NCBI RefSeq assembly: GCF_900129315.1
Contig: NZ_FQUS01000020.1
Location: 1 to 64,000 of the forward strand
From: Fodinibius roseus
GTDB lineage: Bacteria; Bacteroidota; Rhodothermia; Balneolales; Balneolaceae
Length of the DNA: 64,000 nucleotides
Direction of reading: 5' to 3'
Numbering within the stretch: position 1 is the stretch's first letter; every line of letters begins with the position of its first letter. A program made the position numbers and the translations under genes. Below the pieces are notes generated by a model that was not told the origin of the DNA, ran no database searches, and saw only the letters and a list, made by a program, of their open reading frames with translations. Of this stretch, positions 1 through 64,000 are shown in pieces.

Positions 1-60
1 CCAGCTCTGGAAGAGCCAAACTCAGATGAGATTAACCTGACAACTAAAACCAACTTCTAA
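1..60 (+). CDS. possible C-terminal tail of an upstream gene (partial)
   Basis: Frame 1 is open from the window edge and reads 19 residues (PALEEPNSDEINLTTKTNF) to a TAA at 58-60. A final Phe is common in outer-membrane beta-barrels, but so short a stretch cannot be assigned to a family. It may be a chance open frame; the flanking sequence outside the window decides. Confidence 0.3.
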   Translation, partial: PALEEPNSDEINLTTKTNF

Positions 61-912
61 CGGCTGACTGTCAGATCAAGTCGTGGCTATTACAAATAAC
101 TCATCGCAGCTTTTGTTCTAATGCGGATACTTATTCCTGCGGGCCTGGGAAGAGCAATCACCTGTTCCTGCTCCCGAAAGAGTTTAGCCTGATTTAGAGG
201 ATCGCGGCGGGAGTCAGGCAGACTCCCTCTTGGCAGCTAACATGAAGGCAGGCACTTCCCGACTCATCCCGAGCCTCAATTATGCTGTTCCTTGCCTTTA
301 CGTATCGTCTCTTACATAGCATGAAATAAATTACTTATTCTGCCCTGCCGATTCCTACCCGTCTATAAAACCGCTCCCGGCCCGGGCACCTCCGGCCTTA
401 TACTCATCTGAAGGCCAACTCTATCTTAATCAAAAAATAATATCAGTTTGTACCACCGATTTTGTATGTTTAAATATTCACGCTCATTTACAGCTACGAT
501 CTTATCGCTTCAATAATTGCAGAAATCAATTGTTATATGAGCCAAACGTCAAACACGCAGGATGGGGGCATTGGGTAAAGAATAAGCGTTCTGAACTGTC
601 CATTTCTTCGCGCCAACGAAACAGGAGGATCAACGATGGTACGACAAGAATACCCTTAATTCAGGTCTGCCATATCCCTAATTCATAGTAAGAAAATCTA
701 AAGGATTGTGTATACAAAAGATGATGAGCCGGGTTAAAATACACTTGTATTTTAAAAAATATGGTTATTTTAAATCGTATTTCTTTGAGTTTTTAATCAG
801 AAAGTCTTTTAATGCTTATATATAACTTATATCGATCTCGAAGCTAACCAACGCAGCAGATTAAGTAGTTGTTTTCTCTGCTAACATCGAATTAACCGTA
901 TCATCTTATTCT
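61..912. other. long non-coding stretch upstream of the sigma-54 regulator
   Basis: No convincing gene is visible. A perfect hairpin lies at 209-227 (stem GGGAGTC/GACTCCC, 5-nt loop) and could end transcription of whatever lies upstream, although no T-run follows. At 622-627 there is a strong AGGAGG eight bases before an ATG at 636 that opens only seven codons (stop 657-659). The last 250 bases are A+T-rich and presumably hold the promoter of the regulator at 913, but no confident box was found. Confidence 0.5.
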
Positions 913-2355
913 ATGAAAAAGCATGTTCTTATCCTTGAGGATGACGAAATGCTGCTTGAGTTCCTCAAAGAGAATTTATCCATACACGGGTATGAGACAA
1001 CGACTTTTCTGTCGCCTGCCAAAGGGATGAGCTTTCTTCAAGATCATGACGTGGATCTTGTCCTGACCGACGTAAAAATGGATGACATGACCGGAGATGA
1101 GGTTCTCTCGCATGTGTTGAATAATCATGCGGAAACCGGTGTTATCATGATGACCGGGTTCGGGAATATCAACCATGCCGTCCGGGCCCTTCAGAAGGGA
1201 GCATTCGATTACATTACAAAACCCTTTAAGGCCAAGGAGATCATTTTTCGTATTGACCGTTATTTTGAATCGGGCACTTCCTTTGACAACCGGCACAAAA
1301 TAGAAGCTTTTGCCCGGAACAAAAAACAATCCGGCAGTGGTAACAACGCGGCGGATAACAATGGGGATGATGTCGTTCAGAGGGCTGAGAAAAGATTCAT
1401 AGGGGAGAACCCACAAGTCAAAAAACTGATGAACATTCTTCCCCAGATCGCCTCCACTACGGCGCCGGTGATGATCCAGGGTGAAAGCGGTACCGGCAAG
1501 GAAGTATTTGCCAATCTCATTCACGTGCACAGTAACCGGTCGGACGCCCCTTATATAAAAATAAATTGCGCCAATCTTCCCCGCGAACTGGTCGAAAGCA
1601 CGCTTTTTGGTCACGTGGAAGGAGCTTTCACAGGCGCCATCTCCGATAAAAAAGGTGCTTTTGAAGAGGCGGACGGGGGCACTCTGCTGCTGGATGAAAT
1701 CACCGAGGTCGATATCCATATACAGGCAAAGCTCCTGCGGGTCTTACAGGAAAATGAATTTAACCGGGTGGGAAGCCAAAAACCTGTAACGTGTGATGTC
1801 CGGATTATCGCTACCTCCAACCGCAATATTGCACAGGCTATTGCCGATGATCAGTTCAGGCGGGACCTCTATTACCGGCTGAATGTCTTTCCTATTTCTA
1901 TTCCACCCCTGCGAAATCGAAAAGAAGACATTCCGCTGTTGGCAGACCACTTTGTTAGCCGTTATACGGATAAATACGGCCTGGATTCAAAGGAGCTGTC
2001 CGATGATCTTCTGGAATTTCTTATGAATAAGAAATGGAGCGGCAATGTGCGTGAACTGGAAAATAAAATCCATCGGGGTGTCATACTATCGGGAGACAGT
2101 GAGGTTATTACACTGGATCATATCGAAAAAAATATGTTTTCAAAAGTGGACCTCGAAGTGAGCGAAGAAGTTCTCACCGACTTACCGCTTATTTCCATTG
2201 AAGACATGGAACTCCAGCTGATCAAAAAGGCACTTGAGCACACCCAGGGGAATCAAAAGGAAGCCGCCAAGATACTGGGCATCACCGACCGGACCATCCG
2301 GAACAAAATTAAAAAAGCCTCCTCGGATAATTCGGAAGAGAACGCTTCTGCTTAG
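913..2355 (+). CDS. sigma-54-dependent response regulator, NtrC/FlrC type
   Basis: This 480-aa protein has the full NtrC layout. The receiver domain spans about 1-120, with acidic pocket EDD at 9-11, phospho-acceptor Asp53, Thr81 and Lys103. The AAA+ domain spans about 165-400, with Walker A GESGTGKE (190-197), the sigma-54 contact loop GAFTGA (237-242) and Walker B GGTLLLDE (255-262). A Fis-type HTH follows at about 430-470 (QKEAAKILGITDRTIRNKI). The family activates RNA polymerase-sigma-54 when phosphorylated. Its position beside the flagellar cluster, a sigma-54 promoter at 36601-36615 and a histidine kinase at 36885 make it the probable flagellar master regulator. The role is inferred; the family assignment is firm. 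Confidence 0.93.
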   Translation: MKKHVLILEDDEMLLEFLKENLSIHGYETTTFLSPAKGMSFLQDHDVDLVLTDVKMDDMTGDEVLSHVLNNHAETGVIMMTGFGNINHAVRALQKGAFDYITKPFKAKEIIFRIDRYFESGTSFDNRHKIEAFARNKKQSGSGNNAADNNGDDVVQRAEKRFIGENPQVKKLMNILPQIASTTAPVMIQGESGTGKEVFANLIHVHSNRSDAPYIKINCANLPRELVESTLFGHVEGAFTGAISDKKGAFEEADGGTLLLDEITEVDIHIQAKLLRVLQENEFNRVGSQKPVTCDVRIIATSNRNIAQAIADDQFRRDLYYRLNVFPISIPPLRNRKEDIPLLADHFVSRYTDKYGLDSKELSDDLLEFLMNKKWSGNVRELENKIHRGVILSGDSEVITLDHIEKNMFSKVDLEVSEEVLTDLPLISIEDMELQLIKKALEHTQGNQKEAAKILGITDRTIRNKIKKASSDNSEENASA

Positions 2356-2450
2356 ATCCTCTACTCTCTTCTACCTTATACTTAAAACGTAATATTTTCT
2401 ACTTTCTGTTTGCTCTTGAAGTACTGTATGAGGCCTTTTCAAATCAGGGA

Positions 2451-2546
2451 TTTTGTTCAAGGTCAAGGCCAGAGGGAGGTTGAAAGCACAGCATATAGCC
2501 CATATGTGAGGATTTCAACCGACTGATAACGCCGACATTGAGCAAA
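2451..2546. repeat. concentric nested palindrome, REP/BIME-like element
   Basis: Three inverted pairs share one centre (about 2499): CATAT/ATATG (2492-2496, 2502-2506), GGTTGAAA/TTTCAACC (2478-2485, 2513-2520) and outer imperfect arms starting TTTTGTTCAA (2451) and ending TTGAGCAAAA (2546). The whole could fold into one hairpin of about 96 nt. Related sequence covering the left half recurs at about 60711-60778. It lies between two convergent genes, so it may act as a terminator or be a dispersed repeat. Its identity is not known to me. Confidence 0.6.
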
Positions 2547-2632
2547 AGAACGGTTTTGCAAAAAACAGCACAAGTTTATCTGTATCATAAGGTTACAACA
2601 ACATACCACAACCCGTTGTGAGAAATACGGGT

Positions 2633-3985
2633 CTATATAATATTAGAGACCATCGTCCGGGCCTTGTCCAGCCGATTTGTTTTGGTCAGTGATACGATTA
2701 AACGCCTTTTGAAAACTTCGTCACCCGGAAAAGCATTGCACATCTTGCTATACACATTTGCCACAAATGGATACCACTCCTGATTCATAAACATTGTCAT
2801 GATATCATTGAGCTTCTCTTTTTGTTTTTCATCAAACTTATCAGGAAACACATCCTTGAACATACGGTTAAATAAATGAACGGATCGCTCATAATTTGAC
2901 AATTCAATGGACAAGACCAGCACTTTGTATAATAAAACCCTGTCCACTTCTTCCCTCTTGTACGTAAATAACTCTTCAAAATAGTCGGAAGCCATATGCC
3001 GGTCACCTGCTCTGAGTGCAACATCGGAAAGATGTACGAGAATCGATTCTTCATTCATAACCTTATCGAAGCTGGACCGGGAATACAAAGACTGCTGCTC
3101 ATAATACCGGCGCAGTGCGGTATGCGCGTTTCCCCATTCCTTTTGCAATTCATGAATTTTAAACTGAATGAAATAAGGCAGTGCCTGTATTGATTCAGCC
3201 TTGAGGGATTCCTCTGTGAGCGTCATCGCTTTCGACCATTTATGCTGTTCCGCCATGCAGCTCGCTAACCCGTTAACAGCAGCCAACCGGTCAAATGGCA
3301 GAAGTTTTTCCTTTTTAAGCAACTGGCGATACTGGGCCGCAGCCCGCACATATTTTCTCTCCCGGTAATAACGCGCCCCCTGTACCAAGTATAATTTGGG
3401 AGAATACGATTTTACAGAAAGTTCTTCCTCAATATCGACATGAGCTATGGGACTACTTTCCCTTTCAATAAGAACCGGACGGTTACATAATTCGATCTCC
3501 CTTTCCCTGATGTAACGGGTACAGTCCGGTATACTTTGCCCTTCAAATACGACGGTTCCCTCAACCGGCGTATGTACCAGCCGCATGTGATAAAATTGCC
3601 GGGTGTGCTCCTTCCGTTTCTGCCGTATTAAGGCGGGACACCAGGTATTTGAATCGATGAATGTACGACTTGGAAAATCACTGAAGCGTATCTGTTCATC
3701 ATCTTCTACAAACAAGACCCACTCTTTATGCGCCGCTCCAACCAGGTGGTTCCATACCTCGGATCGCCTGCTGTCCCCGGAGTAGCTGTACCAGGCAACG
3801 CCGTCCGGCAGTTGGGTGGGCGGGTGCTCACCCTTGCCCGCAACGGTAATGCTGTTAAACTTTTGAGACCAGTCACGTATTTTTCGCTTGTCCAGGTAGC
3901 TGTCATCAGACAAAAACAGGACCAATTCGACCCAGTCTATCACTTCTTCCGGTTTTGCAGTGGCGGGTATAAGTTTAATATTCAT
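2633..3985 (-). CDS. TPR-repeat protein with glycosyltransferase-like N-terminus
   Basis: This 450-aa soluble protein has no signal peptide. The first 180 residues contain a stretch (WVLFVEDDEQIRF, about 90-102) resembling the acidic DxD region of GT-A glycosyltransferases, but the fold is degenerate and I cannot assign catalysis. From about 195 to the end it is made of helical TPR-like repeats. It lies on the same strand as, and downstream of, flgL (193-bp gap). Orphan transferase/TPR proteins near flagellar loci sometimes modify or handle flagellins. That role is speculative here. Confidence 0.6.
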   Translation of the reverse strand: MNIKLIPATAKPEEVIDWVELVLFLSDDSYLDKRKIRDWSQKFNSITVAGKGEHPPTQLPDGVAWYSYSGDSRRSEVWNHLVGAAHKEWVLFVEDDEQIRFSDFPSRTFIDSNTWCPALIRQKRKEHTRQFYHMRLVHTPVEGTVVFEGQSIPDCTRYIREREIELCNRPVLIERESSPIAHVDIEEELSVKSYSPKLYLVQGARYYRERKYVRAAAQYRQLLKKEKLLPFDRLAAVNGLASCMAEQHKWSKAMTLTEESLKAESIQALPYFIQFKIHELQKEWGNAHTALRRYYEQQSLYSRSSFDKVMNEESILVHLSDVALRAGDRHMASDYFEELFTYKREEVDRVLLYKVLVLSIELSNYERSVHLFNRMFKDVFPDKFDEKQKEKLNDIMTMFMNQEWYPFVANVYSKMCNAFPGDEVFKRRLIVSLTKTNRLDKARTMVSNII

Positions 3986-4177
3986 AGTATCTTTGCTTTG
4001 CTATTTAGCAAAAAGGCGTAAGCAACTACCTTTAAATTTATTTGTTACCGGATAACAGATCCTCTGAAAACGGCATGTGAATAAAAGCCCTGAAAAAAAC
4101 ATCTTTATCCGTTATTGCCGTGCCACCGGGTTATTTTTCAATGGTTAATCCCCTGTCATATATTTCTTATATGATGA

Positions 4178-5065
4178 TCAAATATAATTGAGCAGCACAT
4201 TTTTAAACATCTTGCTGTGAGCCGCCATAGCCGACTCGTAGGCCACCTGGTTTCTCTGCAGCCGGGAAAAAGCTTCCGCGTAGTTGGTATCCACCAGCTC
4301 GCTAACATCCGACTCCTGGGTAATTTTTGTAGACTCATACTGCTCAAACATAAAATCCATTCGATTGATATTATCCCCCAGCTTTGAAGTCAGATCGGTC
4401 ACATGTTCTATGGCTTCGTCACTGTCAGGAAGCAAATCATTCAGGGCCTGGTCGTCGTTATTCCGCAACGCATCTTCAATATTTCCGATAATATCAAACA
4501 GGTCCCCGGCATCGGTACCGGTCATCTCCTGTCCGGTAATGCTGATGTCAATTTCTACCCCGTCAGCGGCTACAATATGCGGGGCTTTATCATTGCTGTT
4601 ACTGGTAACCACACCAGCAGTCACTTCAAAAGGTTTTACTCCGCTGTTGGTACCCGCAAAAAGATAGCGATCGCCATACTGAGCATTCATACTATCCACA
4701 ATTTGATTTCTGATGCCGGAAATTTCATCCGCCATCGCCTCCCGCTCGCTCTCCCCGACCGTGTCGGACGCGCCTTTAACCATAATATCCTTAACCTGGA
4801 TGAGGGCATCTATGACCCCGTCCATTGCCTCCTGGGCAAGCCGCCCCTGGCGCAATCCACTGTTAATATTGCTCTGAAACTGGTTATTTTTTTCAATATT
4901 TCCTTCAATGATTCTGCTACTCTGAAAAGAAACAGGATCCTGAGACGGCCTCCGCACTTCCCGGCCGCTTGAAAGATCCGACTGAATTTCTGCCATCTCC
5001 CCGCGGTTCTTATTGACATCCCGCATGAAGCTGGCAAACATCGACTTTTGAGTTATACGCATCAT
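4178..5065 (-). CDS. flgL: flagellar hook-associated protein 3
   Basis: FlgL forms the second hook-filament junction layer, outside the cell, between FlgK and flagellin. The 295-aa protein has the flagellin-like N-terminal coiled helix (MRITQKSMFASFMRDVNKN, then SSGREVRRPSQDP), the family motif DRYLFAGTNSG near 130, and a C-terminal helix (YAEAFSRLQRNQVAYESAM). Length is near the family norm. Two consecutive ATGs (5065, 5062) could start it. It sits 7 bp downstream of flgK and is last in this minus-strand run. Confidence 0.95.
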   Translation of the reverse strand: MMRITQKSMFASFMRDVNKNRGEMAEIQSDLSSGREVRRPSQDPVSFQSSRIIEGNIEKNNQFQSNINSGLRQGRLAQEAMDGVIDALIQVKDIMVKGASDTVGESEREAMADEISGIRNQIVDSMNAQYGDRYLFAGTNSGVKPFEVTAGVVTSNSNDKAPHIVAADGVEIDISITGQEMTGTDAGDLFDIIGNIEDALRNNDDQALNDLLPDSDEAIEHVTDLTSKLGDNINRMDFMFEQYESTKITQESDVSELVDTNYAEAFSRLQRNQVAYESAMAAHSKMFKNVLLNYI

Positions 5066-5072
5066 AATATTT

Positions 5073-6443
5073 TTATCTGACTATACTGATTAAGGTGTCA
5101 TACATTTGCTGGGCGGAATTCATCACTTTAGCCGCTCCCTGGTACGAATTCTGAAACTTGATCATACGACTCAGTTCTTCATCAATATTAACGCCGGCTG
5201 TCTGTTCCTGCTGGCTTTTAAGCATCTGGATTTCAGAATCCCTGGCTTCTATTGTGGAATTGAGCCTGCTCAACTCCTCGCCCGGCTTACTGATAAAACC
5301 AACCGTATATTCCGACAGCCGCTGGTTATCACCCGCATCTCCGATAATTTTTTCATTTCTGAGATCGGCTATCCGGGAAGCCACTTCCCCGTTTCCCGCT
5401 TCTCCTGCCGTATCAGAAGCCCCGATATGGTTGGGATTATCAATAAGGGCCTGGTTGAGTTCAATATCTTCTGCTGTGGTCCCGGCAGGGTTAAAGAACG
5501 CACGCTGCGTATTGTCTTCAAGTCCGTACCCGCTGCTGTGGATATTGTTAACTTCTGATACGATCGTCGATGCTATATTATTCAGCTTCTCTTTCATTTC
5601 GGGAATCCCTTCCTGGTACATCTCTATTTCGGCCCCTATCTTTCCTCCGTCGGGCTCAACAACATAGCCATTCTCAAGCCTCAACCTGAACTTTTTATTC
5701 ACGTCATCGACCTCGGCCTTCAGATGGTAGGCCTGGTCTTCATCCAGTACTTTCCGGCCTCCGATCTCAATTTGAACCGCGCCCGTGTCGGTAACCTGGC
5801 TTTCAAAGTCGACCAGCTCGGAAAGTTCATTTAGTTTGGCAACACGGATATCCAAACTGCTGTGGTCGGGCTGGCCCTTGGCTTCGCTCTGCTTAATCGA
5901 GTAATTCAATTCATTAATAGTACCCAGCAGGCTATTAATCGAATCCAGCGTTTTTCCGGCAAAATTTTGTACCAGGTTGCTTGTCTCATCCGTGCTTCGG
6001 CTCATTTCCCGCAGTTTGCTGGTAAGCTGCTGCGATTCATTGATAAGGTTATTGCGGACGCTCACATCCTGCGGGTTACTCGCCAGCTCCGAGAAGTTAT
6101 CAAAAAGTCCCCCCACCTGGCTGTCCAGATCCTCCCCGTAGTCGGATACCACGGAGGCCTCTAACTTTTCGTAAAGCTCAGCCTTCTTTTCCAGGTATCC
6201 CATATCCTGCTTCTTTTTGTTAAGCAGCACATCGTTCATCCCATCCCGCAGCCGGCTTACATCGTCAATATTTACTCCGAGTCCGGCGTGATATCCGTCC
6301 ATCTGCATGCCGTCCGGAGATTTTTCCACGCGCTGGCGGCTATAGCCCGGCGTGTCGGCATTGACAATATTGTTTGATGTCACCGACATAGAATGCTGCG
6401 CACTCTGCAGGCCGCTTTTTGCAATTTCAAATAGTGATCTCAT
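5073..6443 (-). CDS. flgK: flagellar hook-associated protein 1
   Basis: FlgK is the first junction protein on the distal hook. The 456-aa product opens with the rod/hook N-terminal signature (LQSAQHSMSVTSNNIVNADTPGYSRQRVE, residues about 13-41) and ends with the conserved C-terminal helix (EELSRMIKFQNSYQGAAKVMNSAQQMYDTLI). It is somewhat shorter than enterobacterial FlgK, with the saving in the central domain. It starts 3 bp after the flgN stop, consistent with chaperone-client coexpression. Confidence 0.96.
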   Translation of the reverse strand: MRSLFEIAKSGLQSAQHSMSVTSNNIVNADTPGYSRQRVEKSPDGMQMDGYHAGLGVNIDDVSRLRDGMNDVLLNKKKQDMGYLEKKAELYEKLEASVVSDYGEDLDSQVGGLFDNFSELASNPQDVSVRNNLINESQQLTSKLREMSRSTDETSNLVQNFAGKTLDSINSLLGTINELNYSIKQSEAKGQPDHSSLDIRVAKLNELSELVDFESQVTDTGAVQIEIGGRKVLDEDQAYHLKAEVDDVNKKFRLRLENGYVVEPDGGKIGAEIEMYQEGIPEMKEKLNNIASTIVSEVNNIHSSGYGLEDNTQRAFFNPAGTTAEDIELNQALIDNPNHIGASDTAGEAGNGEVASRIADLRNEKIIGDAGDNQRLSEYTVGFISKPGEELSRLNSTIEARDSEIQMLKSQQEQTAGVNIDEELSRMIKFQNSYQGAAKVMNSAQQMYDTLISIVR

Positions 6444-6446
6444 GGG

Positions 6447-6992
6447 TCATGCTTCTTTGTTAACGGTCATTCCGGATGAAATTTCTTCTTTCTGTCCGCC
6501 CGAGCCATAATGCGTACTCTTACGGTTATTCAGGCTGTAAATAGCATACATAAGCTCAGCATTCCGGTTTAACGCAAAGTCCAGCAGCTCAACAACCCGT
6601 TCATTTTTCCGCTTGAGCTCCCGTGCTTGCCGGCGAAGCTGCTCTTTCCACTTGTCAATCGTTGAGGAAGCATTAGGAAAAATGCCTTTCAGCTGTTCCA
6701 ACCGGACCTCATGAGACGATACCCCGGCCGGTTCCAACAGGTGGTGCAGCTGATCGATAAATTTTTGCTCCTGCTGATTATACCGTCCCTTTAAATCGGT
6801 ATATGCTTCCGTATATATTGTAAGCTTTTCCTCATCAGCCGAAATAATGGCTTCGGTCTGTTTATCCAGGGTCTCCTTCATTTGCCGGGCCAAACCCTGC
6901 AGGCTTTCCACCTTTTGTTCTATCTGCCTGAACGACTCGTTGATTTCATTTTCTGATTGCATGTTATTCGGATCTTTACTGCCGGTTATCAT
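6447..6992 (-). CDS. flgN: FlgN-like flagellar export chaperone
   Basis: This 181-aa, highly charged, mostly alpha-helical protein lies immediately upstream of flgK and flgL. That is the usual place of FlgN, which binds the C-termini of those two hook-associated proteins in the cytoplasm before export. Helical heptads span about 15-150, including the FlgN-like leucine-rich stretch VESLQGLARQMKETLDKQ. Sequence similarity within this family is weak, so the call rests largely on position, size and helicity. An internal ATG at 6962 is a possible alternative start. Confidence 0.75.
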   Translation of the reverse strand: MITGSKDPNNMQSENEINESFRQIEQKVESLQGLARQMKETLDKQTEAIISADEEKLTIYTEAYTDLKGRYNQQEQKFIDQLHHLLEPAGVSSHEVRLEQLKGIFPNASSTIDKWKEQLRRQARELKRKNERVVELLDFALNRNAELMYAIYSLNNRKSTHYGSGGQKEEISSGMTVNKEA

Positions 6993-6996
6993 TTAA

Positions 6997-7317
6997 TTAA
7001 AACGATGTTCGCTGCTTCCAGTGCTCGGTAATCAGATCGGCCATCCCCAGCTTCCGCTGTTTTGCTATTTCATTGGCAAGCGTTTCCGTTATATGCCGGC
7101 GATACATATTGTTAGACTGACCCAGAACACCATTGTTATCGTCCATTTTGAACGAATCTTTAGTGAGTTCGCTGACTAATTTGCGGGCAAAGATCTCCTC
7201 GAAATCAGTAGCTATTTCCTCCTTTTTTATTTCATCGCTGCGGGATTTGCTCATCCCCATATCCGTATCCCCCTGTAGCGTATGCGCTATTGCATTAATA
7301 TTCACATTCATATTCAT
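6997..7317 (-). CDS. flgJ: rod-binding protein, single-domain FlgJ
   Basis: The 106-aa product corresponds only to the N-terminal rod-binding half of enterobacterial FlgJ: EEIFARKLVSELTKD, then NNMYRRHITETLANEIAKQRKLGMADLI. It lacks the C-terminal muramidase domain, as in many non-gamma-proteobacteria. It acts as a rod cap or scaffold in the periplasm. The peptidoglycan hydrolase needed for rod penetration must be encoded elsewhere. It is separated from flgI by 165 bp, the largest gap in this run. Confidence 0.85.
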   Translation of the reverse strand: MNMNVNINAIAHTLQGDTDMGMSKSRSDEIKKEEIATDFEEIFARKLVSELTKDSFKMDDNNGVLGQSNNMYRRHITETLANEIAKQRKLGMADLITEHWKQRTSF

Positions 7318-7482
7318 ATATACTGGTAGGTTAGGTTGTTATTGATTTTTTTAGACTGGACCTTCGCGAGACCTGCCCGGCCCGTGCTGCATTCCGGATC
7401 CCGGCGGCAGCCGCTAAAGGAAGCCAGTTTTTTATCAAGACCTCCCATACAAGAGGCATTTCCATGCGTGTGCAAGAGCGCT

Positions 7483-8628
7483 TTACATCACTATTAATTC
7501 CCCCTGCAGGGCGCCGGCACGATCCAGCGCCTGGAAAATCGAAATGATATCCCGGGAGCTCAGTCCCAGTGAATTCAGGGATTCGCCCAGCTGCTGCACA
7601 TTCGTATTCGGCTCCAGAACGATATTCTGTGCTGACTCTTCGCTGATACCGACATCGGGTACCGCAAATACCTGCGTATCCCCGCCGCTGAACGGCGGAG
7701 GCTGACTTACAAAAGGCGTTACCTGCGTCCTCACCTGTACGCTGCCGTGCGACACCAGCGCATTGTCGATCGTCACATCTCCACCCGTCACAATGGTACC
7801 GGTCCGTTCATTGATTATAATTCTTGCAGGCTTATCGAGCTCTACCTCCTGCTCCATGATCGTGCTGACAAACACGTTTCGCGTCCCCTGTGTCTGAAAC
7901 GCTGCCGGCCATTCCACCTGTACCATACCCGGATTGAATACGGATGCGATTTCTTCGTCAAAACTGCTATTAATCTCCTCTGCTATCCGGCGCGCATTAA
8001 CGTAGCCCGGGTCATCCAGTACCAAACCCAGCGGCTGATCGGGATCGAGCTGAAAATCATTATCTTGCTGCACAATGCCCCCCCCCGGGATCGTAGCCGT
8101 CAGAGAGCCGTTCCTTGACAGGCGCGTACTGCCCACCTCCTCTTTAATACCGCCGGTTACGAGCGGTCCCTGCGCCTCTGCATATACTTCCTTCGTCGTA
8201 GGGTCCAGCAAAGGGGTTTCCAGCAGCACGCCGCCCTCCAGGCTGCTTGCATCACCCATGGAAGACACCGTAATATCAATATCACTTCCTTTCCCGTGAT
8301 AGGGTCCGATGACCGCCGTAACCATAACAGCGGCTACATTCCGGGTGCGAAGCCGCTCGGGATCTACTCGTATGCCAAAATTATCAAGCATATTGGCAAT
8401 AGACTGCACCGTAAACTCGGCCCCCCTCCTGCTTATCGTCCGGTCTCCCGAACGATCCAGGCCGGTTACCAGTCCATAGCCTACAATCTTCTTAGCTGAG
8501 GCGTCCTGTACCTTTACCAGTCTGTTTAAACGGCTTTGAGCCTCTGCCTCAGCCGTCGCCAGTACTGATACCAGCAGAGCCAGACAAAAAAGCTGCCATC
8601 CATATTTTTTATTATTCGTCATGGTCAT
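7483..8628 (-). CDS. flgI: flagellar P-ring protein
   Basis: FlgI polymerises into the periplasmic P-ring around the rod. This 381-aa protein has a signal peptide (hydrophobic core about 11-25, cleavage after AEAEAQ) followed by the family start SRLNRLVKVQDA and GYGLVTGLDRSGDR. It ends with the conserved LNSLGLSSRDIISIFQALDRAGALQGELIVM segment. Length matches the family. Presence of flgI and flgH shows a diderm flagellum with both outer rings. Two tandem ATGs (8628, 8622) are available. Confidence 0.97.
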   Translation of the reverse strand: MTMTNNKKYGWQLFCLALLVSVLATAEAEAQSRLNRLVKVQDASAKKIVGYGLVTGLDRSGDRTISRRGAEFTVQSIANMLDNFGIRVDPERLRTRNVAAVMVTAVIGPYHGKGSDIDITVSSMGDASSLEGGVLLETPLLDPTTKEVYAEAQGPLVTGGIKEEVGSTRLSRNGSLTATIPGGGIVQQDNDFQLDPDQPLGLVLDDPGYVNARRIAEEINSSFDEEIASVFNPGMVQVEWPAAFQTQGTRNVFVSTIMEQEVELDKPARIIINERTGTIVTGGDVTIDNALVSHGSVQVRTQVTPFVSQPPPFSGGDTQVFAVPDVGISEESAQNIVLEPNTNVQQLGESLNSLGLSSRDIISIFQALDRAGALQGELIVM

Positions 8629-8632
8629 TTCA

Positions 8633-9259
8633 TTACTGATTCATACTTTTAAGAACAACAGCCGCACCGACGACAATGCCCACTCCGGCAAGCGCTACTC
8701 TTTTGAAAAATCCTTCCTTCTTGGTTACGCCTCGTATGTCGCCGTCTTTCTCATAATTAATCCGGGCGTTGGCCACCCGGTACGACACGATCTGATTTCG
8801 CCCGTTGATATCACGGGGACGTACTACGCCGGTCAGATCCATCCTGTGGCGCTCCCCATTTATTTCGGTAGACCGGCTGCCTTCGATAACGAGGTTTCCA
8901 CTGGGGGTGACCTCCGTTACCTCCACGCTCATGACGCCCTCAAGGAGTTGTCCCTGGTTGGTTTCCACCCGTTCATCGGAATCGTAATTGACCTGCGCAC
9001 CGGTCCCGAAGGTGGGCTGAAACGGCATAAAATTGCTCGAGGCAGAGCCCTCCGCCGCAGCGGCTGCATTGGAGCTGTTCTGGGCATCCGAGCTGGTGCT
9101 TCCCGTTATGTTTTCCTGAAGGATAACCGTTATGATGTCCCCGACCTGGCTGGCCGAATTGTCCTCGTACATCGATTGTCCCCATACCGGAACAGCTGCC
9201 ACAAGGGTTAAAACGAATACCAATACCGTATGTCTGATTGTCAAAGCGTTTGTTTCCAT
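8633..9259 (-). CDS. flgH: flagellar L-ring protein, lacking the lipoprotein cysteine
   Basis: FlgH forms the outer-membrane L-ring. The 208-aa product shows the family core (VGDIITVILQENITGSTSS near 38-56, GSRSTEINGERHRM, VRPRDINGRNQIVSYRVANARI). FlgH is normally a lipoprotein, but this protein contains no cysteine at all; it has an ordinary signal peptide ending near VWGQS. In addition the C-terminus carries a hydrophobic segment (VALAGVGIVVGAAVV, about 188-202). Anchoring therefore must differ from the textbook case. It overlaps flgA by 19 bp. Confidence 0.93.
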   Translation of the reverse strand: METNALTIRHTVLVFVLTLVAAVPVWGQSMYEDNSASQVGDIITVILQENITGSTSSDAQNSSNAAAAAEGSASSNFMPFQPTFGTGAQVNYDSDERVETNQGQLLEGVMSVEVTEVTPSGNLVIEGSRSTEINGERHRMDLTGVVRPRDINGRNQIVSYRVANARINYEKDGDIRGVTKKEGFFKRVALAGVGIVVGAAVVLKSMNQ

Positions 9260-10029
9260 TTTGTTATACCCGGACGTATTACTTCGCCCTTATATTTTTT
9301 TCTCGTTTCGTTGCTGTAAATACTGATGATATCCCCTTCGGCTCCATTTTCACGTGCCTCTCCCATAAGCTGAACGCGAACTCCCCGCTTCTCAATAATA
9401 AGCTTCACCCGGTCACCGGCATCGATAATATATTCCCGTACGAGATATGAACGCCGTACCGGCTGTCCCGACAACAACGTTCTGCGGAGTTTGTTGCCGC
9501 TTATCATACCTGCCTCTTCCATCAGATCGCCCTTGTTGCGCCCGAGTGACACCCACTGCTCTTCGAGGTCTCCTTCCCTGATCTCTTCTCCCCTCGAAAT
9601 GCGCCGGATAACCACGGGAAGCTTTTTTTCAATATCCACGGCCAGCTGAATGCTTGCCTTATCGCGGCGGCCGCGATCCCGGTAAACAACGTCAAAGTCG
9701 GTATAGCGCTGCACCTGTCCCTTAAGCTCCACAGCCACAATATTCTCCGCCTCCCGGGCCATCAGGTTTCTCGGTATCCATCGTGCCGTAACCTCAAACC
9801 GGTAGTCCCCCGATGAAAAATGACGGGCAATTTTCGCACGAGCTTTTTTCAGGATGACCTCCTTCGCATCCGTCGCTTTATCCGCACCGGACAGGATCGT
9901 ACCTGCGGCATAAGCGGGGAATCCATCACCGGCCGGGAATCCCGGTCCCGCCGCCGTCGCATATCCTCCCGGAATACCGCCGGTACCGGCGATCAGGGCC
10001 GACATCATACATATCGTTTTGAAGGTCAT
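9241..10029 (-). CDS. flgA: P-ring assembly chaperone FlgA
   Basis: FlgA is a periplasmic chaperone for P-ring assembly. The 262-aa protein has a signal peptide (about 1-26), a variable middle part and a C-terminal SAF domain (VVIRRISRGEEIREGDLEEQWV, then DAGDRVKLIIEKRGVRVQLMGEARENGAEGDII). The last segment is the signature of the family. It overlaps flgH by 19 bp and follows flgG by 15 bp, so the genes are very likely cotranscribed. Confidence 0.93.
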   Translation of the reverse strand: MTFKTICMMSALIAGTGGIPGGYATAAGPGFPAGDGFPAYAAGTILSGADKATDAKEVILKKARAKIARHFSSGDYRFEVTARWIPRNLMAREAENIVAVELKGQVQRYTDFDVVYRDRGRRDKASIQLAVDIEKKLPVVIRRISRGEEIREGDLEEQWVSLGRNKGDLMEEAGMISGNKLRRTLLSGQPVRRSYLVREYIIDAGDRVKLIIEKRGVRVQLMGEARENGAEGDIISIYSNETRKKYKGEVIRPGITKWKQTL

Positions 10030-10044
10030 TGGCTGATCCCCGGC

Positions 10045-10836
10045 TTATCGTTTAATGGAATTGGTGACCGACATCATGTCTTCGGCAGACTGAACCATCT
10101 TGGAGTTGGTCTCATACGCCCGCTGCGCTTCAATGAGCTGCACCATTTCGGTTACGACATCCACATTGGAATCCTCGAGGTATCCCTGGCGCACGACCCC
10201 GAACCCCTCTGCACCCGGACGGTCAATAAAGGGCATGCCCGAGGCCTGAGTTTCCATAAACAAATTATTGCCCCTGGCTTCGAGTCCGCCGGGATTTGAA
10301 AACTTGGCCAGCTCTATCTGTCCCAGTTCGATCTCCTGGTTATCCCCCATCAGGGCCGTTACCGTGCCATCCTGGGACACTTCGACCGCCTTGGCCTCCA
10401 TGGGTACTTCAATAAGGTCGGCCAGCGGCAATCCGGAATTCGTTACCAGCATACCGCTCGAATCGCGGCTAAAATTGCCGTCACGGGTATACCCGATGGT
10501 CCCATCAGGCATCTCCACCTGGAAAAAGCCATCGCCGCTGATTCCCATATCCAGGGGATTGGCCGTCTCGCTCATCGACCCCTGCATATAATTTCGGATT
10601 GTGGAGACCGCGCGCGCACCGTGACCGATTTGCAGGTCCGGGCTGTCATTGGACAGCCTGTTTGCCGCGGCTCCGGGTTTGGAAACCGCTACGTTTTCAT
10701 AAAACAGATCCTGAAAGGCAATCGTGCTGCGTTTAAATCCCGTCGTGCCCACGTTAGCCAGATTATTGGCGATGTTGTCAACGGACTTCTGCTGTGCACT
10801 CATCCCGAGTGCGGCCGTATTTAAAGCTCTAAACAT
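10045..10836 (-). CDS. flgG: flagellar distal rod protein
   Basis: FlgG builds the distal rod through the P- and L-rings. The 263-aa protein begins MFRALNTAALGMSAQQKSVDNIANNLANVGTTGFKRS, the hallmark rod signature. It carries DGFFQVEMPDGTIGYTRDGNFSRD near 92-115 and ends with the C-terminal helix EMVQLIEAQRAYETNSKMVQSAEDMMSVTNSI. Length equals typical FlgG (about 260). It lies directly downstream of flgF. Confidence 0.97.
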   Translation of the reverse strand: MFRALNTAALGMSAQQKSVDNIANNLANVGTTGFKRSTIAFQDLFYENVAVSKPGAAANRLSNDSPDLQIGHGARAVSTIRNYMQGSMSETANPLDMGISGDGFFQVEMPDGTIGYTRDGNFSRDSSGMLVTNSGLPLADLIEVPMEAKAVEVSQDGTVTALMGDNQEIELGQIELAKFSNPGGLEARGNNLFMETQASGMPFIDRPGAEGFGVVRQGYLEDSNVDVVTEMVQLIEAQRAYETNSKMVQSAEDMMSVTNSIKR

Positions 10837-10857
10837 AAGTGTGATATTTTATTAATA

Positions 10858-11616
10858 TTAAAATTGTCCAAGTTTGGATGTAGCCTGTCCCAGCATTTCA
10901 TCGGTCGTTCTGATAGCCCGCTGCTGCGACTCAAAGGTCTTTACGGTCTGCATCATGTCGACCATTTCATTCAGGGGATTGACATTCCCCTTTTCAAAAT
11001 AGCCCTGCATGATGCTGCTGGAGTGATCTTCCGTAAGCATCTCTTCGGTTGCCTTGAAATAGTTGCTCCCCTGGCGTTCCAGCTGAGATGGATCTTCCAC
11101 TCCGACCGTCCGTATCTGGTCATATACTTCATCGTTGATACGAATAGTCCCGTCGGTCGCTACTTCCATGCCGCCCCCGCCATTGTTGGCTTCGGTGGCC
11201 CTGATGAGATCGGGCATATTAATAGGTCCCCCGTTCCCGATAACCTTGCTGCCGTTTCCGTCAACCAGAAATCCGTCCGGATCAATATGGAACCGTCCGT
11301 CGCGCGTCAGCTGCCGCTCCCCGTTCTGTCCCTCGACCATAAAGAATCCCTCGCCTTTGATAGCAAAGTCAAACTCATTGTTCGTAGCCTCCAGCACGCC
11401 CTGCGACATATCGAGATGCTGCCTCGGGATCGTCCGGCTGACTTCCCGGCCGTCCACCTGTTCCTTCACCATCTGGTAAAAGACCTTGTTACCCTTAAAC
11501 CCCGGCGTATTGATATTGGCAAGGTTGTCGGCCGTAACCTCCTGGGTCTTCGACAGCATTTGCATCGCCTGCATCTGCGCTTCTAATCGTTCTAACATGG
11601 TAAGTTCATATCTCAT
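10858..11616 (-). CDS. flgF: flagellar proximal rod protein
   Basis: FlgF is a proximal rod subunit. The 252-aa product has the rod N-terminal motif (TADNLANINTPGFKGNKVFYQ), GEGFFMVEGQNGERQLTRDGRFHID and the C-terminal helix (NEMVDMMQTVKTFESQQRAIRTTDEML). It is closest to FlgF/FlgG, and FlgF is chosen because flgG follows. The ATG at 11616 overlaps the stop of the upstream small gene as ATGA, supporting that start; an internal ATG (11598, MLERLEAQ) is an alternative. Confidence 0.92.
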   Translation of the reverse strand: MRYELTMLERLEAQMQAMQMLSKTQEVTADNLANINTPGFKGNKVFYQMVKEQVDGREVSRTIPRQHLDMSQGVLEATNNEFDFAIKGEGFFMVEGQNGERQLTRDGRFHIDPDGFLVDGNGSKVIGNGGPINMPDLIRATEANNGGGGMEVATDGTIRINDEVYDQIRTVGVEDPSQLERQGSNYFKATEEMLTEDHSSSIMQGYFEKGNVNPLNEMVDMMQTVKTFESQQRAIRTTDEMLGQATSKLGQF

Positions 11617-11867
11617 TTGTGTTTTCGTGCGCCGGGTCCCGCCGGCTTGTGTAGTAGTACCTTCAAATTCTGTGCCACTTCATTATTTGCTGCCTTAACC
11701 GCCGGCCGGGACTCCTCTTTCCTTCCGCTGTATCGCTGTCTCCAAAGCATCGCAGCCTGCTCCTCTGTCTTCCCCGCCCGTACCACCTCCCGCAAAAAGA
11801 GGCCGGTCAAAATGGAAATGTTTTCCGCTTCCGTGGATGTTTTCTCCCTTTTCCCGAAAATAATCAT
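11613..11867 (-). CDS. small conserved-position protein heading the rod operon (unknown)
   Basis: This 84-aa basic, soluble protein matches no family I recognise. Support for it being real is the 4-bp ATGA overlap with flgF, an ATG start, and its place as the first gene of the minus-strand run. The N-terminal half is predicted helical (AENISILTGLFLREVVRAGKTEEQAAMLWRQRY) and the C-terminus is Lys/Arg-rich. The gene lies antisense to an upstream open-frame extension of flhB, which I regard as non-coding. A role as regulator or export helper is only a guess. Confidence 0.65.
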   Translation of the reverse strand: MIIFGKREKTSTEAENISILTGLFLREVVRAGKTEEQAAMLWRQRYSGRKEESRPAVKAANNEVAQNLKVLLHKPAGPGARKHK

Positions 11868-11928
11868 CCGTAATAGTGATAAATCGACCTCCAGGGAAGT
11901 GGTACTGTATTTGTTTTATCTATCCTCT

Positions 11929-13002
11929 ATGGCAGACCAAAACTCAGCTCAGGAAAAAACAGAGGATCCCACACCGCGGAAGCTGGAGAAAGCCCGCGAG
12001 GAAGGGAATGTCAGCGTCAGCAAAGAAATTTCTTCGGTCATGCTGATGCTTGTCTCCCTGTTTACCTTCATCGGGATGGGCAGCTTTATGTACCAGCATG
12101 CGGAAGCTGTCTTTGAAATTTTCTTCCTGAATTCAGCGATGCCTATTGACAATCAAAACCAGGCAATCATGTATCTTAAAGTGGCCTCAACCCATGCCTA
12201 CCAGCTCATGCTCCCGCTGTTTATGATCCTGCTTGCCACTGCTCTTTTTGTCAATCTTGTTCAAACCAAGGCGGCCTTCTCCTTTAAGGCCATACAGCCC
12301 AAGGGAAGTAAAATTAATCCTGTCAACGGCATCAAACGGGTCTTTTCAAAGCGTGGACTGGTCGAACTTGCCAAGGGACTCTTTAAACTGCTGGTCATGG
12401 GCGTGATCGTCTATTCTACCATCCAGGACAATATCGAGCACTTCGTCTCTTTTGCTATCATGCCGCTGGAATACAATATCAGCGAATCGGGCTCTCATAT
12501 CCTGCTGTTTGTCACCAAGGTCCTGGCAGCACTCCTGGTCATGTCTATTGCCGACGCCGCTTACCAGCAGTACCAGCACAAACAGGATCTGAAAATGAGC
12601 AAACAGGAAGTAAAGGATGAGCATAAACAAAGCGAAGGCGACCCGAAAATGAAAGGCAAGCGTAAACAGCTGGGGATGTCTCTTCGAAAGAAGCGGCTTG
12701 ATCACGCCGTCCTCGATTCGGATGTGGTCGTCACCAATCCCGTCCACTACGCTATTGCCCTGCAGTACGATCCCGATGAAACCAATGCCCCTGTCGTGAT
12801 GGCGAAAGGCCAGCGGTTGCGAGCCCAGAAAATAAAAAAACTGGCCAGAGAATATGATATTCCCATCGTGGAAAATAAACCGGTGGCCCAGGCTCTTTTT
12901 GCTTCGGCCGAAGTGGATGAATTCATCCCGGAGGATCTGTTCAGGGCCGTCGCCGAAATTCTGGCGTATGTCTACAAACTCAAAAACAAACACAATATTT
13001 AG
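11929..13002 (+). CDS. flhB: flagellar export apparatus switch protein
   Basis: FlhB is an inner-membrane export-gate protein that switches substrate class after hook completion. From the ATG at 11929 the product is 357 aa and starts with the family motif MADQNSAQEKTEDPTPRKLEKAREEGNV. Four membrane segments lie at about 35-210. The cytoplasmic domain carries the autocleavage loop as Asn270-Pro271-Val272-His273, i.e. NPVH instead of the usual NPTH. The reading frame stays open 312 bp upstream, but that part is antisense to another gene and atypical, so it is excluded. A weak sigma-54-like match (TGGTAC-N5-TTGT, 11900-11914) lies just upstream. Confidence 0.96.
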   Translation: MADQNSAQEKTEDPTPRKLEKAREEGNVSVSKEISSVMLMLVSLFTFIGMGSFMYQHAEAVFEIFFLNSAMPIDNQNQAIMYLKVASTHAYQLMLPLFMILLATALFVNLVQTKAAFSFKAIQPKGSKINPVNGIKRVFSKRGLVELAKGLFKLLVMGVIVYSTIQDNIEHFVSFAIMPLEYNISESGSHILLFVTKVLAALLVMSIADAAYQQYQHKQDLKMSKQEVKDEHKQSEGDPKMKGKRKQLGMSLRKKRLDHAVLDSDVVVTNPVHYAIALQYDPDETNAPVVMAKGQRLRAQKIKKLAREYDIPIVENKPVAQALFASAEVDEFIPEDLFRAVAEILAYVYKLKNKHNI

Positions 13003-13013
13003 CAGCATCAACC

Positions 13014-15116
13014 ATGGCATTATCCGATATCAATACCGCTAAGCTCAGGGACCGGTTTTTCCAGACGGATGTCCTGATCTCTTCCAGTATCATCATGATC
13101 CTGTCGATCATGATTCTCCCTTTTCCCGCCGGACTGATGGATTTTTTCCTGGCGCTTAACATTTCGCTTTCAATCATCGTACTGCTGGTGGCCTTTTATA
13201 CGCTCAAGCCCCTTGAGTTTGCGGTTTTCCCGGGCATGCTGCTTATCCTGACCCTCTTCCGGCTTTCGCTTAATATCGGTACCACGCGTCTCATCCTAAG
13301 CGAAGGCTACGCGGGTTCCATTATCGAATCCTTCGGCGGATTTATCGTTCAGGGCAACTATGTGATCGGGATCATTATTTTTGCCGTACTTATCATTATC
13401 AACTTTGTGGTTATTACCAAGGGAGCCACCCGTATTGCCGAGGTGGCCGCCCGTTTTACCCTCGATGCCATGCCCGGCAAGCAGATGTCTATTGACGCCG
13501 ACCTCAGTGCCGGGCTCATTACCGACCAGGAGGCGAAGGAAAGACGGGAAGAAATTGCGCGGGAAGCCGATTTCTACGGGGCCATGGACGGGGCCAGCAA
13601 GTTTGTCCGCGGTGACGTTATTGCGGGACTCCTGATAACTTTTATCAACATTATTGGCGGACTTGTGATAGGGACCATGCAAAACGGTATGGATCTTACA
13701 GAGGCCGCCAGGGTGTATACCCTGATGACTATAGGCGATGGACTGGTATCGCAGATCCCGGCCCTCCTCATCTCCACCGCTGCAGGTATTATCGTATCAC
13801 GCGCCGCCTCGGAAGGCAATTTAAGCAAGGAGCTCACCTCACAGCTGCTTGGCAATCCCAAAACGCTGGTGCTCGGCGCCTCATTCGTTCTCTTTTTGGG
13901 TATCATGCCCGGCATGCCCTTCATCCCCTTCGGGAGCATGGGAGCGCTTTTCCTCTTCCTGGCCTACAAGCGAAACGAGGATGAAGAACAGGAGCAAAGA
14001 GAAGAAGCCAAACAGCAGCAAGAACTGCCGGACAAAAAAGAGGATCGTGTTGAGGATTACCTGCTGCTCGATACGCTCGAGCTCGAAATCGGGTACAGCC
14101 TCATATCGATGGTGGAAGAACAACAGGGCGGTGACCTGCTCGACCGTATTACTTCCCTCAGAAAACAGCTGGCCACCGAGCTCGGCATTATCATTCCTTC
14201 GGTGAGGGTACGCGATAACGTTCAGCTCGACGCCAACCACTATATTATTAAGATGCGGGGCATTCAACAGGGACAGGGCGAACTCCTGCCCGACTATCAC
14301 CTGGCCCTCCTGCCCTCCGACCTGGATGCCAATATCCAGGGGATAGAGACCAAAGATCCCACCTTCGGCATGGATGCCATCTGGGTAAGCGGAAAAAATA
14401 AATCCCAGGCGGAAAAATTTGGTCTTTCTGTCATTGAGGCGGGAGCGGTCATCACCACTCATCTGATGGAAGTTTTGAAAAAGAATGCCCACAAGCTCAT
14501 CGACCGCCAGATGGTCAAACGGCTGATTGACAATATTGAAGAGCAATCCCCGGCGTTGATTGAAGAACTTGTACCGGAAGGCATGCAGATAGGTGAAATA
14601 CAAAAAGTACTTAAACGCCTGCTGCGGGAACGCATTCCCATCAATAACCTGGTTACCATCCTTGAAACGCTGGCCGATCACTGCAAACAGACCAACAATA
14701 CGGATGTGCTCACAGAATACTGCAGGGCAGCGCTTTCGGAAATTATCACCCGGAAGTTTGTGGGCGGAAGTGATGAGCTGGTGGTGGTCATGATGGATTC
14801 CAACCTCGAATCGCGCCTAATCGAACAGGCCCAGCAGGGCAACCTGAATTCCAACACCCTGGGACTCGATCCCGGTATCGTTGAAGTGGTGTACAAAAAT
14901 GCTTCCGAAACATTTGAACGCATGATTCGCCAGGGGTACGACCCTGTATTGCTGACCTCACCGGTCTTGCGGCACACGCTTTTCGAATTTTTGGCACCAA
15001 TTTTGCCGGAAATAAATGTACTGTCGTATAATGATATCAGCCAGGATGTACAGTTTAAAACATTTGACAGGCTAAGCCTTCAACAAGCAGAATTAAATGA
15101 ACATGCCTCCGTATGA
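13014..15116 (+). CDS. flhA: flagellar export gate protein
   Basis: FlhA is the major export-gate component, with an N-terminal bundle of about eight membrane helices (about 25-330) and a cytoplasmic docking domain (about 350-700). The 700-aa protein has the conserved FHIPEP-type region between helices: DAMPGKQMSIDADLSAGLITDQEAKERR (about 157-184). It also shows GATRIAEVAARFTLDAMPGKQM and the cytoplasmic DLLDRITSLRKQLA. The start follows flhB by 11 bp, and the stop overlaps flhF (ATGA), indicating translational coupling. Confidence 0.97.
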   Translation: MALSDINTAKLRDRFFQTDVLISSSIIMILSIMILPFPAGLMDFFLALNISLSIIVLLVAFYTLKPLEFAVFPGMLLILTLFRLSLNIGTTRLILSEGYAGSIIESFGGFIVQGNYVIGIIIFAVLIIINFVVITKGATRIAEVAARFTLDAMPGKQMSIDADLSAGLITDQEAKERREEIAREADFYGAMDGASKFVRGDVIAGLLITFINIIGGLVIGTMQNGMDLTEAARVYTLMTIGDGLVSQIPALLISTAAGIIVSRAASEGNLSKELTSQLLGNPKTLVLGASFVLFLGIMPGMPFIPFGSMGALFLFLAYKRNEDEEQEQREEAKQQQELPDKKEDRVEDYLLLDTLELEIGYSLISMVEEQQGGDLLDRITSLRKQLATELGIIIPSVRVRDNVQLDANHYIIKMRGIQQGQGELLPDYHLALLPSDLDANIQGIETKDPTFGMDAIWVSGKNKSQAEKFGLSVIEAGAVITTHLMEVLKKNAHKLIDRQMVKRLIDNIEEQSPALIEELVPEGMQIGEIQKVLKRLLRERIPINNLVTILETLADHCKQTNNTDVLTEYCRAALSEIITRKFVGGSDELVVVMMDSNLESRLIEQAQQGNLNSNTLGLDPGIVEVVYKNASETFERMIRQGYDPVLLTSPVLRHTLFEFLAPILPEINVLSYNDISQDVQFKTFDRLSLQQAELNEHASV

Positions 15117-16591
15117 TACTGCATAAATTCTTAGACAAAACAATCGAAGCAGCCAAACAAAGCGCCATGCAGATGTATGGGAACGATCTGTCAACGCTTA
15201 AAGGCATTCTGCAAGATACGGACGATAAAAATGAAGAAGACCGTCCCGGCCGCGACCGCGAGAACGGCGAGGAAGGGGAACGGCTCTTATCGGCCGCTGC
15301 AAAACCCGGGGGTGGGGTGACGTTCGAACGCTCTGAGCAGGGCGATCAAAAGAAATCGGCCGCCGTTGAATCAAAATTAACGGCCATACGGGCGTATGCG
15401 GCCCGGCAGACGGCTTCTGACATCAATGAAATCAACGGATGGAAGGAACCGGCCGTCGGGGCCTTGCCCTCCGAAAAATCCAGCAGAGCCAAAAATCCGC
15501 CCGACAACCCTGCCACTAAACAGGTATACAGCAGAAAAGACCTGCGGGGACCGGGACGCGCCGCCGGTTCGGCAGCGAATGATAACACGGCTGTTCGAAA
15601 TAACAGGAGCACTGGGAGTAAGAAAAAAGAGGAATCCGGCGCACGGGACGGACAGCCATTTCGAAATGTTGCTAAAACGAGGCCCGGCCTGGCCAGCAAT
15701 AGCCGGCCGAAAGAGTCTTCCGGACCCGGGGCCGGGGAAAAGGAATCCCCCCTGCTCCGGCGGCTGGACCGGTTAGAATCGCTGATGCACCTTACCTTGT
15801 CTTCGGCTGATCTCAGCCATGCTTCCCATCCGGCTTACCATAAACTTCTGCATAAAGGCGTACCCAAGCGACTTATTTCCGATTGGTTTCATACCCTATC
15901 AAACCAGGGAATTCATCCCGGGGAACAGCAGAAGCTGTTTAACTCAAAGCTTTCGAACATCATTTGTGAAGTGATCACAAAAGCCAAAGCGCGTTCGGGG
16001 GGAAAACTGTTATTTTTTATGGGCCGATCGGGCACGGGCAAAACGCACCTTATCATGAAACTAAGCCAACACCCCCGTTTAATGGCAGACAAAAAAATAG
16101 CCGTTGCCTCCCTGGAACCCCCGGCAGGAACAAACCACCCGTATTATACCATTTTAGCACCCTTTTGCAGGGATCGTGATCTCCCCTACTACCGGCTCAG
16201 AGCGGGAACTACGGCTGATGCCATGATCAAAGAATGGAAGCAGTTTGACCATATCCTTATTGATACACCCTCCGTGGAAAAAATAGAGGAAAATAGCTTC
16301 AAACAGTTGATGGAGGTCAAAGATCAGCTGAAGTCGGCCTACAGCTCCGAGACACATTATGTAGTTAATACAGCCGTCAACGGGGTCGCTTTCCATGATC
16401 CGCTGGCCGCCCGGACAGAGTCCGATCACCTTGCACTTACTCACATTGACAAATCCGACAGGTGGGGACAGACCGTCCAGCTGATCGCGCAGACAGACTA
16501 CAGCCTGCGTTTTATCAGCAGCGGAGAAACGATCCCCGATGATTTTGATATCTTTGATCCGGAACGCTTTGCAGAAAATCTGCTCAACTGA
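15113..16591 (+). CDS. flhF: FlhF-like SRP-family GTPase with divergent motifs
   Basis: The position (flhA overlap, fliA downstream) and layout identify FlhF, an SRP-type GTPase that places the flagellum. The 492 aa comprise a disordered Lys/Arg/Gly-rich B-domain-like region (about 40-210) and a C-terminal G domain. The P-loop reads GRSGTGKTHL (Gly304, Lys310-Thr311). Other motifs are eroded: G3 DTAGR appears as DTPSV, G4 TKLD as THID, and G5 resembles SSGETIPDDF. The typical QTDKYRIAA adenine/guanine-contact stretch is replaced by ASLEPPAGTNHP. Nucleotide binding seems possible, but GTP specificity is doubtful. Confidence 0.85.
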   Translation: MILHKFLDKTIEAAKQSAMQMYGNDLSTLKGILQDTDDKNEEDRPGRDRENGEEGERLLSAAAKPGGGVTFERSEQGDQKKSAAVESKLTAIRAYAARQTASDINEINGWKEPAVGALPSEKSSRAKNPPDNPATKQVYSRKDLRGPGRAAGSAANDNTAVRNNRSTGSKKKEESGARDGQPFRNVAKTRPGLASNSRPKESSGPGAGEKESPLLRRLDRLESLMHLTLSSADLSHASHPAYHKLLHKGVPKRLISDWFHTLSNQGIHPGEQQKLFNSKLSNIICEVITKAKARSGGKLLFFMGRSGTGKTHLIMKLSQHPRLMADKKIAVASLEPPAGTNHPYYTILAPFCRDRDLPYYRLRAGTTADAMIKEWKQFDHILIDTPSVEKIEENSFKQLMEVKDQLKSAYSSETHYVVNTAVNGVAFHDPLAARTESDHLALTHIDKSDRWGQTVQLIAQTDYSLRFISSGETIPDDFDIFDPERFAENLLN

Positions 16592-16727
16592 CACAGGCAA
16601 GGTATTATGCTACGTTGAAACAATAAATTTGAAACAAATGCTATTACAGCTGAATACATATGTTATGATGATCATTTATAAATCCCGTTTTCAAAACAAA
16701 ACACGTTAACCCAATTGGGGAAATACT

Positions 16728-16961
16728 ATGTTATTACGTTTAGTTACCGTTATCTCACTTATACAATTCCTGTTATTGATGATCTCCGGCGAGAGTATTA
16801 ATATCGCTCTTTACAGAAGCTTGCTTGTCTTTCTTATTTTATTCTCGCTTGTATATCTTTCGATATTTCTCCTGAATATTATCCAGGACAACAAAACCGT
16901 TTCTAATACCGGCGCCCAAACCGAAGACAACAATCCCTCGAATAACAGCGAAGAACAATGA
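16728..16961 (+). CDS. small two-helix membrane protein between flhF and fliA (unknown)
   Basis: This 77-aa protein has two hydrophobic segments (about 2-20 and 27-50) and a hydrophilic, Asn/Glu-rich tail, suggesting a helical hairpin in the inner membrane. Its stop overlaps the fliA start (ATGA), so it is probably translated with the sigma factor. In many bacteria this slot holds flhG (a MinD-like ATPase), which is absent here. A role as membrane partner of FlhF or FliA is speculation. A 136-bp gap separates it from flhF, so a promoter could lie there. Confidence 0.7.
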   Translation: MLLRLVTVISLIQFLLLMISGESINIALYRSLLVFLILFSLVYLSIFLLNIIQDNKTVSNTGAQTEDNNPSNNSEEQ

Positions 16962-17725
16962 TGGTTAACAAGACACTCCAGGAACTTGCTGAGCTATACT
17001 GTGAAAATCCGTCGGATGGACTGCGCAACGCCATTATCAGCAAATCTATGCCGCTGATTCGCAGTATTATCGGCAAAATAAACATCCCTGATCAACCCTT
17101 AACGCAGCAGGAAGATATTGAAAGTGCGGGGATAAGCGGGCTCCTGCAGGCTATGGACTCCTATGACTGCAGCCGGAATACCAAGTTCAATACCTTTGTC
17201 TATTACAGGATCAGAGGCAATATCATCGATTACCTGCGTAAAATCGACCAGCTTCCCCGTAAAAAACGCAAGGATTATGGAGAGGTAAACCAGGCAATTG
17301 ATAAACTATCGCAAGAGCTGGGGAGAGATCCGTCGGACGAAGAGATTGCCCGCGAACTCGATATGGATATAACAGACTACCGGCAGCTTTTGTCCAACGT
17401 ACAGACCCGCAATGCGCTTTCCCTGGATACATCTTTCAATAATGATGATTCCGGCACTTTTTATGAAATTCATGAGGATCCGGATGCTGCGTTGCCGGAT
17501 GAGGAGCTTGTGGATAAAGAACAGATGGGCATTCTTAAAGAAAAGATCGGGGAGCTTGAGGAAAAGAATCGTCTGATACTCACGCTTTACTTTTATGAAG
17601 ACATGACGATGAACGAAGTAGCCTTACTGCTGGAACTCTCAGAGGCGCGGATATCACAAATTATCGGGAAGATTCTAATTCAGCTGAAACAAAAATTGTC
17701 CCGTGAAAAAGTGTTAAACGGTTAA
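16958..17725 (+). CDS. fliA: flagellar sigma factor sigma-28
   Basis: FliA directs RNA polymerase to late flagellar promoters. The 255-aa protein shows sigma region 2 (IESAGISGLLQAMDSYDCSRNTKFNTFVYYRIRGNIIDYLR, about 50-90), region 3 (QAIDKLSQELGRDPSDEEIARELDM) and region 4 (EKNRLILTLYFYEDMTMNEVALLLELSEARISQIIGKIL). The spacing matches the FliA/WhiG subgroup. Its probable targets are visible in this window: T(T/A)AA-N15-NNCGATAA boxes before cheY, cheW, the gene at 48559 and the porin at 49183. No flgM anti-sigma gene was recognised here. Confidence 0.95.
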   Translation: MMVNKTLQELAELYCENPSDGLRNAIISKSMPLIRSIIGKINIPDQPLTQQEDIESAGISGLLQAMDSYDCSRNTKFNTFVYYRIRGNIIDYLRKIDQLPRKKRKDYGEVNQAIDKLSQELGRDPSDEEIARELDMDITDYRQLLSNVQTRNALSLDTSFNNDDSGTFYEIHEDPDAALPDEELVDKEQMGILKEKIGELEEKNRLILTLYFYEDMTMNEVALLLELSEARISQIIGKILIQLKQKLSREKVLNG

Positions 17726-18029
17726 AAAACGGAACCATCTCTTTTCTCCTTTTTCTCTATTCTTTCCTGATAGCAACCGTACCTGCCTTTCCTGGCTGAG
17801 CTCTTCCCCTCCGGCCCCTTACTCTGTCTATGATTTTGATCAATAACCCAGGTTTACGTTATCGTACCGCCATAGCAACAAAGATAGTACCTGGTCCCAT
17901 AGATCTTAACTTATAATACAGCAAAGAAGAAGCCAGTGAACGGCACGGCCTTGCTTCTCCCAAACCAGGTAGAAATAAAGCAGAGCGGCAGATTCGCTAC
18001 GGCTATGAGGGGAAGGGGGGGGGGGTACC
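17726..18029. other. convergent intergenic region with an 11-G tract
   Basis: This stretch lies between the 3' ends of fliA and fliR. There is no coding frame of note. A run of eleven Gs occupies 18015-18025, four bases before the fliR stop codon complement at 18030. An imperfect inverted pair (GAAGC/GCTTC, about 17928-17956) could contribute to termination. A tract this long is prone to slippage, but it is outside both genes. Confidence 0.6.
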
Positions 18030-18809
18030 TTACGGCATCATAATTCCCACAAGCTCCACGAGGTAGTCGTACATGCGCTCAAAAATTATGCTGGCGGCAT
18101 CAGGCATATAGGGAAGAATCCAGGATAACAGCAGGAAGCCCAGCAGCAGTTTGATGGGAATGGCAATAAACAGGATATTGGCCTGTGGCATGACCCGGGC
18201 AAAAATGGCAAGCGTCAGATCCAGCAAAAAGAGCACAATAAGGAAGGGGGCCGCGAGCTGGACCGCAATCACAAACAGGTATTTTGCTATTTCGAGCATA
18301 AAAGGGCCGGCCTGCTGCAATTCAGCCTGGTTTATGGGGATCAATTCAAAGCTTTTTACCAGGCCGCTCAGATACACTTTGTCCCCCTCCATGGAGAGGA
18401 ATATCAGGACAGCGAACATGCTGAACAGGTTGGCAACGACATCACTTTTCTGCTGCGTCATCGTATTCACGATCTGAGCAAAGCTTAGCGTAATCTTGAG
18501 GCTTATCAGGGTTCCCGCCATCTCAATACCCGCAAAGATAAGTTGTCCCACAAGTCCCAGCGCCACCCCCACCAAAACTTCGAGTATGATCGCCGTCGCC
18601 AAGAAAGGGAGTCCCGCCTGGAGAGGTACCAGAACGCTTTCCGCCGGAATGATAAAGGAGAGCATAAAGCTGACAATCAGGGCAAAAAATAATTTAACCC
18701 GGGCGGGGAACGCAGCGGAATTAAAAAAGGGAGCGGTCATTACCAAACTACTTACCCGCACAAAGATAAGGAAAGCCGCCAGGATGTATTCTGCAGAAAG
18801 TAATGACAT
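18030..18809 (-). CDS. fliR: flagellar export gate protein FliR
   Basis: FliR is an inner-membrane part of the FliPQR export channel. The 259-aa protein is hydrophobic throughout with about six membrane segments (AEYILAAFLIFVRVSSLVMTAPFF at the start), the conserved MTAPFFNSAAFPARVKLFFAL stretch and a C-terminal PIKLLLGFLLLSWILPYMP region. Length is typical. It is the last gene of the minus-strand run and follows fliQ by 36 bp. Confidence 0.96.
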   Translation of the reverse strand: MSLLSAEYILAAFLIFVRVSSLVMTAPFFNSAAFPARVKLFFALIVSFMLSFIIPAESVLVPLQAGLPFLATAIILEVLVGVALGLVGQLIFAGIEMAGTLISLKITLSFAQIVNTMTQQKSDVVANLFSMFAVLIFLSMEGDKVYLSGLVKSFELIPINQAELQQAGPFMLEIAKYLFVIAVQLAAPFLIVLFLLDLTLAIFARVMPQANILFIAIPIKLLLGFLLLSWILPYMPDAASIIFERMYDYLVELVGIMMP

Positions 18810-18845
18810 TCAATCCTTTCTCTTCTTTTTGATAGCCGGCAGGCC

Positions 18846-19118
18846 CTATGAATTGGTAAGTTGAGGGATGATTTCGAAAATACTCTCCATAAACCCGATG
18901 GCGTATTGTAACATAAAACCGAAGGAAAAGAACAGAATAAGCGCAACCACCACCATTTTAGGTACATAGCTGAGCGTCAATTCCTGAATAGAGGTTGCGG
19001 CCTGAAAAATAGCCACAGCCAATCCTATGACCAGCGCTCCTATCAGAGGCGGGGCAGAGAGCACGACTACCGCCGTAAGCATTTCCTGCAGCCAGTGTAA
19101 AGCTGTTTCTACATTCAT
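18846..19118 (-). CDS. fliQ: flagellar export gate protein FliQ
   Basis: FliQ is the small two-helix subunit of the FliPQR channel. The 90-aa product has hydrophobic helices at about 13-38 (AVVVLSAPPLIGALVIGLAVAIFQAATSI) and 48-75, with the family motif QAATSIQELTLSYVPK between them. Size is exactly typical. It lies 11 bp downstream of fliP. Confidence 0.97.
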   Translation of the reverse strand: MNVETALHWLQEMLTAVVVLSAPPLIGALVIGLAVAIFQAATSIQELTLSYVPKMVVVALILFFSFGFMLQYAIGFMESIFEIIPQLTNS

Positions 19119-19129
19119 TTTCTAACTAT

Positions 19130-19933
19130 TTAATTAAAACTTTCTACAAGAGACTGCACCAGCATATACCAGCCATCCGTCAGTACAAAAATCAAAATCT
19201 TGAATGGAAGCGATACCAATACCGGAGGCAAAAACATGATTCCCATCGACAGCAATACGGCTGAAACGACAATATCGACGACGACAAACGGCAGATAAAT
19301 CATAAACCCAATCTGGAAAGCAATCCGCAATTCGCTCATCACAAAAGAGGGAACGACCACATAGAACGGTACCTCCTCAACCCCCGAAACGGTTTCCACC
19401 TCTGCCATATCCATGAAAAAGAGCAGGTCTTTCTCCCGCGTCTGCCGTACCATAAATTCCTTGAGGGGCAGGGAGGCCTCGCTCAGGGCCTCCATCTGCG
19501 TAATTTCCTCGTTCAAATACGGCTGAACAGCTGTTTCATTCACCGTTTCGAAGGTGGGCATCATGATAAAAATCGTCAGGAAGAGCGCCAGTCCGATCAA
19601 TACTTTATTCGGCGGTGATTGCTGGGTACCGAGACCCATTCTCAAAAAGAAAAACACGACGACAATACGCGTAAAGCTGGTCATCATGGTAATGAAGGCC
19701 GATCCAAAAGAAAGAACCGTAACCAGGATCAACGCCTGTATAGCGACCGAAAGGTCCTCTATGTCTCCCCCCAGATCTATCGGAGAAGCCTGAAACAGGG
19801 CCGGGAAACTAAAAAACGAAGGCATTGAAATGGAATTTGCCAACAGAGCGGCTGGCAGAAAAAGCGTAAATACTGTTCCGAGAAACGCTGTTTTTTTCCA
19901 GGGGTATTTTGTAGACACGCAGTTCTTCATCAT
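19130..19933 (-). CDS. fliP: flagellar export gate protein FliP
   Basis: FliP forms the core of the export channel. Starting at the ATG at 19933, which overlaps the fliO stop (ATGA), the product is 267 aa with a cleavable signal peptide (about 10-32). Family motifs include MMTSFTRIVVVFFFLRMGLGTQQSPPNKVLIGLALFLTIFIM, VPSFVMSELRIAFQIGFMIYLPFVVVDIVVS and MGIMFLPPVLVSLPFKILIFVLTDGW. A longer open frame reaches 20011, but the extra 26 residues are unlike FliP and overlap fliO further. Confidence 0.97.
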   Translation of the reverse strand: MMKNCVSTKYPWKKTAFLGTVFTLFLPAALLANSISMPSFFSFPALFQASPIDLGGDIEDLSVAIQALILVTVLSFGSAFITMMTSFTRIVVVFFFLRMGLGTQQSPPNKVLIGLALFLTIFIMMPTFETVNETAVQPYLNEEITQMEALSEASLPLKEFMVRQTREKDLLFFMDMAEVETVSGVEEVPFYVVVPSFVMSELRIAFQIGFMIYLPFVVVDIVVSAVLLSMGIMFLPPVLVSLPFKILIFVLTDGWYMLVQSLVESFN

Positions 19934-20487
19934 AATTTGCTTCTGAATAGGCTGCCAAACGTATATGTACCTGTATCGGCTGTTTGATACGCGTCTTTCG
20001 TCTCTTTCCACTCATCCTCCGCGTACCGGTGCAGCAGATTCACCGAAGCGGAGGTGACCCCCAGCACCCATACTTCGCTGTTCATGCGGATAATTTTCAA
20101 CTGTCCCCCCTCGCCCAGGGTGTGGCTGTCGATCTCCCGGCCTTTCGCAGGCGGAACAGCGCCTTCGGACCGGTCGATCCAAAACCAGATCGCCGCCAGG
20201 ATGATAACCAGTACAAAAAAGGTGATCAATCCGTTGGAAAACATATCGGAAGACCCTCCATAACGATCCGCATCACCGGCTTCAGACGCTGCGCTGTCTG
20301 CTGACAGGCTGTCCGCGGCTTGTTCCTGCTGAAAAACTTCCCTGCCGCCTGTGTTTTCTCCCGTATGATCAATTTGGGAGAGGGTAAACAACCACATCAG
20401 AAGCAAAACGACCGAAAGGCCGATCACAATTTTTAAAATCCTGGGGGGACTAACCGAAAGTGAAGATAGCTTGTCTCTAAGATCCAT
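19930..20487 (-). CDS. fliO: flagellar biogenesis protein FliO
   Basis: FliO is a membrane scaffold that helps FliP assemble. From the ATG at 20487 (an upstream TTG at 20502 is less likely) the protein has 185 aa, two hydrophobic segments (about 17-37 and 88-107) and a C-terminal cytoplasmic part with the FliO-type beta motif LKIIRMNSEVWVLGVTSASVNLLHRY. It overlaps fliN by 11 bp and fliP by 4 bp. The periplasmic linker is longer than in most FliO proteins. Confidence 0.85.
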   Translation of the reverse strand: MDLRDKLSSLSVSPPRILKIVIGLSVVLLLMWLFTLSQIDHTGENTGGREVFQQEQAADSLSADSAASEAGDADRYGGSSDMFSNGLITFFVLVIILAAIWFWIDRSEGAVPPAKGREIDSHTLGEGGQLKIIRMNSEVWVLGVTSASVNLLHRYAEDEWKETKDAYQTADTGTYTFGSLFRSKL

Positions 20488-21487
20488 TACTAATTTTAGC
20501 AAGACGTTTTTTGGTAGTTACCAGGCTGGAAATGCGAACGCCAAAATGCTCGTCAATGACGACGACCTCACCAAGGGCGATACGATTGCCGTTAACCAGT
20601 ATATCGACCGGCTCTCCGGCTAACTTCGTCAGTTCGACAACTGACCCTTTGGACAGCTGCAAAACCTTTCCCAGGGGCAATTCTATCCTTCCCAGCTCGA
20701 CCGAAACATCCAGCTCCACATCTTTAAGCAGATCCATATTATGGGTTTCTCCATTCGTCTGCTCTTTCTCCTCACCAAATTCGGCAAACTCGATATGCCG
20801 GGCCGAAATAACTTTTTCCTTCTTTCCTTTTTTTCCCTCCCCCCGGTCTCCTTCCTCATCCGATGACGGCTCCTCTCCCGTTTCTACAATCGGATTTATC
20901 GTCCCGGGTGCTGAAGAACCCTCCTGAGCATGTTGCGTTTCGTTCTCCGGTTCCTCCTCACCCTCTTCAGGCTCCCGTTCGATAATCGTATCCGGATCAC
21001 CCAGCAGGAATTCCGCCCGCACTTTGTTATCCGCCAGTCCGTCTATTCCCATCTGGATCCAGTAGTACTTCTCGTGGCCGAGCAGCTCCTGCATCTCCGT
21101 TTTGGATAAAACCTGAACCTCATTCAATTGGGGTGTTATCCCATTGTCCTTTAGCTCCTTGAGCAGTACGTCCCGAAGATCGTCGGAAAATTCCTCCAAC
21201 AGTTCGATCGTCTTCTCATTCTTTTCCTTTTCCTCGATTCCAAGCATGATGCTTGAGAGCAACCCGTACCATTCCGGATCCAGGACAATCATCACATCGG
21301 CATTATAAGCTTCGTCTCTTGCAAATAAAATGATATCCGTTTCATCCAGATGCTCCACAGGCGATGTATGGTCCTCCGGGATCTCGGACATCGCTATTTC
21401 AATGCTTGTTTCTTCAAGCAGGATCGAGGTCAAAAACTCCTCTATTGTTGGCAGATATTGTGTAAATACTTCTTTCAGGTTATCCAT
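20477..21487 (-). CDS. fliN: flagellar switch protein FliN/FliY type
   Basis: This C-ring protein has a SpoA surface-presentation domain at about 255-328 (DVELDVSVELGRIELPLGKVLQLSKGSVVELTKLAGEPVDILVNGNRIALGEVVVIDEHFGVRI). The N-terminal 160 residues resemble the FliY/CheC-like extension, and an acidic, low-complexity linker follows (about 165-235). At 336 aa it is far longer than plain FliN (about 100-140). The N-terminal part lacks a clear ExxN phosphatase motif, so CheY-P hydrolysis is doubtful. It lies 7 bp downstream of fliM. Confidence 0.92.
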   Translation of the reverse strand: MDNLKEVFTQYLPTIEEFLTSILLEETSIEIAMSEIPEDHTSPVEHLDETDIILFARDEAYNADVMIVLDPEWYGLLSSIMLGIEEKEKNEKTIELLEEFSDDLRDVLLKELKDNGITPQLNEVQVLSKTEMQELLGHEKYYWIQMGIDGLADNKVRAEFLLGDPDTIIEREPEEGEEEPENETQHAQEGSSAPGTINPIVETGEEPSSDEEGDRGEGKKGKKEKVISARHIEFAEFGEEKEQTNGETHNMDLLKDVELDVSVELGRIELPLGKVLQLSKGSVVELTKLAGEPVDILVNGNRIALGEVVVIDEHFGVRISSLVTTKKRLAKISNGS

Positions 21488-21494
21488 AGTTCAA

Positions 21495-22430
21495 TTATAT
21501 AACTTCTTTTTCGTTTATTTCTTCGACCACATCAAAAATCTTGACCGCTCTTCGGCCCCGTACCACCCCGGGATACGCCGACATCTTAAGCGCATTGTTA
21601 ACCTTGACTTTCAACGGCTGGTCGGTACGCTGGTTCAGCGGAATTACATCCCCCTCTTCAAGGTCAATAATATCTTTAATGGTCAGTCTTGTGGTGCCCA
21701 GCAGCGGCTTGATGCACACGTCTGCATCAGATAATGTTCGTTTGTAGGATTCATAGGCCTCCTCAGACAGCTTTTCTTTCTCCGTCTTCTTGCCCTTTGT
21801 AAGAACAGAATTATTCATGGCCTGCTTGAGCATGCTATACGGGTAGGAGATCTGTATACTGGCCTGCTTGTCACCAAAATCAATTAAAAGTTTAACGACG
21901 ATTGTAGGATCGACAGAGGACAGGTGAATATTTTCAGGCTTGCTCTCGTAGGTGGTGGAAGTAATATTAAAATCCATATAGGGCTCCCAGGCGACAATGA
22001 GCTCATGATTAATCCCTTTGACAACGCGGGAAATAATTTTCTCCTCAATGGTCGTAAGGCTTCTCGGTTCGGAAAGGTCGCCGCCGTATCCCCCGCTTTG
22101 GCGCTCTATGATATGTATACAAAAGCCCGGAGGCATCACCATAATGACATTGCCGCTGAACTCGTCTATCGACGACAGGTAGATTACGCTGGGACTTTGA
22201 ATACTATTAATAAACTTACTTACAGAGAGCTGGTCTATTCCGTAGAGAAGCACATCCACTTTATGGCGTAATGCACTGCCCAAAACCCGACCCAGGCTCC
22301 GGGCAAACATATCGTGGAGCGTTCGAAGATTTCGCATAATCTCCTTACTGAATAACTTCGGGTGCCTGAAATCGTAGGACTCTACATATTTTTCCGTTCC
22401 AAGCTTCTGCTCTCGCCGCTTAGATTCCAT
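21495..22430 (-). CDS. fliM: flagellar motor switch protein FliM
   Basis: FliM binds CheY-P and FliG in the C-ring. The 311-aa protein has the middle domain with the GGxG-like motif (ERQSGGYGGDLSEPRSLTTIEEKII, about 128-153) and a C-terminal SpoA domain (TRLTIKDIIDLEEGDVIPLNQRTDQPLKVKVNNALKMSAYPGVVRGRRAVKI). The usual N-terminal CheY-binding EN segment (LSQxEIDALL) is not apparent; the N-terminus reads MESKRREQKLGTEKYVESYDFRHP. CheY contact may therefore differ. Confidence 0.95.
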   Translation of the reverse strand: MESKRREQKLGTEKYVESYDFRHPKLFSKEIMRNLRTLHDMFARSLGRVLGSALRHKVDVLLYGIDQLSVSKFINSIQSPSVIYLSSIDEFSGNVIMVMPPGFCIHIIERQSGGYGGDLSEPRSLTTIEEKIISRVVKGINHELIVAWEPYMDFNITSTTYESKPENIHLSSVDPTIVVKLLIDFGDKQASIQISYPYSMLKQAMNNSVLTKGKKTEKEKLSEEAYESYKRTLSDADVCIKPLLGTTRLTIKDIIDLEEGDVIPLNQRTDQPLKVKVNNALKMSAYPGVVRGRRAVKIFDVVEEINEKEVI

Positions 22431-22458
22431 ATACTGTTTTCCGTTCGGTTGTTTTTCA

Positions 22459-22953
22459 TCATTGCATCACATATTTAGAATAATACAAATTGCGTACCGA
22501 ACGCTGATCAATCGTACTATTAATTATTTTTACCAGCTCTAACCTTAAGTTTTCTTTTCGATCTCTCCCCTGTAGATCCGTCACGGGCAGGCTGGACAAG
22601 TATTCAATCAAGCTGTTTCTGATCTTTGAAAGATTGGACTCGATCAACTGCTCATCCTCTTTATCCCTCAATTCAAGGGATAATTCCACCAACAAGTACC
22701 GGTGACCATTCGTATCAGCCGGATTGACAATAATCTGTTCCAGCTCATACTGGCCTCTTTCCTCGGGAAAAAAGCTATTGGCATAGTTATAAACCGACTC
22801 ATAATTTTTTTCCACGATCGTATATGCGATGAAAGCCTGAACTCCCAGTACCAGCACCAACAGGAAATATTTTCCTAATCGTTGAAATTTTAACGCCTTG
22901 AACCGACCTTTTTTTTCGCTGTCGGAATCTGTTTCGCTCGTACTTTTATCCAT
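22459..22953 (-). CDS. fliL: flagellar basal-body-associated protein FliL
   Basis: FliL surrounds the stator units. The 164-aa protein has a charged cytoplasmic N-terminus, one membrane helix (about 28-48) and a periplasmic domain with the family pattern (LEQIIVNPADTNGHRYLLVELSLEL) and C-terminal LRLELVKIINSTI...VRNLYYSKYVMQ. It lies between motB and fliM, a common arrangement, which supports the name. Confidence 0.92.
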   Translation of the reverse strand: MDKSTSETDSDSEKKGRFKALKFQRLGKYFLLVLVLGVQAFIAYTIVEKNYESVYNYANSFFPEERGQYELEQIIVNPADTNGHRYLLVELSLELRDKEDEQLIESNLSKIRNSLIEYLSSLPVTDLQGRDRKENLRLELVKIINSTIDQRSVRNLYYSKYVMQ

Positions 22954-22998
22954 AATTCATTCATCAGTTCGTTTATTAACCCGGTACTAAATAGTCCT

Positions 22999-23736
22999 TT
23001 AGTGTCCCATGGTGACCGTTTCCAGGCTATCATTCATATTCTTAGTCTTAAAATCTATCAATGGAGTCTCTTCCTCCTGCTTATAGTTCACATAAATCTC
23101 AACCCTGCGATTTTGACGTCTTCCACCGGACGTTTCGTTGGTGGCCACCGGCTTATACTCACCGAAACTGCTGGCTTCAAACCTTCTGGGTTGCAGCCGG
23201 GAATTTTTATTGAGAAACAGGACCACCGAAACCGCCCGGGCCGCCCCGAGATGCCAGTTAGACCGGTAACCGGAGGTGCTGGCAATGGGCACGTTGTCCG
23301 TATGTCCCTGTACCACTACGTTCCATACCTCCCTGCTCAGCGTACTTCCGATTTTTCTCAACACCTTTCTGGCTCCGGGCAATAACATGGCAGACCCGCT
23401 ATCGAAGGTAAGGGAGTCGCGCAGGGTTACCTTGACGCCTTCTTCCGTCTTTTCGATGTCTACTTCCGAAGATAGCCCTTCCTGCTCCAAAAACTGGTTC
23501 ACCTCGTGCCATTCTTTCCTTAACGTATCATTATCGGATTGCTTACTGGCCTCCTCGTTTTCAAAAATAACGCTTGTGGATGACTGAAAATGAGAAATAA
23601 AATCGTTGAAGGTGGACTGGTCTATTCCGGGCGTCAAAACATACAGCAATACAAAAAACACCAACAGTAGTGTTACCAGATCGCTGTAGGTGACTAACCA
23701 GTTTCCATTGCCAGATTTTCGTTTAGAATCTCCCAT
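22999..23736 (-). CDS. motB: flagellar stator protein MotB, sodium-type features
   Basis: MotB anchors the stator to peptidoglycan. The 245-aa protein has one membrane helix with the ion-binding Asp (VTYSDLVTLLLVFFVLLYVL; Asp19) and a C-terminal OmpA-like domain (LTFDSGSAMLLPGARKVLRKIG, then QGHTDNVPI and NRRVEIYV). The helix reads LLLxFFVLL, closer to PomB than to proton-type MotB, so Na+ may be the coupling ion; this is inference. It overlaps motA by 43 bp. Confidence 0.94.
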   Translation of the reverse strand: MGDSKRKSGNGNWLVTYSDLVTLLLVFFVLLYVLTPGIDQSTFNDFISHFQSSTSVIFENEEASKQSDNDTLRKEWHEVNQFLEQEGLSSEVDIEKTEEGVKVTLRDSLTFDSGSAMLLPGARKVLRKIGSTLSREVWNVVVQGHTDNVPIASTSGYRSNWHLGAARAVSVVLFLNKNSRLQPRRFEASSFGEYKPVATNETSGGRRQNRRVEIYVNYKQEEETPLIDFKTKNMNDSLETVTMGH

Positions 23737-24578
23737 TCCTTATTCTGATATTCAATCCACTGTTCATAGAGTTTTTGTTCTCTGTCATTTCTAATCGGTA
23801 GTTCTTCATGAAATTTCTTGTACTCTGCGCGGCTTTTGGGATCCACATGTATAAGCATTTTCTTTTCCATAATGCGGGGATTTTCTCCCTCCACTATGGA
23901 AAGTATGCCCACACGAAACATCTGCTTTCTGTTCAAATCCAATTCGCTCAGGTATTCCAGCTTTCCCGCCAGGGGACCCAACAGCATATTTGCCAGTATG
24001 GTCCCGTACAGGGTGGTAAGCAATGCCACCGACAGCCCCGCTCCCAGCGACTCGGGATCCGAAATATTCTGAAGCATAAGCACCATACCGATGACCGTGC
24101 CGATCATGCCGAAGGCCGGGGCATATTCAGCCATTGAATCCAGCACCTTCACAGAAATTTCCATCTGGCGTTCCTTACTTTGTATTTCGTCCTGCAGTAT
24201 ATTATCCAGGCTTTCCTCTTTGAAACCATCCACCGCCAGCTGCATGCCGTTCTGCAGAAAGTCATCCTTGATATTTCTTATGTCCTCATCAATGGACAGC
24301 AATCCTTCGAGACGTACCTTGCGGGAGAACATCCGCATCAATTCCATATCAGTGCGAAGGTCTACCGCCTGGGCCCCCATCATCCTGCGTATCGTCACAA
24401 AACTACCCTTAATATCCTCAAAACTGTAATTAACCATCGTAGCTGCTACCACCCCACCGCTTACAATCAAAAAAGAGGAGCCGCTGGCGAATATCATGAT
24501 GCTGCCCTGCAGCACGATGGCCATGATAATTAAAGAGAAACCCAGAATTAAGCCGATATTTGTCGATCTGTCCAACAT
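23694..24578 (-). CDS. motA: flagellar stator protein MotA (PomA-like)
   Basis: MotA conducts ions with MotB and turns the rotor. The 294-aa product has four membrane segments, a cytoplasmic loop with charged residues (about 70-150), and the conserved third/fourth-helix motif EYAPAFGMIGTVIGMVLMLQNISDP...ALLTTLYGTILANMLLGPLAGKL, which is PomA-like. The C-terminal tail is longer than usual (about 45 extra charged residues). A terminator (24731-24786) lies upstream, so motA must have its own promoter; a candidate is at 24586-24612. Confidence 0.95.
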   Translation of the reverse strand: MLDRSTNIGLILGFSLIIMAIVLQGSIMIFASGSSFLIVSGGVVAATMVNYSFEDIKGSFVTIRRMMGAQAVDLRTDMELMRMFSRKVRLEGLLSIDEDIRNIKDDFLQNGMQLAVDGFKEESLDNILQDEIQSKERQMEISVKVLDSMAEYAPAFGMIGTVIGMVLMLQNISDPESLGAGLSVALLTTLYGTILANMLLGPLAGKLEYLSELDLNRKQMFRVGILSIVEGENPRIMEKKMLIHVDPKSRAEYKKFHEELPIRNDREQKLYEQWIEYQNKEWEILNENLAMETG

Positions 24579-24585
24579 GTGATTG

Positions 24586-24612
24586 TTATCGACTTCCGAA
24601 TTAAAAACTTAA
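24586..24612 (-). promoter_or_regulatory. candidate FliA (sigma-28) promoter before motA
   Basis: On the minus strand the sequence reads TTAA-N15-GTCGATAA, the same spacing as the other FliA-type boxes here. The -10 element differs at one base from ACCGATAA/GCCGATAA. It sits only about 8 bases from the motA ATG, so transcription would start nearly at the start codon. That makes it doubtful despite the match. Confidence 0.35.
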
Positions 24613-24730
24613 CCGTAAGTTTTATCTCCCAATATCTCCGGCTTTTGGACAATGACGAAGTCTGAAGGTAACGGGGGAGTTGGATTAGTTTTAAATCGGA
24701 CTTGCGTTATTTTAACAATGTGAGCCATAT

Positions 24731-24786
24731 AAAAAACGCTTCGCTCTTACGACGGATCTTATACAGATCTCTGCAAGAACGAAGCG
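24731..24786 (-). terminator. rho-independent terminator after flgE
   Basis: Read on the minus strand, an arm CGCTTCGTTCTT (24786-24775) pairs with AAGAGCGAAGCG (24748-24737), with a 26-nt loop and one mismatch, and is followed by six Ts (24736-24731). It lies between the flgE stop and motA, so it should separate the hook operon from the stator/switch operon. Confidence 0.8.
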
Positions 24787-24821
24787 ATTATCGAGATAAT
24801 TCAGCTAAATCAGGTTAAGAC

Positions 24822-26450
24822 TTATCGCTTCAGGTTTACGGCCTCTGTGAGCATCTCATCGGAGGTGCTGATGACCCGGGCGCTTGACTGGTAGGCCCGC
24901 TGTGAAGTAATCATCTCAGTAAATTCCTGGGCGAGATCTACATTCGACCCCTCCAGAGAGCCCGCATTAATGCTGCTGTCCGCCAGGCTGTCAGCGGTAT
25001 CGATAAAAACCTCTCCTGCGGCAGAAGTAGCCCGGAAAAGTCCGCCTCCCACCATTTCCAGGCCATCTTCGTTTTGCACTTCACCAAGAGCCAGCTGCGC
25101 GAGGTTTTTATTTTGACCATTGTCGTACACGCCCTGGACCCGCCCGTCTCCGTCGATATTGATATCCACCAGAGAGCCCTGGGTATAGCCATCCTGGTTT
25201 ACCACTTTAGCTGTATTGGCTCCTGAATACTGGGTAAAAGAGGTCCCCTGGGAAGAATCCCCGAGCTCAACTTCAAAAGAGGTGGCCTCTGCTCCGTTAC
25301 CCGGCTCAAAATCAATAGAAAAGTTGCCGCCTGAGTCAACCTGTCCCATTTCATCAAACGTAACAGTCCCTGTCTCCCCATTATTAATGGGTTCCCCGTC
25401 GGCAAACTTAGCCTGGTATGACCATTCATTTTCAGCAACCTGGGTAAAATCAAGCATAAGCGTATGACCTTTTCCGAGGTCGTCATATACGGTCGTACTC
25501 ATGGTTTGCTTATTGGTTTCCCCCTGTTGTGTTACATCAAAGCCGGGGAAATTAATGTCTCCGCTGCCCGTAGCCACTTCCAGGGAAGCAACATCAAAAT
25601 CGCTGCTGCCCAATTCACCGGAACGGAGCATAAGCATTCCGTCGACCAGACTTACTTCTCCTTCTGTCAGGCCGCTGTTAAAGCTATCTGCCATTTCGCC
25701 AAGGGTGGTGCCGTCATTTCCGGCTCCATAGGTAAAGGTAGCCGTTTCGGTGCCCGTGCCGTCATTGGTCGTAATTTCCATTTCCACAGTATCTCCGGCT
25801 GCCAGAGGTGAGGCAGTCTGACTCAGATCATTTATATCGGTGCCGGAAGCTGCTATATTTCCACTGCCATCGGTAAATGCACTTTGGGCCGATACTATTT
25901 GCCGGATGCTGGTGTTGGCATTCATGTTACCGGCCAGGTTAACCTCATCCGTCTGCCTGGGAGCCAGCGCGTTCTCAAAGTCCACCTGAATATTTTCCGT
26001 CGTTCCGCCGCCAATAATATTTCCGGACTGATTGGCATTATAACCCTGCACATGGTTGCCTGACTGGTCAACCAGGTTGCCGTTTTGATTAAAGGTAAAG
26101 TTACCGGCTCGGGTCATAAGATCCTGCGTACCGTCATTTATCATAAAATATCCGTCCCCCTCAATAGCCAGGTCCGTGGTTTTCCCGGTATTTTCAATCG
26201 TACCCTGACTAAAATCACGGTCGACTGATGCTACCCGTACGCCAAGCCCCACCTGATTGCTTAACGAAGGGGCCGATTCGCCGCCGCCGTTTCCGCCAAT
26301 ATTCTCGTTCATCAGTTCTGAAAACGTGACCCGGGAAGATTTAAATCCGGTCGTATCCACGTTGGCAATATTATTACCGATGGTATCCATCTTGGTTTGA
26401 AAGCTCTTCAAACCACTTACTCCTGCATTTAAAGACTTAATTAAAGACAT
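24822..26450 (-). CDS. flgE: flagellar hook protein
   Basis: FlgE polymerises into the hook. The 542-aa product opens with SLNAGVSGLKSFQTKMDTIGNNIANVDTTGFKSSRVTFSELM and ends with SNVDLAQEFTEMITSQRAYQSSARVISTSDEMLTEAVNLKR, the two helices shared by axial proteins. DGYFMINDGTQDLMTRAGNFTFNQNG follows near 97-122. It is larger than enterobacterial FlgE (about 400), with extra surface domains in the middle. A terminator follows at 24731-24786. It is 127 bp from flgD. Confidence 0.96.
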   Translation of the reverse strand: MSLIKSLNAGVSGLKSFQTKMDTIGNNIANVDTTGFKSSRVTFSELMNENIGGNGGGESAPSLSNQVGLGVRVASVDRDFSQGTIENTGKTTDLAIEGDGYFMINDGTQDLMTRAGNFTFNQNGNLVDQSGNHVQGYNANQSGNIIGGGTTENIQVDFENALAPRQTDEVNLAGNMNANTSIRQIVSAQSAFTDGSGNIAASGTDINDLSQTASPLAAGDTVEMEITTNDGTGTETATFTYGAGNDGTTLGEMADSFNSGLTEGEVSLVDGMLMLRSGELGSSDFDVASLEVATGSGDINFPGFDVTQQGETNKQTMSTTVYDDLGKGHTLMLDFTQVAENEWSYQAKFADGEPINNGETGTVTFDEMGQVDSGGNFSIDFEPGNGAEATSFEVELGDSSQGTSFTQYSGANTAKVVNQDGYTQGSLVDINIDGDGRVQGVYDNGQNKNLAQLALGEVQNEDGLEMVGGGLFRATSAAGEVFIDTADSLADSSINAGSLEGSNVDLAQEFTEMITSQRAYQSSARVISTSDEMLTEAVNLKR

Positions 26451-26577
26451 AATGTACTCCGTATTATTTATTAAATGAATGAAGACAGTCTATGTGCTGC
26501 TGTCCGCTTTGTTATATTGAATATTCCTTTCCTGCATTTCCCGGTAAAAGGAACACAGGCTCATTTGCGATTTTCTA

Positions 26578-27258
26578 TTAAAGATTACCGGTTCCCACCG
26601 TTTCAATGTTACCTATGGGCACTTCCAAACCGTCAATAGATATATGAACGCCATCTCCGGTGAATCGTACCCTGTTAGCAGTGCCTTCGCTGAACATTCG
26701 GGATTGTACATTTTCATCCCCGTTAGACGCATTAACCTCAACGCTATATTGTCCCCCGGCCACCGATAGGCCGTCATTGCTTTTCCCGTTCCAGGTCCAG
26801 CTGTTTTCTCCTGAAGAAACATTACTGAGCGTTTCACTACGTACAGCACTTCCGGATCCATCCCTGACAATAAATTCCACCTCATCGGCCGGGTTATTCA
26901 ATTCATAATTGATATCCACACTTCCGCCGGCTTCCAGATTAACCTGGTTACTCAATGCCCGCACGTGCTTTCCGGTCAGGGCCGCCGCCATGGAATTGGT
27001 CATCTCGGTACGCATCATCTCCTGGCTGTCTTGCAGTGAAGACAACCCGTCGTTTACTCCGATCAGCTGTTCCACAGAATTAAACTGGGCCAACTGTGAT
27101 GCGAATTCTTTTCCGTCCATCGGGTTAATGGGATCCTGGTTTTTCATCTGGGCAACCAGCAGCTGTAGAAATTTATCCTGTCCAAGCTTGTTATTGTCCG
27201 CAGACTCCGTACCATTCATTTGCGTTTGTGCTTGTGCGCCTATCTGACTTATATCCAT
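26578..27258 (-). CDS. flgD: hook cap / hook assembly protein
   Basis: FlgD caps the growing hook. The 226-aa protein has the N-terminal family motif (KLGQDKFLQLLVAQMKNQDPINPMDGKEFASQLAQFNSVEQLIGVN, about 25-70) and a C-terminal Ig-like region containing NSWTWNGKSNDGLSVAGGQYSVEV. Length is typical. It lies between fliK and flgE, as expected for a hook-assembly module. Confidence 0.95.
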   Translation of the reverse strand: MDISQIGAQAQTQMNGTESADNNKLGQDKFLQLLVAQMKNQDPINPMDGKEFASQLAQFNSVEQLIGVNDGLSSLQDSQEMMRTEMTNSMAAALTGKHVRALSNQVNLEAGGSVDINYELNNPADEVEFIVRDGSGSAVRSETLSNVSSGENSWTWNGKSNDGLSVAGGQYSVEVNASNGDENVQSRMFSEGTANRVRFTGDGVHISIDGLEVPIGNIETVGTGNL

Positions 27259-27281
27259 ATATTTTACCTCTTATTGCGTAA

Positions 27282-29477
27282 TTATGCTATCCATTCCATT
27301 TCATTGTATCCGAAACTACGGACCGCCTTTAACTTGGCTTTTCCTGCCTCGTCGGTCCTGGTCTCACCCCCCCCGGATCTCAGGGGGTTTTCATCTCTTC
27401 CGTTCCTTCCCGGGGAGCGCCCGGAAAAATGGGAAGCGGGACCTTCCTGGTCGGGGTGATCCAACTGCAGATCAATCTCAGCACCAAATTCCTGCTTTAA
27501 ATGCTCCCGAATCTGTTGCAGATGCTGCTGGAGCAGTTTGCTTAAATCGAGATTCATCGATCCCATCTTCACCTGAAGAACGCCCTGGACCTCCCGGACC
27601 GAAAGCTGCATCTTCTTACCATCATCCAGAACAAAATTGTGCTTTTGCCATTGCTCGGGAGTCTTCCTGGCCTCAGAAGCTGCTGCAATCGCATTCCGGG
27701 TTAATGCCGGCAATACTTTTGTACGCAGCGCGGCGTTTGCAATCGGAACCTGTCCCAATTTAAGGGAGGACGAGCCAACCATCGACTGACCTGTTTCTTT
27801 GTCATCCTTCATATCGGCGGATTCAGCCGAGTATTCTTTCCACATGAGTTCCTGCTCGCCAGTAGAAGGAGGTATGCTGTCGGTGCTGTTTTCGGTCCCG
27901 CTGACTCCGGCTGTTGCTACGTTATTTCGGCCTGCACCGGCGAAAGGTGAAGAGCGCCCAAAAAGCGATCTTCTTTCCCCTTCTATACGACCGCCGGAGC
28001 GGCCGGTCCCTCCTTCAGAGGAATTTCGATCTTCTTTCTGCAGGGATTTTCGCAGCTGTGCACCTTTCATCTCAAGCCCTTTTTCAGAGGCTCCCCCTGG
28101 AGGGTTATTCAGAAAAAAGGTATCTGTTATTTTCTTCGGTTGATTCGAACCTTCCGGTCGACCGTTTCGGCCGGTCGCCGCTGAACGTTCAGAATTGCTA
28201 CCTCTATTTCCGGCCCTGTTTTTTTCCAATCGATCCCCTGATGACCTATCCTCAGATGCTTTGTCTGAAAAGGCCCCCTGGCTATTGTCACGAACGGCCG
28301 TCTCTTTGTCATCACTTCTTCCCCGAAACAGCAGGTCTGTTTTATGCTCTGCGGACCGGTCAGGAGCTTCACCTTCAACCGTATTCTTTCCTTCTGCCTG
28401 TGCCTGCTCCGCGGCTTCTCCGGCTTGCGGGGGTTGTACCTCCGGTCCCTGTTCTTTCTGATGCAGTTGGTTCAGCAGGTTTCTGAGGTGGGTTTTAACT
28501 TCTTCATCTTTCATGTTTCCCTCCGACAGTATGCGGGCTATCTTAGCGCTCACACTTCCTGACTTCCCTTCTCCTTCCAGTCTGACCTGCTTCAGCAGCT
28601 CCCTGAGCCGGGCTTCAGTCTCTTCCTCTTTCACATTTCCTTCCGACAGTATGCGGGCTATTTTTGCGCTCACACTTCCTGACTGTCCCGATTCAACTGC
28701 CCCCTCCGGCCGGCCGGCCTCTTCATCGGACAAGTGCTGCGTGAGCAGCTCGCGAAGGCCCGTACCCAATGGGGCGTTCCGGTCCTTCTTTTCCATGCCA
28801 TCCGCTGCTTCTCCGGCGCTGGCGGGAGGAATAAGCGCTCCCGCTGCCTGTCCCTGTCCTTCCAGTCTGACCTGCTTCAGCAGCTCCCTGAGCCGGGCTT
28901 CAGTCTCTTCCTCTTTCACATTTCCTTCCGACAGTACGCGGGCTATCTTTGCGCTCACACTTCCTGACTGTCCCGATTCAACTGCCCCCTCCGGCCGGCC
29001 GGCCTCTTCATCGGACAAGTGCTGCGTGAGCAGCTCGCGAAGGCCCGTACCCAATGGGGCGTTCCGGTCCTTCTTTTCCATGCCGCCCGCTGCTTCTCCG
29101 GCGCTGGCGGGAGGAATAAGCGCTCCCGCTGCCTGTCCCTGTCCTTCCTGTTTGACCTGCTTCAGCAGCTCCCTGAGCCGGGCTATGACCTCTTCACTTT
29201 TCGGATCTCCCTCCGATAATAAGCAATGAATATTTCCGGCTTTTATATGTACCGCTTCCGAATCCTTCCCTTCATTTGCCAACGATTCTATTTCTTTTTC
29301 AGAAAGCATTCCCTCTGCCATACTTTTCGAATTGCCGTCGGAAATATGGTCTCCCTGCAGGGTATCCATCAAAGATTTAAAAACAGGTACTGCTCCCCCT
29401 TTTCTACTTCCGGTATCCTTTTTAAAGACAGCTGCCTCTTCGCTATGAGCCGACTTGGAAACTATTTTTCCTATCAT
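27282..29477 (-). CDS. fliK: flagellar hook-length control protein with internal tandem repeats
   Basis: FliK measures hook length and triggers the FlhB switch. The 731-aa protein is low-complexity and hydrophilic for its first 560 residues and has an FliK-type C-terminal domain (about 600-680: DDGKKMQLSVREVQGVLQVKMGSMNLDLSKLLQQHLQQIREHL). The N-terminal part contains two nearly identical 95-residue repeats (DNA 28573-29142) plus flanking partial copies of the SGSVSAKIARxLSEGN module. Assignment rests on the C-terminal domain and the position before flgD. The repeat number could change ruler length. Confidence 0.85.
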   Translation of the reverse strand: MIGKIVSKSAHSEEAAVFKKDTGSRKGGAVPVFKSLMDTLQGDHISDGNSKSMAEGMLSEKEIESLANEGKDSEAVHIKAGNIHCLLSEGDPKSEEVIARLRELLKQVKQEGQGQAAGALIPPASAGEAAGGMEKKDRNAPLGTGLRELLTQHLSDEEAGRPEGAVESGQSGSVSAKIARVLSEGNVKEEETEARLRELLKQVRLEGQGQAAGALIPPASAGEAADGMEKKDRNAPLGTGLRELLTQHLSDEEAGRPEGAVESGQSGSVSAKIARILSEGNVKEEETEARLRELLKQVRLEGEGKSGSVSAKIARILSEGNMKDEEVKTHLRNLLNQLHQKEQGPEVQPPQAGEAAEQAQAEGKNTVEGEAPDRSAEHKTDLLFRGRSDDKETAVRDNSQGAFSDKASEDRSSGDRLEKNRAGNRGSNSERSAATGRNGRPEGSNQPKKITDTFFLNNPPGGASEKGLEMKGAQLRKSLQKEDRNSSEGGTGRSGGRIEGERRSLFGRSSPFAGAGRNNVATAGVSGTENSTDSIPPSTGEQELMWKEYSAESADMKDDKETGQSMVGSSSLKLGQVPIANAALRTKVLPALTRNAIAAASEARKTPEQWQKHNFVLDDGKKMQLSVREVQGVLQVKMGSMNLDLSKLLQQHLQQIREHLKQEFGAEIDLQLDHPDQEGPASHFSGRSPGRNGRDENPLRSGGGETRTDEAGKAKLKAVRSFGYNEMEWIA
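28573..29142 (-). repeat. 285-bp tandem duplication within fliK
   Basis: Two directly adjacent copies, 28573-28857 and 28858-29142, differ at only a few positions (for example ATGCCATCC versus ATGCCGCCC, and GTATGCGGG versus GTACGCGGG). Partial copies flank them (about 28490-28572 and from 29143). The period is exactly 95 codons, so copy number can change without frameshift. Confidence 0.92.
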
Positions 29478-29478
29478 A

Positions 29479-30063
29479 TTACATAACCTCCGTCATTAAC
29501 TGGGCTGCGCGCTTGGATTCAAGCGTACGCAATAATTTCTTTCTGTGCAGTGAGCTCCCCCCTTTATAGAGACGAACAAGCTGATCATCACTCAGTTGGT
29601 TTATGATGGGAGCTAAATTTTCATCATCGAGACTTAAAAAACTTTTAATATTCTCCTTAAATTCTTCCTCCTCTTCTTCTCTTGTAGTTTCGGCAAGGGC
29701 CGCCTCCGTTTCAGGATCTTCATTTTGCCCTTGCGTTCCTGACAGCTTCTCCATCTCACTTTTCGTTGAAGCCAGTGCCTTTTTCAATGAATCATTGACC
29801 ATACGGAGGGAATCAAGGGTCATCTGCAGATTCCGGTTATCCTTCCGGAAAGCTACTACCTGTTCTTTAATCGTTTCAAAATCAGCCCCAATCGCATCTA
29901 TCATCTCATCATCCGCGATAACGTCAGCATAATCATCCGTTTTTGCTATCTCCTCGTACTTTTCTTCATTGAGATAGGGAAAAAGAAAATACATAGCGAT
30001 CGTCAAGGGGATCAACGGCCCTATGATAAATCCGAGTATTTTTAACAGTTTCTTCGTATTCAT
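29479..30063 (-). CDS. MotE-like / MgtE-N-type membrane protein
   Basis: This 194-aa protein has one N-terminal membrane helix (about 9-29), a coiled-coil stalk (about 65-110, then an acidic segment) and a C-terminal helical domain like the MgtE N-domain (LSLDDENLAPIINQLSDDQLVRLYKGGSSLHRKKLLRTLESKRAAQLMTEVM). That layout fits MotE, a chaperone of MotC in epsilonproteobacteria, and related proteins commonly found between fliJ and fliK. Its function here is not proven. It shares one base with fliJ (TAATG) and ends 1 bp before fliK. Confidence 0.75.
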   Translation of the reverse strand: MNTKKLLKILGFIIGPLIPLTIAMYFLFPYLNEEKYEEIAKTDDYADVIADDEMIDAIGADFETIKEQVVAFRKDNRNLQMTLDSLRMVNDSLKKALASTKSEMEKLSGTQGQNEDPETEAALAETTREEEEEEFKENIKSFLSLDDENLAPIINQLSDDQLVRLYKGGSSLHRKKLLRTLESKRAAQLMTEVM

Positions 30064-30497
30064 TACCCTATTTGGCTAAAACTTTGACCGGCAATTTCAT
30101 CCATTACCTTTTGCTCCTGCCGCGACAGTTTCTCTATAAAGTTTTCCCGCTCATCCTCTTTCACCTTTTCCATAATGTGCCGCTCTTTGTGGACGGCCGC
30201 CAGCTTATCGCGCTCCATATCAACCGCATTTTCAACAGCTTTCAGACTCCCGTTCACCTTTTTCATCTTCTGATGCACTTCATGCACATGGGCCGTGTGT
30301 CGCCTTAACCTGTGGAGGTTTTCAAATTCCTCCCGGTCCGCTTTTTCCAAATGCCCTTTTAATTTCTCCTCCAGATCGGCCATTTGATTGTGGAGTTTCT
30401 TCTTCTCGGAGAGTTTTTGCGCAAGCTTTTGTTTTTGAAGCTTCTCCTCATGCTCCCGCACTTTTAACACCGATTCAAGTGAAAATTTAAATTTCAT
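30063..30497 (-). CDS. fliJ: flagellar export ATPase stalk protein FliJ
   Basis: FliJ is the coiled-coil rotor inside the FliI hexamer. The 144-aa protein starts MKFKFSLESVLKVREHEEKLQKQKLA, the family signature, and is coiled-coil through about residue 135. It follows fliI by 17 bp. Size and position are typical. Confidence 0.92.
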   Translation of the reverse strand: MKFKFSLESVLKVREHEEKLQKQKLAQKLSEKKKLHNQMADLEEKLKGHLEKADREEFENLHRLRRHTAHVHEVHQKMKKVNGSLKAVENAVDMERDKLAAVHKERHIMEKVKEDERENFIEKLSRQEQKVMDEIAGQSFSQIG

Positions 30498-30514
30498 AAC
30501 TCATCGCCTGTTCT

Positions 30515-31843
30515 TCATTTAACAATCTGTTCGAGCGATTTCCAGAGATTCTCCCTGAAATCGACTTCATGTATATCTTGTATCAAAAATGATTCCAAAT
30601 CCGGTCGTTTTTCCACGGCCTTATCAATTTTTGGATTTGAACCTTCCACATAAGCCCCGATATTAATCAGGTTTTCCGCTTCCCTGTAGGTTGCTATCAG
30701 GTCGCGCACCTCACCTGCGAGATTTCGCTGTTCGGGTGTTACGACATTCGGCATCACCCGGGATATGCTACCCGGCACATCAATCGCCGGGTAGTGATTT
30801 TTATGCGCCAAACGCCTTGAAAGGACGATATGACCGTCTAAAATGGATCGTACCGCGTCCGCAATAGGCTCATTCATGTCATCATTGTCGACCAGTACGG
30901 TATAAATACCGGTAATGCTCCCCTTGGTTGTCTTGCCCACTCTTTCCAGGAATTTCGGAAGCATGGAAAACACACTTGGCGTGTACCCCTTGGTGGTCGG
31001 TGGTTCTCCGGTAGCCAGTCCCACTTCTCTTTGAGCCATGGCCACGCGGGTGACGGAATCCATCATCAAAAGGACATTTTTTCCTCTGTCGCGGAAATAT
31101 TCTGCAACGGCCGTAGCCGTATAGGCAGCTTTAATTCTGCTCATCGCCGATTTATCCGAAGTCTCCGCTACCACCACTGAGCGGGACATCAGTTCGTCGT
31201 CTAGGATATCGTCCAAAAACTCCTGGACCTCACGTCCCCGTTCCCCGATCAGAGCTATGACATTGACATCGGCATCCGAATGGCGGGCGATCATTCCGAG
31301 GAGGACACTTTTGCCCACGCCCGAACCCGCAAACAACCCGATACGCTGACCTTTACCGATGGTGTTAAGGGCGTCAATGGCCCGCACGCCGGTATACATG
31401 ATCTCATTAATGGGCTGCCGCTCAACGGGAGAGGGAGGATCGTTGTGCACATGCTGCTGATTACTGCACAGGAGCGGTCCCTCCTGGTCGATGGGGTCCC
31501 CGTTGGCATCAATCACCCGTCCAAGCATCTCATTGCCGACGTTTATGGTGAGCGACTGCCCGAGATATTCGACCCTGCATCCCGCTCTCATCCCTTTGAT
31601 CCGGTCATAGGGCATCAGAAGGGCCTGTCCTTCTTTCAGTCCCACCACCTCGGCCGGTACGACCGTGTCCATTATCGTTTCAATACCATACACTTCACCG
31701 ACGCTGGCATGCAGTCCCGTACACTGTATAATAGTCCCTACAATAGAGGAGACCTTCCCATACCGTATGCTTGTCCGCCGGTAGCGCTTCATCTGCTGGC
31801 GTATTTCATTCAGGTGGGTCGATATGTCGGTAAGCGAACTCAT
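30515..31843 (-). CDS. fliI: flagellar export ATPase
   Basis: FliI energises export in the cytoplasm. The 442-aa protein is F1-ATPase-like: Walker A GSGVGKS (173-179, Lys178), the Walker B/DSVTR region (NVLLMMDSVTRVAMAQREVGLATGEPPTTKGYTPSVFSMLPKFLER), and the family C-terminus. All catalytic elements are intact. The start overlaps the fliH stop as ATGA. Confidence 0.97.
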   Translation of the reverse strand: MSSLTDISTHLNEIRQQMKRYRRTSIRYGKVSSIVGTIIQCTGLHASVGEVYGIETIMDTVVPAEVVGLKEGQALLMPYDRIKGMRAGCRVEYLGQSLTINVGNEMLGRVIDANGDPIDQEGPLLCSNQQHVHNDPPSPVERQPINEIMYTGVRAIDALNTIGKGQRIGLFAGSGVGKSVLLGMIARHSDADVNVIALIGERGREVQEFLDDILDDELMSRSVVVAETSDKSAMSRIKAAYTATAVAEYFRDRGKNVLLMMDSVTRVAMAQREVGLATGEPPTTKGYTPSVFSMLPKFLERVGKTTKGSITGIYTVLVDNDDMNEPIADAVRSILDGHIVLSRRLAHKNHYPAIDVPGSISRVMPNVVTPEQRNLAGEVRDLIATYREAENLINIGAYVEGSNPKIDKAVEKRPDLESFLIQDIHEVDFRENLWKSLEQIVK

Positions 31844-32547
31844 CTCCAGGACGGCAGCGAGATCGTTTCTCTGAAATCACGAAGCATTTCTTTAAAGTTG
31901 TAGACGACGGTCTCCTTTTCGGTGTCAAATGCAAATTCACCGGGATTGTACTTGTCAGAACTGCGAATACTGACGGTTACTTCCGGGGCGTAGGTATTGA
32001 CAAGTCCTTCGACATACTCATAGTCGCTTTCACAAATCCATATAACCGGTTTCACACTGGTATCTGCTTCGTGCAGAAGATTCGAAAGCTCTTCGTCCAG
32101 CTTGTTTCGAATTTCCGGGTTTTCGACCGGCAGTCCCACAATTTTTTCCACCAGTTCAAATACCAGATCGAGGAGTCCCGGATTAATGGCCTCTTGCCGG
32201 CGCTTCCATTCCAGGTGAGCGTGATCAAGGATATGCTCTACTCCTTTAATCTTTTCATTAATTTCCTCCCGGGCCTCGGAAATACCTTCCTTCTTTCCTT
32301 TTTCAAGTCCCTCCCGAAAAGCGGCCTCCCTTGCTTTTTGAAGCCTTTTCTTCCACATACGGTCCCGCTCCCGCAGCAGCTTTTTTACATCAGTATCCTC
32401 TTTATTTCCGGTTCTCTCTGCTTTTTTCGCCGCTCCTTTGTTCTCTGTATAATCCTGGTTTTCAAATGCTACCTGGTAATCAAGGCGTCGATCCTCTTCC
32501 TCGTACCAGCTAAGCTGTTCGTCGTGTAAGATTTTTGGCTCTTCCAT
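31840..32547 (-). CDS. fliH: flagellar export ATPase regulator FliH
   Basis: FliH tethers and inhibits FliI. From the ATG at 32547 the product is 235 aa. An open frame from a TTG at 32565 would overlap fliG, but the ATG leaves a 7-bp gap and is preferred. The middle is charged and coiled (RERDRMWKKRLQKAREAAFREGLEKGKKEGISEAREEIN), and the C-terminal domain has the FliH/HrpE pattern (VFELVEKIVGLPVE...EFAFDTEKETVVYNFKEML). Confidence 0.9.
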   Translation of the reverse strand: MEEPKILHDEQLSWYEEEDRRLDYQVAFENQDYTENKGAAKKAERTGNKEDTDVKKLLRERDRMWKKRLQKAREAAFREGLEKGKKEGISEAREEINEKIKGVEHILDHAHLEWKRRQEAINPGLLDLVFELVEKIVGLPVENPEIRNKLDEELSNLLHEADTSVKPVIWICESDYEYVEGLVNTYAPEVTVSIRSSDKYNPGEFAFDTEKETVVYNFKEMLRDFRETISLPSWR

Positions 32548-32554
32548 AACTATG

Positions 32555-33592
32555 TTATTCGACAATCTCTTCTTCAGACATCTTACGCGTGGTTATCTGT
32601 CCCTCTTCTTCGAGCTCCTTAATCTTGCGGATAATACGCTGCTGGGCTTCCTTCACATCCTTCAGCGGAACAGGTCCCAGGGCATCCATGTCTTCCTGCA
32701 GCATACCCGCTGCCCGTTCAGACATATTGTCCAAAAACTTATTCTTCACGTTATCATCAACGCCTTTAAGTCCCATCACGAGATCGCTTTTCTCCATCTC
32801 ATTGATAATGGTCTGAACGGTACGATCATTGAAATGCAGGATATCCTCGAAAAGGAACATTTGCTGCTTAATCTCATCCGCCATTTGGGCATCCCGTTCC
32901 TGGATGATTCCGAGTATATGGCGCTCAACCGATATTTCCGCTTCATTAAGAATCTGAGCCACGGCAGCCGTCCCGCTTTTAAGGCGGTCACCGATGGTGT
33001 ACATCCCACCCATCTGCTCCTTAATAACCTCTTCAATTTCCTTAATCACTTCCGTGGATATCTTCTCCATGGACGAAAGGCGGTAAATGATCTCGCCCCT
33101 TATGTCCTCATTCAGGTGGCTGAGTATTTCGGCCGTCTTTTTTTCCTCCAGCTGCGAAAAGATCAGAGCGGCAACCTGTGGATGCTCCTTCTCCAGGAAA
33201 TTGGTGATCTGAGTCATTTTGCTTTCCTGGAATTCGTCAAAAGCAGTGGATTCTGAACTTGCCCTGAGCTTTTGACGAACCTTGTCCTTGTCCACATTCT
33301 CTCCCAGCACATCCAGGAGCTGGTTTGCATAGTCAACCCCGCCTTCCAGCACAAATGCATCGTTGGACATAATGCGGTAGTATTCACCCATAACAGCATC
33401 CACGACATGGGGCTTAATATTATTCATATTAGCTACAGCCAGCGTAATAGCCTCGACCTCCTTCGGTTTCAGGTGATCCATCAGCCTGCCGGCTGTTTCA
33501 GCTCCTATATTCATAATGAATATGGCAGCCTTCTGCTCTCCCGTGAGATTGCTTGCGTTATCAATAGTTGTCTTGTCAGGGGTGTCTTTCAT
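32555..33592 (-). CDS. fliG: flagellar motor switch protein FliG
   Basis: FliG generates torque with MotA. The 345-aa protein (ATG at 33592 sharing one base with the fliF stop, TGATG; an upstream TTG is less likely) has the N-terminal FliF-binding domain (LTGEQKAAIFIMNIGAETAGRLMDHLKPKEVEAITLAVANM), the EHPQ motif (LEKEHPQVAALIFSQL) and the C-terminal torque helix (FLFEDILHFNDRTVQTIINEMEKSDLVMGLKG). Length is typical. Confidence 0.97.
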   Translation of the reverse strand: MKDTPDKTTIDNASNLTGEQKAAIFIMNIGAETAGRLMDHLKPKEVEAITLAVANMNNIKPHVVDAVMGEYYRIMSNDAFVLEGGVDYANQLLDVLGENVDKDKVRQKLRASSESTAFDEFQESKMTQITNFLEKEHPQVAALIFSQLEEKKTAEILSHLNEDIRGEIIYRLSSMEKISTEVIKEIEEVIKEQMGGMYTIGDRLKSGTAAVAQILNEAEISVERHILGIIQERDAQMADEIKQQMFLFEDILHFNDRTVQTIINEMEKSDLVMGLKGVDDNVKNKFLDNMSERAAGMLQEDMDALGPVPLKDVKEAQQRIIRKIKELEEEGQITTRKMSEEEIVE

Positions 33593-35232
33593 CAATCATC
33601 CTCATTTGAAACTAACATGGCCCGTACCACCCTGGCAGCCTTGGTGGGCTTTAACTCAACCAGGTTTACAATTTCTTCCAGATTATATTTTCGTTCCTCC
33701 AGGGCCGGCTGGTCTTCGTCCTGTTCTTCAATATATTTCTTAAATTCATCCTTGCTCATTCCGCTGATCTGATCATCATCTCCGCTACTCATATATACCT
33801 GCTTATTCTTGCCGAAAGGAGAACCCACCAGCAATCCTTGTTCCCCGCTGATTGTTTGTTTCCGGAGGCTGTTAAGCAGGGCTATAATGGCCCCCAATGC
33901 TGCTAAAATGATGCCCCATCGGAAGATACGGCTCCACGGCCAGGGTTCTTCGAATAGGTTGCCTCTCGGACCCATATCGTCCGGATTCCAAAACTCAACC
34001 TGTTTGATGGTAATTCGATCGCCACGTTCCGGCTGCACGCCCAGAGCAGATCCCAGTACCTCCTGGAATTCTTCAATCTCTTCTTCGGAATAGGGCTCAT
34101 TCATCCACACTTCCTGTCCTTCTTCATTTTCCTGAAGCACCTGCTTTTGATTGAGCAGTACTGAAGCACTTATTTTACTTATATTGCCCTGCGCCTTTTT
34201 GTAGACTTCTTTTATCTCAGTGACCTCATAGTTGCGGGTGCGCGAGGTGACCTCATCTTCGGTGGTTGAGGTTACCGCCGTTTCTCCCCGGTCGTCTACG
34301 GGCGTAAACTCATCCATCGGTACCAGCTCCGATCCCTCCCGGGTATGGGTTTCTTCACTTTGCTGCTCCGATATCAGGGTTCTGCTTTCCGGGTCCACTT
34401 CATTGGATTCGCGGACCAGGCTGTCAAAGTTTTGTTCCACCGAAACCCTTAGAATGCTGTTTCCGGGTCCCAGTACCCGGTCCAGCATTGATTGACCGCG
34501 TTCCGTCAGATAGTTTTCGGTTTTTTGCTCAAGCTTCAGCTGCATATCTCCCGAGGCAAAACTGGTCCCTTCATCCTTGTTATCCGTCAACCGGTTTCCC
34601 GCCTGGTCAATCACCGTAACCCCCTGGGCATCCAGCCCTTCCACACTCCCCGCAATAAGAGAGGTTATACCATCTACATGCTTTTTTTCCAGGTTTTCGC
34701 CGCGTTGGAGTACAAGCAGCACCGATGCCGATGCGGAAACGGAGGTTTGTTCAAAAGGAGATCGCTCGGGCAGTACCAAATGAATTCTGGAAGATTCGAC
34801 CTGCTGCAAGCTATTGACCGAACGCGAGAGCTCTCCCTCGAGGGCCCGCCGGTTATTCAGCTGCTGCATGTAGTCGGTCATGCCCAGGGTTTTTGTATCA
34901 AACAGTTCATAGCCTTTCATATCAGACTTGGGAGCACCGATCGGAGCCAGCTCTATGCGAAGCTGATCCACCCGGTTTCCCTCCACATAGATAGACCGCC
35001 CGTTGTTTTCAAGCTTATAATCGACCGCGCGTTCATCCAACTCCTGAATGATTTCCTGGGCCGTTTCGCTTTCGATAGAACCAAAAAGAAGGGTATAGCT
35101 CGGCCGCAGGGACCAGTAAAAGAGTCCCCCCACAATTAAAATAATAGCTATTGCCAGGCCGGCAAACATGGTACGCTGTGCCGTACTGAGCGGTGCTACA
35201 AATTCCTTGAACCTTTCGGTAAAACTATTCAT
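33592..35232 (-). CDS. fliF: flagellar MS-ring protein
   Basis: FliF forms the MS-ring in the inner membrane. The 546-aa product has two membrane helices (about 24-43 and 430-452), ring-building motifs (LFGSIESETAQEIIQELDERAVDYKLE, then MTDYMQQLNNRRALEGELSRSVNSLQQVESSRIHLVLPERSPF) and a C-terminal FliG-binding tail. It lies 9 bp downstream of fliE. Length is near typical (about 550). Confidence 0.97.
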   Translation of the reverse strand: MNSFTERFKEFVAPLSTAQRTMFAGLAIAIILIVGGLFYWSLRPSYTLLFGSIESETAQEIIQELDERAVDYKLENNGRSIYVEGNRVDQLRIELAPIGAPKSDMKGYELFDTKTLGMTDYMQQLNNRRALEGELSRSVNSLQQVESSRIHLVLPERSPFEQTSVSASASVLLVLQRGENLEKKHVDGITSLIAGSVEGLDAQGVTVIDQAGNRLTDNKDEGTSFASGDMQLKLEQKTENYLTERGQSMLDRVLGPGNSILRVSVEQNFDSLVRESNEVDPESRTLISEQQSEETHTREGSELVPMDEFTPVDDRGETAVTSTTEDEVTSRTRNYEVTEIKEVYKKAQGNISKISASVLLNQKQVLQENEEGQEVWMNEPYSEEEIEEFQEVLGSALGVQPERGDRITIKQVEFWNPDDMGPRGNLFEEPWPWSRIFRWGIILAALGAIIALLNSLRKQTISGEQGLLVGSPFGKNKQVYMSSGDDDQISGMSKDEFKKYIEEQDEDQPALEERKYNLEEIVNLVELKPTKAARVVRAMLVSNEDD

Positions 35233-35241
35233 CTAACCTTC

Positions 35242-35565
35242 CTAAATTTGCATACGGCTTATTTCCTGGTAGGTCTCTACGGCCTTATTGCGAATCTCCA
35301 CCATCATTTCAAAACTCATTTGTGCCCGCTGCATGGATATCATGACATCATGCACATTGTCCGACTCGCCGGCTATAAAGTCCTGTACCTGCTGGTCTGA
35401 CGTTTTCATAGTCTCATCGACGCTGTTGATGGCATTCGACAACGCATCGGCGAACGATTGTTTATCTCCTTCTTCCCCTCCTGTTGCAATCTCCCGGCGC
35501 TGGGGCGACAACTCTATATTGTCGGTTTGCTGAACAACAGTGCCTAATTCTATGGGATTAATCAT
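35242..35565 (-). CDS. fliE: hook-basal body complex protein FliE
   Basis: FliE joins the MS-ring to the rod. The 107-aa protein has the conserved C-terminal half (SFADALSNAINSVDETMKTSDQQVQDFIAGESDNVHDVMISMQRAQMSFEMMVEIRNKAVETYQEISRMQI). Size and position between flgC and fliF are canonical. Confidence 0.96.
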   Translation of the reverse strand: MINPIELGTVVQQTDNIELSPQRREIATGGEEGDKQSFADALSNAINSVDETMKTSDQQVQDFIAGESDNVHDVMISMQRAQMSFEMMVEIRNKAVETYQEISRMQI

Positions 35566-35621
35566 CTCGGTCTAACTTGTTTTAATTCTTGATTCCGAAT
35601 GGCTGGAGCTTTTTATTTGCG

Positions 35622-36119
35622 CTAAATTTGGAGCGATCGTTTCATAATTTCCTTCTCTGCTTCAATACTGCTTAAATTCGCTTCGTACAGCTTGTTTGCA
35701 CTGACCATTTCAGTCATTTCCCGAACCATATCTATATCCGGATACCGAACCATTCCCTCTTCATTGGCATCGGGATGATTCGGATCGTATTCATAACGGA
35801 AACTATCCTGCTGGGTTATCTCATAAGAGGGACCCAGGTTGGCGCTCCTCCCGCCTGTGGACGGGCGTTCTACGGTAGCAAAGTGCTGCTGCCGCGTACG
35901 CTTCAGGGAGGACATGCTCTCGGCCAGCGTCTGTTTAAAGTTAGCCGGACCAGGTGCCGAAGTACGCACCGACTGGGGCTTATAAACATTTCCTGCTCCC
36001 CCGGATGCCGTCGTGTTAGCGTTAGCAATATTTTGGGAAGCAACATTAATCCGTTCCCGTTGAACGGAAAGTCCCTGTGCTGCCGTTTGAAAAGCCGATG
36101 ATATTCTATCTGGTATCAT
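35622..36119 (-). CDS. flgC: flagellar proximal rod protein FlgC
   Basis: FlgC is a proximal rod subunit. The 165-aa protein carries the rod N-terminal pattern (FQTAAQGLSVQRERINVASQNIANANTTAS) and the C-terminal VRYPDIDMVREMTEMVSANKLYEANLSSIEAEKEIMKRSLQI. Length is slightly above typical. It follows flgB by 11 bp. Confidence 0.96.
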   Translation of the reverse strand: MIPDRISSAFQTAAQGLSVQRERINVASQNIANANTTASGGAGNVYKPQSVRTSAPGPANFKQTLAESMSSLKRTRQQHFATVERPSTGGRSANLGPSYEITQQDSFRYEYDPNHPDANEEGMVRYPDIDMVREMTEMVSANKLYEANLSSIEAEKEIMKRSLQI

Positions 36120-36130
36120 ATGGGTCGTTG

Positions 36131-36475
36131 TTAGCGATTAGTACTGGTTATACCGGTTCTCAGCATATCAAAATGGTGACGCAGCGAGCGTGTAACAAGC
36201 TGAACCCGCATTTGGGTGTCAGCCATCTCTATCAGCTCATTCTCCAATACCACATCTTCGCCGGTTTCTTTAATACTGGGATTGACCTTTTGCATGCCTG
36301 ACACGCCTTCGGATTCCCGCACTTTTTGGAGTTCATTTTCAAATTGAACCTCATGCTTTTTGTACCCCGGCGTGTCGATATTAGCAATGTTCGATGAAGA
36401 TACCCGCTGGCGCAACGTGTAGCTGTCCATAGCTTTAGCCAGTAATTGACTGTGACTGCTGTCTATGATATGCAT
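36131..36475 (-). CDS. flgB: flagellar proximal rod protein FlgB
   Basis: FlgB is the innermost rod subunit. From the ATG at 36475 it is 114 aa (MHIIDSSHSQLLAKAMDSYTLRQRVSSSNIANIDTPGYKKHEVQFENEL), with the rod signature SNIANIDTPGYK. An in-frame TTG at 36499 is considered unlikely. The gene heads the large basal-body operon. A sigma-54 promoter (36601-36615) lies upstream and gives a leader of about 115 nt. Confidence 0.95.
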   Translation of the reverse strand: MHIIDSSHSQLLAKAMDSYTLRQRVSSSNIANIDTPGYKKHEVQFENELQKVRESEGVSGMQKVNPSIKETGEDVVLENELIEMADTQMRVQLVTRSLRHHFDMLRTGITSTNR

Positions 36476-36884
36476 GCTTATCGTTTTATTGATTATCAAA
36501 AGTTTATTATCAGCCGCCTGTTACAGGCAGGGTATTTTACAAATCAGGTGTATTTACTCCGTTTCCTCAACACCTGACAAGCATCCGGTTTATGTTACAG
36601 GCAATAGCTATGCCAGACCGTCTCACTGCTCAAAACAATAATTAAAACCCTTCTGAGGAAACGGGTTTTGGTAAATCAACTGCATAATTAACCGCCCGGA
36701 GGTAATTTTTTCCTCATTATCTATTATTTCCATAAGCCATTTAAGTATGATTCGAAAGAACTGATAATATACTATCCCATATCTCTCTCCCGTTTGAATT
36801 AAAGCGAGAGGTCTTTGTGGGATTACTGTCCAACTTTTTTTATTATACCAGATTGGGGGCAATATTATCGAGTTACCAGAATTA
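36476..36884. other. divergent promoter region between flgB and the histidine kinase
   Basis: No gene is visible. It contains the sigma-54 site for flgB at 36601-36615 on the minus strand. No comparable box was seen for the plus-strand kinase. The part at 36650-36860 is A+T-rich and could bind the NtrC-type activator; no clear repeat of an enhancer motif was found by eye. Confidence 0.5.
36601..36615 (-). promoter_or_regulatory. sigma-54 promoter for flgB operon
   Basis: On the minus strand the sequence reads TGGCATAGCTATTGC. This matches the -24/-12 consensus TGGCAC-N5-TTGC with only one change and exactly ten bases between GG and GC. It points toward flgB, whose ATG lies about 125 bases downstream. 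The NtrC-type regulator at 913 is the natural activator candidate. Confidence 0.8.
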
Positions 36885-37850
36885 ATGAATAAACACGCAG
36901 GTTCGGATCCCGCCTTTATAATAGAGATGAACAACAGAATAATCCGTGATGTCAACGAAGCGGCAATTACGGGTTGCGACCGTTATAATCCTATTGGCAA
37001 GAATCTTGAACAGATCATTTATGTTGTAAAGGATGTTGGCAATGCTATATCACCGGCTTACTTCAATGGGCTGTGGTACACCCTCCAACAGGAGACCCTG
37101 ATCTGGGAAGGGACACCCCATATCAAAATAACCCTGCAACACCGAGAGGAGATCCCCGATAACGAGACGCTGCACTCTTTAAAAAATATGATCGGCTTTT
37201 TACTGCATCGCATTCGTTCTCCCCTCACGGGTATGCAGGGCTATGCTCATATGGCAGAAGGACAATTGGGGAATACATCCAGTGCAAAATATCTCAGGAA
37301 AATCAATGCGGGTATTGAAAACCTGTTTGACCTGCTCGATGACCTGGAGTCTCTGCAGGAAATATCCCTTAAAGAAATTGAAGTCAATAATTATTCTGCT
37401 GAAACGGTACCCATCATAAAAGAAATTATTTCGGAATACCCACCGGAAATCCAACAAAGAATCACATTTTTGTACTCAGCAGAGAACGAGCAGCTTTTGC
37501 GTTGTAGTCCGGCCGATCTGAGACGGATCCTGACGGAACTTATTGATAATGCAGTTGATCACGCTCCTGCCAAAGATGGAAATAACATTACGATCGAGCT
37601 TCCCTCCGACCAGGCGGTAAAAATTTCTCATGACGGGAACCTCATTCCGAAATCCATTGCCCGACAGCTGTTTTTTCCCTTTGTGACCGGCAAAGCTACA
37701 AAACTGGGGATCGGTTTAACCATGGCCATACTCTATGCCAAACGATATAAGGGGACCATCTTCCTGACGGATAACAACCCATTTCGAGGGGTATCTTTTA
37801 CTTTTTGTCTCCCGCCGTCGGATCCTTCCACCTCCAGCTCACTATTGTAG
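36885..37850 (+). CDS. soluble histidine kinase, likely partner of the sigma-54 regulator
   Basis: This 321-aa protein has no membrane segment. Residues about 5-85 look PAS-like. The dimerisation box holds the phospho-acceptor His108 (LLHRIRSPLTGMQGY), and an ATPase domain follows with an N-box (ELIDNAVDHA; Asn222), F-box (LFFPFVTGK) and G2 (LGIGLTMAI). The G1 box is degenerate (ISHDGNLIP instead of DxGxG). Architecture resembles FlrB/FleS-type soluble kinases. Position next to the flgB sigma-54 promoter and the absence of another kinase beside the regulator at 913 suggest a cognate pair; this is inference. Confidence 0.85.
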   Translation: MNKHAGSDPAFIIEMNNRIIRDVNEAAITGCDRYNPIGKNLEQIIYVVKDVGNAISPAYFNGLWYTLQQETLIWEGTPHIKITLQHREEIPDNETLHSLKNMIGFLLHRIRSPLTGMQGYAHMAEGQLGNTSSAKYLRKINAGIENLFDLLDDLESLQEISLKEIEVNNYSAETVPIIKEIISEYPPEIQQRITFLYSAENEQLLRCSPADLRRILTELIDNAVDHAPAKDGNNITIELPSDQAVKISHDGNLIPKSIARQLFFPFVTGKATKLGIGLTMAILYAKRYKGTIFLTDNNPFRGVSFTFCLPPSDPSTSSSLL

Positions 37851-38404
37851 TCGTATTTGTATATCCCCTCTCATTCTTTAGCTGATCGTAATAATTCTTT
37901 ATATGTACAAACCATATAGGCCTGTATCACGAAAGATCGAAACTTTATACAAGGTCTACTTCGGCTCACGAAACCCCTGATAGCAGGACTGTGACTACGC
38001 TGACAATGAGGAAAACAGTCTCATTACACCGACCTCATCCCCCGCAGGTTCGACACGGCTCTTAATATATTATGCAGATATCGTTTGCCGGTGCTTCACA
38101 GGAGCCGGACCACAGGCATTACCTGCCAGCGGTGCTGAAATAATTCATCTTCCAATAGCTTCCCCGGGACCGGAATAAGGGCACCGGCCCGGTCATTTCC
38201 CGCTCCTTCAGCCTCTCTCTCGATCGCGGGCTTCCTTGCTTATTTTGTCAGGGGGATCTTCAAAACCAGCCGGCAACCATGGGGTACTAAAGCTGCCTGC
38301 AAAAAAGGGTGCCCCTTATTCCGGAGGACACCCTTCGAACATCTGCAGTTTATAAGATTTGCCGCCCGGGTATCCCCGACAGCCTACGCACGTTACCGCT
38401 CCCT
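37851..38404. other. intergenic region between convergent kinase and MCP genes
   Basis: About 550 bases without a gene I can support. The 3' part holds the terminator of the MCP gene (38301-38335). The remainder shows G+C-rich patches (for example 38160-38215) but no recognised repeat or RNA. Confidence 0.5.
38301..38335 (-). terminator. rho-independent terminator after the MCP gene
   Basis: On the minus strand AAGGGTG (38335-38329) pairs with CACCCTT (38311-38305) across a 17-nt loop that can extend the stem, followed by Ts (38306-38301). It ends the cheW-mcp transcript about 70 bases past the MCP stop. Confidence 0.75.
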
Positions 38405-40441
38405 TTAAAACCCGCTGAAATCGTCTTCATCCTCACCAAAGGGGATCAGCTGCGCCCCCCCGTTGCCATGGTGGCCGTTGGACGGGCTCTTCTGCTGGTA
38501 CTGTCCCGGCGCCGACCCCTGCCCGTTACTCTTGCTCTTCCGGGCATAACCGTTTCCATTTCCATTCCCGCTGTGCCCGTTCGACCCGTGGGCGTTGTTG
38601 GATCCCCCGTTCCAGGAATAGCTCTGCTTCCGGCTCCCCTGCCCGTCAACTCCGCCCACCAGCGAGGTTAGCTCATCAACAATGTTGTTGAGCTCGGAGG
38701 CCTGCGAGGACAACTCCTCGGCCGAGCTGGCCGCCTCTTCGGAGGTCGACGCATTGCCCTGCACCGCCTCGTCCATTTCCGAGACCGCGGAGTTGATCTC
38801 CTGCACCCCGGTCGCCTGCTCCTTGGCCGCCGCCGCGATTTCCACCACCAGCGTATTGACGTTATTGACGCTGTCCTTAATCTTCTGCAGGTTTTCGGCC
38901 ACTTCGTCCGCCACCTTGGCCCCCCGCTTCGAACTCTCCTGGGAACTTTCGATCAGCGCCGAGGTATTCTGGGCCGCTTCGGCGCTGCGCTGGGCCAGAT
39001 TCCGTACCTCCTCGGCCACCACCGCAAACCCCTTGCCCGCCTCTCCGGCGCGCGCCGCCTCCACGGCGGCATTCAGGGCCAGCAGGTTGGTCTGAAAGGC
39101 GATGTCATCGATCGTTTCAATAATCCTGGAGGTCTGATCGGAGGAGTCCTTGATCTCTTCCATCGCCCCTTTCATGCGCTCCATCGCCTCCACGCCTTCT
39201 TCCACCATCGGCTTGGCTTCCCGCATCGCAGCCTCGGCCTCCCCGGAGTTCTCGGCCGACTGGGTCACCTGCGAGGAGATCTCCTCGAGGGCCGAGGTCG
39301 TCTCCTCCAGGCCTGCCGCCTGCTCGCTGGAGCTCTCCGCCAGGTCCTGGCTGGCACCAGAGAGCTGTCCCGCTGAAGCATCTACCTGGCTTGCACCGCT
39401 GCTGAGCCGATCGATCATACTATTAAGGGCAGCATTTATGGTCCGACCTACGTAAAGGCCAAAGAACAGAGCTCCCAGTACAGCCACCAAGGCGCCTATA
39501 CTTATAATCCAAATATACTGAGAAGAGGTTGAGGCTGTTAGCGTTGCTTTTTCGCGGGCACTGTTCTCAGCCGCTTCAGCAACCATCATAACATCATTTG
39601 TAAGAGCCTGGAAAGCTGTAGTTGTATTTTCTACCGCATTTAACAATGAGGTGTGAGTTTGTTCCATCTGCTCAACATCTTCCATATTTCGACCCTGAAC
39701 AGTCAAAGCCTCATCAAGAAAACCGCGGCCCGCGGATCCAGTAGCCATGCCATTACGCAGAGATACCAACTCTTGACGCAAATTAGCATAATTTTCTTTA
39801 ATTCCTTGCCAATACGTTTCATTATTTTCTGCCAATGCCAGTCCGATCAGACGCTGATTGTCAACTATTTTCATTCGGAGAGTTGCAACATCAAGGGACT
39901 GTGTTGCATTCGGATCGTCCAGGTAGTTATTCAATATTGCAATAAGCTCATCCGACGTATCTTTAACCTCGGTTTTTTTTATCTCCAATGTTTGGGAAGC
40001 CTGCTGAAAATTTTCAATACTTGTTCGAAAACGAGTCACTTCTTGCTTAAGCCCGGGAATTTTTTCTTCCAATACAGGAAGATCATAGTTATCCGTAAGC
40101 ACCTGCAATTCCTGGATTTCGCCGTTTATTTTATCGAAGCGGGCAATTGCTTGTTCAAATATTTCATGATCATTTAATTGACTATATTTTAAATATTCAG
40201 TGTTGGCATCCCTTACCGCCTGATCCAACGCCTGCGAGCTGCCCCACTCCGGCAAATTAACCTCATCCAGTTCTGCTGCATAGCCATCTATTATATTAAA
40301 AGCGTAGATTGCCACGGCACCGAGGAGAAGCGTAATGGTTACGGCTCCGGTTGTTAAACTCATGATTCGTTTCGCGATCGTCCAGTCGCTTTTTTTGACG
40401 GATGAACCCAGACCACTTGTTAGTTTATTTATTAAATTCAT
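38405..40441 (-). CDS. methyl-accepting chemotaxis protein
   Basis: This 678-aa receptor has a membrane helix at about 27-50, a four-helix-bundle-like periplasmic sensor (about 51-300), a second helix (about 306-330) and a cytoplasmic signalling domain with the hairpin core [50 protein letters not shown]. No clear HAMP domain is visible after TM2. The C-terminus is a Gly/Asn/Ser-rich linker ending in an acidic tail (EDEDDFSGF). DNA for the cytoplasmic half (below about 39430) is markedly richer in G+C than that for the sensor half, which hints at domain shuffling. It follows cheW by 45 bp. Confidence 0.95.
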
Positions 40442-40486
40442 AACGCTATTCTGTTCTATTTATCTATTTATATTAATTGGTCAAGT

Positions 40487-41008
40487 TTATTTATTTGCTT
40501 CTTCTCTCATGGATGTCTCCAGCACCTTCTGAGGCACGTCAAACAAAACTTCATGGACTTCGATAATCATTTTCACCGAATCCTGAAGCTTGCCGAGACC
40601 GGCCAAATATTTACCCTGATCATCCACGCCCACGGTAGGGACCTCTTCGATATCCTCTGTTTCTATATCCACGACTTCTGAAACCTTGTCCACCAGAATA
40701 CCCATCAGGTATCCATCATCCTGAATGACGATAATACAGGTTTCGTCGGTGTCATCAACCTTGTTGAGCCCGAACCGTGTCCGCAGATTCATAACCGGAA
40801 CTATTTTCCCCCGCAAGTTCAGCACTCCCCTTATATAAGAGGGCATTTTCGGAACCGGGGTAATATTCATCAATCCGATTATTTCCTGGACTTTTAAAAT
40901 CTCGATAGCATATTCTTCCTGACCCAGAAAAAAGGTCAAAAATTTTCCGCCTTCTATATCGGGACCCTCATTCTGTTTTTTTTCTTCTTTAACTGCTGTA
41001 TCACTCAT
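40487..41008 (-). CDS. cheW: chemotaxis coupling protein
   Basis: CheW links receptors to CheA. From the ATG at 41008 (preferred over an upstream TTG at 41038) the protein has 173 aa with the CheW fold motifs: KFLTFFLGQEEYAIEILKVQEIIG, SYIRGVLNLRGKIVPVMNLRTRFG, and ILVDKVSEVVDIETEDIEEVP. It is preceded by an FliA-type promoter at 41142-41168 and precedes the MCP gene. Confidence 0.95.
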   Translation of the reverse strand: MSDTAVKEEKKQNEGPDIEGGKFLTFFLGQEEYAIEILKVQEIIGLMNITPVPKMPSYIRGVLNLRGKIVPVMNLRTRFGLNKVDDTDETCIIVIQDDGYLMGILVDKVSEVVDIETEDIEEVPTVGVDDQGKYLAGLGKLQDSVKMIIEVHEVLFDVPQKVLETSMREEANK

Positions 41009-41141
41009 AAGAACCTTTTTTTTTATTTTTGTAGCCAATTAACACGCTGTGGGACTTCAGGATCTGTACAGGCATCGCTCCTTTTTCGAATGGACTGCTC
41101 TCGTATTCGATTAATGCCCCAGTGTGCCAACCTATACGCTA

Positions 41142-41168
41142 TTATCGGTGGAAACACCGCTTTCTTAA
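41142..41168 (-). promoter_or_regulatory. FliA (sigma-28) promoter for cheW-mcp
   Basis: On the minus strand the sequence reads TTAA-N15-ACCGATAA, with TTTAAGAAA around the -35. The predicted start lies near 41135, leaving a leader of about 125 nt before cheW. The motif and spacing equal those before cheY (48332-48358). Confidence 0.78.
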
Positions 41169-41228
41169 ACTTTTTAAAGCAACGGTAACATTTTCTTTTC
41201 ATGAACCATGGAGGGAACCGGCTTTTAC

Positions 41229-41600
41229 TTAGCTTGTTATATCCAGCATTTTTTTCCTGAGATTTTCAGGTGTAAAGGGCTTGTGGACAAAACCCGCGCC
41301 TTGTCTGTCGATCTCTTCAATACGGCCCTTGTTGCTTTCCGTGGAAACGATCAGCACGGGCAATTTTTTTGTCGCTTCCTGCTGCCTTACTCTGCTCAGC
41401 ATTTCCATACCATCCATAACCGGCATATTAATATCAATAAATAGAAAGTCCACCTCTCCCCTGTCCAATACCAGAAGCCCTTCCCTGCCATTTTCGGCTT
41501 CATAAATCTGGTTCACATCAAGACCGCACAAGCGGATGGTCTTTATTATCATTTTCCTCATGACGGCGCTGTCGTCGACAACAAGTATGTTTATAGCCAT
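41229..41600 (-). CDS. cheY: CheY-family single-domain response regulator
   Basis: The 123-aa receiver domain has acidic residues at 9-10, phospho-acceptor Asp56 (FLFIDINMP), a Ser/Thr after beta-4 (VSTES) and a conserved Lys (HKPFTPENLRKKM). It is the second CheY-like protein of the cluster and lies 29 bp downstream of cheB. Whether it reaches FliM or acts as a phosphate sink cannot be told from sequence. Confidence 0.93.
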   Translation of the reverse strand: MAINILVVDDSAVMRKMIIKTIRLCGLDVNQIYEAENGREGLLVLDRGEVDFLFIDINMPVMDGMEMLSRVRQQEATKKLPVLIVSTESNKGRIEEIDRQGAGFVHKPFTPENLRKKMLDITS

Positions 41601-41629
41601 TGGTTTCTATTTTTTATCGTTAAATACTG

Positions 41630-42679
41630 TTAAGCCGTTTTTTTCCTGGCACGGCTGATTATAGCATCCGCTATTTTTGACAGCGGCAGCACCTGGGCCA
41701 CGGCTCCCAGTTCATCCGCCACCTTGGGCATGCCGTATACGACACAACTCCCTTCGTTTTGCCCGATCGTAAATGCCCCTTTTTCTTTCATAGCCAGCAA
41801 TCCTTTTGCGCCATCCGAACCCATACCGGTTAAAATGACACCGGTTGCATTGATGCCGGCTGACTCCGCTACCGAATTGAACAGTACGTCGACACTCGGA
41901 CGATGGTGGTGGACCGGGGGGCCCTGCTTTACCTTGCTGTAATATTTAGCACCTCGTTTTTCTACCTGCATGTGGTAATTACCGGGAGCTATCAATACCT
42001 GCCCGGGGCGTATCCAGTCTCCATTTTCTGCCTCCTTGACATTCACATGGCATACGGTATCCAGTCGTTCGGCAAAACTACGGGTAAAAACCGGCGGCAT
42101 ATGCTGCACAATCACCATCCCGGGTAGATTAGGTGGCAGGGCCGGCAATATCTCCTCCAATGCTTTGGTCCCGCCCGTAGACGCCCCGACGGCTATGATT
42201 TTCTTCGTGGTCTCCTTTAACCGGGCTTGCGGCATTTTTTGCCCGTTCGGTTTCCCCGTTTGTTTCGGGGCGACGACACCCTTATTAAACCGGGCCACCG
42301 AAGCAGCACGCACCGCATGAATAATTTCCCGGGATATATTCTGTGTTGAATAGGCTGAACCCGGCTTACATATCACATCCACCGCCCCCAGCCGGAGAGC
42401 TGTCAATGCATTTTCACTGTTTTTAGGCGTTAACGAACTGACCACCACCACCGGCATGGGATGATGTTCCATCAGCTTGGAAAGAAACGAAAGTCCGTCC
42501 ATACGAGGCATTTCAAGGTCAAGCGTCAACACGTCCGGATTGAGTTTGGCAATTTTTTCCCGCGCCACGTACGGGTTAAAAGCCGTGCCTACCACCTCTA
42601 TATCCTTCTGTTTGTTTAATTCTTTTCTTAACAGCTGTCTCACCAGCGCCGAGTCGTCGACCACCAATACTTTAATCAT
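41630..42679 (-). CDS. cheB: chemotaxis protein-glutamate methylesterase/deamidase
   Basis: CheB removes receptor methyl groups when phosphorylated. The 349-aa product has a receiver domain (Asp54 in TLDLEMP) and a C-terminal esterase domain with catalytic Ser (VGASTGGTKALEEIL), His (IVQHMPPVFTRSFAERLD) and Asp (LTGMGSDGAKGLLAMK). The two domains are joined by a basic linker. It overlaps the CheX-like gene by 4 bp (ATGA). Confidence 0.96.
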   Translation of the reverse strand: MIKVLVVDDSALVRQLLRKELNKQKDIEVVGTAFNPYVAREKIAKLNPDVLTLDLEMPRMDGLSFLSKLMEHHPMPVVVVSSLTPKNSENALTALRLGAVDVICKPGSAYSTQNISREIIHAVRAASVARFNKGVVAPKQTGKPNGQKMPQARLKETTKKIIAVGASTGGTKALEEILPALPPNLPGMVIVQHMPPVFTRSFAERLDTVCHVNVKEAENGDWIRPGQVLIAPGNYHMQVEKRGAKYYSKVKQGPPVHHHRPSVDVLFNSVAESAGINATGVILTGMGSDGAKGLLAMKEKGAFTIGQNEGSCVVYGMPKVADELGAVAQVLPLSKIADAIISRARKKTA

Positions 42680-43215
42680 AGCTCTTCCTCCATCGTGTAA
42701 TACACAGTTATCCGCACGGCACCTTCATCCAAATAAACGTGAACCGATTCTTTTTTCATAGCGTCTATATCTCCATCCATATTCTCTGTCTCTTGCAAAA
42801 CAGACGGAGGTTCTATGTAACAGATCTGATCATCATGAGCAAAAAGAGGTACGGTATTACCGCAGATGATATTCGCAACCTCACAGAGGGCTCCTGATTT
42901 TTCCTCCGCATCGGGGGCTTCAATTCCCAGCATATTCGCAGCCATTGCTGTTAAAAACTCCCCGGAGGAGGGTTCAATAATCATTTTTCCCGTGGCAGCG
43001 CCGTTAAAACCGACCACCGACCGGATTCCCTTTTCAAAGAAGTTTCTCTCTTTCTCATCTGCTGCCTCCCACTCTTCAAGAGGAAACATATAACAGGTAA
43101 CTTCAAACGTGTTTACGACTATATCGTATATTTTGTCTTTATAATTGTCACTCTTAACCATGTTTTCCATATCCTTGTATGTATTCAGCTTTATTGGCCT
43201 TTTATAGCTGTCCAT
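42676..43215 (-). CDS. CheX-like phosphatase-domain protein
   Basis: From the ATG at 43215 (a TTG at 43239 is less likely) the protein has 179 aa. It shows the CheC/CheX/FliY-type motif with ExxN (GALCEVANIICGNTVPLF, about 114-131), which in CheX and CheC lines the CheY-P hydrolysis site, here as a single copy. It follows cheD by 80 bp and overlaps cheB. A role in dephosphorylating CheY-P is a family-based inference. It is the second CheX-type gene in the operon. Confidence 0.78.
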   Translation of the reverse strand: MDSYKRPIKLNTYKDMENMVKSDNYKDKIYDIVVNTFEVTCYMFPLEEWEAADEKERNFFEKGIRSVVGFNGAATGKMIIEPSSGEFLTAMAANMLGIEAPDAEEKSGALCEVANIICGNTVPLFAHDDQICYIEPPSVLQETENMDGDIDAMKKESVHVYLDEGAVRITVYYTMEEEL

Positions 43216-43295
43216 ATTTTTATCGCCTAAATATGACAACTATTAAGCCCAAACTATTATATAATCAATGTTAATATTATATACTTTTCCTTTTC

Positions 43296-43775
43296 TTAAT
43301 GAGCCTTTATAGGTTTCTTATTAATCGTTACAATCCCGTCCGACATCCTGATTGCCATGGTCCGGGAGATGGTCCCCCCCACATCCTGGTTGGCAATCAT
43401 AAATCCATTCTTCCAGAGCAACTTTCTAAACACCGTAAAATTTCTCTTGCCTATCTTAAAATAGTCGTCTTTCGCTCTTCTCTTCATGGTGGCTCCCCCG
43501 GCCACCGAAACAACAAGATTTCCTTTTTTTGCGCCCAGCCTGTACATCTTATTCAATAGTAAATTCAGACCGGAATCAACATACATGGCAGGTTTGGCTA
43601 TGGCTTTTTGGGGATCGGACTTAGAAAGCGGCAGCATCACATGCAACAACCCACCTACCATTTCCGCAGGATCGTACATTGCAATCCCCAAACAACTGCC
43701 AAGAGCATACGTAATGATAATTTCATGGCTATTGGAGGATACTCGTAAATCACTAACGCCTACAACGGTTTTCAT
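43296..43775 (-). CDS. cheD: chemoreceptor glutamine deamidase CheD
   Basis: CheD deamidates receptor glutamines. The 159-aa protein keeps the catalytic set: Thr22 and Cys28 (ITYALGSCLGIAMYDP) and His45 (GGLLHVMLPLS). The C-terminal half has ARKGNLVVSVAGGATM-like GGA motifs and KIGKRNFTVFRKLLWKNGF. In bacteria with CheC, CheD also stimulates its phosphatase; two CheX-type proteins are encoded nearby. Confidence 0.94.
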   Translation of the reverse strand: MKTVVGVSDLRVSSNSHEIIITYALGSCLGIAMYDPAEMVGGLLHVMLPLSKSDPQKAIAKPAMYVDSGLNLLLNKMYRLGAKKGNLVVSVAGGATMKRRAKDDYFKIGKRNFTVFRKLLWKNGFMIANQDVGGTISRTMAIRMSDGIVTINKKPIKAH

Positions 43776-43792
43776 GTGGTTTCGTTATCTTT

Positions 43793-44587
43793 CTAAACTT
43801 TTCTATATACGGCGGGACAAATATTCTGGAATCCACTATTTGCTCCGGCTACACTTTCCGAGTGACCTAAAAAGAGATATCCGCCCGGCTCCAACATATC
43901 CTGAAAACGGGATACCAGTTGTTGCTGGGTTTCCCGGTTAAAATAAATCATTACATTACGGCACATGATCACATGAAAGGGGCCGTCTATCGGCCAGGGT
44001 TTTTGAAGATTCAGCCTGCCATAAGTAATCATTTCCCTGACATCCTTGTCAACGACATAGCGGTCTCCCTCCACCGGCTGAAAATATTTTTTCCTGAGAG
44101 TCTCTGAGATACCTCCCAGCGTTTTTTCAGGGTATACGGCCTGCCGGGCTATGCTTATAACATCACGCGACAGGTCTGTACCTAAAATTTTCACATTTTT
44201 CTTATATATTTTCTGTTCCAGCAGTGCTATCGCACAGCTCACCGGTTCCTGACCAGTAGAGCAACCGGCCGACCACCACTTGACGCTTCGGCCTTTCATC
44301 TCCGGCATTACCTCATTTCGCAAAAAATCAAAATGCTGGCTTTCCCGGAAAAAACTGGTTTTATTCGTAGTCAGTACATCCACCAGAGAAAGAAATTCCC
44401 GGCCGCTTTTGTCTTTCTCCAAATACTTCAGATACTGGGAAAAACCGGATAAGCCCAGGGTTCTGATTCGCTTCATAACCCGTGCCCGTACAAGCGCTTG
44501 CTTGCCCTCGTGCAGATTGATTCCGCAATAGTTATAAATCTTTTGGCGTATATGCTCGAACTCAGACTGCTGTAATTCCATATTCAT
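43793..44587 (-). CDS. cheR: chemotaxis protein methyltransferase
   Basis: CheR methylates receptors using S-adenosylmethionine. From the ATG at 44587 (another at 44581; a GTG at 44602 is less likely) the product is about 264 aa. It has an N-terminal helical domain, the SAM motif (WSAGCSTGQEPVSCAIAL), ILGTDLSRDVISIARQAVY, and FHVIMCRNVMIYFNRETQQQL. The C-terminus carries GGYLFLGHSES. Residues match the family closely. Confidence 0.95.
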   Translation of the reverse strand: MNMELQQSEFEHIRQKIYNYCGINLHEGKQALVRARVMKRIRTLGLSGFSQYLKYLEKDKSGREFLSLVDVLTTNKTSFFRESQHFDFLRNEVMPEMKGRSVKWWSAGCSTGQEPVSCAIALLEQKIYKKNVKILGTDLSRDVISIARQAVYPEKTLGGISETLRKKYFQPVEGDRYVVDKDVREMITYGRLNLQKPWPIDGPFHVIMCRNVMIYFNRETQQQLVSRFQDMLEPGGYLFLGHSESVAGANSGFQNICPAVYRKV

Positions 44588-44750
44588 TTTTTTTCGTATC
44601 ACCTTTCCAAATCGCGGAGGACGTCAACAAACAAAGTTCTCCAATACCCACTCTACATCAGTCACGATGCGTGCGAATGAAGAAACCCAATAGTTTGGCC
44701 TCTGTCATCGCCATCGACCGGCAGCTAACCGGTCATCACGCCATTTATGG

Positions 44751-47213
44751 TTAATTTCTCATCAGTGCCGCCGTATCCAGTATGAGTCCCACCGTACCGT
44801 CCCCTAAAATGGCCCCTCCTGAAACATGGGCCATGTCAGATTTCATATTGATAGATTTGCCAACCAGCTGTTGCTGACCCACTACCTCATCGACCAACAG
44901 GGCATATTTTTTATTGGCATTTCGAATAGCCAGCAACGTTCCCTCGGTCAGGGTTTCGATCCCGTCCGATATGCCGAAGTGATGGTGCAATCGAACGATT
45001 GGCACGGTTTCGCCCCGAATAGAAACTTTTTCCGACTGACCCATTACCGTAAATACATCTTTTTCCCGGGCCTGGAATGCCTGGTCTATATTCAAAACAG
45101 GAATAATAAAGCGCTGTCCTCCGACCCGGACCAGCATACCATCGGTAATCGCAAGGGTAAAGGGGAGCTCGATAATAATCCTGGTTCCCTTCCCTTCTTC
45201 CGATTCAATATCGATTTTCCCTTTCAGATCCTGGATGGACCTCCGAACGACATCCATTCCGACTCCCCGTCCCGACAGGTCCGTTACTTCATCTGCAGAG
45301 GAAAAACCGGGAAGAAATATGAGGTTGTAAATTTCTTTATCCGAAAGATTGGCATCGGCGTCTACCAAACCCTTGCTCACCGCTTTTTCCACCACTTTTT
45401 TCTTGTTGATTCCGCGTCCGTCGTCTTCAATTTCAATGACCACCTTTCCGCCTTCCTGCGAGGCGCGAAGCCATATATTAGCCTCCCCGGGTTTGCCGTT
45501 TGCCTCCCGGTCACCGGGCTTTTCAATCCCGTGATCAATCGCATTCCGGATCATATGGACCAGCGGCTCATTGATGATATCGACCATATTACGGTCAATT
45601 TCGGTATCGCCCCCCGCAGTAATCAATGTTACGGATTTGCCTGCCTTCCGGGAGAGATCCCTGATCAGGCGATTCATCTTGTGAAAGGTCGCATTCAACG
45701 GGACCATCCGCAGGGTGAGACTGGTATCCTGCAGCTCGCGTAAAATTTTGCTGGTATGATTGATCTTTTTCTGCAGTTCAGAGTGGTCCGGGATACTTTG
45801 GTCCTGGGCCACCACGGAGTGGGCAATAACCAGCTCCCCCACCATATCAATCAGCTGATCCAGGCGATTGACATTTACCCGTACCGACGCATCGGACGGC
45901 GAATCATCTGCAGAGCTTTTGGCCGAACCATTGGTTTTAGCTTCCCCATTCGCAGTCCCCGCGGCTTGTGCTCCATCTAATTCGGCGGGGACTTCATATA
46001 GGAGACCTCCTTCTGCGGAAAGTGCTTCTCCAGGAGTAGTCCCCTCTGAGGATACCCGTTCGAGGACGGCAGTCAGTCGATCAAAATTCATAGGTCTGGG
46101 CAAACGGTCGCCTTCTTCCGACGCCTCTATCACCTCAAGCATTTTGGTAATAATATCGATGGCCTCAAGGGAGATATCCGCACACGCCGTATCGAATGCG
46201 ATCTCTCCTTCGCGAACCATGCTCAACATCGTTTCCAGCAGGTGGGTAAACTCCGTTATCGGTTCAAGCCCCATAAATGCGGAGGTTCCCTTAATCGTAT
46301 GAAAAGCCCGGAATACCTTATTAACCAGTTCCTCATCCTCCGGATTATCCTCCAGATCCAGCAAGGCCCCTTCGGCCATATCCAGCAGTTCGGTACACTC
46401 CGTTACGAATTCTCCCATCAGAGCCGTATCAATATCCCCGGGAATATAAAAATCTTCCGGTTCTGTATCGGCTTGCCCCGCCCTTTCCTCTTCTTCTGTT
46501 GTCTGAATACCCGGGATTTCGCCTCCTTCGGTATCATCCTGCCATTGGTCCTCAGAGGCAATATGTATGGCCTCTTCGGTAATCATCGAAATATCGGACA
46601 ACCAGTTTTCCCGGCTTGCTATCCCTCCCGACTCCAGATTTTCCGCAATGCGCCGGGCCTTTTCCAGGGCGGAAGCGACCTTCTCTCCGGATTCCTGGAT
46701 AAGGATATTCACCAGGGCTTTTAATTCCGATACTTCCTCATCGGATATTTCCTCATTCAGTCCCAAAATGAAAGAAGCCAAATCGTCGAGCGTCTTTGTC
46801 TCTCGACTGATATCGAAAGCAGCTCCTGTTTCTTCCTCCAGCTCAATCAGCGTATCGGCCGACTCTTTCTCACCCGCCAACGCATCGTACAGGTCGTCGT
46901 ACGCCTTCTCAAAATCCTTAACATCTATATCCCCGTCGTTTACAATATACTCCCTTATCGTATTTATGGCCTGCAGCGTAGCGGTTTTAACGCTTGTAAA
47001 ATAGTCATCGTTCTCAAAAAGATGCTTGAGCCCTTCCCAGGCCATATCAATAAGCTTCTGCAACTGACCCAGATCTCTATCAAAGCCCGTAATCAATTCT
47101 TCAAACTTTGCTCCCGCAATCGCGACATTTTCTCTGTCATTCGGCCAAACATCGGCTAATGCCCGTATAATCGCTTCAAGGTCTTCTTTTATTTGCTGCT
47201 TTTCATTACTCAT
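44751..47213 (-). CDS. cheA: chemotaxis histidine kinase CheA with long N-terminal extension
   Basis: CheA phosphorylates CheY and CheB. From the ATG at 47213 (a GTG at 47240 would run into the upstream gene) it has 820 aa. Domain order: an unusual 260-residue acidic helical leader; Hpt with His305 (FRAFHTIKGTSAFMGL); linker; dimerisation domain (VNRLDQLIDMVGELVIAHS); ATPase with N-box (HMIRNAIDHGIE), G1 (DDGRGI) and G2 (GRGVGMDVV); and a C-terminal CheW domain. The leader has no HxxKG motif, so it is not a second functional Hpt. Confidence 0.95.
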   Translation of the reverse strand: MSNEKQQIKEDLEAIIRALADVWPNDRENVAIAGAKFEELITGFDRDLGQLQKLIDMAWEGLKHLFENDDYFTSVKTATLQAINTIREYIVNDGDIDVKDFEKAYDDLYDALAGEKESADTLIELEEETGAAFDISRETKTLDDLASFILGLNEEISDEEVSELKALVNILIQESGEKVASALEKARRIAENLESGGIASRENWLSDISMITEEAIHIASEDQWQDDTEGGEIPGIQTTEEEERAGQADTEPEDFYIPGDIDTALMGEFVTECTELLDMAEGALLDLEDNPEDEELVNKVFRAFHTIKGTSAFMGLEPITEFTHLLETMLSMVREGEIAFDTACADISLEAIDIITKMLEVIEASEEGDRLPRPMNFDRLTAVLERVSSEGTTPGEALSAEGGLLYEVPAELDGAQAAGTANGEAKTNGSAKSSADDSPSDASVRVNVNRLDQLIDMVGELVIAHSVVAQDQSIPDHSELQKKINHTSKILRELQDTSLTLRMVPLNATFHKMNRLIRDLSRKAGKSVTLITAGGDTEIDRNMVDIINEPLVHMIRNAIDHGIEKPGDREANGKPGEANIWLRASQEGGKVVIEIEDDGRGINKKKVVEKAVSKGLVDADANLSDKEIYNLIFLPGFSSADEVTDLSGRGVGMDVVRRSIQDLKGKIDIESEEGKGTRIIIELPFTLAITDGMLVRVGGQRFIIPVLNIDQAFQAREKDVFTVMGQSEKVSIRGETVPIVRLHHHFGISDGIETLTEGTLLAIRNANKKYALLVDEVVGQQQLVGKSINMKSDMAHVSGGAILGDGTVGLILDTAALMRN

Positions 47214-47226
47214 TACAATACCGATT

Positions 47227-47724
47227 TTATTTGGATTCACTCAATACCATGGTAAGCCAGAATTCCATATTCGGACTTGAAAATTTCATTTTTTCAGTGG
47301 GGGGTTTATTGGGCATAAACAACATGAGGTCACTTCCTCTCATCGCTGTAGGGAGTGAAGATTGTCCCCGGAAACCCACTTTCTCCACATTGGCCGCTAC
47401 ATCCCCGGCCAGGATATTTGATATTTCACCAATAAGATCTCCCATGTCATCACTTTCAAAAGGAAGCTCCATTCCTATAAATACTTCAGACAAATAAACA
47501 GCAGTTTCCCGGGGAATAGCCAGCATTAACGACAGGGTATGATCGGAATTAAAGACCGTTACATTACCCACAATCCCGTTAAGGGGATCATCACTGCTCG
47601 CATTCTCAATGTAGGATGGAACTTCTCCGGTCATTGAACCGAACGTGTTCATGACCGATTCCCTGACCTTCCCGATCATCTCTTCGGGAATTTGATTGAG
47701 CTCATATAAATTATCTAAATTCAT
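47227..47724 (-). CDS. cheX: CheX-type CheY-P phosphatase
   Basis: This 165-aa protein has the CheX-like fold with the ExxN motif (DDMGDLIGEISNILAGDVAANVE, about 92-114) and the following GLP/S region. CheX dephosphorylates CheY-P. It lies between cheY (14-bp gap) and cheA (13-bp gap), which supports the role. Confidence 0.82.
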   Translation of the reverse strand: MNLDNLYELNQIPEEMIGKVRESVMNTFGSMTGEVPSYIENASSDDPLNGIVGNVTVFNSDHTLSLMLAIPRETAVYLSEVFIGMELPFESDDMGDLIGEISNILAGDVAANVEKVGFRGQSSLPTAMRGSDLMLFMPNKPPTEKMKFSSPNMEFWLTMVLSESK

Positions 47725-47738
47725 TTTATTTTAATGAT

Positions 47739-48200
47739 TTAAGAATTGAGAATACCTTTAAAGAAACTTTTGCTTTCATTGTCATCTTCATCGCCGGTGA
47801 TGAGATTACCGTCATCATCGAAATAGTCGCTAATAGCCTTATGCATCTTATCGGCCGTAAAAGGCTTGGTAACGTATTCATTAGCCCCTCCCTCATTCAG
47901 GGCCTTGTCAACCTTACCCATGGATTTTTCCGCTGTTACCATAATAATCGGAATCTGGTCATTCCCTTTATCGCGTACGGCTTTTGCAAATTCGACCCCC
48001 GTCATATTGGGCATATTCCAATCGACAAACAGTATTTCTATTTCATTATTAAATTTCCCCAATGCGTCTTCACCATCCATAGCTTCTACAAATTCAAAAT
48101 CCGCGACCATTAACTGATTCAGCGCTCTTTTTACAGCACTTCGCATTATTTTGGAATCGTCTACCACCATAGCTTTTATTTTACCCATTGCTTGCTCCAT
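47739..48200 (-). CDS. cheY: chemotaxis response regulator CheY
   Basis: The 153-aa protein is a CheY receiver with Asp60 in the classic FVDWNMPNMTG context, acidic pair at 14-15, MVTAEKS (Thr) and a conserved Lys (VTKPFTADKM). A C-terminal acidic tail of about 25 residues (DDDGNLITGDEDDNESKSFF) is longer than in enteric CheY. It heads the chemotaxis operon behind an FliA-type promoter and is the best candidate for the motor-binding regulator. A second ATG lies at 48188. Confidence 0.95.
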   Translation of the reverse strand: MEQAMGKIKAMVVDDSKIMRSAVKRALNQLMVADFEFVEAMDGEDALGKFNNEIEILFVDWNMPNMTGVEFAKAVRDKGNDQIPIIMVTAEKSMGKVDKALNEGGANEYVTKPFTADKMHKAISDYFDDDGNLITGDEDDNESKSFFKGILNS

Positions 48201-48331
48201 TCTTCATTAGTAATGTTATTAGATATATAACTGACCATTCGGTAACATTCTGCCGGCAAATATGATCTATCAATATCGATTTTGCCCTAACAGCTACTAT
48301 TTTAAAAGCCAATTTCTTTAGTTACGGTTTC

Positions 48332-48358
48332 TTATCGGTCAGGTTCATTATTTCTTAA
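48332..48358 (-). promoter_or_regulatory. FliA (sigma-28) promoter for the che operon
   Basis: On the minus strand the sequence reads TTAA-N15-ACCGATAA, again with TTTAAGAAA at the -35. The start would be near 48325, leaving a leader of about 125 nt before cheY. This closely parallels the cheW promoter. Confidence 0.78.
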
Positions 48359-48480
48359 ATCCCAAAAAGGACCGGAACTTTATTCCCGGCTGCGTCCTTA
48401 ATGATCTATAAATCATTGATAAATCTGGATTTAATTGAGATCTTTTGAAAACCAATCCAAAGATATCTTGTATGATTTTC

Positions 48481-48507
48481 TAAAGCTTTTTCTTTGGGAA
48501 CCGATAA
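48481..48507 (+). promoter_or_regulatory. FliA (sigma-28) promoter for the 150-aa gene
   Basis: The plus strand reads TAAA-N15-ACCGATAA, the closest match to the textbook TAAA-N15-GCCGATAA in the window. The predicted start is near 48514, about 45 bases before the ATG at 48559. Confidence 0.8.
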
Positions 48508-48558
48508 AAGGGGCAGGCACAATATAATCTGAAGGTAATTGCACCGTCTCTGCATAAT

Positions 48559-49011
48559 ATGTTATCACGCTCATCCAAAATACCATCTTCCCCCGCATTG
48601 GGATCTCCTGATAGCATACAACCGCTGCATGATTATATGTCTAATTTACCGTCAGGTGCAGACTTCCCCTCTATTAAGGATGAGCTCACCGATACGGAGG
48701 ATGAGGATGACTCCACGTTGAGTGAGGACAGCCGGAAGCAACGGGAGAAAAATGCCTCGGAATTGGAACTCCTTATGCCTCAACACGATTTTCGGGAATT
48801 GTTCAACCGCTTTTTTATACTGAGACATCAGGAACTGTTAATGCTGCAAACAACTATTCGCCAGGAAAGAGAACCCGGCAGCACTTCTGGCGTGCCTTCC
48901 TTGCGGGATCTTGACAACCTGCAGCTCAATACGCTGCGTAACCAGTACTACCGGCTTCAGATGCTCCTTTTCAATATGTCCAAAGGCGGTAACCACAGCT
49001 CAACTCTTTAA
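48559..49011 (+). CDS. unknown protein under FliA-type control
   Basis: I do not recognise this 150-aa soluble protein. The first 70 residues are Ser/Pro/Asp/Glu-rich and probably disordered (acidic run around TDTEDEDDSTLSED). The C-terminal 80 residues are helical (HDFRELFNRFFILRHQELLMLQTTIRQE; LNTLRNQYYRLQMLLFNMSKGG). The FliA-type promoter 45 bp upstream and the divergent che operon imply coexpression with late flagellar genes. Size and helicity would suit an export chaperone, an anti-sigma factor or a motor accessory, but none of these is shown. Confidence 0.8.
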   Translation: MLSRSSKIPSSPALGSPDSIQPLHDYMSNLPSGADFPSIKDELTDTEDEDDSTLSEDSRKQREKNASELELLMPQHDFRELFNRFFILRHQELLMLQTTIRQEREPGSTSGVPSLRDLDNLQLNTLRNQYYRLQMLLFNMSKGGNHSSTL

Positions 49012-49057
49012 CCTATATTGCCGGCCGCCTCCCTTTAGCTTTTTTTTTAACCACACC

Positions 49058-49084
49058 TTAAGAATGTATCATTCCATACGATAA
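49058..49084 (+). promoter_or_regulatory. probable FliA (sigma-28) promoter for the porin
   Basis: The plus strand reads TTAA-N15-TACGATAA, one base off the ACCGATAA core seen in the other boxes and with the same spacing. It lies about 100 bases before the porin ATG. Confidence 0.55.
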
Positions 49085-49182
49085 CGAAAGGGAGTAGCAA
49101 ATACTTTGATGATCAGCGTAGCGTCTGTCAGACATATCACATTAATATTTAATATAAACTTAACAATAAGTAACCGATCGAC

Positions 49183-50226
49183 ATGGATACCACCCACAAA
49201 ATTTTTAAGTTCCTTTTTTCCACTGCTTTATTTTGTTTGGTCTTCACCGCCCTGAGCTCTGCCCAGCAAAAAAAACAGCAAAATAGCGAATACAAACAGC
49301 TGCAAGAAAAGCTTAAAACCGACACTTTTTCCTTTGGCCTTTTAATACAGGGACTTGCTGACATTCAGCCGGAACGATCAGCCGGACACAATGGATTCAA
49401 GGCTTCCAAAGGCCGGTTTAAAATATCCGGGATTTTTGACGGCCGGTTTGGATATAATCTTCAGGCCACCATGCTCAAAACCCCGTCTGTATTAGATGCC
49501 AACGTGTATTATAAACCTACCGCCAATCTGTCCATTAAAGGAGGAGTTTTCAAATCCCCGTTCACCCACGAGTATAACACGGGAGCCGGCTCCATCTTAT
49601 TTGTCAACCGCTCGGCCGTTGTCAACCAGCTCGGGACCAAACGACAAGTGGGTGTTCAAATTGATGGATTTACCCCCAACGGATTACTTCGCTACACGGC
49701 CGGGGTCTTTAACGGCAGTAATTATGGCAATAATAAAAATGATGACGACTACCTTCAATATATGGGTCGATTGGAAGGCTATTTAAATAACAATGGTAAA
49801 AACCGGGCAAAAGTCGGAGTCAGTGTGGCCGTAGAGCAGAAAGATGTCCCTTCTGCTTACGGGAACATTCCGTCAACTTTTGAAGGCGATCAAAAACTGA
49901 TGACTTCGTATTTCAGTATTACCCAGGGAAAAATACTCCTGGACGGGGAGTTCATCTACTCCTGGCTGGAATCTCCCGCTGCCCAGAATTATAACCCCTA
50001 TGGTTATTATGCCACCGTTGGCTACTATGTAGCACCAAAGGGCAGACTCCTGCTTCGCTGGGATTCCTTTACCGGGGATAACCTCACCGGCGATTCCGAA
50101 TCGCTGATTGCAGGATTTAATTATTATCCCTCGTCTTTTGCAAAGGTTAAACTCAATTATATCCTCCCCACCGATCAATCGGTCGAATATTCAACCTTTT
50201 TGGTCGCCATGCAGATCAGTTTTTAG
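49183..50226 (+). CDS. outer-membrane porin, OprO/OprP-like
   Basis: This 347-aa protein has a signal peptide (about 8-28, SSAQ), a short coiled segment (QQKKQQNSEYKQLQEKLK) resembling the N-terminal trimerisation helix of some porins, then amphipathic beta strands through a final Phe (LVAMQISF). KGGVFKSPFTHEY and NRSAVVNQLGTKRQVGVQIDG resemble the phosphate-selective porin O/P family, although substrate cannot be inferred. Preceded by a FliA-type box (49058-49084) and ended by a strong terminator. Coregulation with motility would be unusual. Confidence 0.8.
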   Translation: MDTTHKIFKFLFSTALFCLVFTALSSAQQKKQQNSEYKQLQEKLKTDTFSFGLLIQGLADIQPERSAGHNGFKASKGRFKISGIFDGRFGYNLQATMLKTPSVLDANVYYKPTANLSIKGGVFKSPFTHEYNTGAGSILFVNRSAVVNQLGTKRQVGVQIDGFTPNGLLRYTAGVFNGSNYGNNKNDDDYLQYMGRLEGYLNNNGKNRAKVGVSVAVEQKDVPSAYGNIPSTFEGDQKLMTSYFSITQGKILLDGEFIYSWLESPAAQNYNPYGYYATVGYYVAPKGRLLLRWDSFTGDNLTGDSESLIAGFNYYPSSFAKVKLNYILPTDQSVEYSTFLVAMQISF

Positions 50227-50276
50227 TAAGCTATCCTTTTTTTGAGAGCGGAGCGCATAAAGCCGTTGTATGTTTT

Positions 50277-50314
50277 CGATATAAAGAAAACTGCAGCGGC
50301 TTTTCTTTATATCG
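50277..50314 (+). terminator. hairpin terminator after the porin gene
   Basis: CGATATAAAGAAAA (50277-50290) pairs perfectly with TTTTCTTTATATCG (50301-50314) around a 10-nt loop. The stem is A+T-rich at its apex, and it lies about 50 bases after the porin stop. A clear T-run is absent on the 3' side of the plus strand. Confidence 0.65.
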
Positions 50315-50469
50315 TCTTCTATCCTATAAATACTGAGTTCCCTTTGCAGGTGTAATACCACAACCGCTGAAGCTCTTCTCGAAAGGGTATTTGGCAGGCA
50401 ACATTTTGAAATTGTCTCAAATAACGGGGAACTAATCCCGCCGTCTTCCGGCTCTAACTTCCCACCTAC

Positions 50470-51012
50470 CTATTTCGATTTATCTTTTTTATATGCATTC
50501 CTGTTCTGCCGTGAGATCTCCAGGCGCATGGACCTGCGTTTTTCGGCCTGTTCGTAACGCTCTTGTTCAAAATCAGTCTCAGGAATAATCTCAGGAACGG
50601 GCACCGTTTTGCCGTCCGCATCTATGGCTACAAAGGTATAAAAGGAGGTTGTGCACAGCCGGTGTTCACCGGTTCGAAGGTTCTCGGCCCAAACTTCCAT
50701 AGCCACTTCCATTGAAGTATTAAAAGAGCGTGTTACTTCCCCCTCAATAACCACCACCTCTCCCAGCTGGATGGCGTTCTTGAATTCGATACTGTCGGCT
50801 GCCACGGTTACCACGTTACGATTGCAATGCCGCTGGGCGGCGATAGCCGAGCAGATATCCATCCACTGCATCAGGCGTCCCCCCATCAGATTACCGAGAG
50901 GATTGGTGTCGTTGGGCATTACCAGCTCGTTCATACGGGCACGGGATGCCGAAACAGTTTTTTTATCAGCGTCGTTACTAACGCGGGGCGTCTGTTCAAA
51001 TCGATTGGTCAT
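50470..51012 (-). CDS. acyl-CoA thioesterase, hotdog fold
   Basis: From the ATG at 51012 the protein has 180 aa (MTNRFEQTPRVSND). An in-frame ATG at 51099 adds a hydrophobic leader but is less likely; an AGGA lies just before 51012. The hotdog signature is clear: NELVMPNDTNPLGNLMGGRLMQWMDICSAIAAQRHC, then VTVAADSIEFKNAIQLGEVVVIEGEV. Such YciA/BFIT-type enzymes hydrolyse acyl-CoA thioesters in the cytoplasm. The substrate length is unknown. The C-terminal tail is charged (RLEISRQNRNAYKKDKSK). Confidence 0.88.
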   Translation of the reverse strand: MTNRFEQTPRVSNDADKKTVSASRARMNELVMPNDTNPLGNLMGGRLMQWMDICSAIAAQRHCNRNVVTVAADSIEFKNAIQLGEVVVIEGEVTRSFNTSMEVAMEVWAENLRTGEHRLCTTSFYTFVAIDADGKTVPVPEIIPETDFEQERYEQAEKRRSMRLEISRQNRNAYKKDKSK

Positions 51013-51568
51013 TATTCCTGTCAGCCATACATTAAAAATTAAAGCAACGCATAAGATACAAATTCTATGGGGCAATTTTATTCTGTTGTTATTGTTCATG
51101 GTACTTTTTTCCTAATGAAATCCTTTGCATCTTTTGGCTTGACCCAAAAGATGCGAAAAAAGTCAAGGCTGGGAAAACTCAGCGCCCGGCGTCTGCTGCG
51201 GCTCCGGAGAAAAATATAAACTCACCCGGCTCCGTCGGGTTCAGACAAATATTTTTCCTGTTCCTCCGCCTTGCGTTCGCCACCCAATACGCTGACTTTT
51301 CAAGGCCGCAATTTTATCGGGTACCAATCCCACTCGGTCATATACATTGTGCTGAGAAGAGTTACCTGAGCCGAAGCGAAAAAATCATTTCCTGATTGAG
51401 GGCTGCAAGAGACGAGTTAAATGATTTTAGCACAAACGAAGGGAACGCCGGCCACAATGTATTCAGGCGGCGACTTTTTTTGGGTTCCGTTTTTTTCATC
51501 GTTGAAAAAAATGGAACCTATATTAGCAAAAGAGATCCTGAAAAGACCCCGACAGCACCAAAAACACC
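51013..51568. other. repeat-rich intergenic region
   Basis: It holds a 24-nt hairpin at 51129-51152 (ATCTTTTGG/CCAAAAGAT), one copy of the inverted repeat element (about 51160-51290), and a second hairpin at 51483-51518 (GGTTCCGTTTTTTTCA paired with TGAAAAAAATGGAACC, allowing G.T pairs). No coding frame is convincing. Confidence 0.65.
51160..51290 (+). repeat. diverged inverted repeat, left copy
   Basis: The stretch from 51200 (GGCTCCGGAGAAAAATATAA, 29 bases in all) matches 28 of 29 bases with the reverse complement of 53378-53406. Weaker similarity continues on both sides (AAAACTCAG and CCGGCG before; GGTTCAG and TTCTCC-like blocks after). The two copies flank the PorV-like gene in opposite orientation. 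Confidence 0.75.
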
Positions 51569-53047
51569 TTAAAGAGGGATGGTAACCGTCACTTGATGGG
51601 TAAAGACCCGGGCGTCTTCGAGAGCAAGCTCGCCATCGGGGGCAAAAACAAAATCTCCGCCCGTTGCCGAAAATCCCAGAGAGGCCTCAGCGACAGCCCC
51701 CGTTGAAGCGGTGCCCGGCTGACCGGTACCGGTGGTGAGCAGGCCGGTATATTTCAGTTCCACACTCTCAAAAATCAAGCCGGCTGATAAACTAAACCTC
51801 CATTCCGTCCAGTTTTCTTCCTGATCCCGGAAGGAATCCTCTACATAATCCGTTTGTTTGAGCTGGTAGCGATACGTTTTAGCCATAATACCGGACTCCA
51901 ACAGAACGTGTTTCCCTCTCCATCCCAGCCCCGTTTTTACAAGGGAATTCACAAAGGCGAATTCATTTTCTATGGTCTTGTCTCCCTTTTCGACCAGAAG
52001 TTCGGTTTCTTCCTCATCCCAGATATCCTCCTGTGCTTCGACCCCGGTGTTACTCCATACCGGTTCAATAACGAACTCCGCCCCGAACGTTACATTATCC
52101 CCGGATGTATTCGAGGCACCCATTCCCGCATTCAGGGCCCACGTATTGCCGGGGTCGCGCGGAATATTCATCAGCTCATAGTTTGGTATTTTGGGATGTG
52201 TCTTTACGTTAAGCGTAAGAATACTGCCCCACCTCCAGTTGCTTTCTTCGACCGGCTGGTCGTACCCGAGATGCAATCCCCAGGTATTGGTTTTATCCAT
52301 ATTCTTTTCAACACTCGAAGACGGTTCTTGAACGGTTAGCGCTGCTGGATTGCAGAGCCCCGGTTGTATGGCACAGGAATTTTGGTAAATGACTTCATGC
52401 GTCATGTCAGTACGGGCAAACAGCGTCAGTATTTCATACCGCCCCCGGCTACCCGTCTTGCCATCGAGTCCCAGACGGATATCCAGCATATAGCCATCCT
52501 GATTAATGCGATCGCTGCGCGGATAGAGCATATCTACCCCTTCCGAGGCACCGAGTCCCGCCCAAAACAGGCGTCCGCCCAGTGAAGTCGCCTCATTTAA
52601 CAGCCGTCCCCCCTGCAGCCAAAGATAATTATTATTAGTAGACTGGTCTTTCAACCGGTTGGTGCCGGCATGAGGCCGATCCATATCCTGGATGGCAACA
52701 CCCAGTCCGCCGAACCACCGGTTCCCGGACGCGAGTCCCCCTACAGACAGCGTTTTAGCCATTCCGTTTCCATCCGTAATCCGGTAAAAGGTGGGGTTCA
52801 TATAAACCTGCATCCCATTCAACCGCGCCGTTTTGGCGGGATTGACCAGTGCATCTCCCAGCGTGTCATCAAAAGCGATAGAAAGGCCTCCCATTCCGGC
52901 ATTGACCGGTGGCTGGACCATGAATTGATCTCCGGTAGCAACAGGAGCCGTCTTAAGGTTAATCAATTGAGCCGATGCTTCTGTCGGCAGAAAAATATGA
53001 ACTCCCAAAATAAACATCATAGTCAACGTAAATGTATGCCTGTGCAT
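51569..53047 (-). CDS. PorV/OMPP1-like outer-membrane protein
   Basis: This 492-aa protein has a signal peptide (about 8-26, TEASAQ) and an N-terminal motif typical of PorV/PorQ-like barrels (NAGMGGLSIAFDDTLGDALVNPAKTARLNGMQVYMNP, about 49-85). Beta-strand periodicity continues to the C-terminus (FTHQVTVTIPL). In Bacteroidota such proteins act in type IX secretion or as lipid/hydrophobe channels. Function here is not determined. No cognate genes are adjacent, and inverted repeats flank it. Confidence 0.75.
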   Translation of the reverse strand: MHRHTFTLTMMFILGVHIFLPTEASAQLINLKTAPVATGDQFMVQPPVNAGMGGLSIAFDDTLGDALVNPAKTARLNGMQVYMNPTFYRITDGNGMAKTLSVGGLASGNRWFGGLGVAIQDMDRPHAGTNRLKDQSTNNNYLWLQGGRLLNEATSLGGRLFWAGLGASEGVDMLYPRSDRINQDGYMLDIRLGLDGKTGSRGRYEILTLFARTDMTHEVIYQNSCAIQPGLCNPAALTVQEPSSSVEKNMDKTNTWGLHLGYDQPVEESNWRWGSILTLNVKTHPKIPNYELMNIPRDPGNTWALNAGMGASNTSGDNVTFGAEFVIEPVWSNTGVEAQEDIWDEEETELLVEKGDKTIENEFAFVNSLVKTGLGWRGKHVLLESGIMAKTYRYQLKQTDYVEDSFRDQEENWTEWRFSLSAGLIFESVELKYTGLLTTGTGQPGTASTGAVAEASLGFSATGGDFVFAPDGELALEDARVFTHQVTVTIPL

Positions 53048-53663
53048 AATTACCCTTTGTTTTACCGCTTTAAATTGTCAGATTTTAATCTTAACCCTGG
53101 AGCTCCCGGGCTTACAAAGACGTTACCCCTAATCCGTTTTAAAATACCTGGGTATTGACCTAATAATGCCCTGGCCCCCTTTGACTCCTGACTATTCGCT
53201 CAATCGGGAGTCCCGGGATTTCCGTCCAGCAATAATACTACCTTGTATTTACTATACATACACCTGACATTGGACCGGTAACTATCGCGCTCGGGGATTT
53301 ATGAAGAGAGCAGTGTGCGGCAGTGGCGGCGAGGGCGGGGAAAGGAGAAATTATTGCCTGACTGAACCTCACCGTATCGGGCGAGTTTATATTTTTCTCC
53401 GGAGCCAATACGGCCGCCGGACACTGAGTTTTTTCAGGCGGCGACGTTTATTAGTTCAAACAGTTTCAGCTCCGCTGGCCGCGCTGCCAGCAAGTTCATG
53501 ATAGAACAAAAACCGGGGTCTGGGGAATAGCGGGAAATCCTTTGGGAAAAATAACTCCTGTGGAAGAGCCATCCCTGAGGAAAAGGTTTATCAAGTACAA
53601 GATCTTGCTATTCCCCAGCGCTTTTTTCGTCTATTTTTTGGCTACAAAAAATGGACGTCTCGC
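53048..53663. other. intergenic region with inverted repeat copy and hairpins
   Basis: It contains the palindrome AATACCTGGGTATT at 53143-53156, about 100 bp upstream of the PorV-like gene, which could be an operator. The right copy of the inverted repeat is at about 53320-53445. A 30-nt hairpin lies at 53628-53657 (CGTCTATTTTTTG/CAAAAAATGGACG, 4-nt loop) just past the TonB-receptor stop. No gene is supported. Confidence 0.6.
53320..53445 (-). repeat. diverged inverted repeat, right copy
   Basis: The core at 53378-53406 is the reverse complement of 51200-51228 with one mismatch. Similarity in blocks spans about 120 bp (ACTGAGTTTTTTCAGGCGG corresponding to the CTGGGAAAACTCAG block on the left side). 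It is oriented oppositely to the left copy. Confidence 0.75.
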
Positions 53664-56468
53664 TTACATATTAAACTGGATACTAATAGAGGGATGAAAG
53701 CCCGGCATGCTCCGTTTTTTAATTTCATATTGATCCCCCTCTTCTTCTCCGTGTATCGGCTGCAGTCTCCAGTCAATTGTATTGCGGCGGTCGAGCAGGT
53801 TAATCAGATCCAGGCGCAGCTCCATATCCATCATACTGAGGGAGGGGCTGTAAACAAACGACAAGTCAAACTGGTGGAAGGGCGCAAGCCGGTCGTCTTC
53901 CGGGTGGGTGAAATCATACTCCCCAAAACGATTACTGCCCTCATAAAGCAGATAATTGTAATAGGACTGACGGAATCCCCATGATCGTCCCAATATGCTT
54001 TGCCATTGTGCCACAGCCGTTAATTCCGGGAAAATATGCCAGAGGGTGCGCAACTGGAAGCGATGGGGTTCGCTCCAGGAAGCCGGCAGAACGCGACCGA
54101 ACTGGTTATCGAGGTTGATGCGGTTGTGGTTAAAATCGTAGCCCAGGATAACCTTGCCCTTCCTGTTGGCTATCGACTGGTGCAGGCGAAGCCCGACGCC
54201 GAGGTTTTCCATTTCCGTGGTCTGCGCAAAGGCGCCCATCCCCGAACGATCGATCGTCTCGTCCTCCAACAGGTTTTCGTAAGAAACCGTATAGGTCGTC
54301 GGCTGCCATTTATAAAACCATTCCAGGTTCAGGGTGGTATGATCGGACGGCTCGAAGTGGAAGGAATTGCTGATATGCCAGGCTTCAGGCATGGCAGACA
54401 AGCTGGCGTGCGACCAGATCGTGAAGGAGGGGACCAGGGAAGTGGGACCCGGGTTGGTAATTTCAAACTGGTTGATAAACTGCCGGTAGACGCCCCCCGA
54501 AAACTTGACCGACCAGTACCCGATTCCGGAGTCGGGTTTATCAAACTGAATACTTCCACGGGGCTCGGTATAAAAGCGGCCGGCCGTATTGACATACGTC
54601 AGCCGGCTGCCCAGGCTAAATTTCCAGTATTCCCCGCTCACCCAGTTGCCTTTCAGGTAGCTGCTCAACAGGGATGACTGCTGGTCGGAAAGCGTGGGCA
54701 GATAAAACAGGTCGGACAGGTTAACCTCTGATTTGACATAGTCGAACTGGACCCCGGCTTCGAAATTAAGTTGCGGTGTAAAGCTATAGGTGCCGTCCGT
54801 GCGATATATAAGATGCTTTATACTGTTACGGCTGCGCTGATTCGGCACCAGGTTATTTTCACTGGCTCGCTTAAAATCCTCATACACCTCCTGTGCCGGC
54901 GCTGCATTTAACAAACCACTATATACAGGAATAGTTGGATTACTATTGGTACCCAACAGGTAGCGATGGTTAAACTGGTTGGAACTGAAACTAAGCTGGG
55001 TACTCATATCCAGCCGGGGCGAGACAAGCTGGCTGTAGGTGGCCTGTCCCATAAAATTGTTCCAGTGATAGGCATCCTGTGCATAGAGGTATTCCGGGAT
55101 ATCATTGGAGGGAAGGGCCTGCCGCAGCATATCCGTACTGACATCATTTTCGCCCACGTAAAACGAGGATGAAAGCGTTTTGTATGAATCGATTTCGTAT
55201 TCCGAAGCCAGATGCACATCATAAAAACGGACATCTGAATTATGTTCTAACGGTTCATAGAGAGCGGCGTCGTTTTCCTCATTAACAAGGAGATTGGTCA
55301 TCAGCGGGTCCAGGTCGTCCCACCGCCGGAGAGTATTTTCGAGGTTCGGTTCCCGGTATACATTCCAGTAGTTGGAACGCGCGGCGCCCATCACCTTGAA
55401 CGATGATTCTTCTTCATCATCCGACCAATAGAGATTTCCGCGGAGATTTAAACTCAGCGGATCGGCCTGGAACGTCAGATCCCGGTCATCAATGCCCGTG
55501 ACATCGTGCTGCAGGTTTATCAATCCGGCTATCTGGCTGCCTTCAGGCGTACCATAGCCCGCTTTATAGAGCTGCACCTTGCTTATCGCATAAGGACTAA
55601 AAGCACTAAACATCTGTCCGAAACTGTACGGATTGTATACGGGCACATTATCGAGCATAATCCGGTGCTCTCCCCGCTGTCCCCCCTGCAAGTGAAAGTC
55701 CATCATCGGCGAGCCATACTGCACGCCCGAAAACAGATTCAGGCTCCGGATGGCATCCTCCATACGTCCAGTCGTCGTCCACTCGTTGCCGGGGTCTACA
55801 CTCTGCCCGTTATCCGTGCTTTTAGATGACACCTGCGGCAGGTGTCCCGTTACCACGATGGGCAGAAAGTCGACCGACTTGGGCTCCATTTCAACTTCTT
55901 CGCGGTAATCCTGCCGGGGACCGATTTCGATGGTTTTATATACGGCTTCGTACCCCACATAACTGAAGATGATACTATAGGAGCCGGACACCAGGTTATC
56001 GAGCACAAACCGGCCGCTTTTCCCGGTACTGGTCCCCCCCGAAGCATTCGCCAGCCTGACCGTAGCGCCCGGGAGCGGTTCGCCGGTGTAGCTGTCTACA
56101 ATTTTACCGGAGTAGGAGCCGTAGGAAGGATCATCACTCACTTTTCGTACAATCACAATCGTGCCCGACGAAAGTGTGATAAAATCGAGTGAAGTTGCTC
56201 CCAGGACATCACGCAGTATCTGCGGGACCGTCTGATCCTCTACCCGGCTATAGACGCTGATGCCCTCTACGATCGCAGGATCGTAAACCATATCAGTTTC
56301 GGTTTTCTCAGCTACCGCTTCCAGGGCTTGGGACAGCGAGGCGCCCCGGAAGGTGAAGGAATACTGTTCTGATGGGTGTTCCTGCGCCTGTACCTTCAGG
56401 GAGGCAGCAGACAGAACCAGGAGCGGCAGTAGCAGACCGCATATCCTGCGCGTTAGCTTATATCGCAT
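53664..56468 (-). CDS. TonB-dependent receptor with N-terminal STN signalling domain
   Basis: This 934-aa outer-membrane receptor has a signal peptide (1-28), an STN domain (about 35-110: FTFRGASLSQALEAVAEKTETDMVYDPAIVEG), a carboxypeptidase-regulatory-like domain (YSGKIVDSYTGEPLPGATVRLANASGG), a plug (about 215-340) and a beta-barrel. STN domains contact FecR-type anti-sigma factors across the periplasm, and fecR plus an ECF sigma gene lie directly upstream, so this is a trans-envelope regulated uptake system. No SusD partner is adjacent. The substrate is unknown. Confidence 0.92.
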   Translation of the reverse strand: MRYKLTRRICGLLLPLLVLSAASLKVQAQEHPSEQYSFTFRGASLSQALEAVAEKTETDMVYDPAIVEGISVYSRVEDQTVPQILRDVLGATSLDFITLSSGTIVIVRKVSDDPSYGSYSGKIVDSYTGEPLPGATVRLANASGGTSTGKSGRFVLDNLVSGSYSIIFSYVGYEAVYKTIEIGPRQDYREEVEMEPKSVDFLPIVVTGHLPQVSSKSTDNGQSVDPGNEWTTTGRMEDAIRSLNLFSGVQYGSPMMDFHLQGGQRGEHRIMLDNVPVYNPYSFGQMFSAFSPYAISKVQLYKAGYGTPEGSQIAGLINLQHDVTGIDDRDLTFQADPLSLNLRGNLYWSDDEEESSFKVMGAARSNYWNVYREPNLENTLRRWDDLDPLMTNLLVNEENDAALYEPLEHNSDVRFYDVHLASEYEIDSYKTLSSSFYVGENDVSTDMLRQALPSNDIPEYLYAQDAYHWNNFMGQATYSQLVSPRLDMSTQLSFSSNQFNHRYLLGTNSNPTIPVYSGLLNAAPAQEVYEDFKRASENNLVPNQRSRNSIKHLIYRTDGTYSFTPQLNFEAGVQFDYVKSEVNLSDLFYLPTLSDQQSSLLSSYLKGNWVSGEYWKFSLGSRLTYVNTAGRFYTEPRGSIQFDKPDSGIGYWSVKFSGGVYRQFINQFEITNPGPTSLVPSFTIWSHASLSAMPEAWHISNSFHFEPSDHTTLNLEWFYKWQPTTYTVSYENLLEDETIDRSGMGAFAQTTEMENLGVGLRLHQSIANRKGKVILGYDFNHNRINLDNQFGRVLPASWSEPHRFQLRTLWHIFPELTAVAQWQSILGRSWGFRQSYYNYLLYEGSNRFGEYDFTHPEDDRLAPFHQFDLSFVYSPSLSMMDMELRLDLINLLDRRNTIDWRLQPIHGEEEGDQYEIKKRSMPGFHPSISIQFNM

Positions 56469-56648
56469 ATTTTCCTTCTCCGATTTTATGAGTTGAACTA
56501 TACTATTTTGCTTTTACGTGAACATATCAGGGGCAACCAACCTGCATTCTCGTTCACCGGCATCCGAAAGGATTCAACGTCATATACCGACCAATTTCGC
56601 AACCCGGATACTCGTATTCGGGGTGAAACATGCCGGCTAACGGTCTTC

Positions 56649-57650
56649 TTATTTATATACGCTGTATCCATTGGCTGTTTCGGCATATCGCAATCCCTTG
56701 ACCCGGCAAATGTCTTTGATGACCGATTCCACATTCTCCGGGCGGGCATAAAAGGCCGTCAGCGTTTCGCTGGCCATTGTGGTATCATAAAGCTGAATGT
56801 TCACGTCAAAGCGCCGCTCCAGCTCCTGAAAAATCACCAGCAGGGGCTTTTCGTTGAACATCAGTTTCTGTTGACGCCATCCGAGCATTTTATCTATGGA
56901 AACGGTTTCGGGCGCTGTGGGTTGTTCCATTTTCACGGCCCACCGGCTCAGTTCCCCCTGCCCGACCGTCACAGACTGTTCCGGCAGCTCCGCCGGGTAA
57001 AAGTCCACCGTTCCCTCCGCAACCGTCACTTCGGTCTCCTGCAATAACTCCTCACTCCAGGAACGAACATTGAATTCAGTGCCTGTCACGCGAACGATGG
57101 CTTTATTCCCCCGGACAATAAAAGGATCCTCACCCTCCGATACCGAGAAAAAAGCTTCGCCTTCCAGATCGATCGTTCTGTTTGTATAGCTAAAAAAGTG
57201 GCTGTAGCTGATTTGACTACCGCTATTCAGTTCAACGGTAGACCCGTCGGGCAAGGTAACGCTTGCTATTTCTCCCCGCGGTGCTGTAACGGTTTTCGGC
57301 GTTAGCAGAAGCCCCGCTCCAAACACCAGCAAAACAACAGCAGCGGCCAGCCACAATCGCCATTGGGAGGAGGCCGATGACGAAGAAGAAGGTTCTCTGT
57401 TTGTGCTATGATTCTTATCAGTGGAAACAGAGGGAGAGGGGGGTTGACGGCTCTCACCGATACGCTGCTGTACCTCTGACAATGCCTCTTCCACTTCGTC
57501 ACCGGTAAGGTCAGTACCCGGAGATTGCGGCTCAGCCTGTCCGGCCAGATCCCAAATTTCCTTTATGCGATCTCTTCGGTCCGGTGAAAATTGCAAGAAA
57601 AAATCTCGTCGGTCTGAAGTATCATTATTATTTTCGGATGTATCACTCAT
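56649..57650 (-). CDS. FecR-family anti-sigma factor
   Basis: From the ATG at 57650, which overlaps the sigma-gene stop (ATGA), the product has 333 aa; a GTG at 57692 is less likely. It has a cytoplasmic N-terminus, a membrane helix (about 95-115), a FecR domain (RGEIASVTLPDGSTVELNSGSQISYSHFF) and a C-terminal STN-like/DUF4974 region (EKPLLVIFQELERRFDVNIQLYDTTMASETLTAFYARPENVESVIKDIC). Family members hold ECF sigma factors inactive until the receptor signals. Confidence 0.92.
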   Translation of the reverse strand: MSDTSENNNDTSDRRDFFLQFSPDRRDRIKEIWDLAGQAEPQSPGTDLTGDEVEEALSEVQQRIGESRQPPSPSVSTDKNHSTNREPSSSSSASSQWRLWLAAAVVLLVFGAGLLLTPKTVTAPRGEIASVTLPDGSTVELNSGSQISYSHFFSYTNRTIDLEGEAFFSVSEGEDPFIVRGNKAIVRVTGTEFNVRSWSEELLQETEVTVAEGTVDFYPAELPEQSVTVGQGELSRWAVKMEQPTAPETVSIDKMLGWRQQKLMFNEKPLLVIFQELERRFDVNIQLYDTTMASETLTAFYARPENVESVIKDICRVKGLRYAETANGYSVYK

Positions 57651-58228
57651 AACTTTTTGTCGTTTACCTGCTTCGTCTTGTATTCGTCGCACCGGTCTCT
57701 CAACTTCTTCAAGGCCGCCACGATATGATTATTTACCGTACTTGATGATACGTCCATCACTTCGGCAATTTCATCATGATCCAATCCTTCGAACCTGCTG
57801 AGTTCAAAGGCCTCGCGCTGACGCTTTGGCAACTTTTCAATCCATATTTTCAACAAATTAACCAGCTGTTCTTTTTCGTTTTGTTGCTTGCGCCTGTCTT
57901 CATCCGCTGCCTCTAAAGGTATATCTTCCAGCAGTCCGACCGTCTCATTGGAATGGTTGCGTATATGATTCAACGATTTATTCCGTACAATCCTGTACAG
58001 ATAAGCCTGTATGGATCGATCGGGATCCAGTTGTTTGCGTTTTTCCCAAAGCGCTATAAACGCATCCTGCACAATGTCACGGGCAACGGCTTTATTGCGG
58101 TTGTATTTACTTGCAAAATGGATAAGGCGGGGGTACAAGGACCGGAAGAGGCTGTTAAAAGCCTTCCGGTCCGACGCTGTGATCTTCTCACCCCACATAC
58201 GTATTTGCTTTGTCGACGGCTTATCCAT
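57647..58228 (-). CDS. ECF-type RNA polymerase sigma factor
   Basis: This 193-aa protein has region 2 (HFASKYNRNKAVARDIVQDAFIALWEKRKQL) and region 4 (LPKRQREAFELSRFEGLDHDEIAEVMDVSSSTVNNHIVAALKKLRD), with no other domains. It is translationally coupled to the FecR gene and followed by the STN-TonB receptor, a standard Bacteroidota transcription module. Its targets probably include the receptor gene itself. Confidence 0.93.
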   Translation of the reverse strand: MDKPSTKQIRMWGEKITASDRKAFNSLFRSLYPRLIHFASKYNRNKAVARDIVQDAFIALWEKRKQLDPDRSIQAYLYRIVRNKSLNHIRNHSNETVGLLEDIPLEAADEDRRKQQNEKEQLVNLLKIWIEKLPKRQREAFELSRFEGLDHDEIAEVMDVSSSTVNNHIVAALKKLRDRCDEYKTKQVNDKKL

Positions 58229-58343
58229 GTGTTCTACTGGTTATACACACCTGTCGGATAGTATAACTATTGTACGGCAAAATTTTTTTATGATAGGAAT
58301 AAAAAAGAGATGATAACCGCCGGGGATACCTCCTGTGCTGGAA

Positions 58344-58385
58344 CAGATGGAGATCGTTCGACTTCCTGCCGGGGATCCATGTATG
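58344..58385 (-). pseudogene. remnant of a nucleoside hydrolase C-terminus
   Basis: These 42 bases match 59772-59813 of the nucleoside hydrolase gene at about 36 positions. On the minus strand they read HTWIPGRKSNDLHL, against NTWVPGRKSNHAHL in the intact protein. The surrounding frame is not a hydrolase and the upstream gene ends at 58462 without this motif. It is best read as a leftover from a duplicated or deleted paralogue. Confidence 0.65.
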
Positions 58386-58461
58386 GCCGCCCCGTCCCCC
58401 CTCTGCATGAGCCGCATTTTTTGATCCGGCCGGGAATTCCTTAACCCGTGAGAGCCATGCG

Positions 58462-59556
58462 TTAATTACTCTCACTTTCTATTACCGGGTCGTCCATGGT
58501 GTTAAAAAAATCATTCATAATCCCGTAAATATGGAAGTTTTCCCAGAGGGTAATGGTTCGCTTGTTATCGGGACGTTTCACCCACTCATTGTCTATCAAT
58601 ACGGGCGCCGGTATTTCTTTTGAATCAGCCCAGTCCGGATGCTTGACTATGGCAACGGCGGCCATGTCGAACAACGGTCTCGAAGGGGGATCTCCCCCCA
58701 TAGTATAATTCTCAAATAAGCTGACCGAATAATCCCCAAAGTTATCAAACAGGCCTCCATGCCGCCCTTCCACCGGTTCCTCAATATGGGGGCCTTTACC
58801 CGGCATCCTGTGAATTATCTGATCCTTGGTAACCCTGACAGCCGAAGTTCCGGAGGATTTTCCATAGCGGACGGTAACCATTTCAAAGGGAATATCCGAA
58901 TTCAACAGGTAATTCAAGGCGGTGGTATCGGCATTCTGGTTGTGTTCGCCGGGTTCAGGGTAATTGGACCCAAGCCAGACAAGCCGGGCATTGGATGCAA
59001 CAGCTGGTTCCTTCTTCAAGGCCAATGCGATATTGGTAAGCTTCCCCACGGCCAAAAGAATAAGTTCATGTTCTTTTTCCGCCAACGCTTCCTCGATGAT
59101 AAAGTTCACCGCTGAAGCACCGTCAAAGTCAGAATTATTCACTTGGTCCTGTATCTCGCCAAATGTTCCGTTTGCTCCCTTCTTAAGCGGTACCTTCTGG
59201 AATGATTTACAGAGCTTTAAAATACGTTCCGCCTCGACGTAGTCTAATGCGACATCCGGTTCTTTGGTTGAATTGACCGTGATGCCTTCAACGGTAAATA
59301 AGTCTGCATTGAACAAAAGGTAAGCCAGGGCGTGCTGATCATCGATTTCATTATTGGTATCGGTATCGAATAATACGCGGTGTTTTTGTTCCATCTGATC
59401 GTTATCCCCATATAGTTGATTGTTGTTGGCGTTGGAGCTACAGCCGTACAGTGAAAAAAGGAGGAGCGTACATGCCATCCAGCTTTCCCATCCCCCCTTC
59501 CCTCCCCATGTACGGATTATGCCGCCGACACGGGGATCATTCTTTTCCAGGTTCAT
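58462..59556 (-). CDS. nucleoside hydrolase-like lipoprotein
   Basis: From the ATG at 59556 the product has about 364 aa. A hydrophobic segment ends in an LYGC lipobox (Cys near 39), preceded by a long N-terminal extension; another ATG at 59478 would give a short signal peptide. The hydrolase core begins RVLFDTDTNNEIDDQHALAYLLFNADLF, the calcium-binding DxDxxxDD motif with an extra residue, and continues ILLAVGKLTNIALAL and LVWLGSNYPEPGEHNQNAD. Inosine-uridine-type hydrolases split ribonucleosides; substrate is unknown. It may act at the periplasmic face. Confidence 0.82.
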   Translation of the reverse strand: MNLEKNDPRVGGIIRTWGGKGGWESWMACTLLLFSLYGCSSNANNNQLYGDNDQMEQKHRVLFDTDTNNEIDDQHALAYLLFNADLFTVEGITVNSTKEPDVALDYVEAERILKLCKSFQKVPLKKGANGTFGEIQDQVNNSDFDGASAVNFIIEEALAEKEHELILLAVGKLTNIALALKKEPAVASNARLVWLGSNYPEPGEHNQNADTTALNYLLNSDIPFEMVTVRYGKSSGTSAVRVTKDQIIHRMPGKGPHIEEPVEGRHGGLFDNFGDYSVSLFENYTMGGDPPSRPLFDMAAVAIVKHPDWADSKEIPAPVLIDNEWVKRPDNKRTITLWENFHIYGIMNDFFNTMDDPVIESESN

Positions 59557-59693
59557 AAGCAACTGTTTTCATCTTTATCAATTTTATCCCAATCGATTCA
59601 ATATAATGAGTCCTAATCCTAAAATGAAAAACAGAAACATGGGACCAATTAGCTTATTGATGCCCACCCTGGTTTTAATTGTTGTTTCCAGCT

Positions 59694-60671
59694 CTAAAAC
59701 TTACTGCTGTATATCCCCGTCATTAGCGCATCAATAATTTTAGCTATTTCATCCGGGTCCATTTTTTCCACCAAATGGGCATGGTTCGACTTCCTGCCGG
59801 GAACCCATGTATTGCTGCCGTCTTCGTTTACCTTTACATATCCTTCCCTGTTCACCTCCCAATACTCGTTTTTAAAGGGAGAAACAGCATACAAAACGGC
59901 GGACTGATCCCAACTTTGTCTTCCCTCGAAGTTATTAAAAAGCTGGTAGGCCCTCCACACCGGACTTTCATCGGAAAGCATTTTTTCCAAAAAATCAGCC
60001 CCCGTTATAATTTCATTTCCAATCTCATATCCTGAAAATATGACGTCCACAGGCCATTGTTCAACTGCTTTCTTAGTTGATGCCGGATCCGGCCGGTAAA
60101 AGTTGGCCTCCTTTCCTTCGGGAAATTCACCGCCCATTGCAGACCAGAATTTTACTTTCCGTTTGATTAGCGCAGTACCCGACAGGTCACTGTATTCACC
60201 AGGTTCGGATTCGATCAGATTTCTCAAGTTCGACAAATGTCCTATGGTAATAATAACTACGCTTGAATCGGCCTGGGAGGACAGGAGTTTCCGGTATAAC
60301 CGGGTGGCGTCTTCGGCCTTCTCATACGATGGAAGGCTGTGCTCATACTCTTCACTTATTTTCTTTGTATACTTTGAAAATTCCCTGAGCTCGATACCTT
60401 TTTGTACACCGATTGGAATGTCAGGTCGATCGAAATAATGATTTATCGCGTCGGCACAGAGAGGAGCATGCCGCTCGCCGCTCGTAACAATGATCCCTAA
60501 AATATCTACTGCACCGTGATCAGCCAGCGTATGAAGCATAGCCAGGGCTCCTACATCATCCACGTCGGAATCGATATCGGTATCGAGTATGACTTTAAGC
60601 GGTTGAGCGTACCCGGACATAGCCCAGAGGACAGTGATCGAAGTCAGCAGTATCTTTGTGATTATTTTCAT
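59694..60671 (-). CDS. secreted nucleoside hydrolase
   Basis: This 325-aa protein has a signal peptide (about 5-22, SGYAQ) and the calcium-binding motif VILDTDIDSDVDDVGALAMLHTLAD. It continues with VVIITIGHLSNLRNLIESEP, FWSAMGGEFPEGKEANFYRPDP and a C-terminal WVPGRKSNHAHLVEKMDP signature. It lies 130 bp upstream of the second hydrolase on the same strand. Together with the downstream sigma/FecR/TonB genes they may scavenge extracellular nucleosides. Confidence 0.85.
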   Translation of the reverse strand: MKIITKILLTSITVLWAMSGYAQPLKVILDTDIDSDVDDVGALAMLHTLADHGAVDILGIIVTSGERHAPLCADAINHYFDRPDIPIGVQKGIELREFSKYTKKISEEYEHSLPSYEKAEDATRLYRKLLSSQADSSVVIITIGHLSNLRNLIESEPGEYSDLSGTALIKRKVKFWSAMGGEFPEGKEANFYRPDPASTKKAVEQWPVDVIFSGYEIGNEIITGADFLEKMLSDESPVWRAYQLFNNFEGRQSWDQSAVLYAVSPFKNEYWEVNREGYVKVNEDGSNTWVPGRKSNHAHLVEKMDPDEIAKIIDALMTGIYSSKF

Positions 60672-60710
60672 TGTTTCTGATGGTATCGATTAGATCGATT
60701 ATGGGCAACA

Positions 60711-60778
60711 GGGAATTTTGTTCAAGATCAAAGCTGAGTGATTTCAAAAACCGGAGTTTATTAGCGAACGTGAGGATT
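60711..60778. repeat. half-copy of the 2451-2546 element
   Basis: The stretch GGGAATTTTGTTCAAGATCA (60711-60730) and the following AAGCTGAG align with GGGATTTTGTTCAAGGTCAA and CCAGAG at 2447-2474; a GTGAGGATT block (60770-60778) matches 2506-2514. The right arm is lost, so this copy no longer folds into the full hairpin. It lies just upstream of the nucleoside hydrolase start. Confidence 0.5.
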
Positions 60779-60889
60779 AAGGGTTTAACCCTGCTCCCTG
60801 TACGGTACTCTTTACTCTTTGCCGCGGCCTGAATATTCGACACGAGTGAGCGGCTCGTTCTTTGGCGGACAGGCTGCACTTCCCAGCCG

Positions 60890-62113
60890 TCAGTTCATCG
60901 GATTCACACACCCCCAGCCCGAGTGGCTTTTGCGGGCGGCTTGCGGTCCGAACGCCGGCGGCTGAAACCATACGCTTATGCCATCGCTGCGGATCAGTGG
61001 CGCCGGTAGTAACTCTGCACAATCTATGTTCTCCGTTCCTCTTGCCGCTCCGGGACCCGTTTCCGTGTTTTCGGTGTCCATTTCCTTCCCGGTTCCCGGT
61101 CCTGTCAGCGTTTCCGTGTTTTCCGTATTCACCGCACCCGTATCTGCTGCCGGGAGACCAGCCGGCATCACGTGCTCGTTACGCGATGTCCGTTCGGTAA
61201 TACGGAGGCTAAGATCCGCTGCATACTTTCCCGCGATATCGGTATCATAAAGAGATAATGTAACGCCTGTCTGGATAAATTTACTCATTCTTCCCAGCGT
61301 CTGGTCCGCTATTTTAGCGGCGAGATCCGCTGTGCCGATCGAAGCACGGCTTTCGAGAAGCAACAAAGCATCCGAATCGATGTGAGAGAGATGAAGATTT
61401 TGGGGCGAGGCTAACACATAATCAGCCGTATCTTTCAGGCGATGAAGCATATCCGGCGTACCGTTGTTACAGGTGGACAAGACGAGCAGATCGAGCGGGG
61501 ATGAACCGGAAGTATTAAACTGAGCAATTCCGTCGGTGAACGCGGAACTGCCGAAATCGACCTCCGGCCTGGACCGGTGATATCCTGTTTGGGCCAGCAT
61601 GGGGATTTCATGTCCGTAGTACAGCAGGATCCGATTTGGACGGGAATTCGAGCCGTCGGGAGAACGGAGGGTTTCGTACAGGGTGGCTTCGGTGTCAAAT
61701 GCAGCAGCCCTTTCTCCTTCCCCCTCCCCCTCTTTTCCGGGAGCGGGCGAATAGGCCCTCCGGCTGACCAGCTCCCCGTTTCGATAGTGATACATACGGC
61801 GATCCTTCTTCGGGAAAAGCCCCAGCACCTTTTGCTCGGGACGCTGGTGGAAAATAAAGACCTCGCCGTTCTCAGCTTTTTCAGCCACAGATTGCGCCTC
61901 CTTCAGTACTTCTTCATCGGCCTGAAGCGGCTGCCCCTCCTCGCTATGATAAAGATAATCGGCATCGCCGTGTAACAGGTAAATAAGGGTATAATCAATA
62001 CCAGCGGCGGACGAACCGGGGGGTGCGGGACGGACGGCTTTTTTCTGCACGACACACCCGAGCAGCATCACCGATAAAAGGCCTGTAATAAAAAGATAAG
62101 ATCTGATGATCAT
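60890..62113 (-). CDS. clostripain-like (C11) cysteine-protease lipoprotein
   Basis: From the ATG at 62113 (TTG at 62116 less likely) the product has 407 aa. A lipobox VMLLGC gives Cys20. The middle shows a His in ILLYYGHEIP (His168) and a Cys in LLVLSTCNNGTPDMLHRLKDTADYVLAS (Cys215), in the spacing and context of the clostripain fold (xHG ... D(A/S)CxxG ... ELKDxADYxxAS). The C-terminal 100 residues are Thr/Gly/Glu-rich and end in a WGCVNPMN tail. Activity is not shown. It could also be a related non-peptidase. Confidence 0.65.
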   Translation of the reverse strand: MIIRSYLFITGLLSVMLLGCVVQKKAVRPAPPGSSAAGIDYTLIYLLHGDADYLYHSEEGQPLQADEEVLKEAQSVAEKAENGEVFIFHQRPEQKVLGLFPKKDRRMYHYRNGELVSRRAYSPAPGKEGEGEGERAAAFDTEATLYETLRSPDGSNSRPNRILLYYGHEIPMLAQTGYHRSRPEVDFGSSAFTDGIAQFNTSGSSPLDLLVLSTCNNGTPDMLHRLKDTADYVLASPQNLHLSHIDSDALLLLESRASIGTADLAAKIADQTLGRMSKFIQTGVTLSLYDTDIAGKYAADLSLRITERTSRNEHVMPAGLPAADTGAVNTENTETLTGPGTGKEMDTENTETGPGAARGTENIDCAELLPAPLIRSDGISVWFQPPAFGPQAARKSHSGWGCVNPMN

Positions 62114-62131
62114 CAAATTGAATAGGTCGCA

Positions 62132-62572
62132 TTATATCAAAAGAAGGATAATAATGATAAGCAACAGGGTGGTTACGCTGATAGTAATGGTGTTGGCTTG
62201 TTCCATATCCTGCTGAACATAATTCGCAAAACTGTCCAATTGCCGGTCAGCTACCCTTTTAAAGCCTTTATCACCGTTCAGTTCCTGTTGTTTTTCCAGA
62301 ATACTCGTTTTTAATAAAGCGATCCCTTCTTTATCCTTTTCAGGTATTCTGCTCATCGATTCGACCCGGTCAAAGGCCTCAATCATCTTATCAAACGACT
62401 TATTGAGAATAGCCCGTTTCTGTCCAGGTTCCTCGGCCGTCTCAACCTTTTGGACCATGTTATTAATATAGGTCTTAATCTTTTTGTTTGCATGGTCACT
62501 CTGCGCATAACTCACTGCGGAAGTAGCCAGAATAAAAGCGACAGAAAGAATAATCGTATTGAATGTTTTCAT
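62132..62572 (-). CDS. small exported protein with C-terminal membrane anchor (unknown)
   Basis: This 146-aa protein has a signal peptide (about 5-24, SYAQ), a charged helical middle and a C-terminal hydrophobic helix (ITISVTTLLLIIIILLLI, about 129-146) with no charged residues after it. The topology suggests a periplasmic coiled domain with a membrane tail. It lies 18 bp upstream of the lipoprotein gene, so the two may be cotranscribed. No family was recognised. Confidence 0.75.
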   Translation of the reverse strand: MKTFNTIILSVAFILATSAVSYAQSDHANKKIKTYINNMVQKVETAEEPGQKRAILNKSFDKMIEAFDRVESMSRIPEKDKEGIALLKTSILEKQQELNGDKGFKRVADRQLDSFANYVQQDMEQANTITISVTTLLLIIIILLLI

Positions 62573-62870
62573 AAAAGTTTCTTTGGTTGACGTTTATATG
62601 ATCCTATGTAACAAAAAAAAAGCATTAAATAAAAATGGTTTCCCGCCCCTGCTAACAGATCGAAATAGCCTCCGGGCATCGTTACATTCGATAGCCTCAT
62701 CCAAACGGCAAAGGTCGGTTAAACCATCTGACACCTTGTAGTTTTATAGACAAATATGTATATAACGTCCCTTGTTTCGGGCCCGGTTTCCGGGCGTCTC
62801 GTCGCCGGTTACTACGGACTATCCGCGGACATTTTTTTACCACATAGTTATTAATCCAACCTGATCTCTT
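62573..62870. other. divergent intergenic region
   Basis: Between divergent genes. A perfect 6-bp hairpin (GCCCGG/CCGGGC, 62781-62795, 3-nt loop) lies 75 bp before the plus-strand start, and an A-run occupies the 62600s. No defined promoter box was recognised. Confidence 0.45.
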
Positions 62871-64000
62871 ATGTTTCAACGCCTCTTTTCCCTCCTTTTT
62901 GTCGGACTGTTTATGATGACGGCCTCGGTTCTTGGCCAGCACAGCCACGCTCACCCTCATTCGCATCAGCACCAGCTGCGGGAGGTGGACTTCCCGGATA
63001 TTCCCGGCTATCAAACCCTGTCGACCGACCTGCATATCCATACCGTCTTTTCCGACGGCAGTGTCTGGCCCGACATACGCGTCGAGGAGGCCTTGAAAGA
63101 CAACCTTGATGCGATCGCCATGACCGATCATCTCGAGTACCAGCCGCACGAGGAGGATATCCCTCATCCCGATCGCAACCGCTCCTACGAAATTGCTTCC
63201 GGGGAGGCGGAAGAGGAGGAGCTGATCATCATCAACGGCTCGGAGATCACGCGGTCTATGCCACCGGGACATTCCAACGCCATTTTCCTGGAAGATGCCA
63301 ATGCACTGCTTGTGGACGATGCGCGCGCGGCATTCAGGGAAGCCAGGAATCAGGGAGCTTTTACATTCTGGAATCATCCCTACTGGCTGCGTCAGGCCGA
63401 AGACGGCATACCCCCGCTTTCTGAGATGCACAAAGAGCTGATTGAGGGAGAGATGCTGCACGGTATCGAGGTGGTCAATATGAGCCGCTATTCCAAACAG
63501 GCCCTGCAGATCGCCCTGGACTACGACCTGACAATTATGGGGACCTCCGACGTGCATGGTCTGATCGACTGGGATTATGAGACCCAGCACGGCGCTCACC
63601 GGCCGGTGACGCTTGTTTTTGCCGAAGAACATTCGAAAGAGGGCCTGAAAGAAGCGCTGTTTGACGGACGAACGGTCGTATGGAAAGACGACCTGTTAAT
63701 CGGGAAGGAGGAGTACCTGGTCCCGCTCATCAACGAATCCCTGACGGTGGCGGGCAGCTCGTATATCAGCGACACGTCCGTGCTGGAACTGAATATAGAA
63801 AATGTCACCGGTCAAAAATTTATCCTGGAAAACCTCAGCGGCTATTCTTTTCACCGGAACTCGGATGTCATTACCATTGAGCCCTATCACACGCTCACCC
63901 TGGAAGTGAGAACCAGGCAGCGACTGGAGGAGGTTGCACTACCCCTGCGGGTACTGAATGCGGTTACGGCCCCCGACAAACATCCCGAAATTACGATCAC
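62871..64000 (+). CDS. secreted PHP-domain phosphoesterase-like protein (3' partial)
   Basis: The ATG at 62871 opens a frame that runs off the window (about 376 residues seen). A signal peptide (about 5-22) is followed by a His-rich stretch HSHAHPHSHQH (24-34). PHP motifs follow: DLHIHTVFSDG (His55, His57), MTDHLEY (Asp86, His87), then FWNHPYW and GTSDVHG. Such domains bind two or three metals and hydrolyse phosphoesters. Secretion is unusual relative to cytoplasmic PHP polymerases, although secreted members exist. Substrate is unknown. Confidence 0.88.
   Translation, partial: MFQRLFSLLFVGLFMMTASVLGQHSHAHPHSHQHQLREVDFPDIPGYQTLSTDLHIHTVFSDGSVWPDIRVEEALKDNLDAIAMTDHLEYQPHEEDIPHPDRNRSYEIASGEAEEEELIIINGSEITRSMPPGHSNAIFLEDANALLVDDARAAFREARNQGAFTFWNHPYWLRQAEDGIPPLSEMHKELIEGEMLHGIEVVNMSRYSKQALQIALDYDLTIMGTSDVHGLIDWDYETQHGAHRPVTLVFAEEHSKEGLKEALFDGRTVVWKDDLLIGKEEYLVPLINESLTVAGSSYISDTSVLELNIENVTGQKFILENLSGYSFHRNSDVITIEPYHTLTLEVRTRQRLEEVALPLRVLNAVTAPDKHPEITI

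Follow-up and report, generated by a model that had tools for sequence, protein, structure and literature searches.

A predicted FliA (sigma-28) regulon of late flagellar genes in Fodinibius roseus and its flagellated relatives

The window analysed here, the first 64,000 nucleotides of contig NZ_FQUS01000020.1 of Fodinibius roseus, carries flagellar and chemotaxis genes, a fast-evolving 150-aa orphan, a porin and a set of 27-nucleotide boxes resembling sigma-28 promoters (Table 1). As an earlier, sequence-only reading of this DNA had pointed out, fliA lies in the same window; among solved structures, its product is closest to FliA/WhiG-type sigma factors. The four boxes that this reading had placed before cheY, cheW, the 150-aa ORF and the porin are all present, as 27-mers with identical spacing, and the motA box, which it had described as poorer, is in fact an exact match to the form. 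The similarity in leader length that it had seen in the two chemotaxis operons (about 125 nt each) does not hold: across nine genomes, the box of cheY lies 84-145 nt and that of cheW 38-103 nt from the aligned start, and the start codon of cheW in the window, TTG, is uncertain.

Table 1. Genes and predicted promoter boxes in the window; scores are those of the weight matrix described in the text
Feature	Coordinates	Strand	Remarks
Sigma-28 box inside flgJ-like ORF, 5' of flgN-flgK-flgL	7136..7162	-	19/28 assessable genomes; frozen synonymous sites
fliA	16958..17725	+	Sigma regions 2, 3 and 4 by Pfam; best solved relatives include E. coli FliA (6pmi)
motA	23694..24578	-	MotA/MotP/PomA models
Sigma-28 box before motA, 7 nt 5' of ATG	24586..24612	-	10/10 genomes
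Sigma-28-like box, CTGATAA, before histidine kinase (36885-37850)	36741..36767	+	At least 16 in 9/10 genomes, tenth 14.8
cheW	40487..41038	-	PF01584
Sigma-28 box before cheW	41142..41168	-	9/9 genomes
cheY	47739..48200	-	Response regulator, CheY model
Sigma-28 box before cheY-cheX-cheA operon	48332..48358	-	Exact form; score at least 16 in 9/9 genomes
Sigma-28 box, TAAAG form, before 150-aa orphan	48481..48507	+	At least 16 in 8/8 orthologue upstreams; 9/9 in cluster-DNA scan
150-aa orphan, fast-evolving	48559..49011	+	Homologues in 11/58 genomes, own included
Sigma-28 box before porin	49058..49084	+	7/7 flagellar-cluster copies: 6 at 16 or above, one 15.1
Porin (Porin_O_P)	49183..50226	+	PF07396, 46.1 bits

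The form TWAA-N17-CGATAA has 7 matches in the window against 0.37 expected, a count that none of 100 shuffles reaches. Two of the exact matches lie beyond the set originally claimed, namely, the box inside the flgJ-like ORF and a match at 43220-43246, at the 5' end of a cheX-like ORF. The latter was rejected as a promoter candidate (own score, 10.6; none of 8 genomes reaches 16); in G006, a box distinct from this one (17.1) precedes the cheX-like gene by 35 nt.

The signal is visible in the spacing peak of the TTAAG form, in the positions of genes and in conservation, not in plain own-genome totals. The sharpened form TWAAG-N16-CGATAA, counted in this genome alone, is at the control level (14 matches vs 15), and TTAAG and CGATAA separated by 4 to 30 nucleotides total 64 matches vs 121 in the reversed control. 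Nine of these 64, however, fall at a gap of 16, whereas the other gaps average 2.1 (Poisson tail, 0.0004). Seven of the nine sites are upstream of two flagellins, fliS-fliD, motA, cheW, cheY and the porin; the eighth, on C20, is 388 bp away from a histidine kinase, and the ninth is at the end of a contig. The five own-genome sites of the TAAAG form comprise those of the orphan and of flgJ, one on C20 at a receiver-kinase protein, and two that fall within other ORFs. Allowing one mismatch in TTAAGWW-N14-CGATAA was tried and abandoned: it yields 39 matches (9 of them exact) vs 42 in the control, so that the added matches are mostly noise. The combination of TTAAG with CTGATAA shows no spacing peak genome-wide, with 2 of 40 matches at the box spacing, and therefore the kinase site in the window rests on conservation.

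Conservation was assessed with a matrix built from nine own-genome sites and applied to the regions upstream of orthologues in nine flagellated genomes of the same genus and in the genome itself, with matches of at least 25% identity (this threshold leaves out, for example, the G005 flagellin at 23%) and without a G011 row for the orphan. Scores of at least 16 were found upstream of fliS and motA in 10/10 cases each, of cheW, cheY and flgN in 9/9 each, and of the orphan in 8/8, as well as in 9/10 for the histidine kinase (the tenth at 14.8) and 6/7 for the porin (the seventh at 15.1). Flagellin upstreams reach 16 in 5/9 cases and contain an exact TTAAG-N16-CGATAA in 8/9; the upstream scan of the G001 flagellin gave no box. 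Among 124 upstreams of 13 other genes (flgJ, flgK, flgL, fliA, flgE, cheA, cheB, cheD, cheR, the cheX-like gene, fliE, flgB and fliD), none is boxed. One of 10 motB genes is boxed, with the box lying within coding sequence, and so are 3 of 9 MCP genes. Thus, genes of the late flagellin, fliD, mot and che classes carry boxes, whereas fliA and the early structural genes flgE, fliE and flgB do not. A scan of the flagellar-cluster DNA of ten genomes (843,845 bases) gave 110 matches scoring at least 15, of which 11 come from the genome itself, including nine that the matrix had been trained on; 40 column-permuted matrices gave a mean of 6.65 and a maximum of 17 on the same DNA. An ORF that matches one of 32 cluster proteins follows within 350 bp in 94 of the 110 cases, and in the other 16 it does not.

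The motif also follows the distribution of flagella among the 58 genomes compared. A flagellin-family match (PF00669) is present in 28 of these, a few of which (e.g., G005 and G044) are counted on FlgL alone, given that PF00669 also matches FlgL. The 28 genomes contain 407 occurrences of TWAAG-N16-CGATAA vs 248 in the control, and the 30 genomes without a flagellin-family match contain 160 vs 233. FliA orthologues (above 240 bits) were detected in 27 genomes, that is, in 26 of the 28 with a flagellin-family match and in one of the 30 without; G007 and G009, which belong to the same genus as F. roseus, lack both. Outside the genus, in a survey of flagellin matches of at least 40% identity, at least one boxed flagellin copy was found in 16 of the 17 genomes for which the flagellin upstream could be read in the loci analysed; several tandem copies carry no box, and the scan of the upstreams of the G041 copies gave no box. 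The expectation of the sequence-only reading that such boxes lie upstream of motility genes is accordingly borne out once the motif is sharpened, with boxes kept at orthologues and no excess in genomes devoid of flagellin-family genes.

Taken together, these observations make it very likely that RNA polymerase carrying FliA (sigma-28) uses the boxes as promoters and thereby activates late flagellar genes together. What the comparison shows directly is how the boxes are built, spaced, placed and conserved and that they co-occur with flagella and FliA; binding by FliA, start sites, timing and the assignment of promoter elements to parts of FliA are inferred. FliA would recognise a -35 element, TTAAG or TAAAG, and the -10 element CGATAA at one fixed spacing, and would jointly turn on the flagellins, fliS-fliD, motAB, the chemotaxis operons, the orphan, the porin and the histidine kinase, with flgN-flgK-flgL driven through the promoter within flgJ. 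The earlier proposal of a local FliA-type regulon is supported as regards its type, by the late-gene boxes, their conservation and the link to flagella. The motif as originally written is too loose, and "local" is too narrow because the two flagellins and fliS-fliD, located on another contig, belong to the set. The orphan box keeps TAAAG in 8 of 9 genomes, suggesting that the TTAAG and TAAAG forms are both probably used. Region 4.2 of FliA reads EARISQI[IV]GK in nearly all relatives and ESRVSQLHSQ in E. coli; this difference is a lead as to what may lie behind the preference for TTAAG.

Could the boxes instead be chance matches to a short degenerate pattern? The loose motif, proposed as a genome-wide predictor, is indeed not specific, with 46 matches vs 40 in the reversed control. 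The window count was nevertheless beyond the reach of the shuffles, the boxes are kept at orthologues, and for the core sites these footprints already contradict a chance origin, which we consider practically negligible. It is also conceivable that a different motility regulator, be it another sigma factor or an activator, acts at the boxes, inasmuch as their assignment to FliA was made by sequence. Their layout and bases, however, agree with those of the sigma-28 promoters described in the sources cited below, and the presence of a FliA orthologue tracks both flagellin-family genes and the motif excess, so that we give this alternative a very low probability.

The box inside flgJ calls for separate consideration. 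It sits in the conserved peptide TKDSFKM, upstream of flgN-flgK-flgL, and occurs in 19 of the 28 assessable genomes of the order (flgK is found in 29, one with its upstream cut; for G024 the broken second copy was used, as the other, L193, begins at a contig end). In the nine genomes without the box, no substitute scoring at least 15 was found in the 1500 bp scanned. The location within a conserved peptide, parts of which also differ in the lineages without the box, is what would be seen if the box were a by-product of that peptide rather than a promoter. The synonymous sites argue against such an origin: across nine genomes of the genus, each of the five informative codon columns beneath the two elements is frozen at a single codon, compared with 1 of 40 columns elsewhere (Fisher p = 4.9e-6), and the codons for S, F and K that lie between the elements vary. 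We regard the by-product explanation as unlikely and the flgJ-internal box as conserved and probably functional.

The FlgM anti-sigma factor is usual in E. coli and B. subtilis, although it is not universal. FlgM (PF04316) was detected in none of the 58 genomes, 27 of which carry a FliA orthologue; the same model matches in 3 of 14 control genomes, and a diverged FlgM could be missed. A 106-aa ORF considered as a FlgM candidate instead resembles the Rod-binding/FlgJ family, with a sub-threshold Pfam score (19.2 vs a cut-off of 25.1). The negative FlgM result bears on the FliA-FlgM circuit, not on the promoters. The orphan, predicted from its box to be under sigma-28 control, has no credible Pfam match among its 11 members, and its single-sequence fold, with a mean pLDDT of 49.9, is uninformative. 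A sigma-28 circuit that, in this order, operates without a recognisable FlgM and, at least in the genus, employs the orphan as an anti-sigma or checkpoint factor is an improbable scenario, and the distribution of the orphan, found in fewer genomes (11 of 58) than the flagellin family (28), counts against it.

For the porin, the comparison with its homologues ties the box to the flagellar setting: none of the six examined outside the flagellar cluster, four paralogues and two from non-flagellated species, is boxed (these are 39-47% identical to the window porin and are homologues, with orthology not implied). In nine genomes, 7-8 nt separate the motA box from the ATG, which would leave a sigma-28 transcript with next to no leader; going by typical start positions, the motA transcript is predicted to be leaderless or nearly so. 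The CTGATAA-boxed histidine kinase gene, absent from the list in the sequence-only reading, adjoins flgB, and its box is kept in the genus; possibly, it provides feedback from late to early flagellar genes.

In layout, spacing and the classes of genes involved, the set agrees with known sigma-28 regulons. The E. coli FliA regulon shares with the present set the -35/-10 layout, the flagellin, fliD, mot and che classes, and a gene-internal promoter, which in E. coli lies inside flhC and drives motAB-cheAW; the E. coli ycgR box, TTAAG...CCGATAA, has the TTAAG element as well (PMC4183435). Unlike in E. coli, TTAAG predominates here, the internal promoter is in flgJ and points toward flgN-flgK-flgL, the set takes in the porin and the orphan, and none of the 58 genomes gave a FlgM match. 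The sigma-28 promoter of Treponema denticola flaB2 has TTAA at -35 and CCGATAA at -10, with a start mapped 124 bp before the start codon; it belongs to a spirochaete flagellar filament gene and was studied there as a single promoter, in contrast to the order-wide set predicted here from sequence (PMC9481697). Titles and abstracts of the literature on this bacterial group yielded no mapped sigma-28 promoter. What is new here is the gene list and the box hidden within a gene. A sigma-28 regulon thus appears to be readable largely from DNA and can be cross-checked across flagellated relatives, an uncharacterised orphan and a porin are placed among the late flagellar genes, selection on a gene-internal promoter is indicated, and the question arises of how FliA is held in check in genomes with no FlgM match.

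Some further features of the genome were observed in passing. The exact TTAAG box at the contig end (L051:9718-9744; C41:94168) has its -10 element within an inverted repeat (GCCGATAATATTATTATCGGC), with no gene visible downstream. At L049:3317-6888, two flagellins are of equal length and have different boxes, with a sulfotransferase-family gene then upstream, and an ORF of about 2070 codons lies near the flagellin and fliS-fliD genes (L049:10699-16905).
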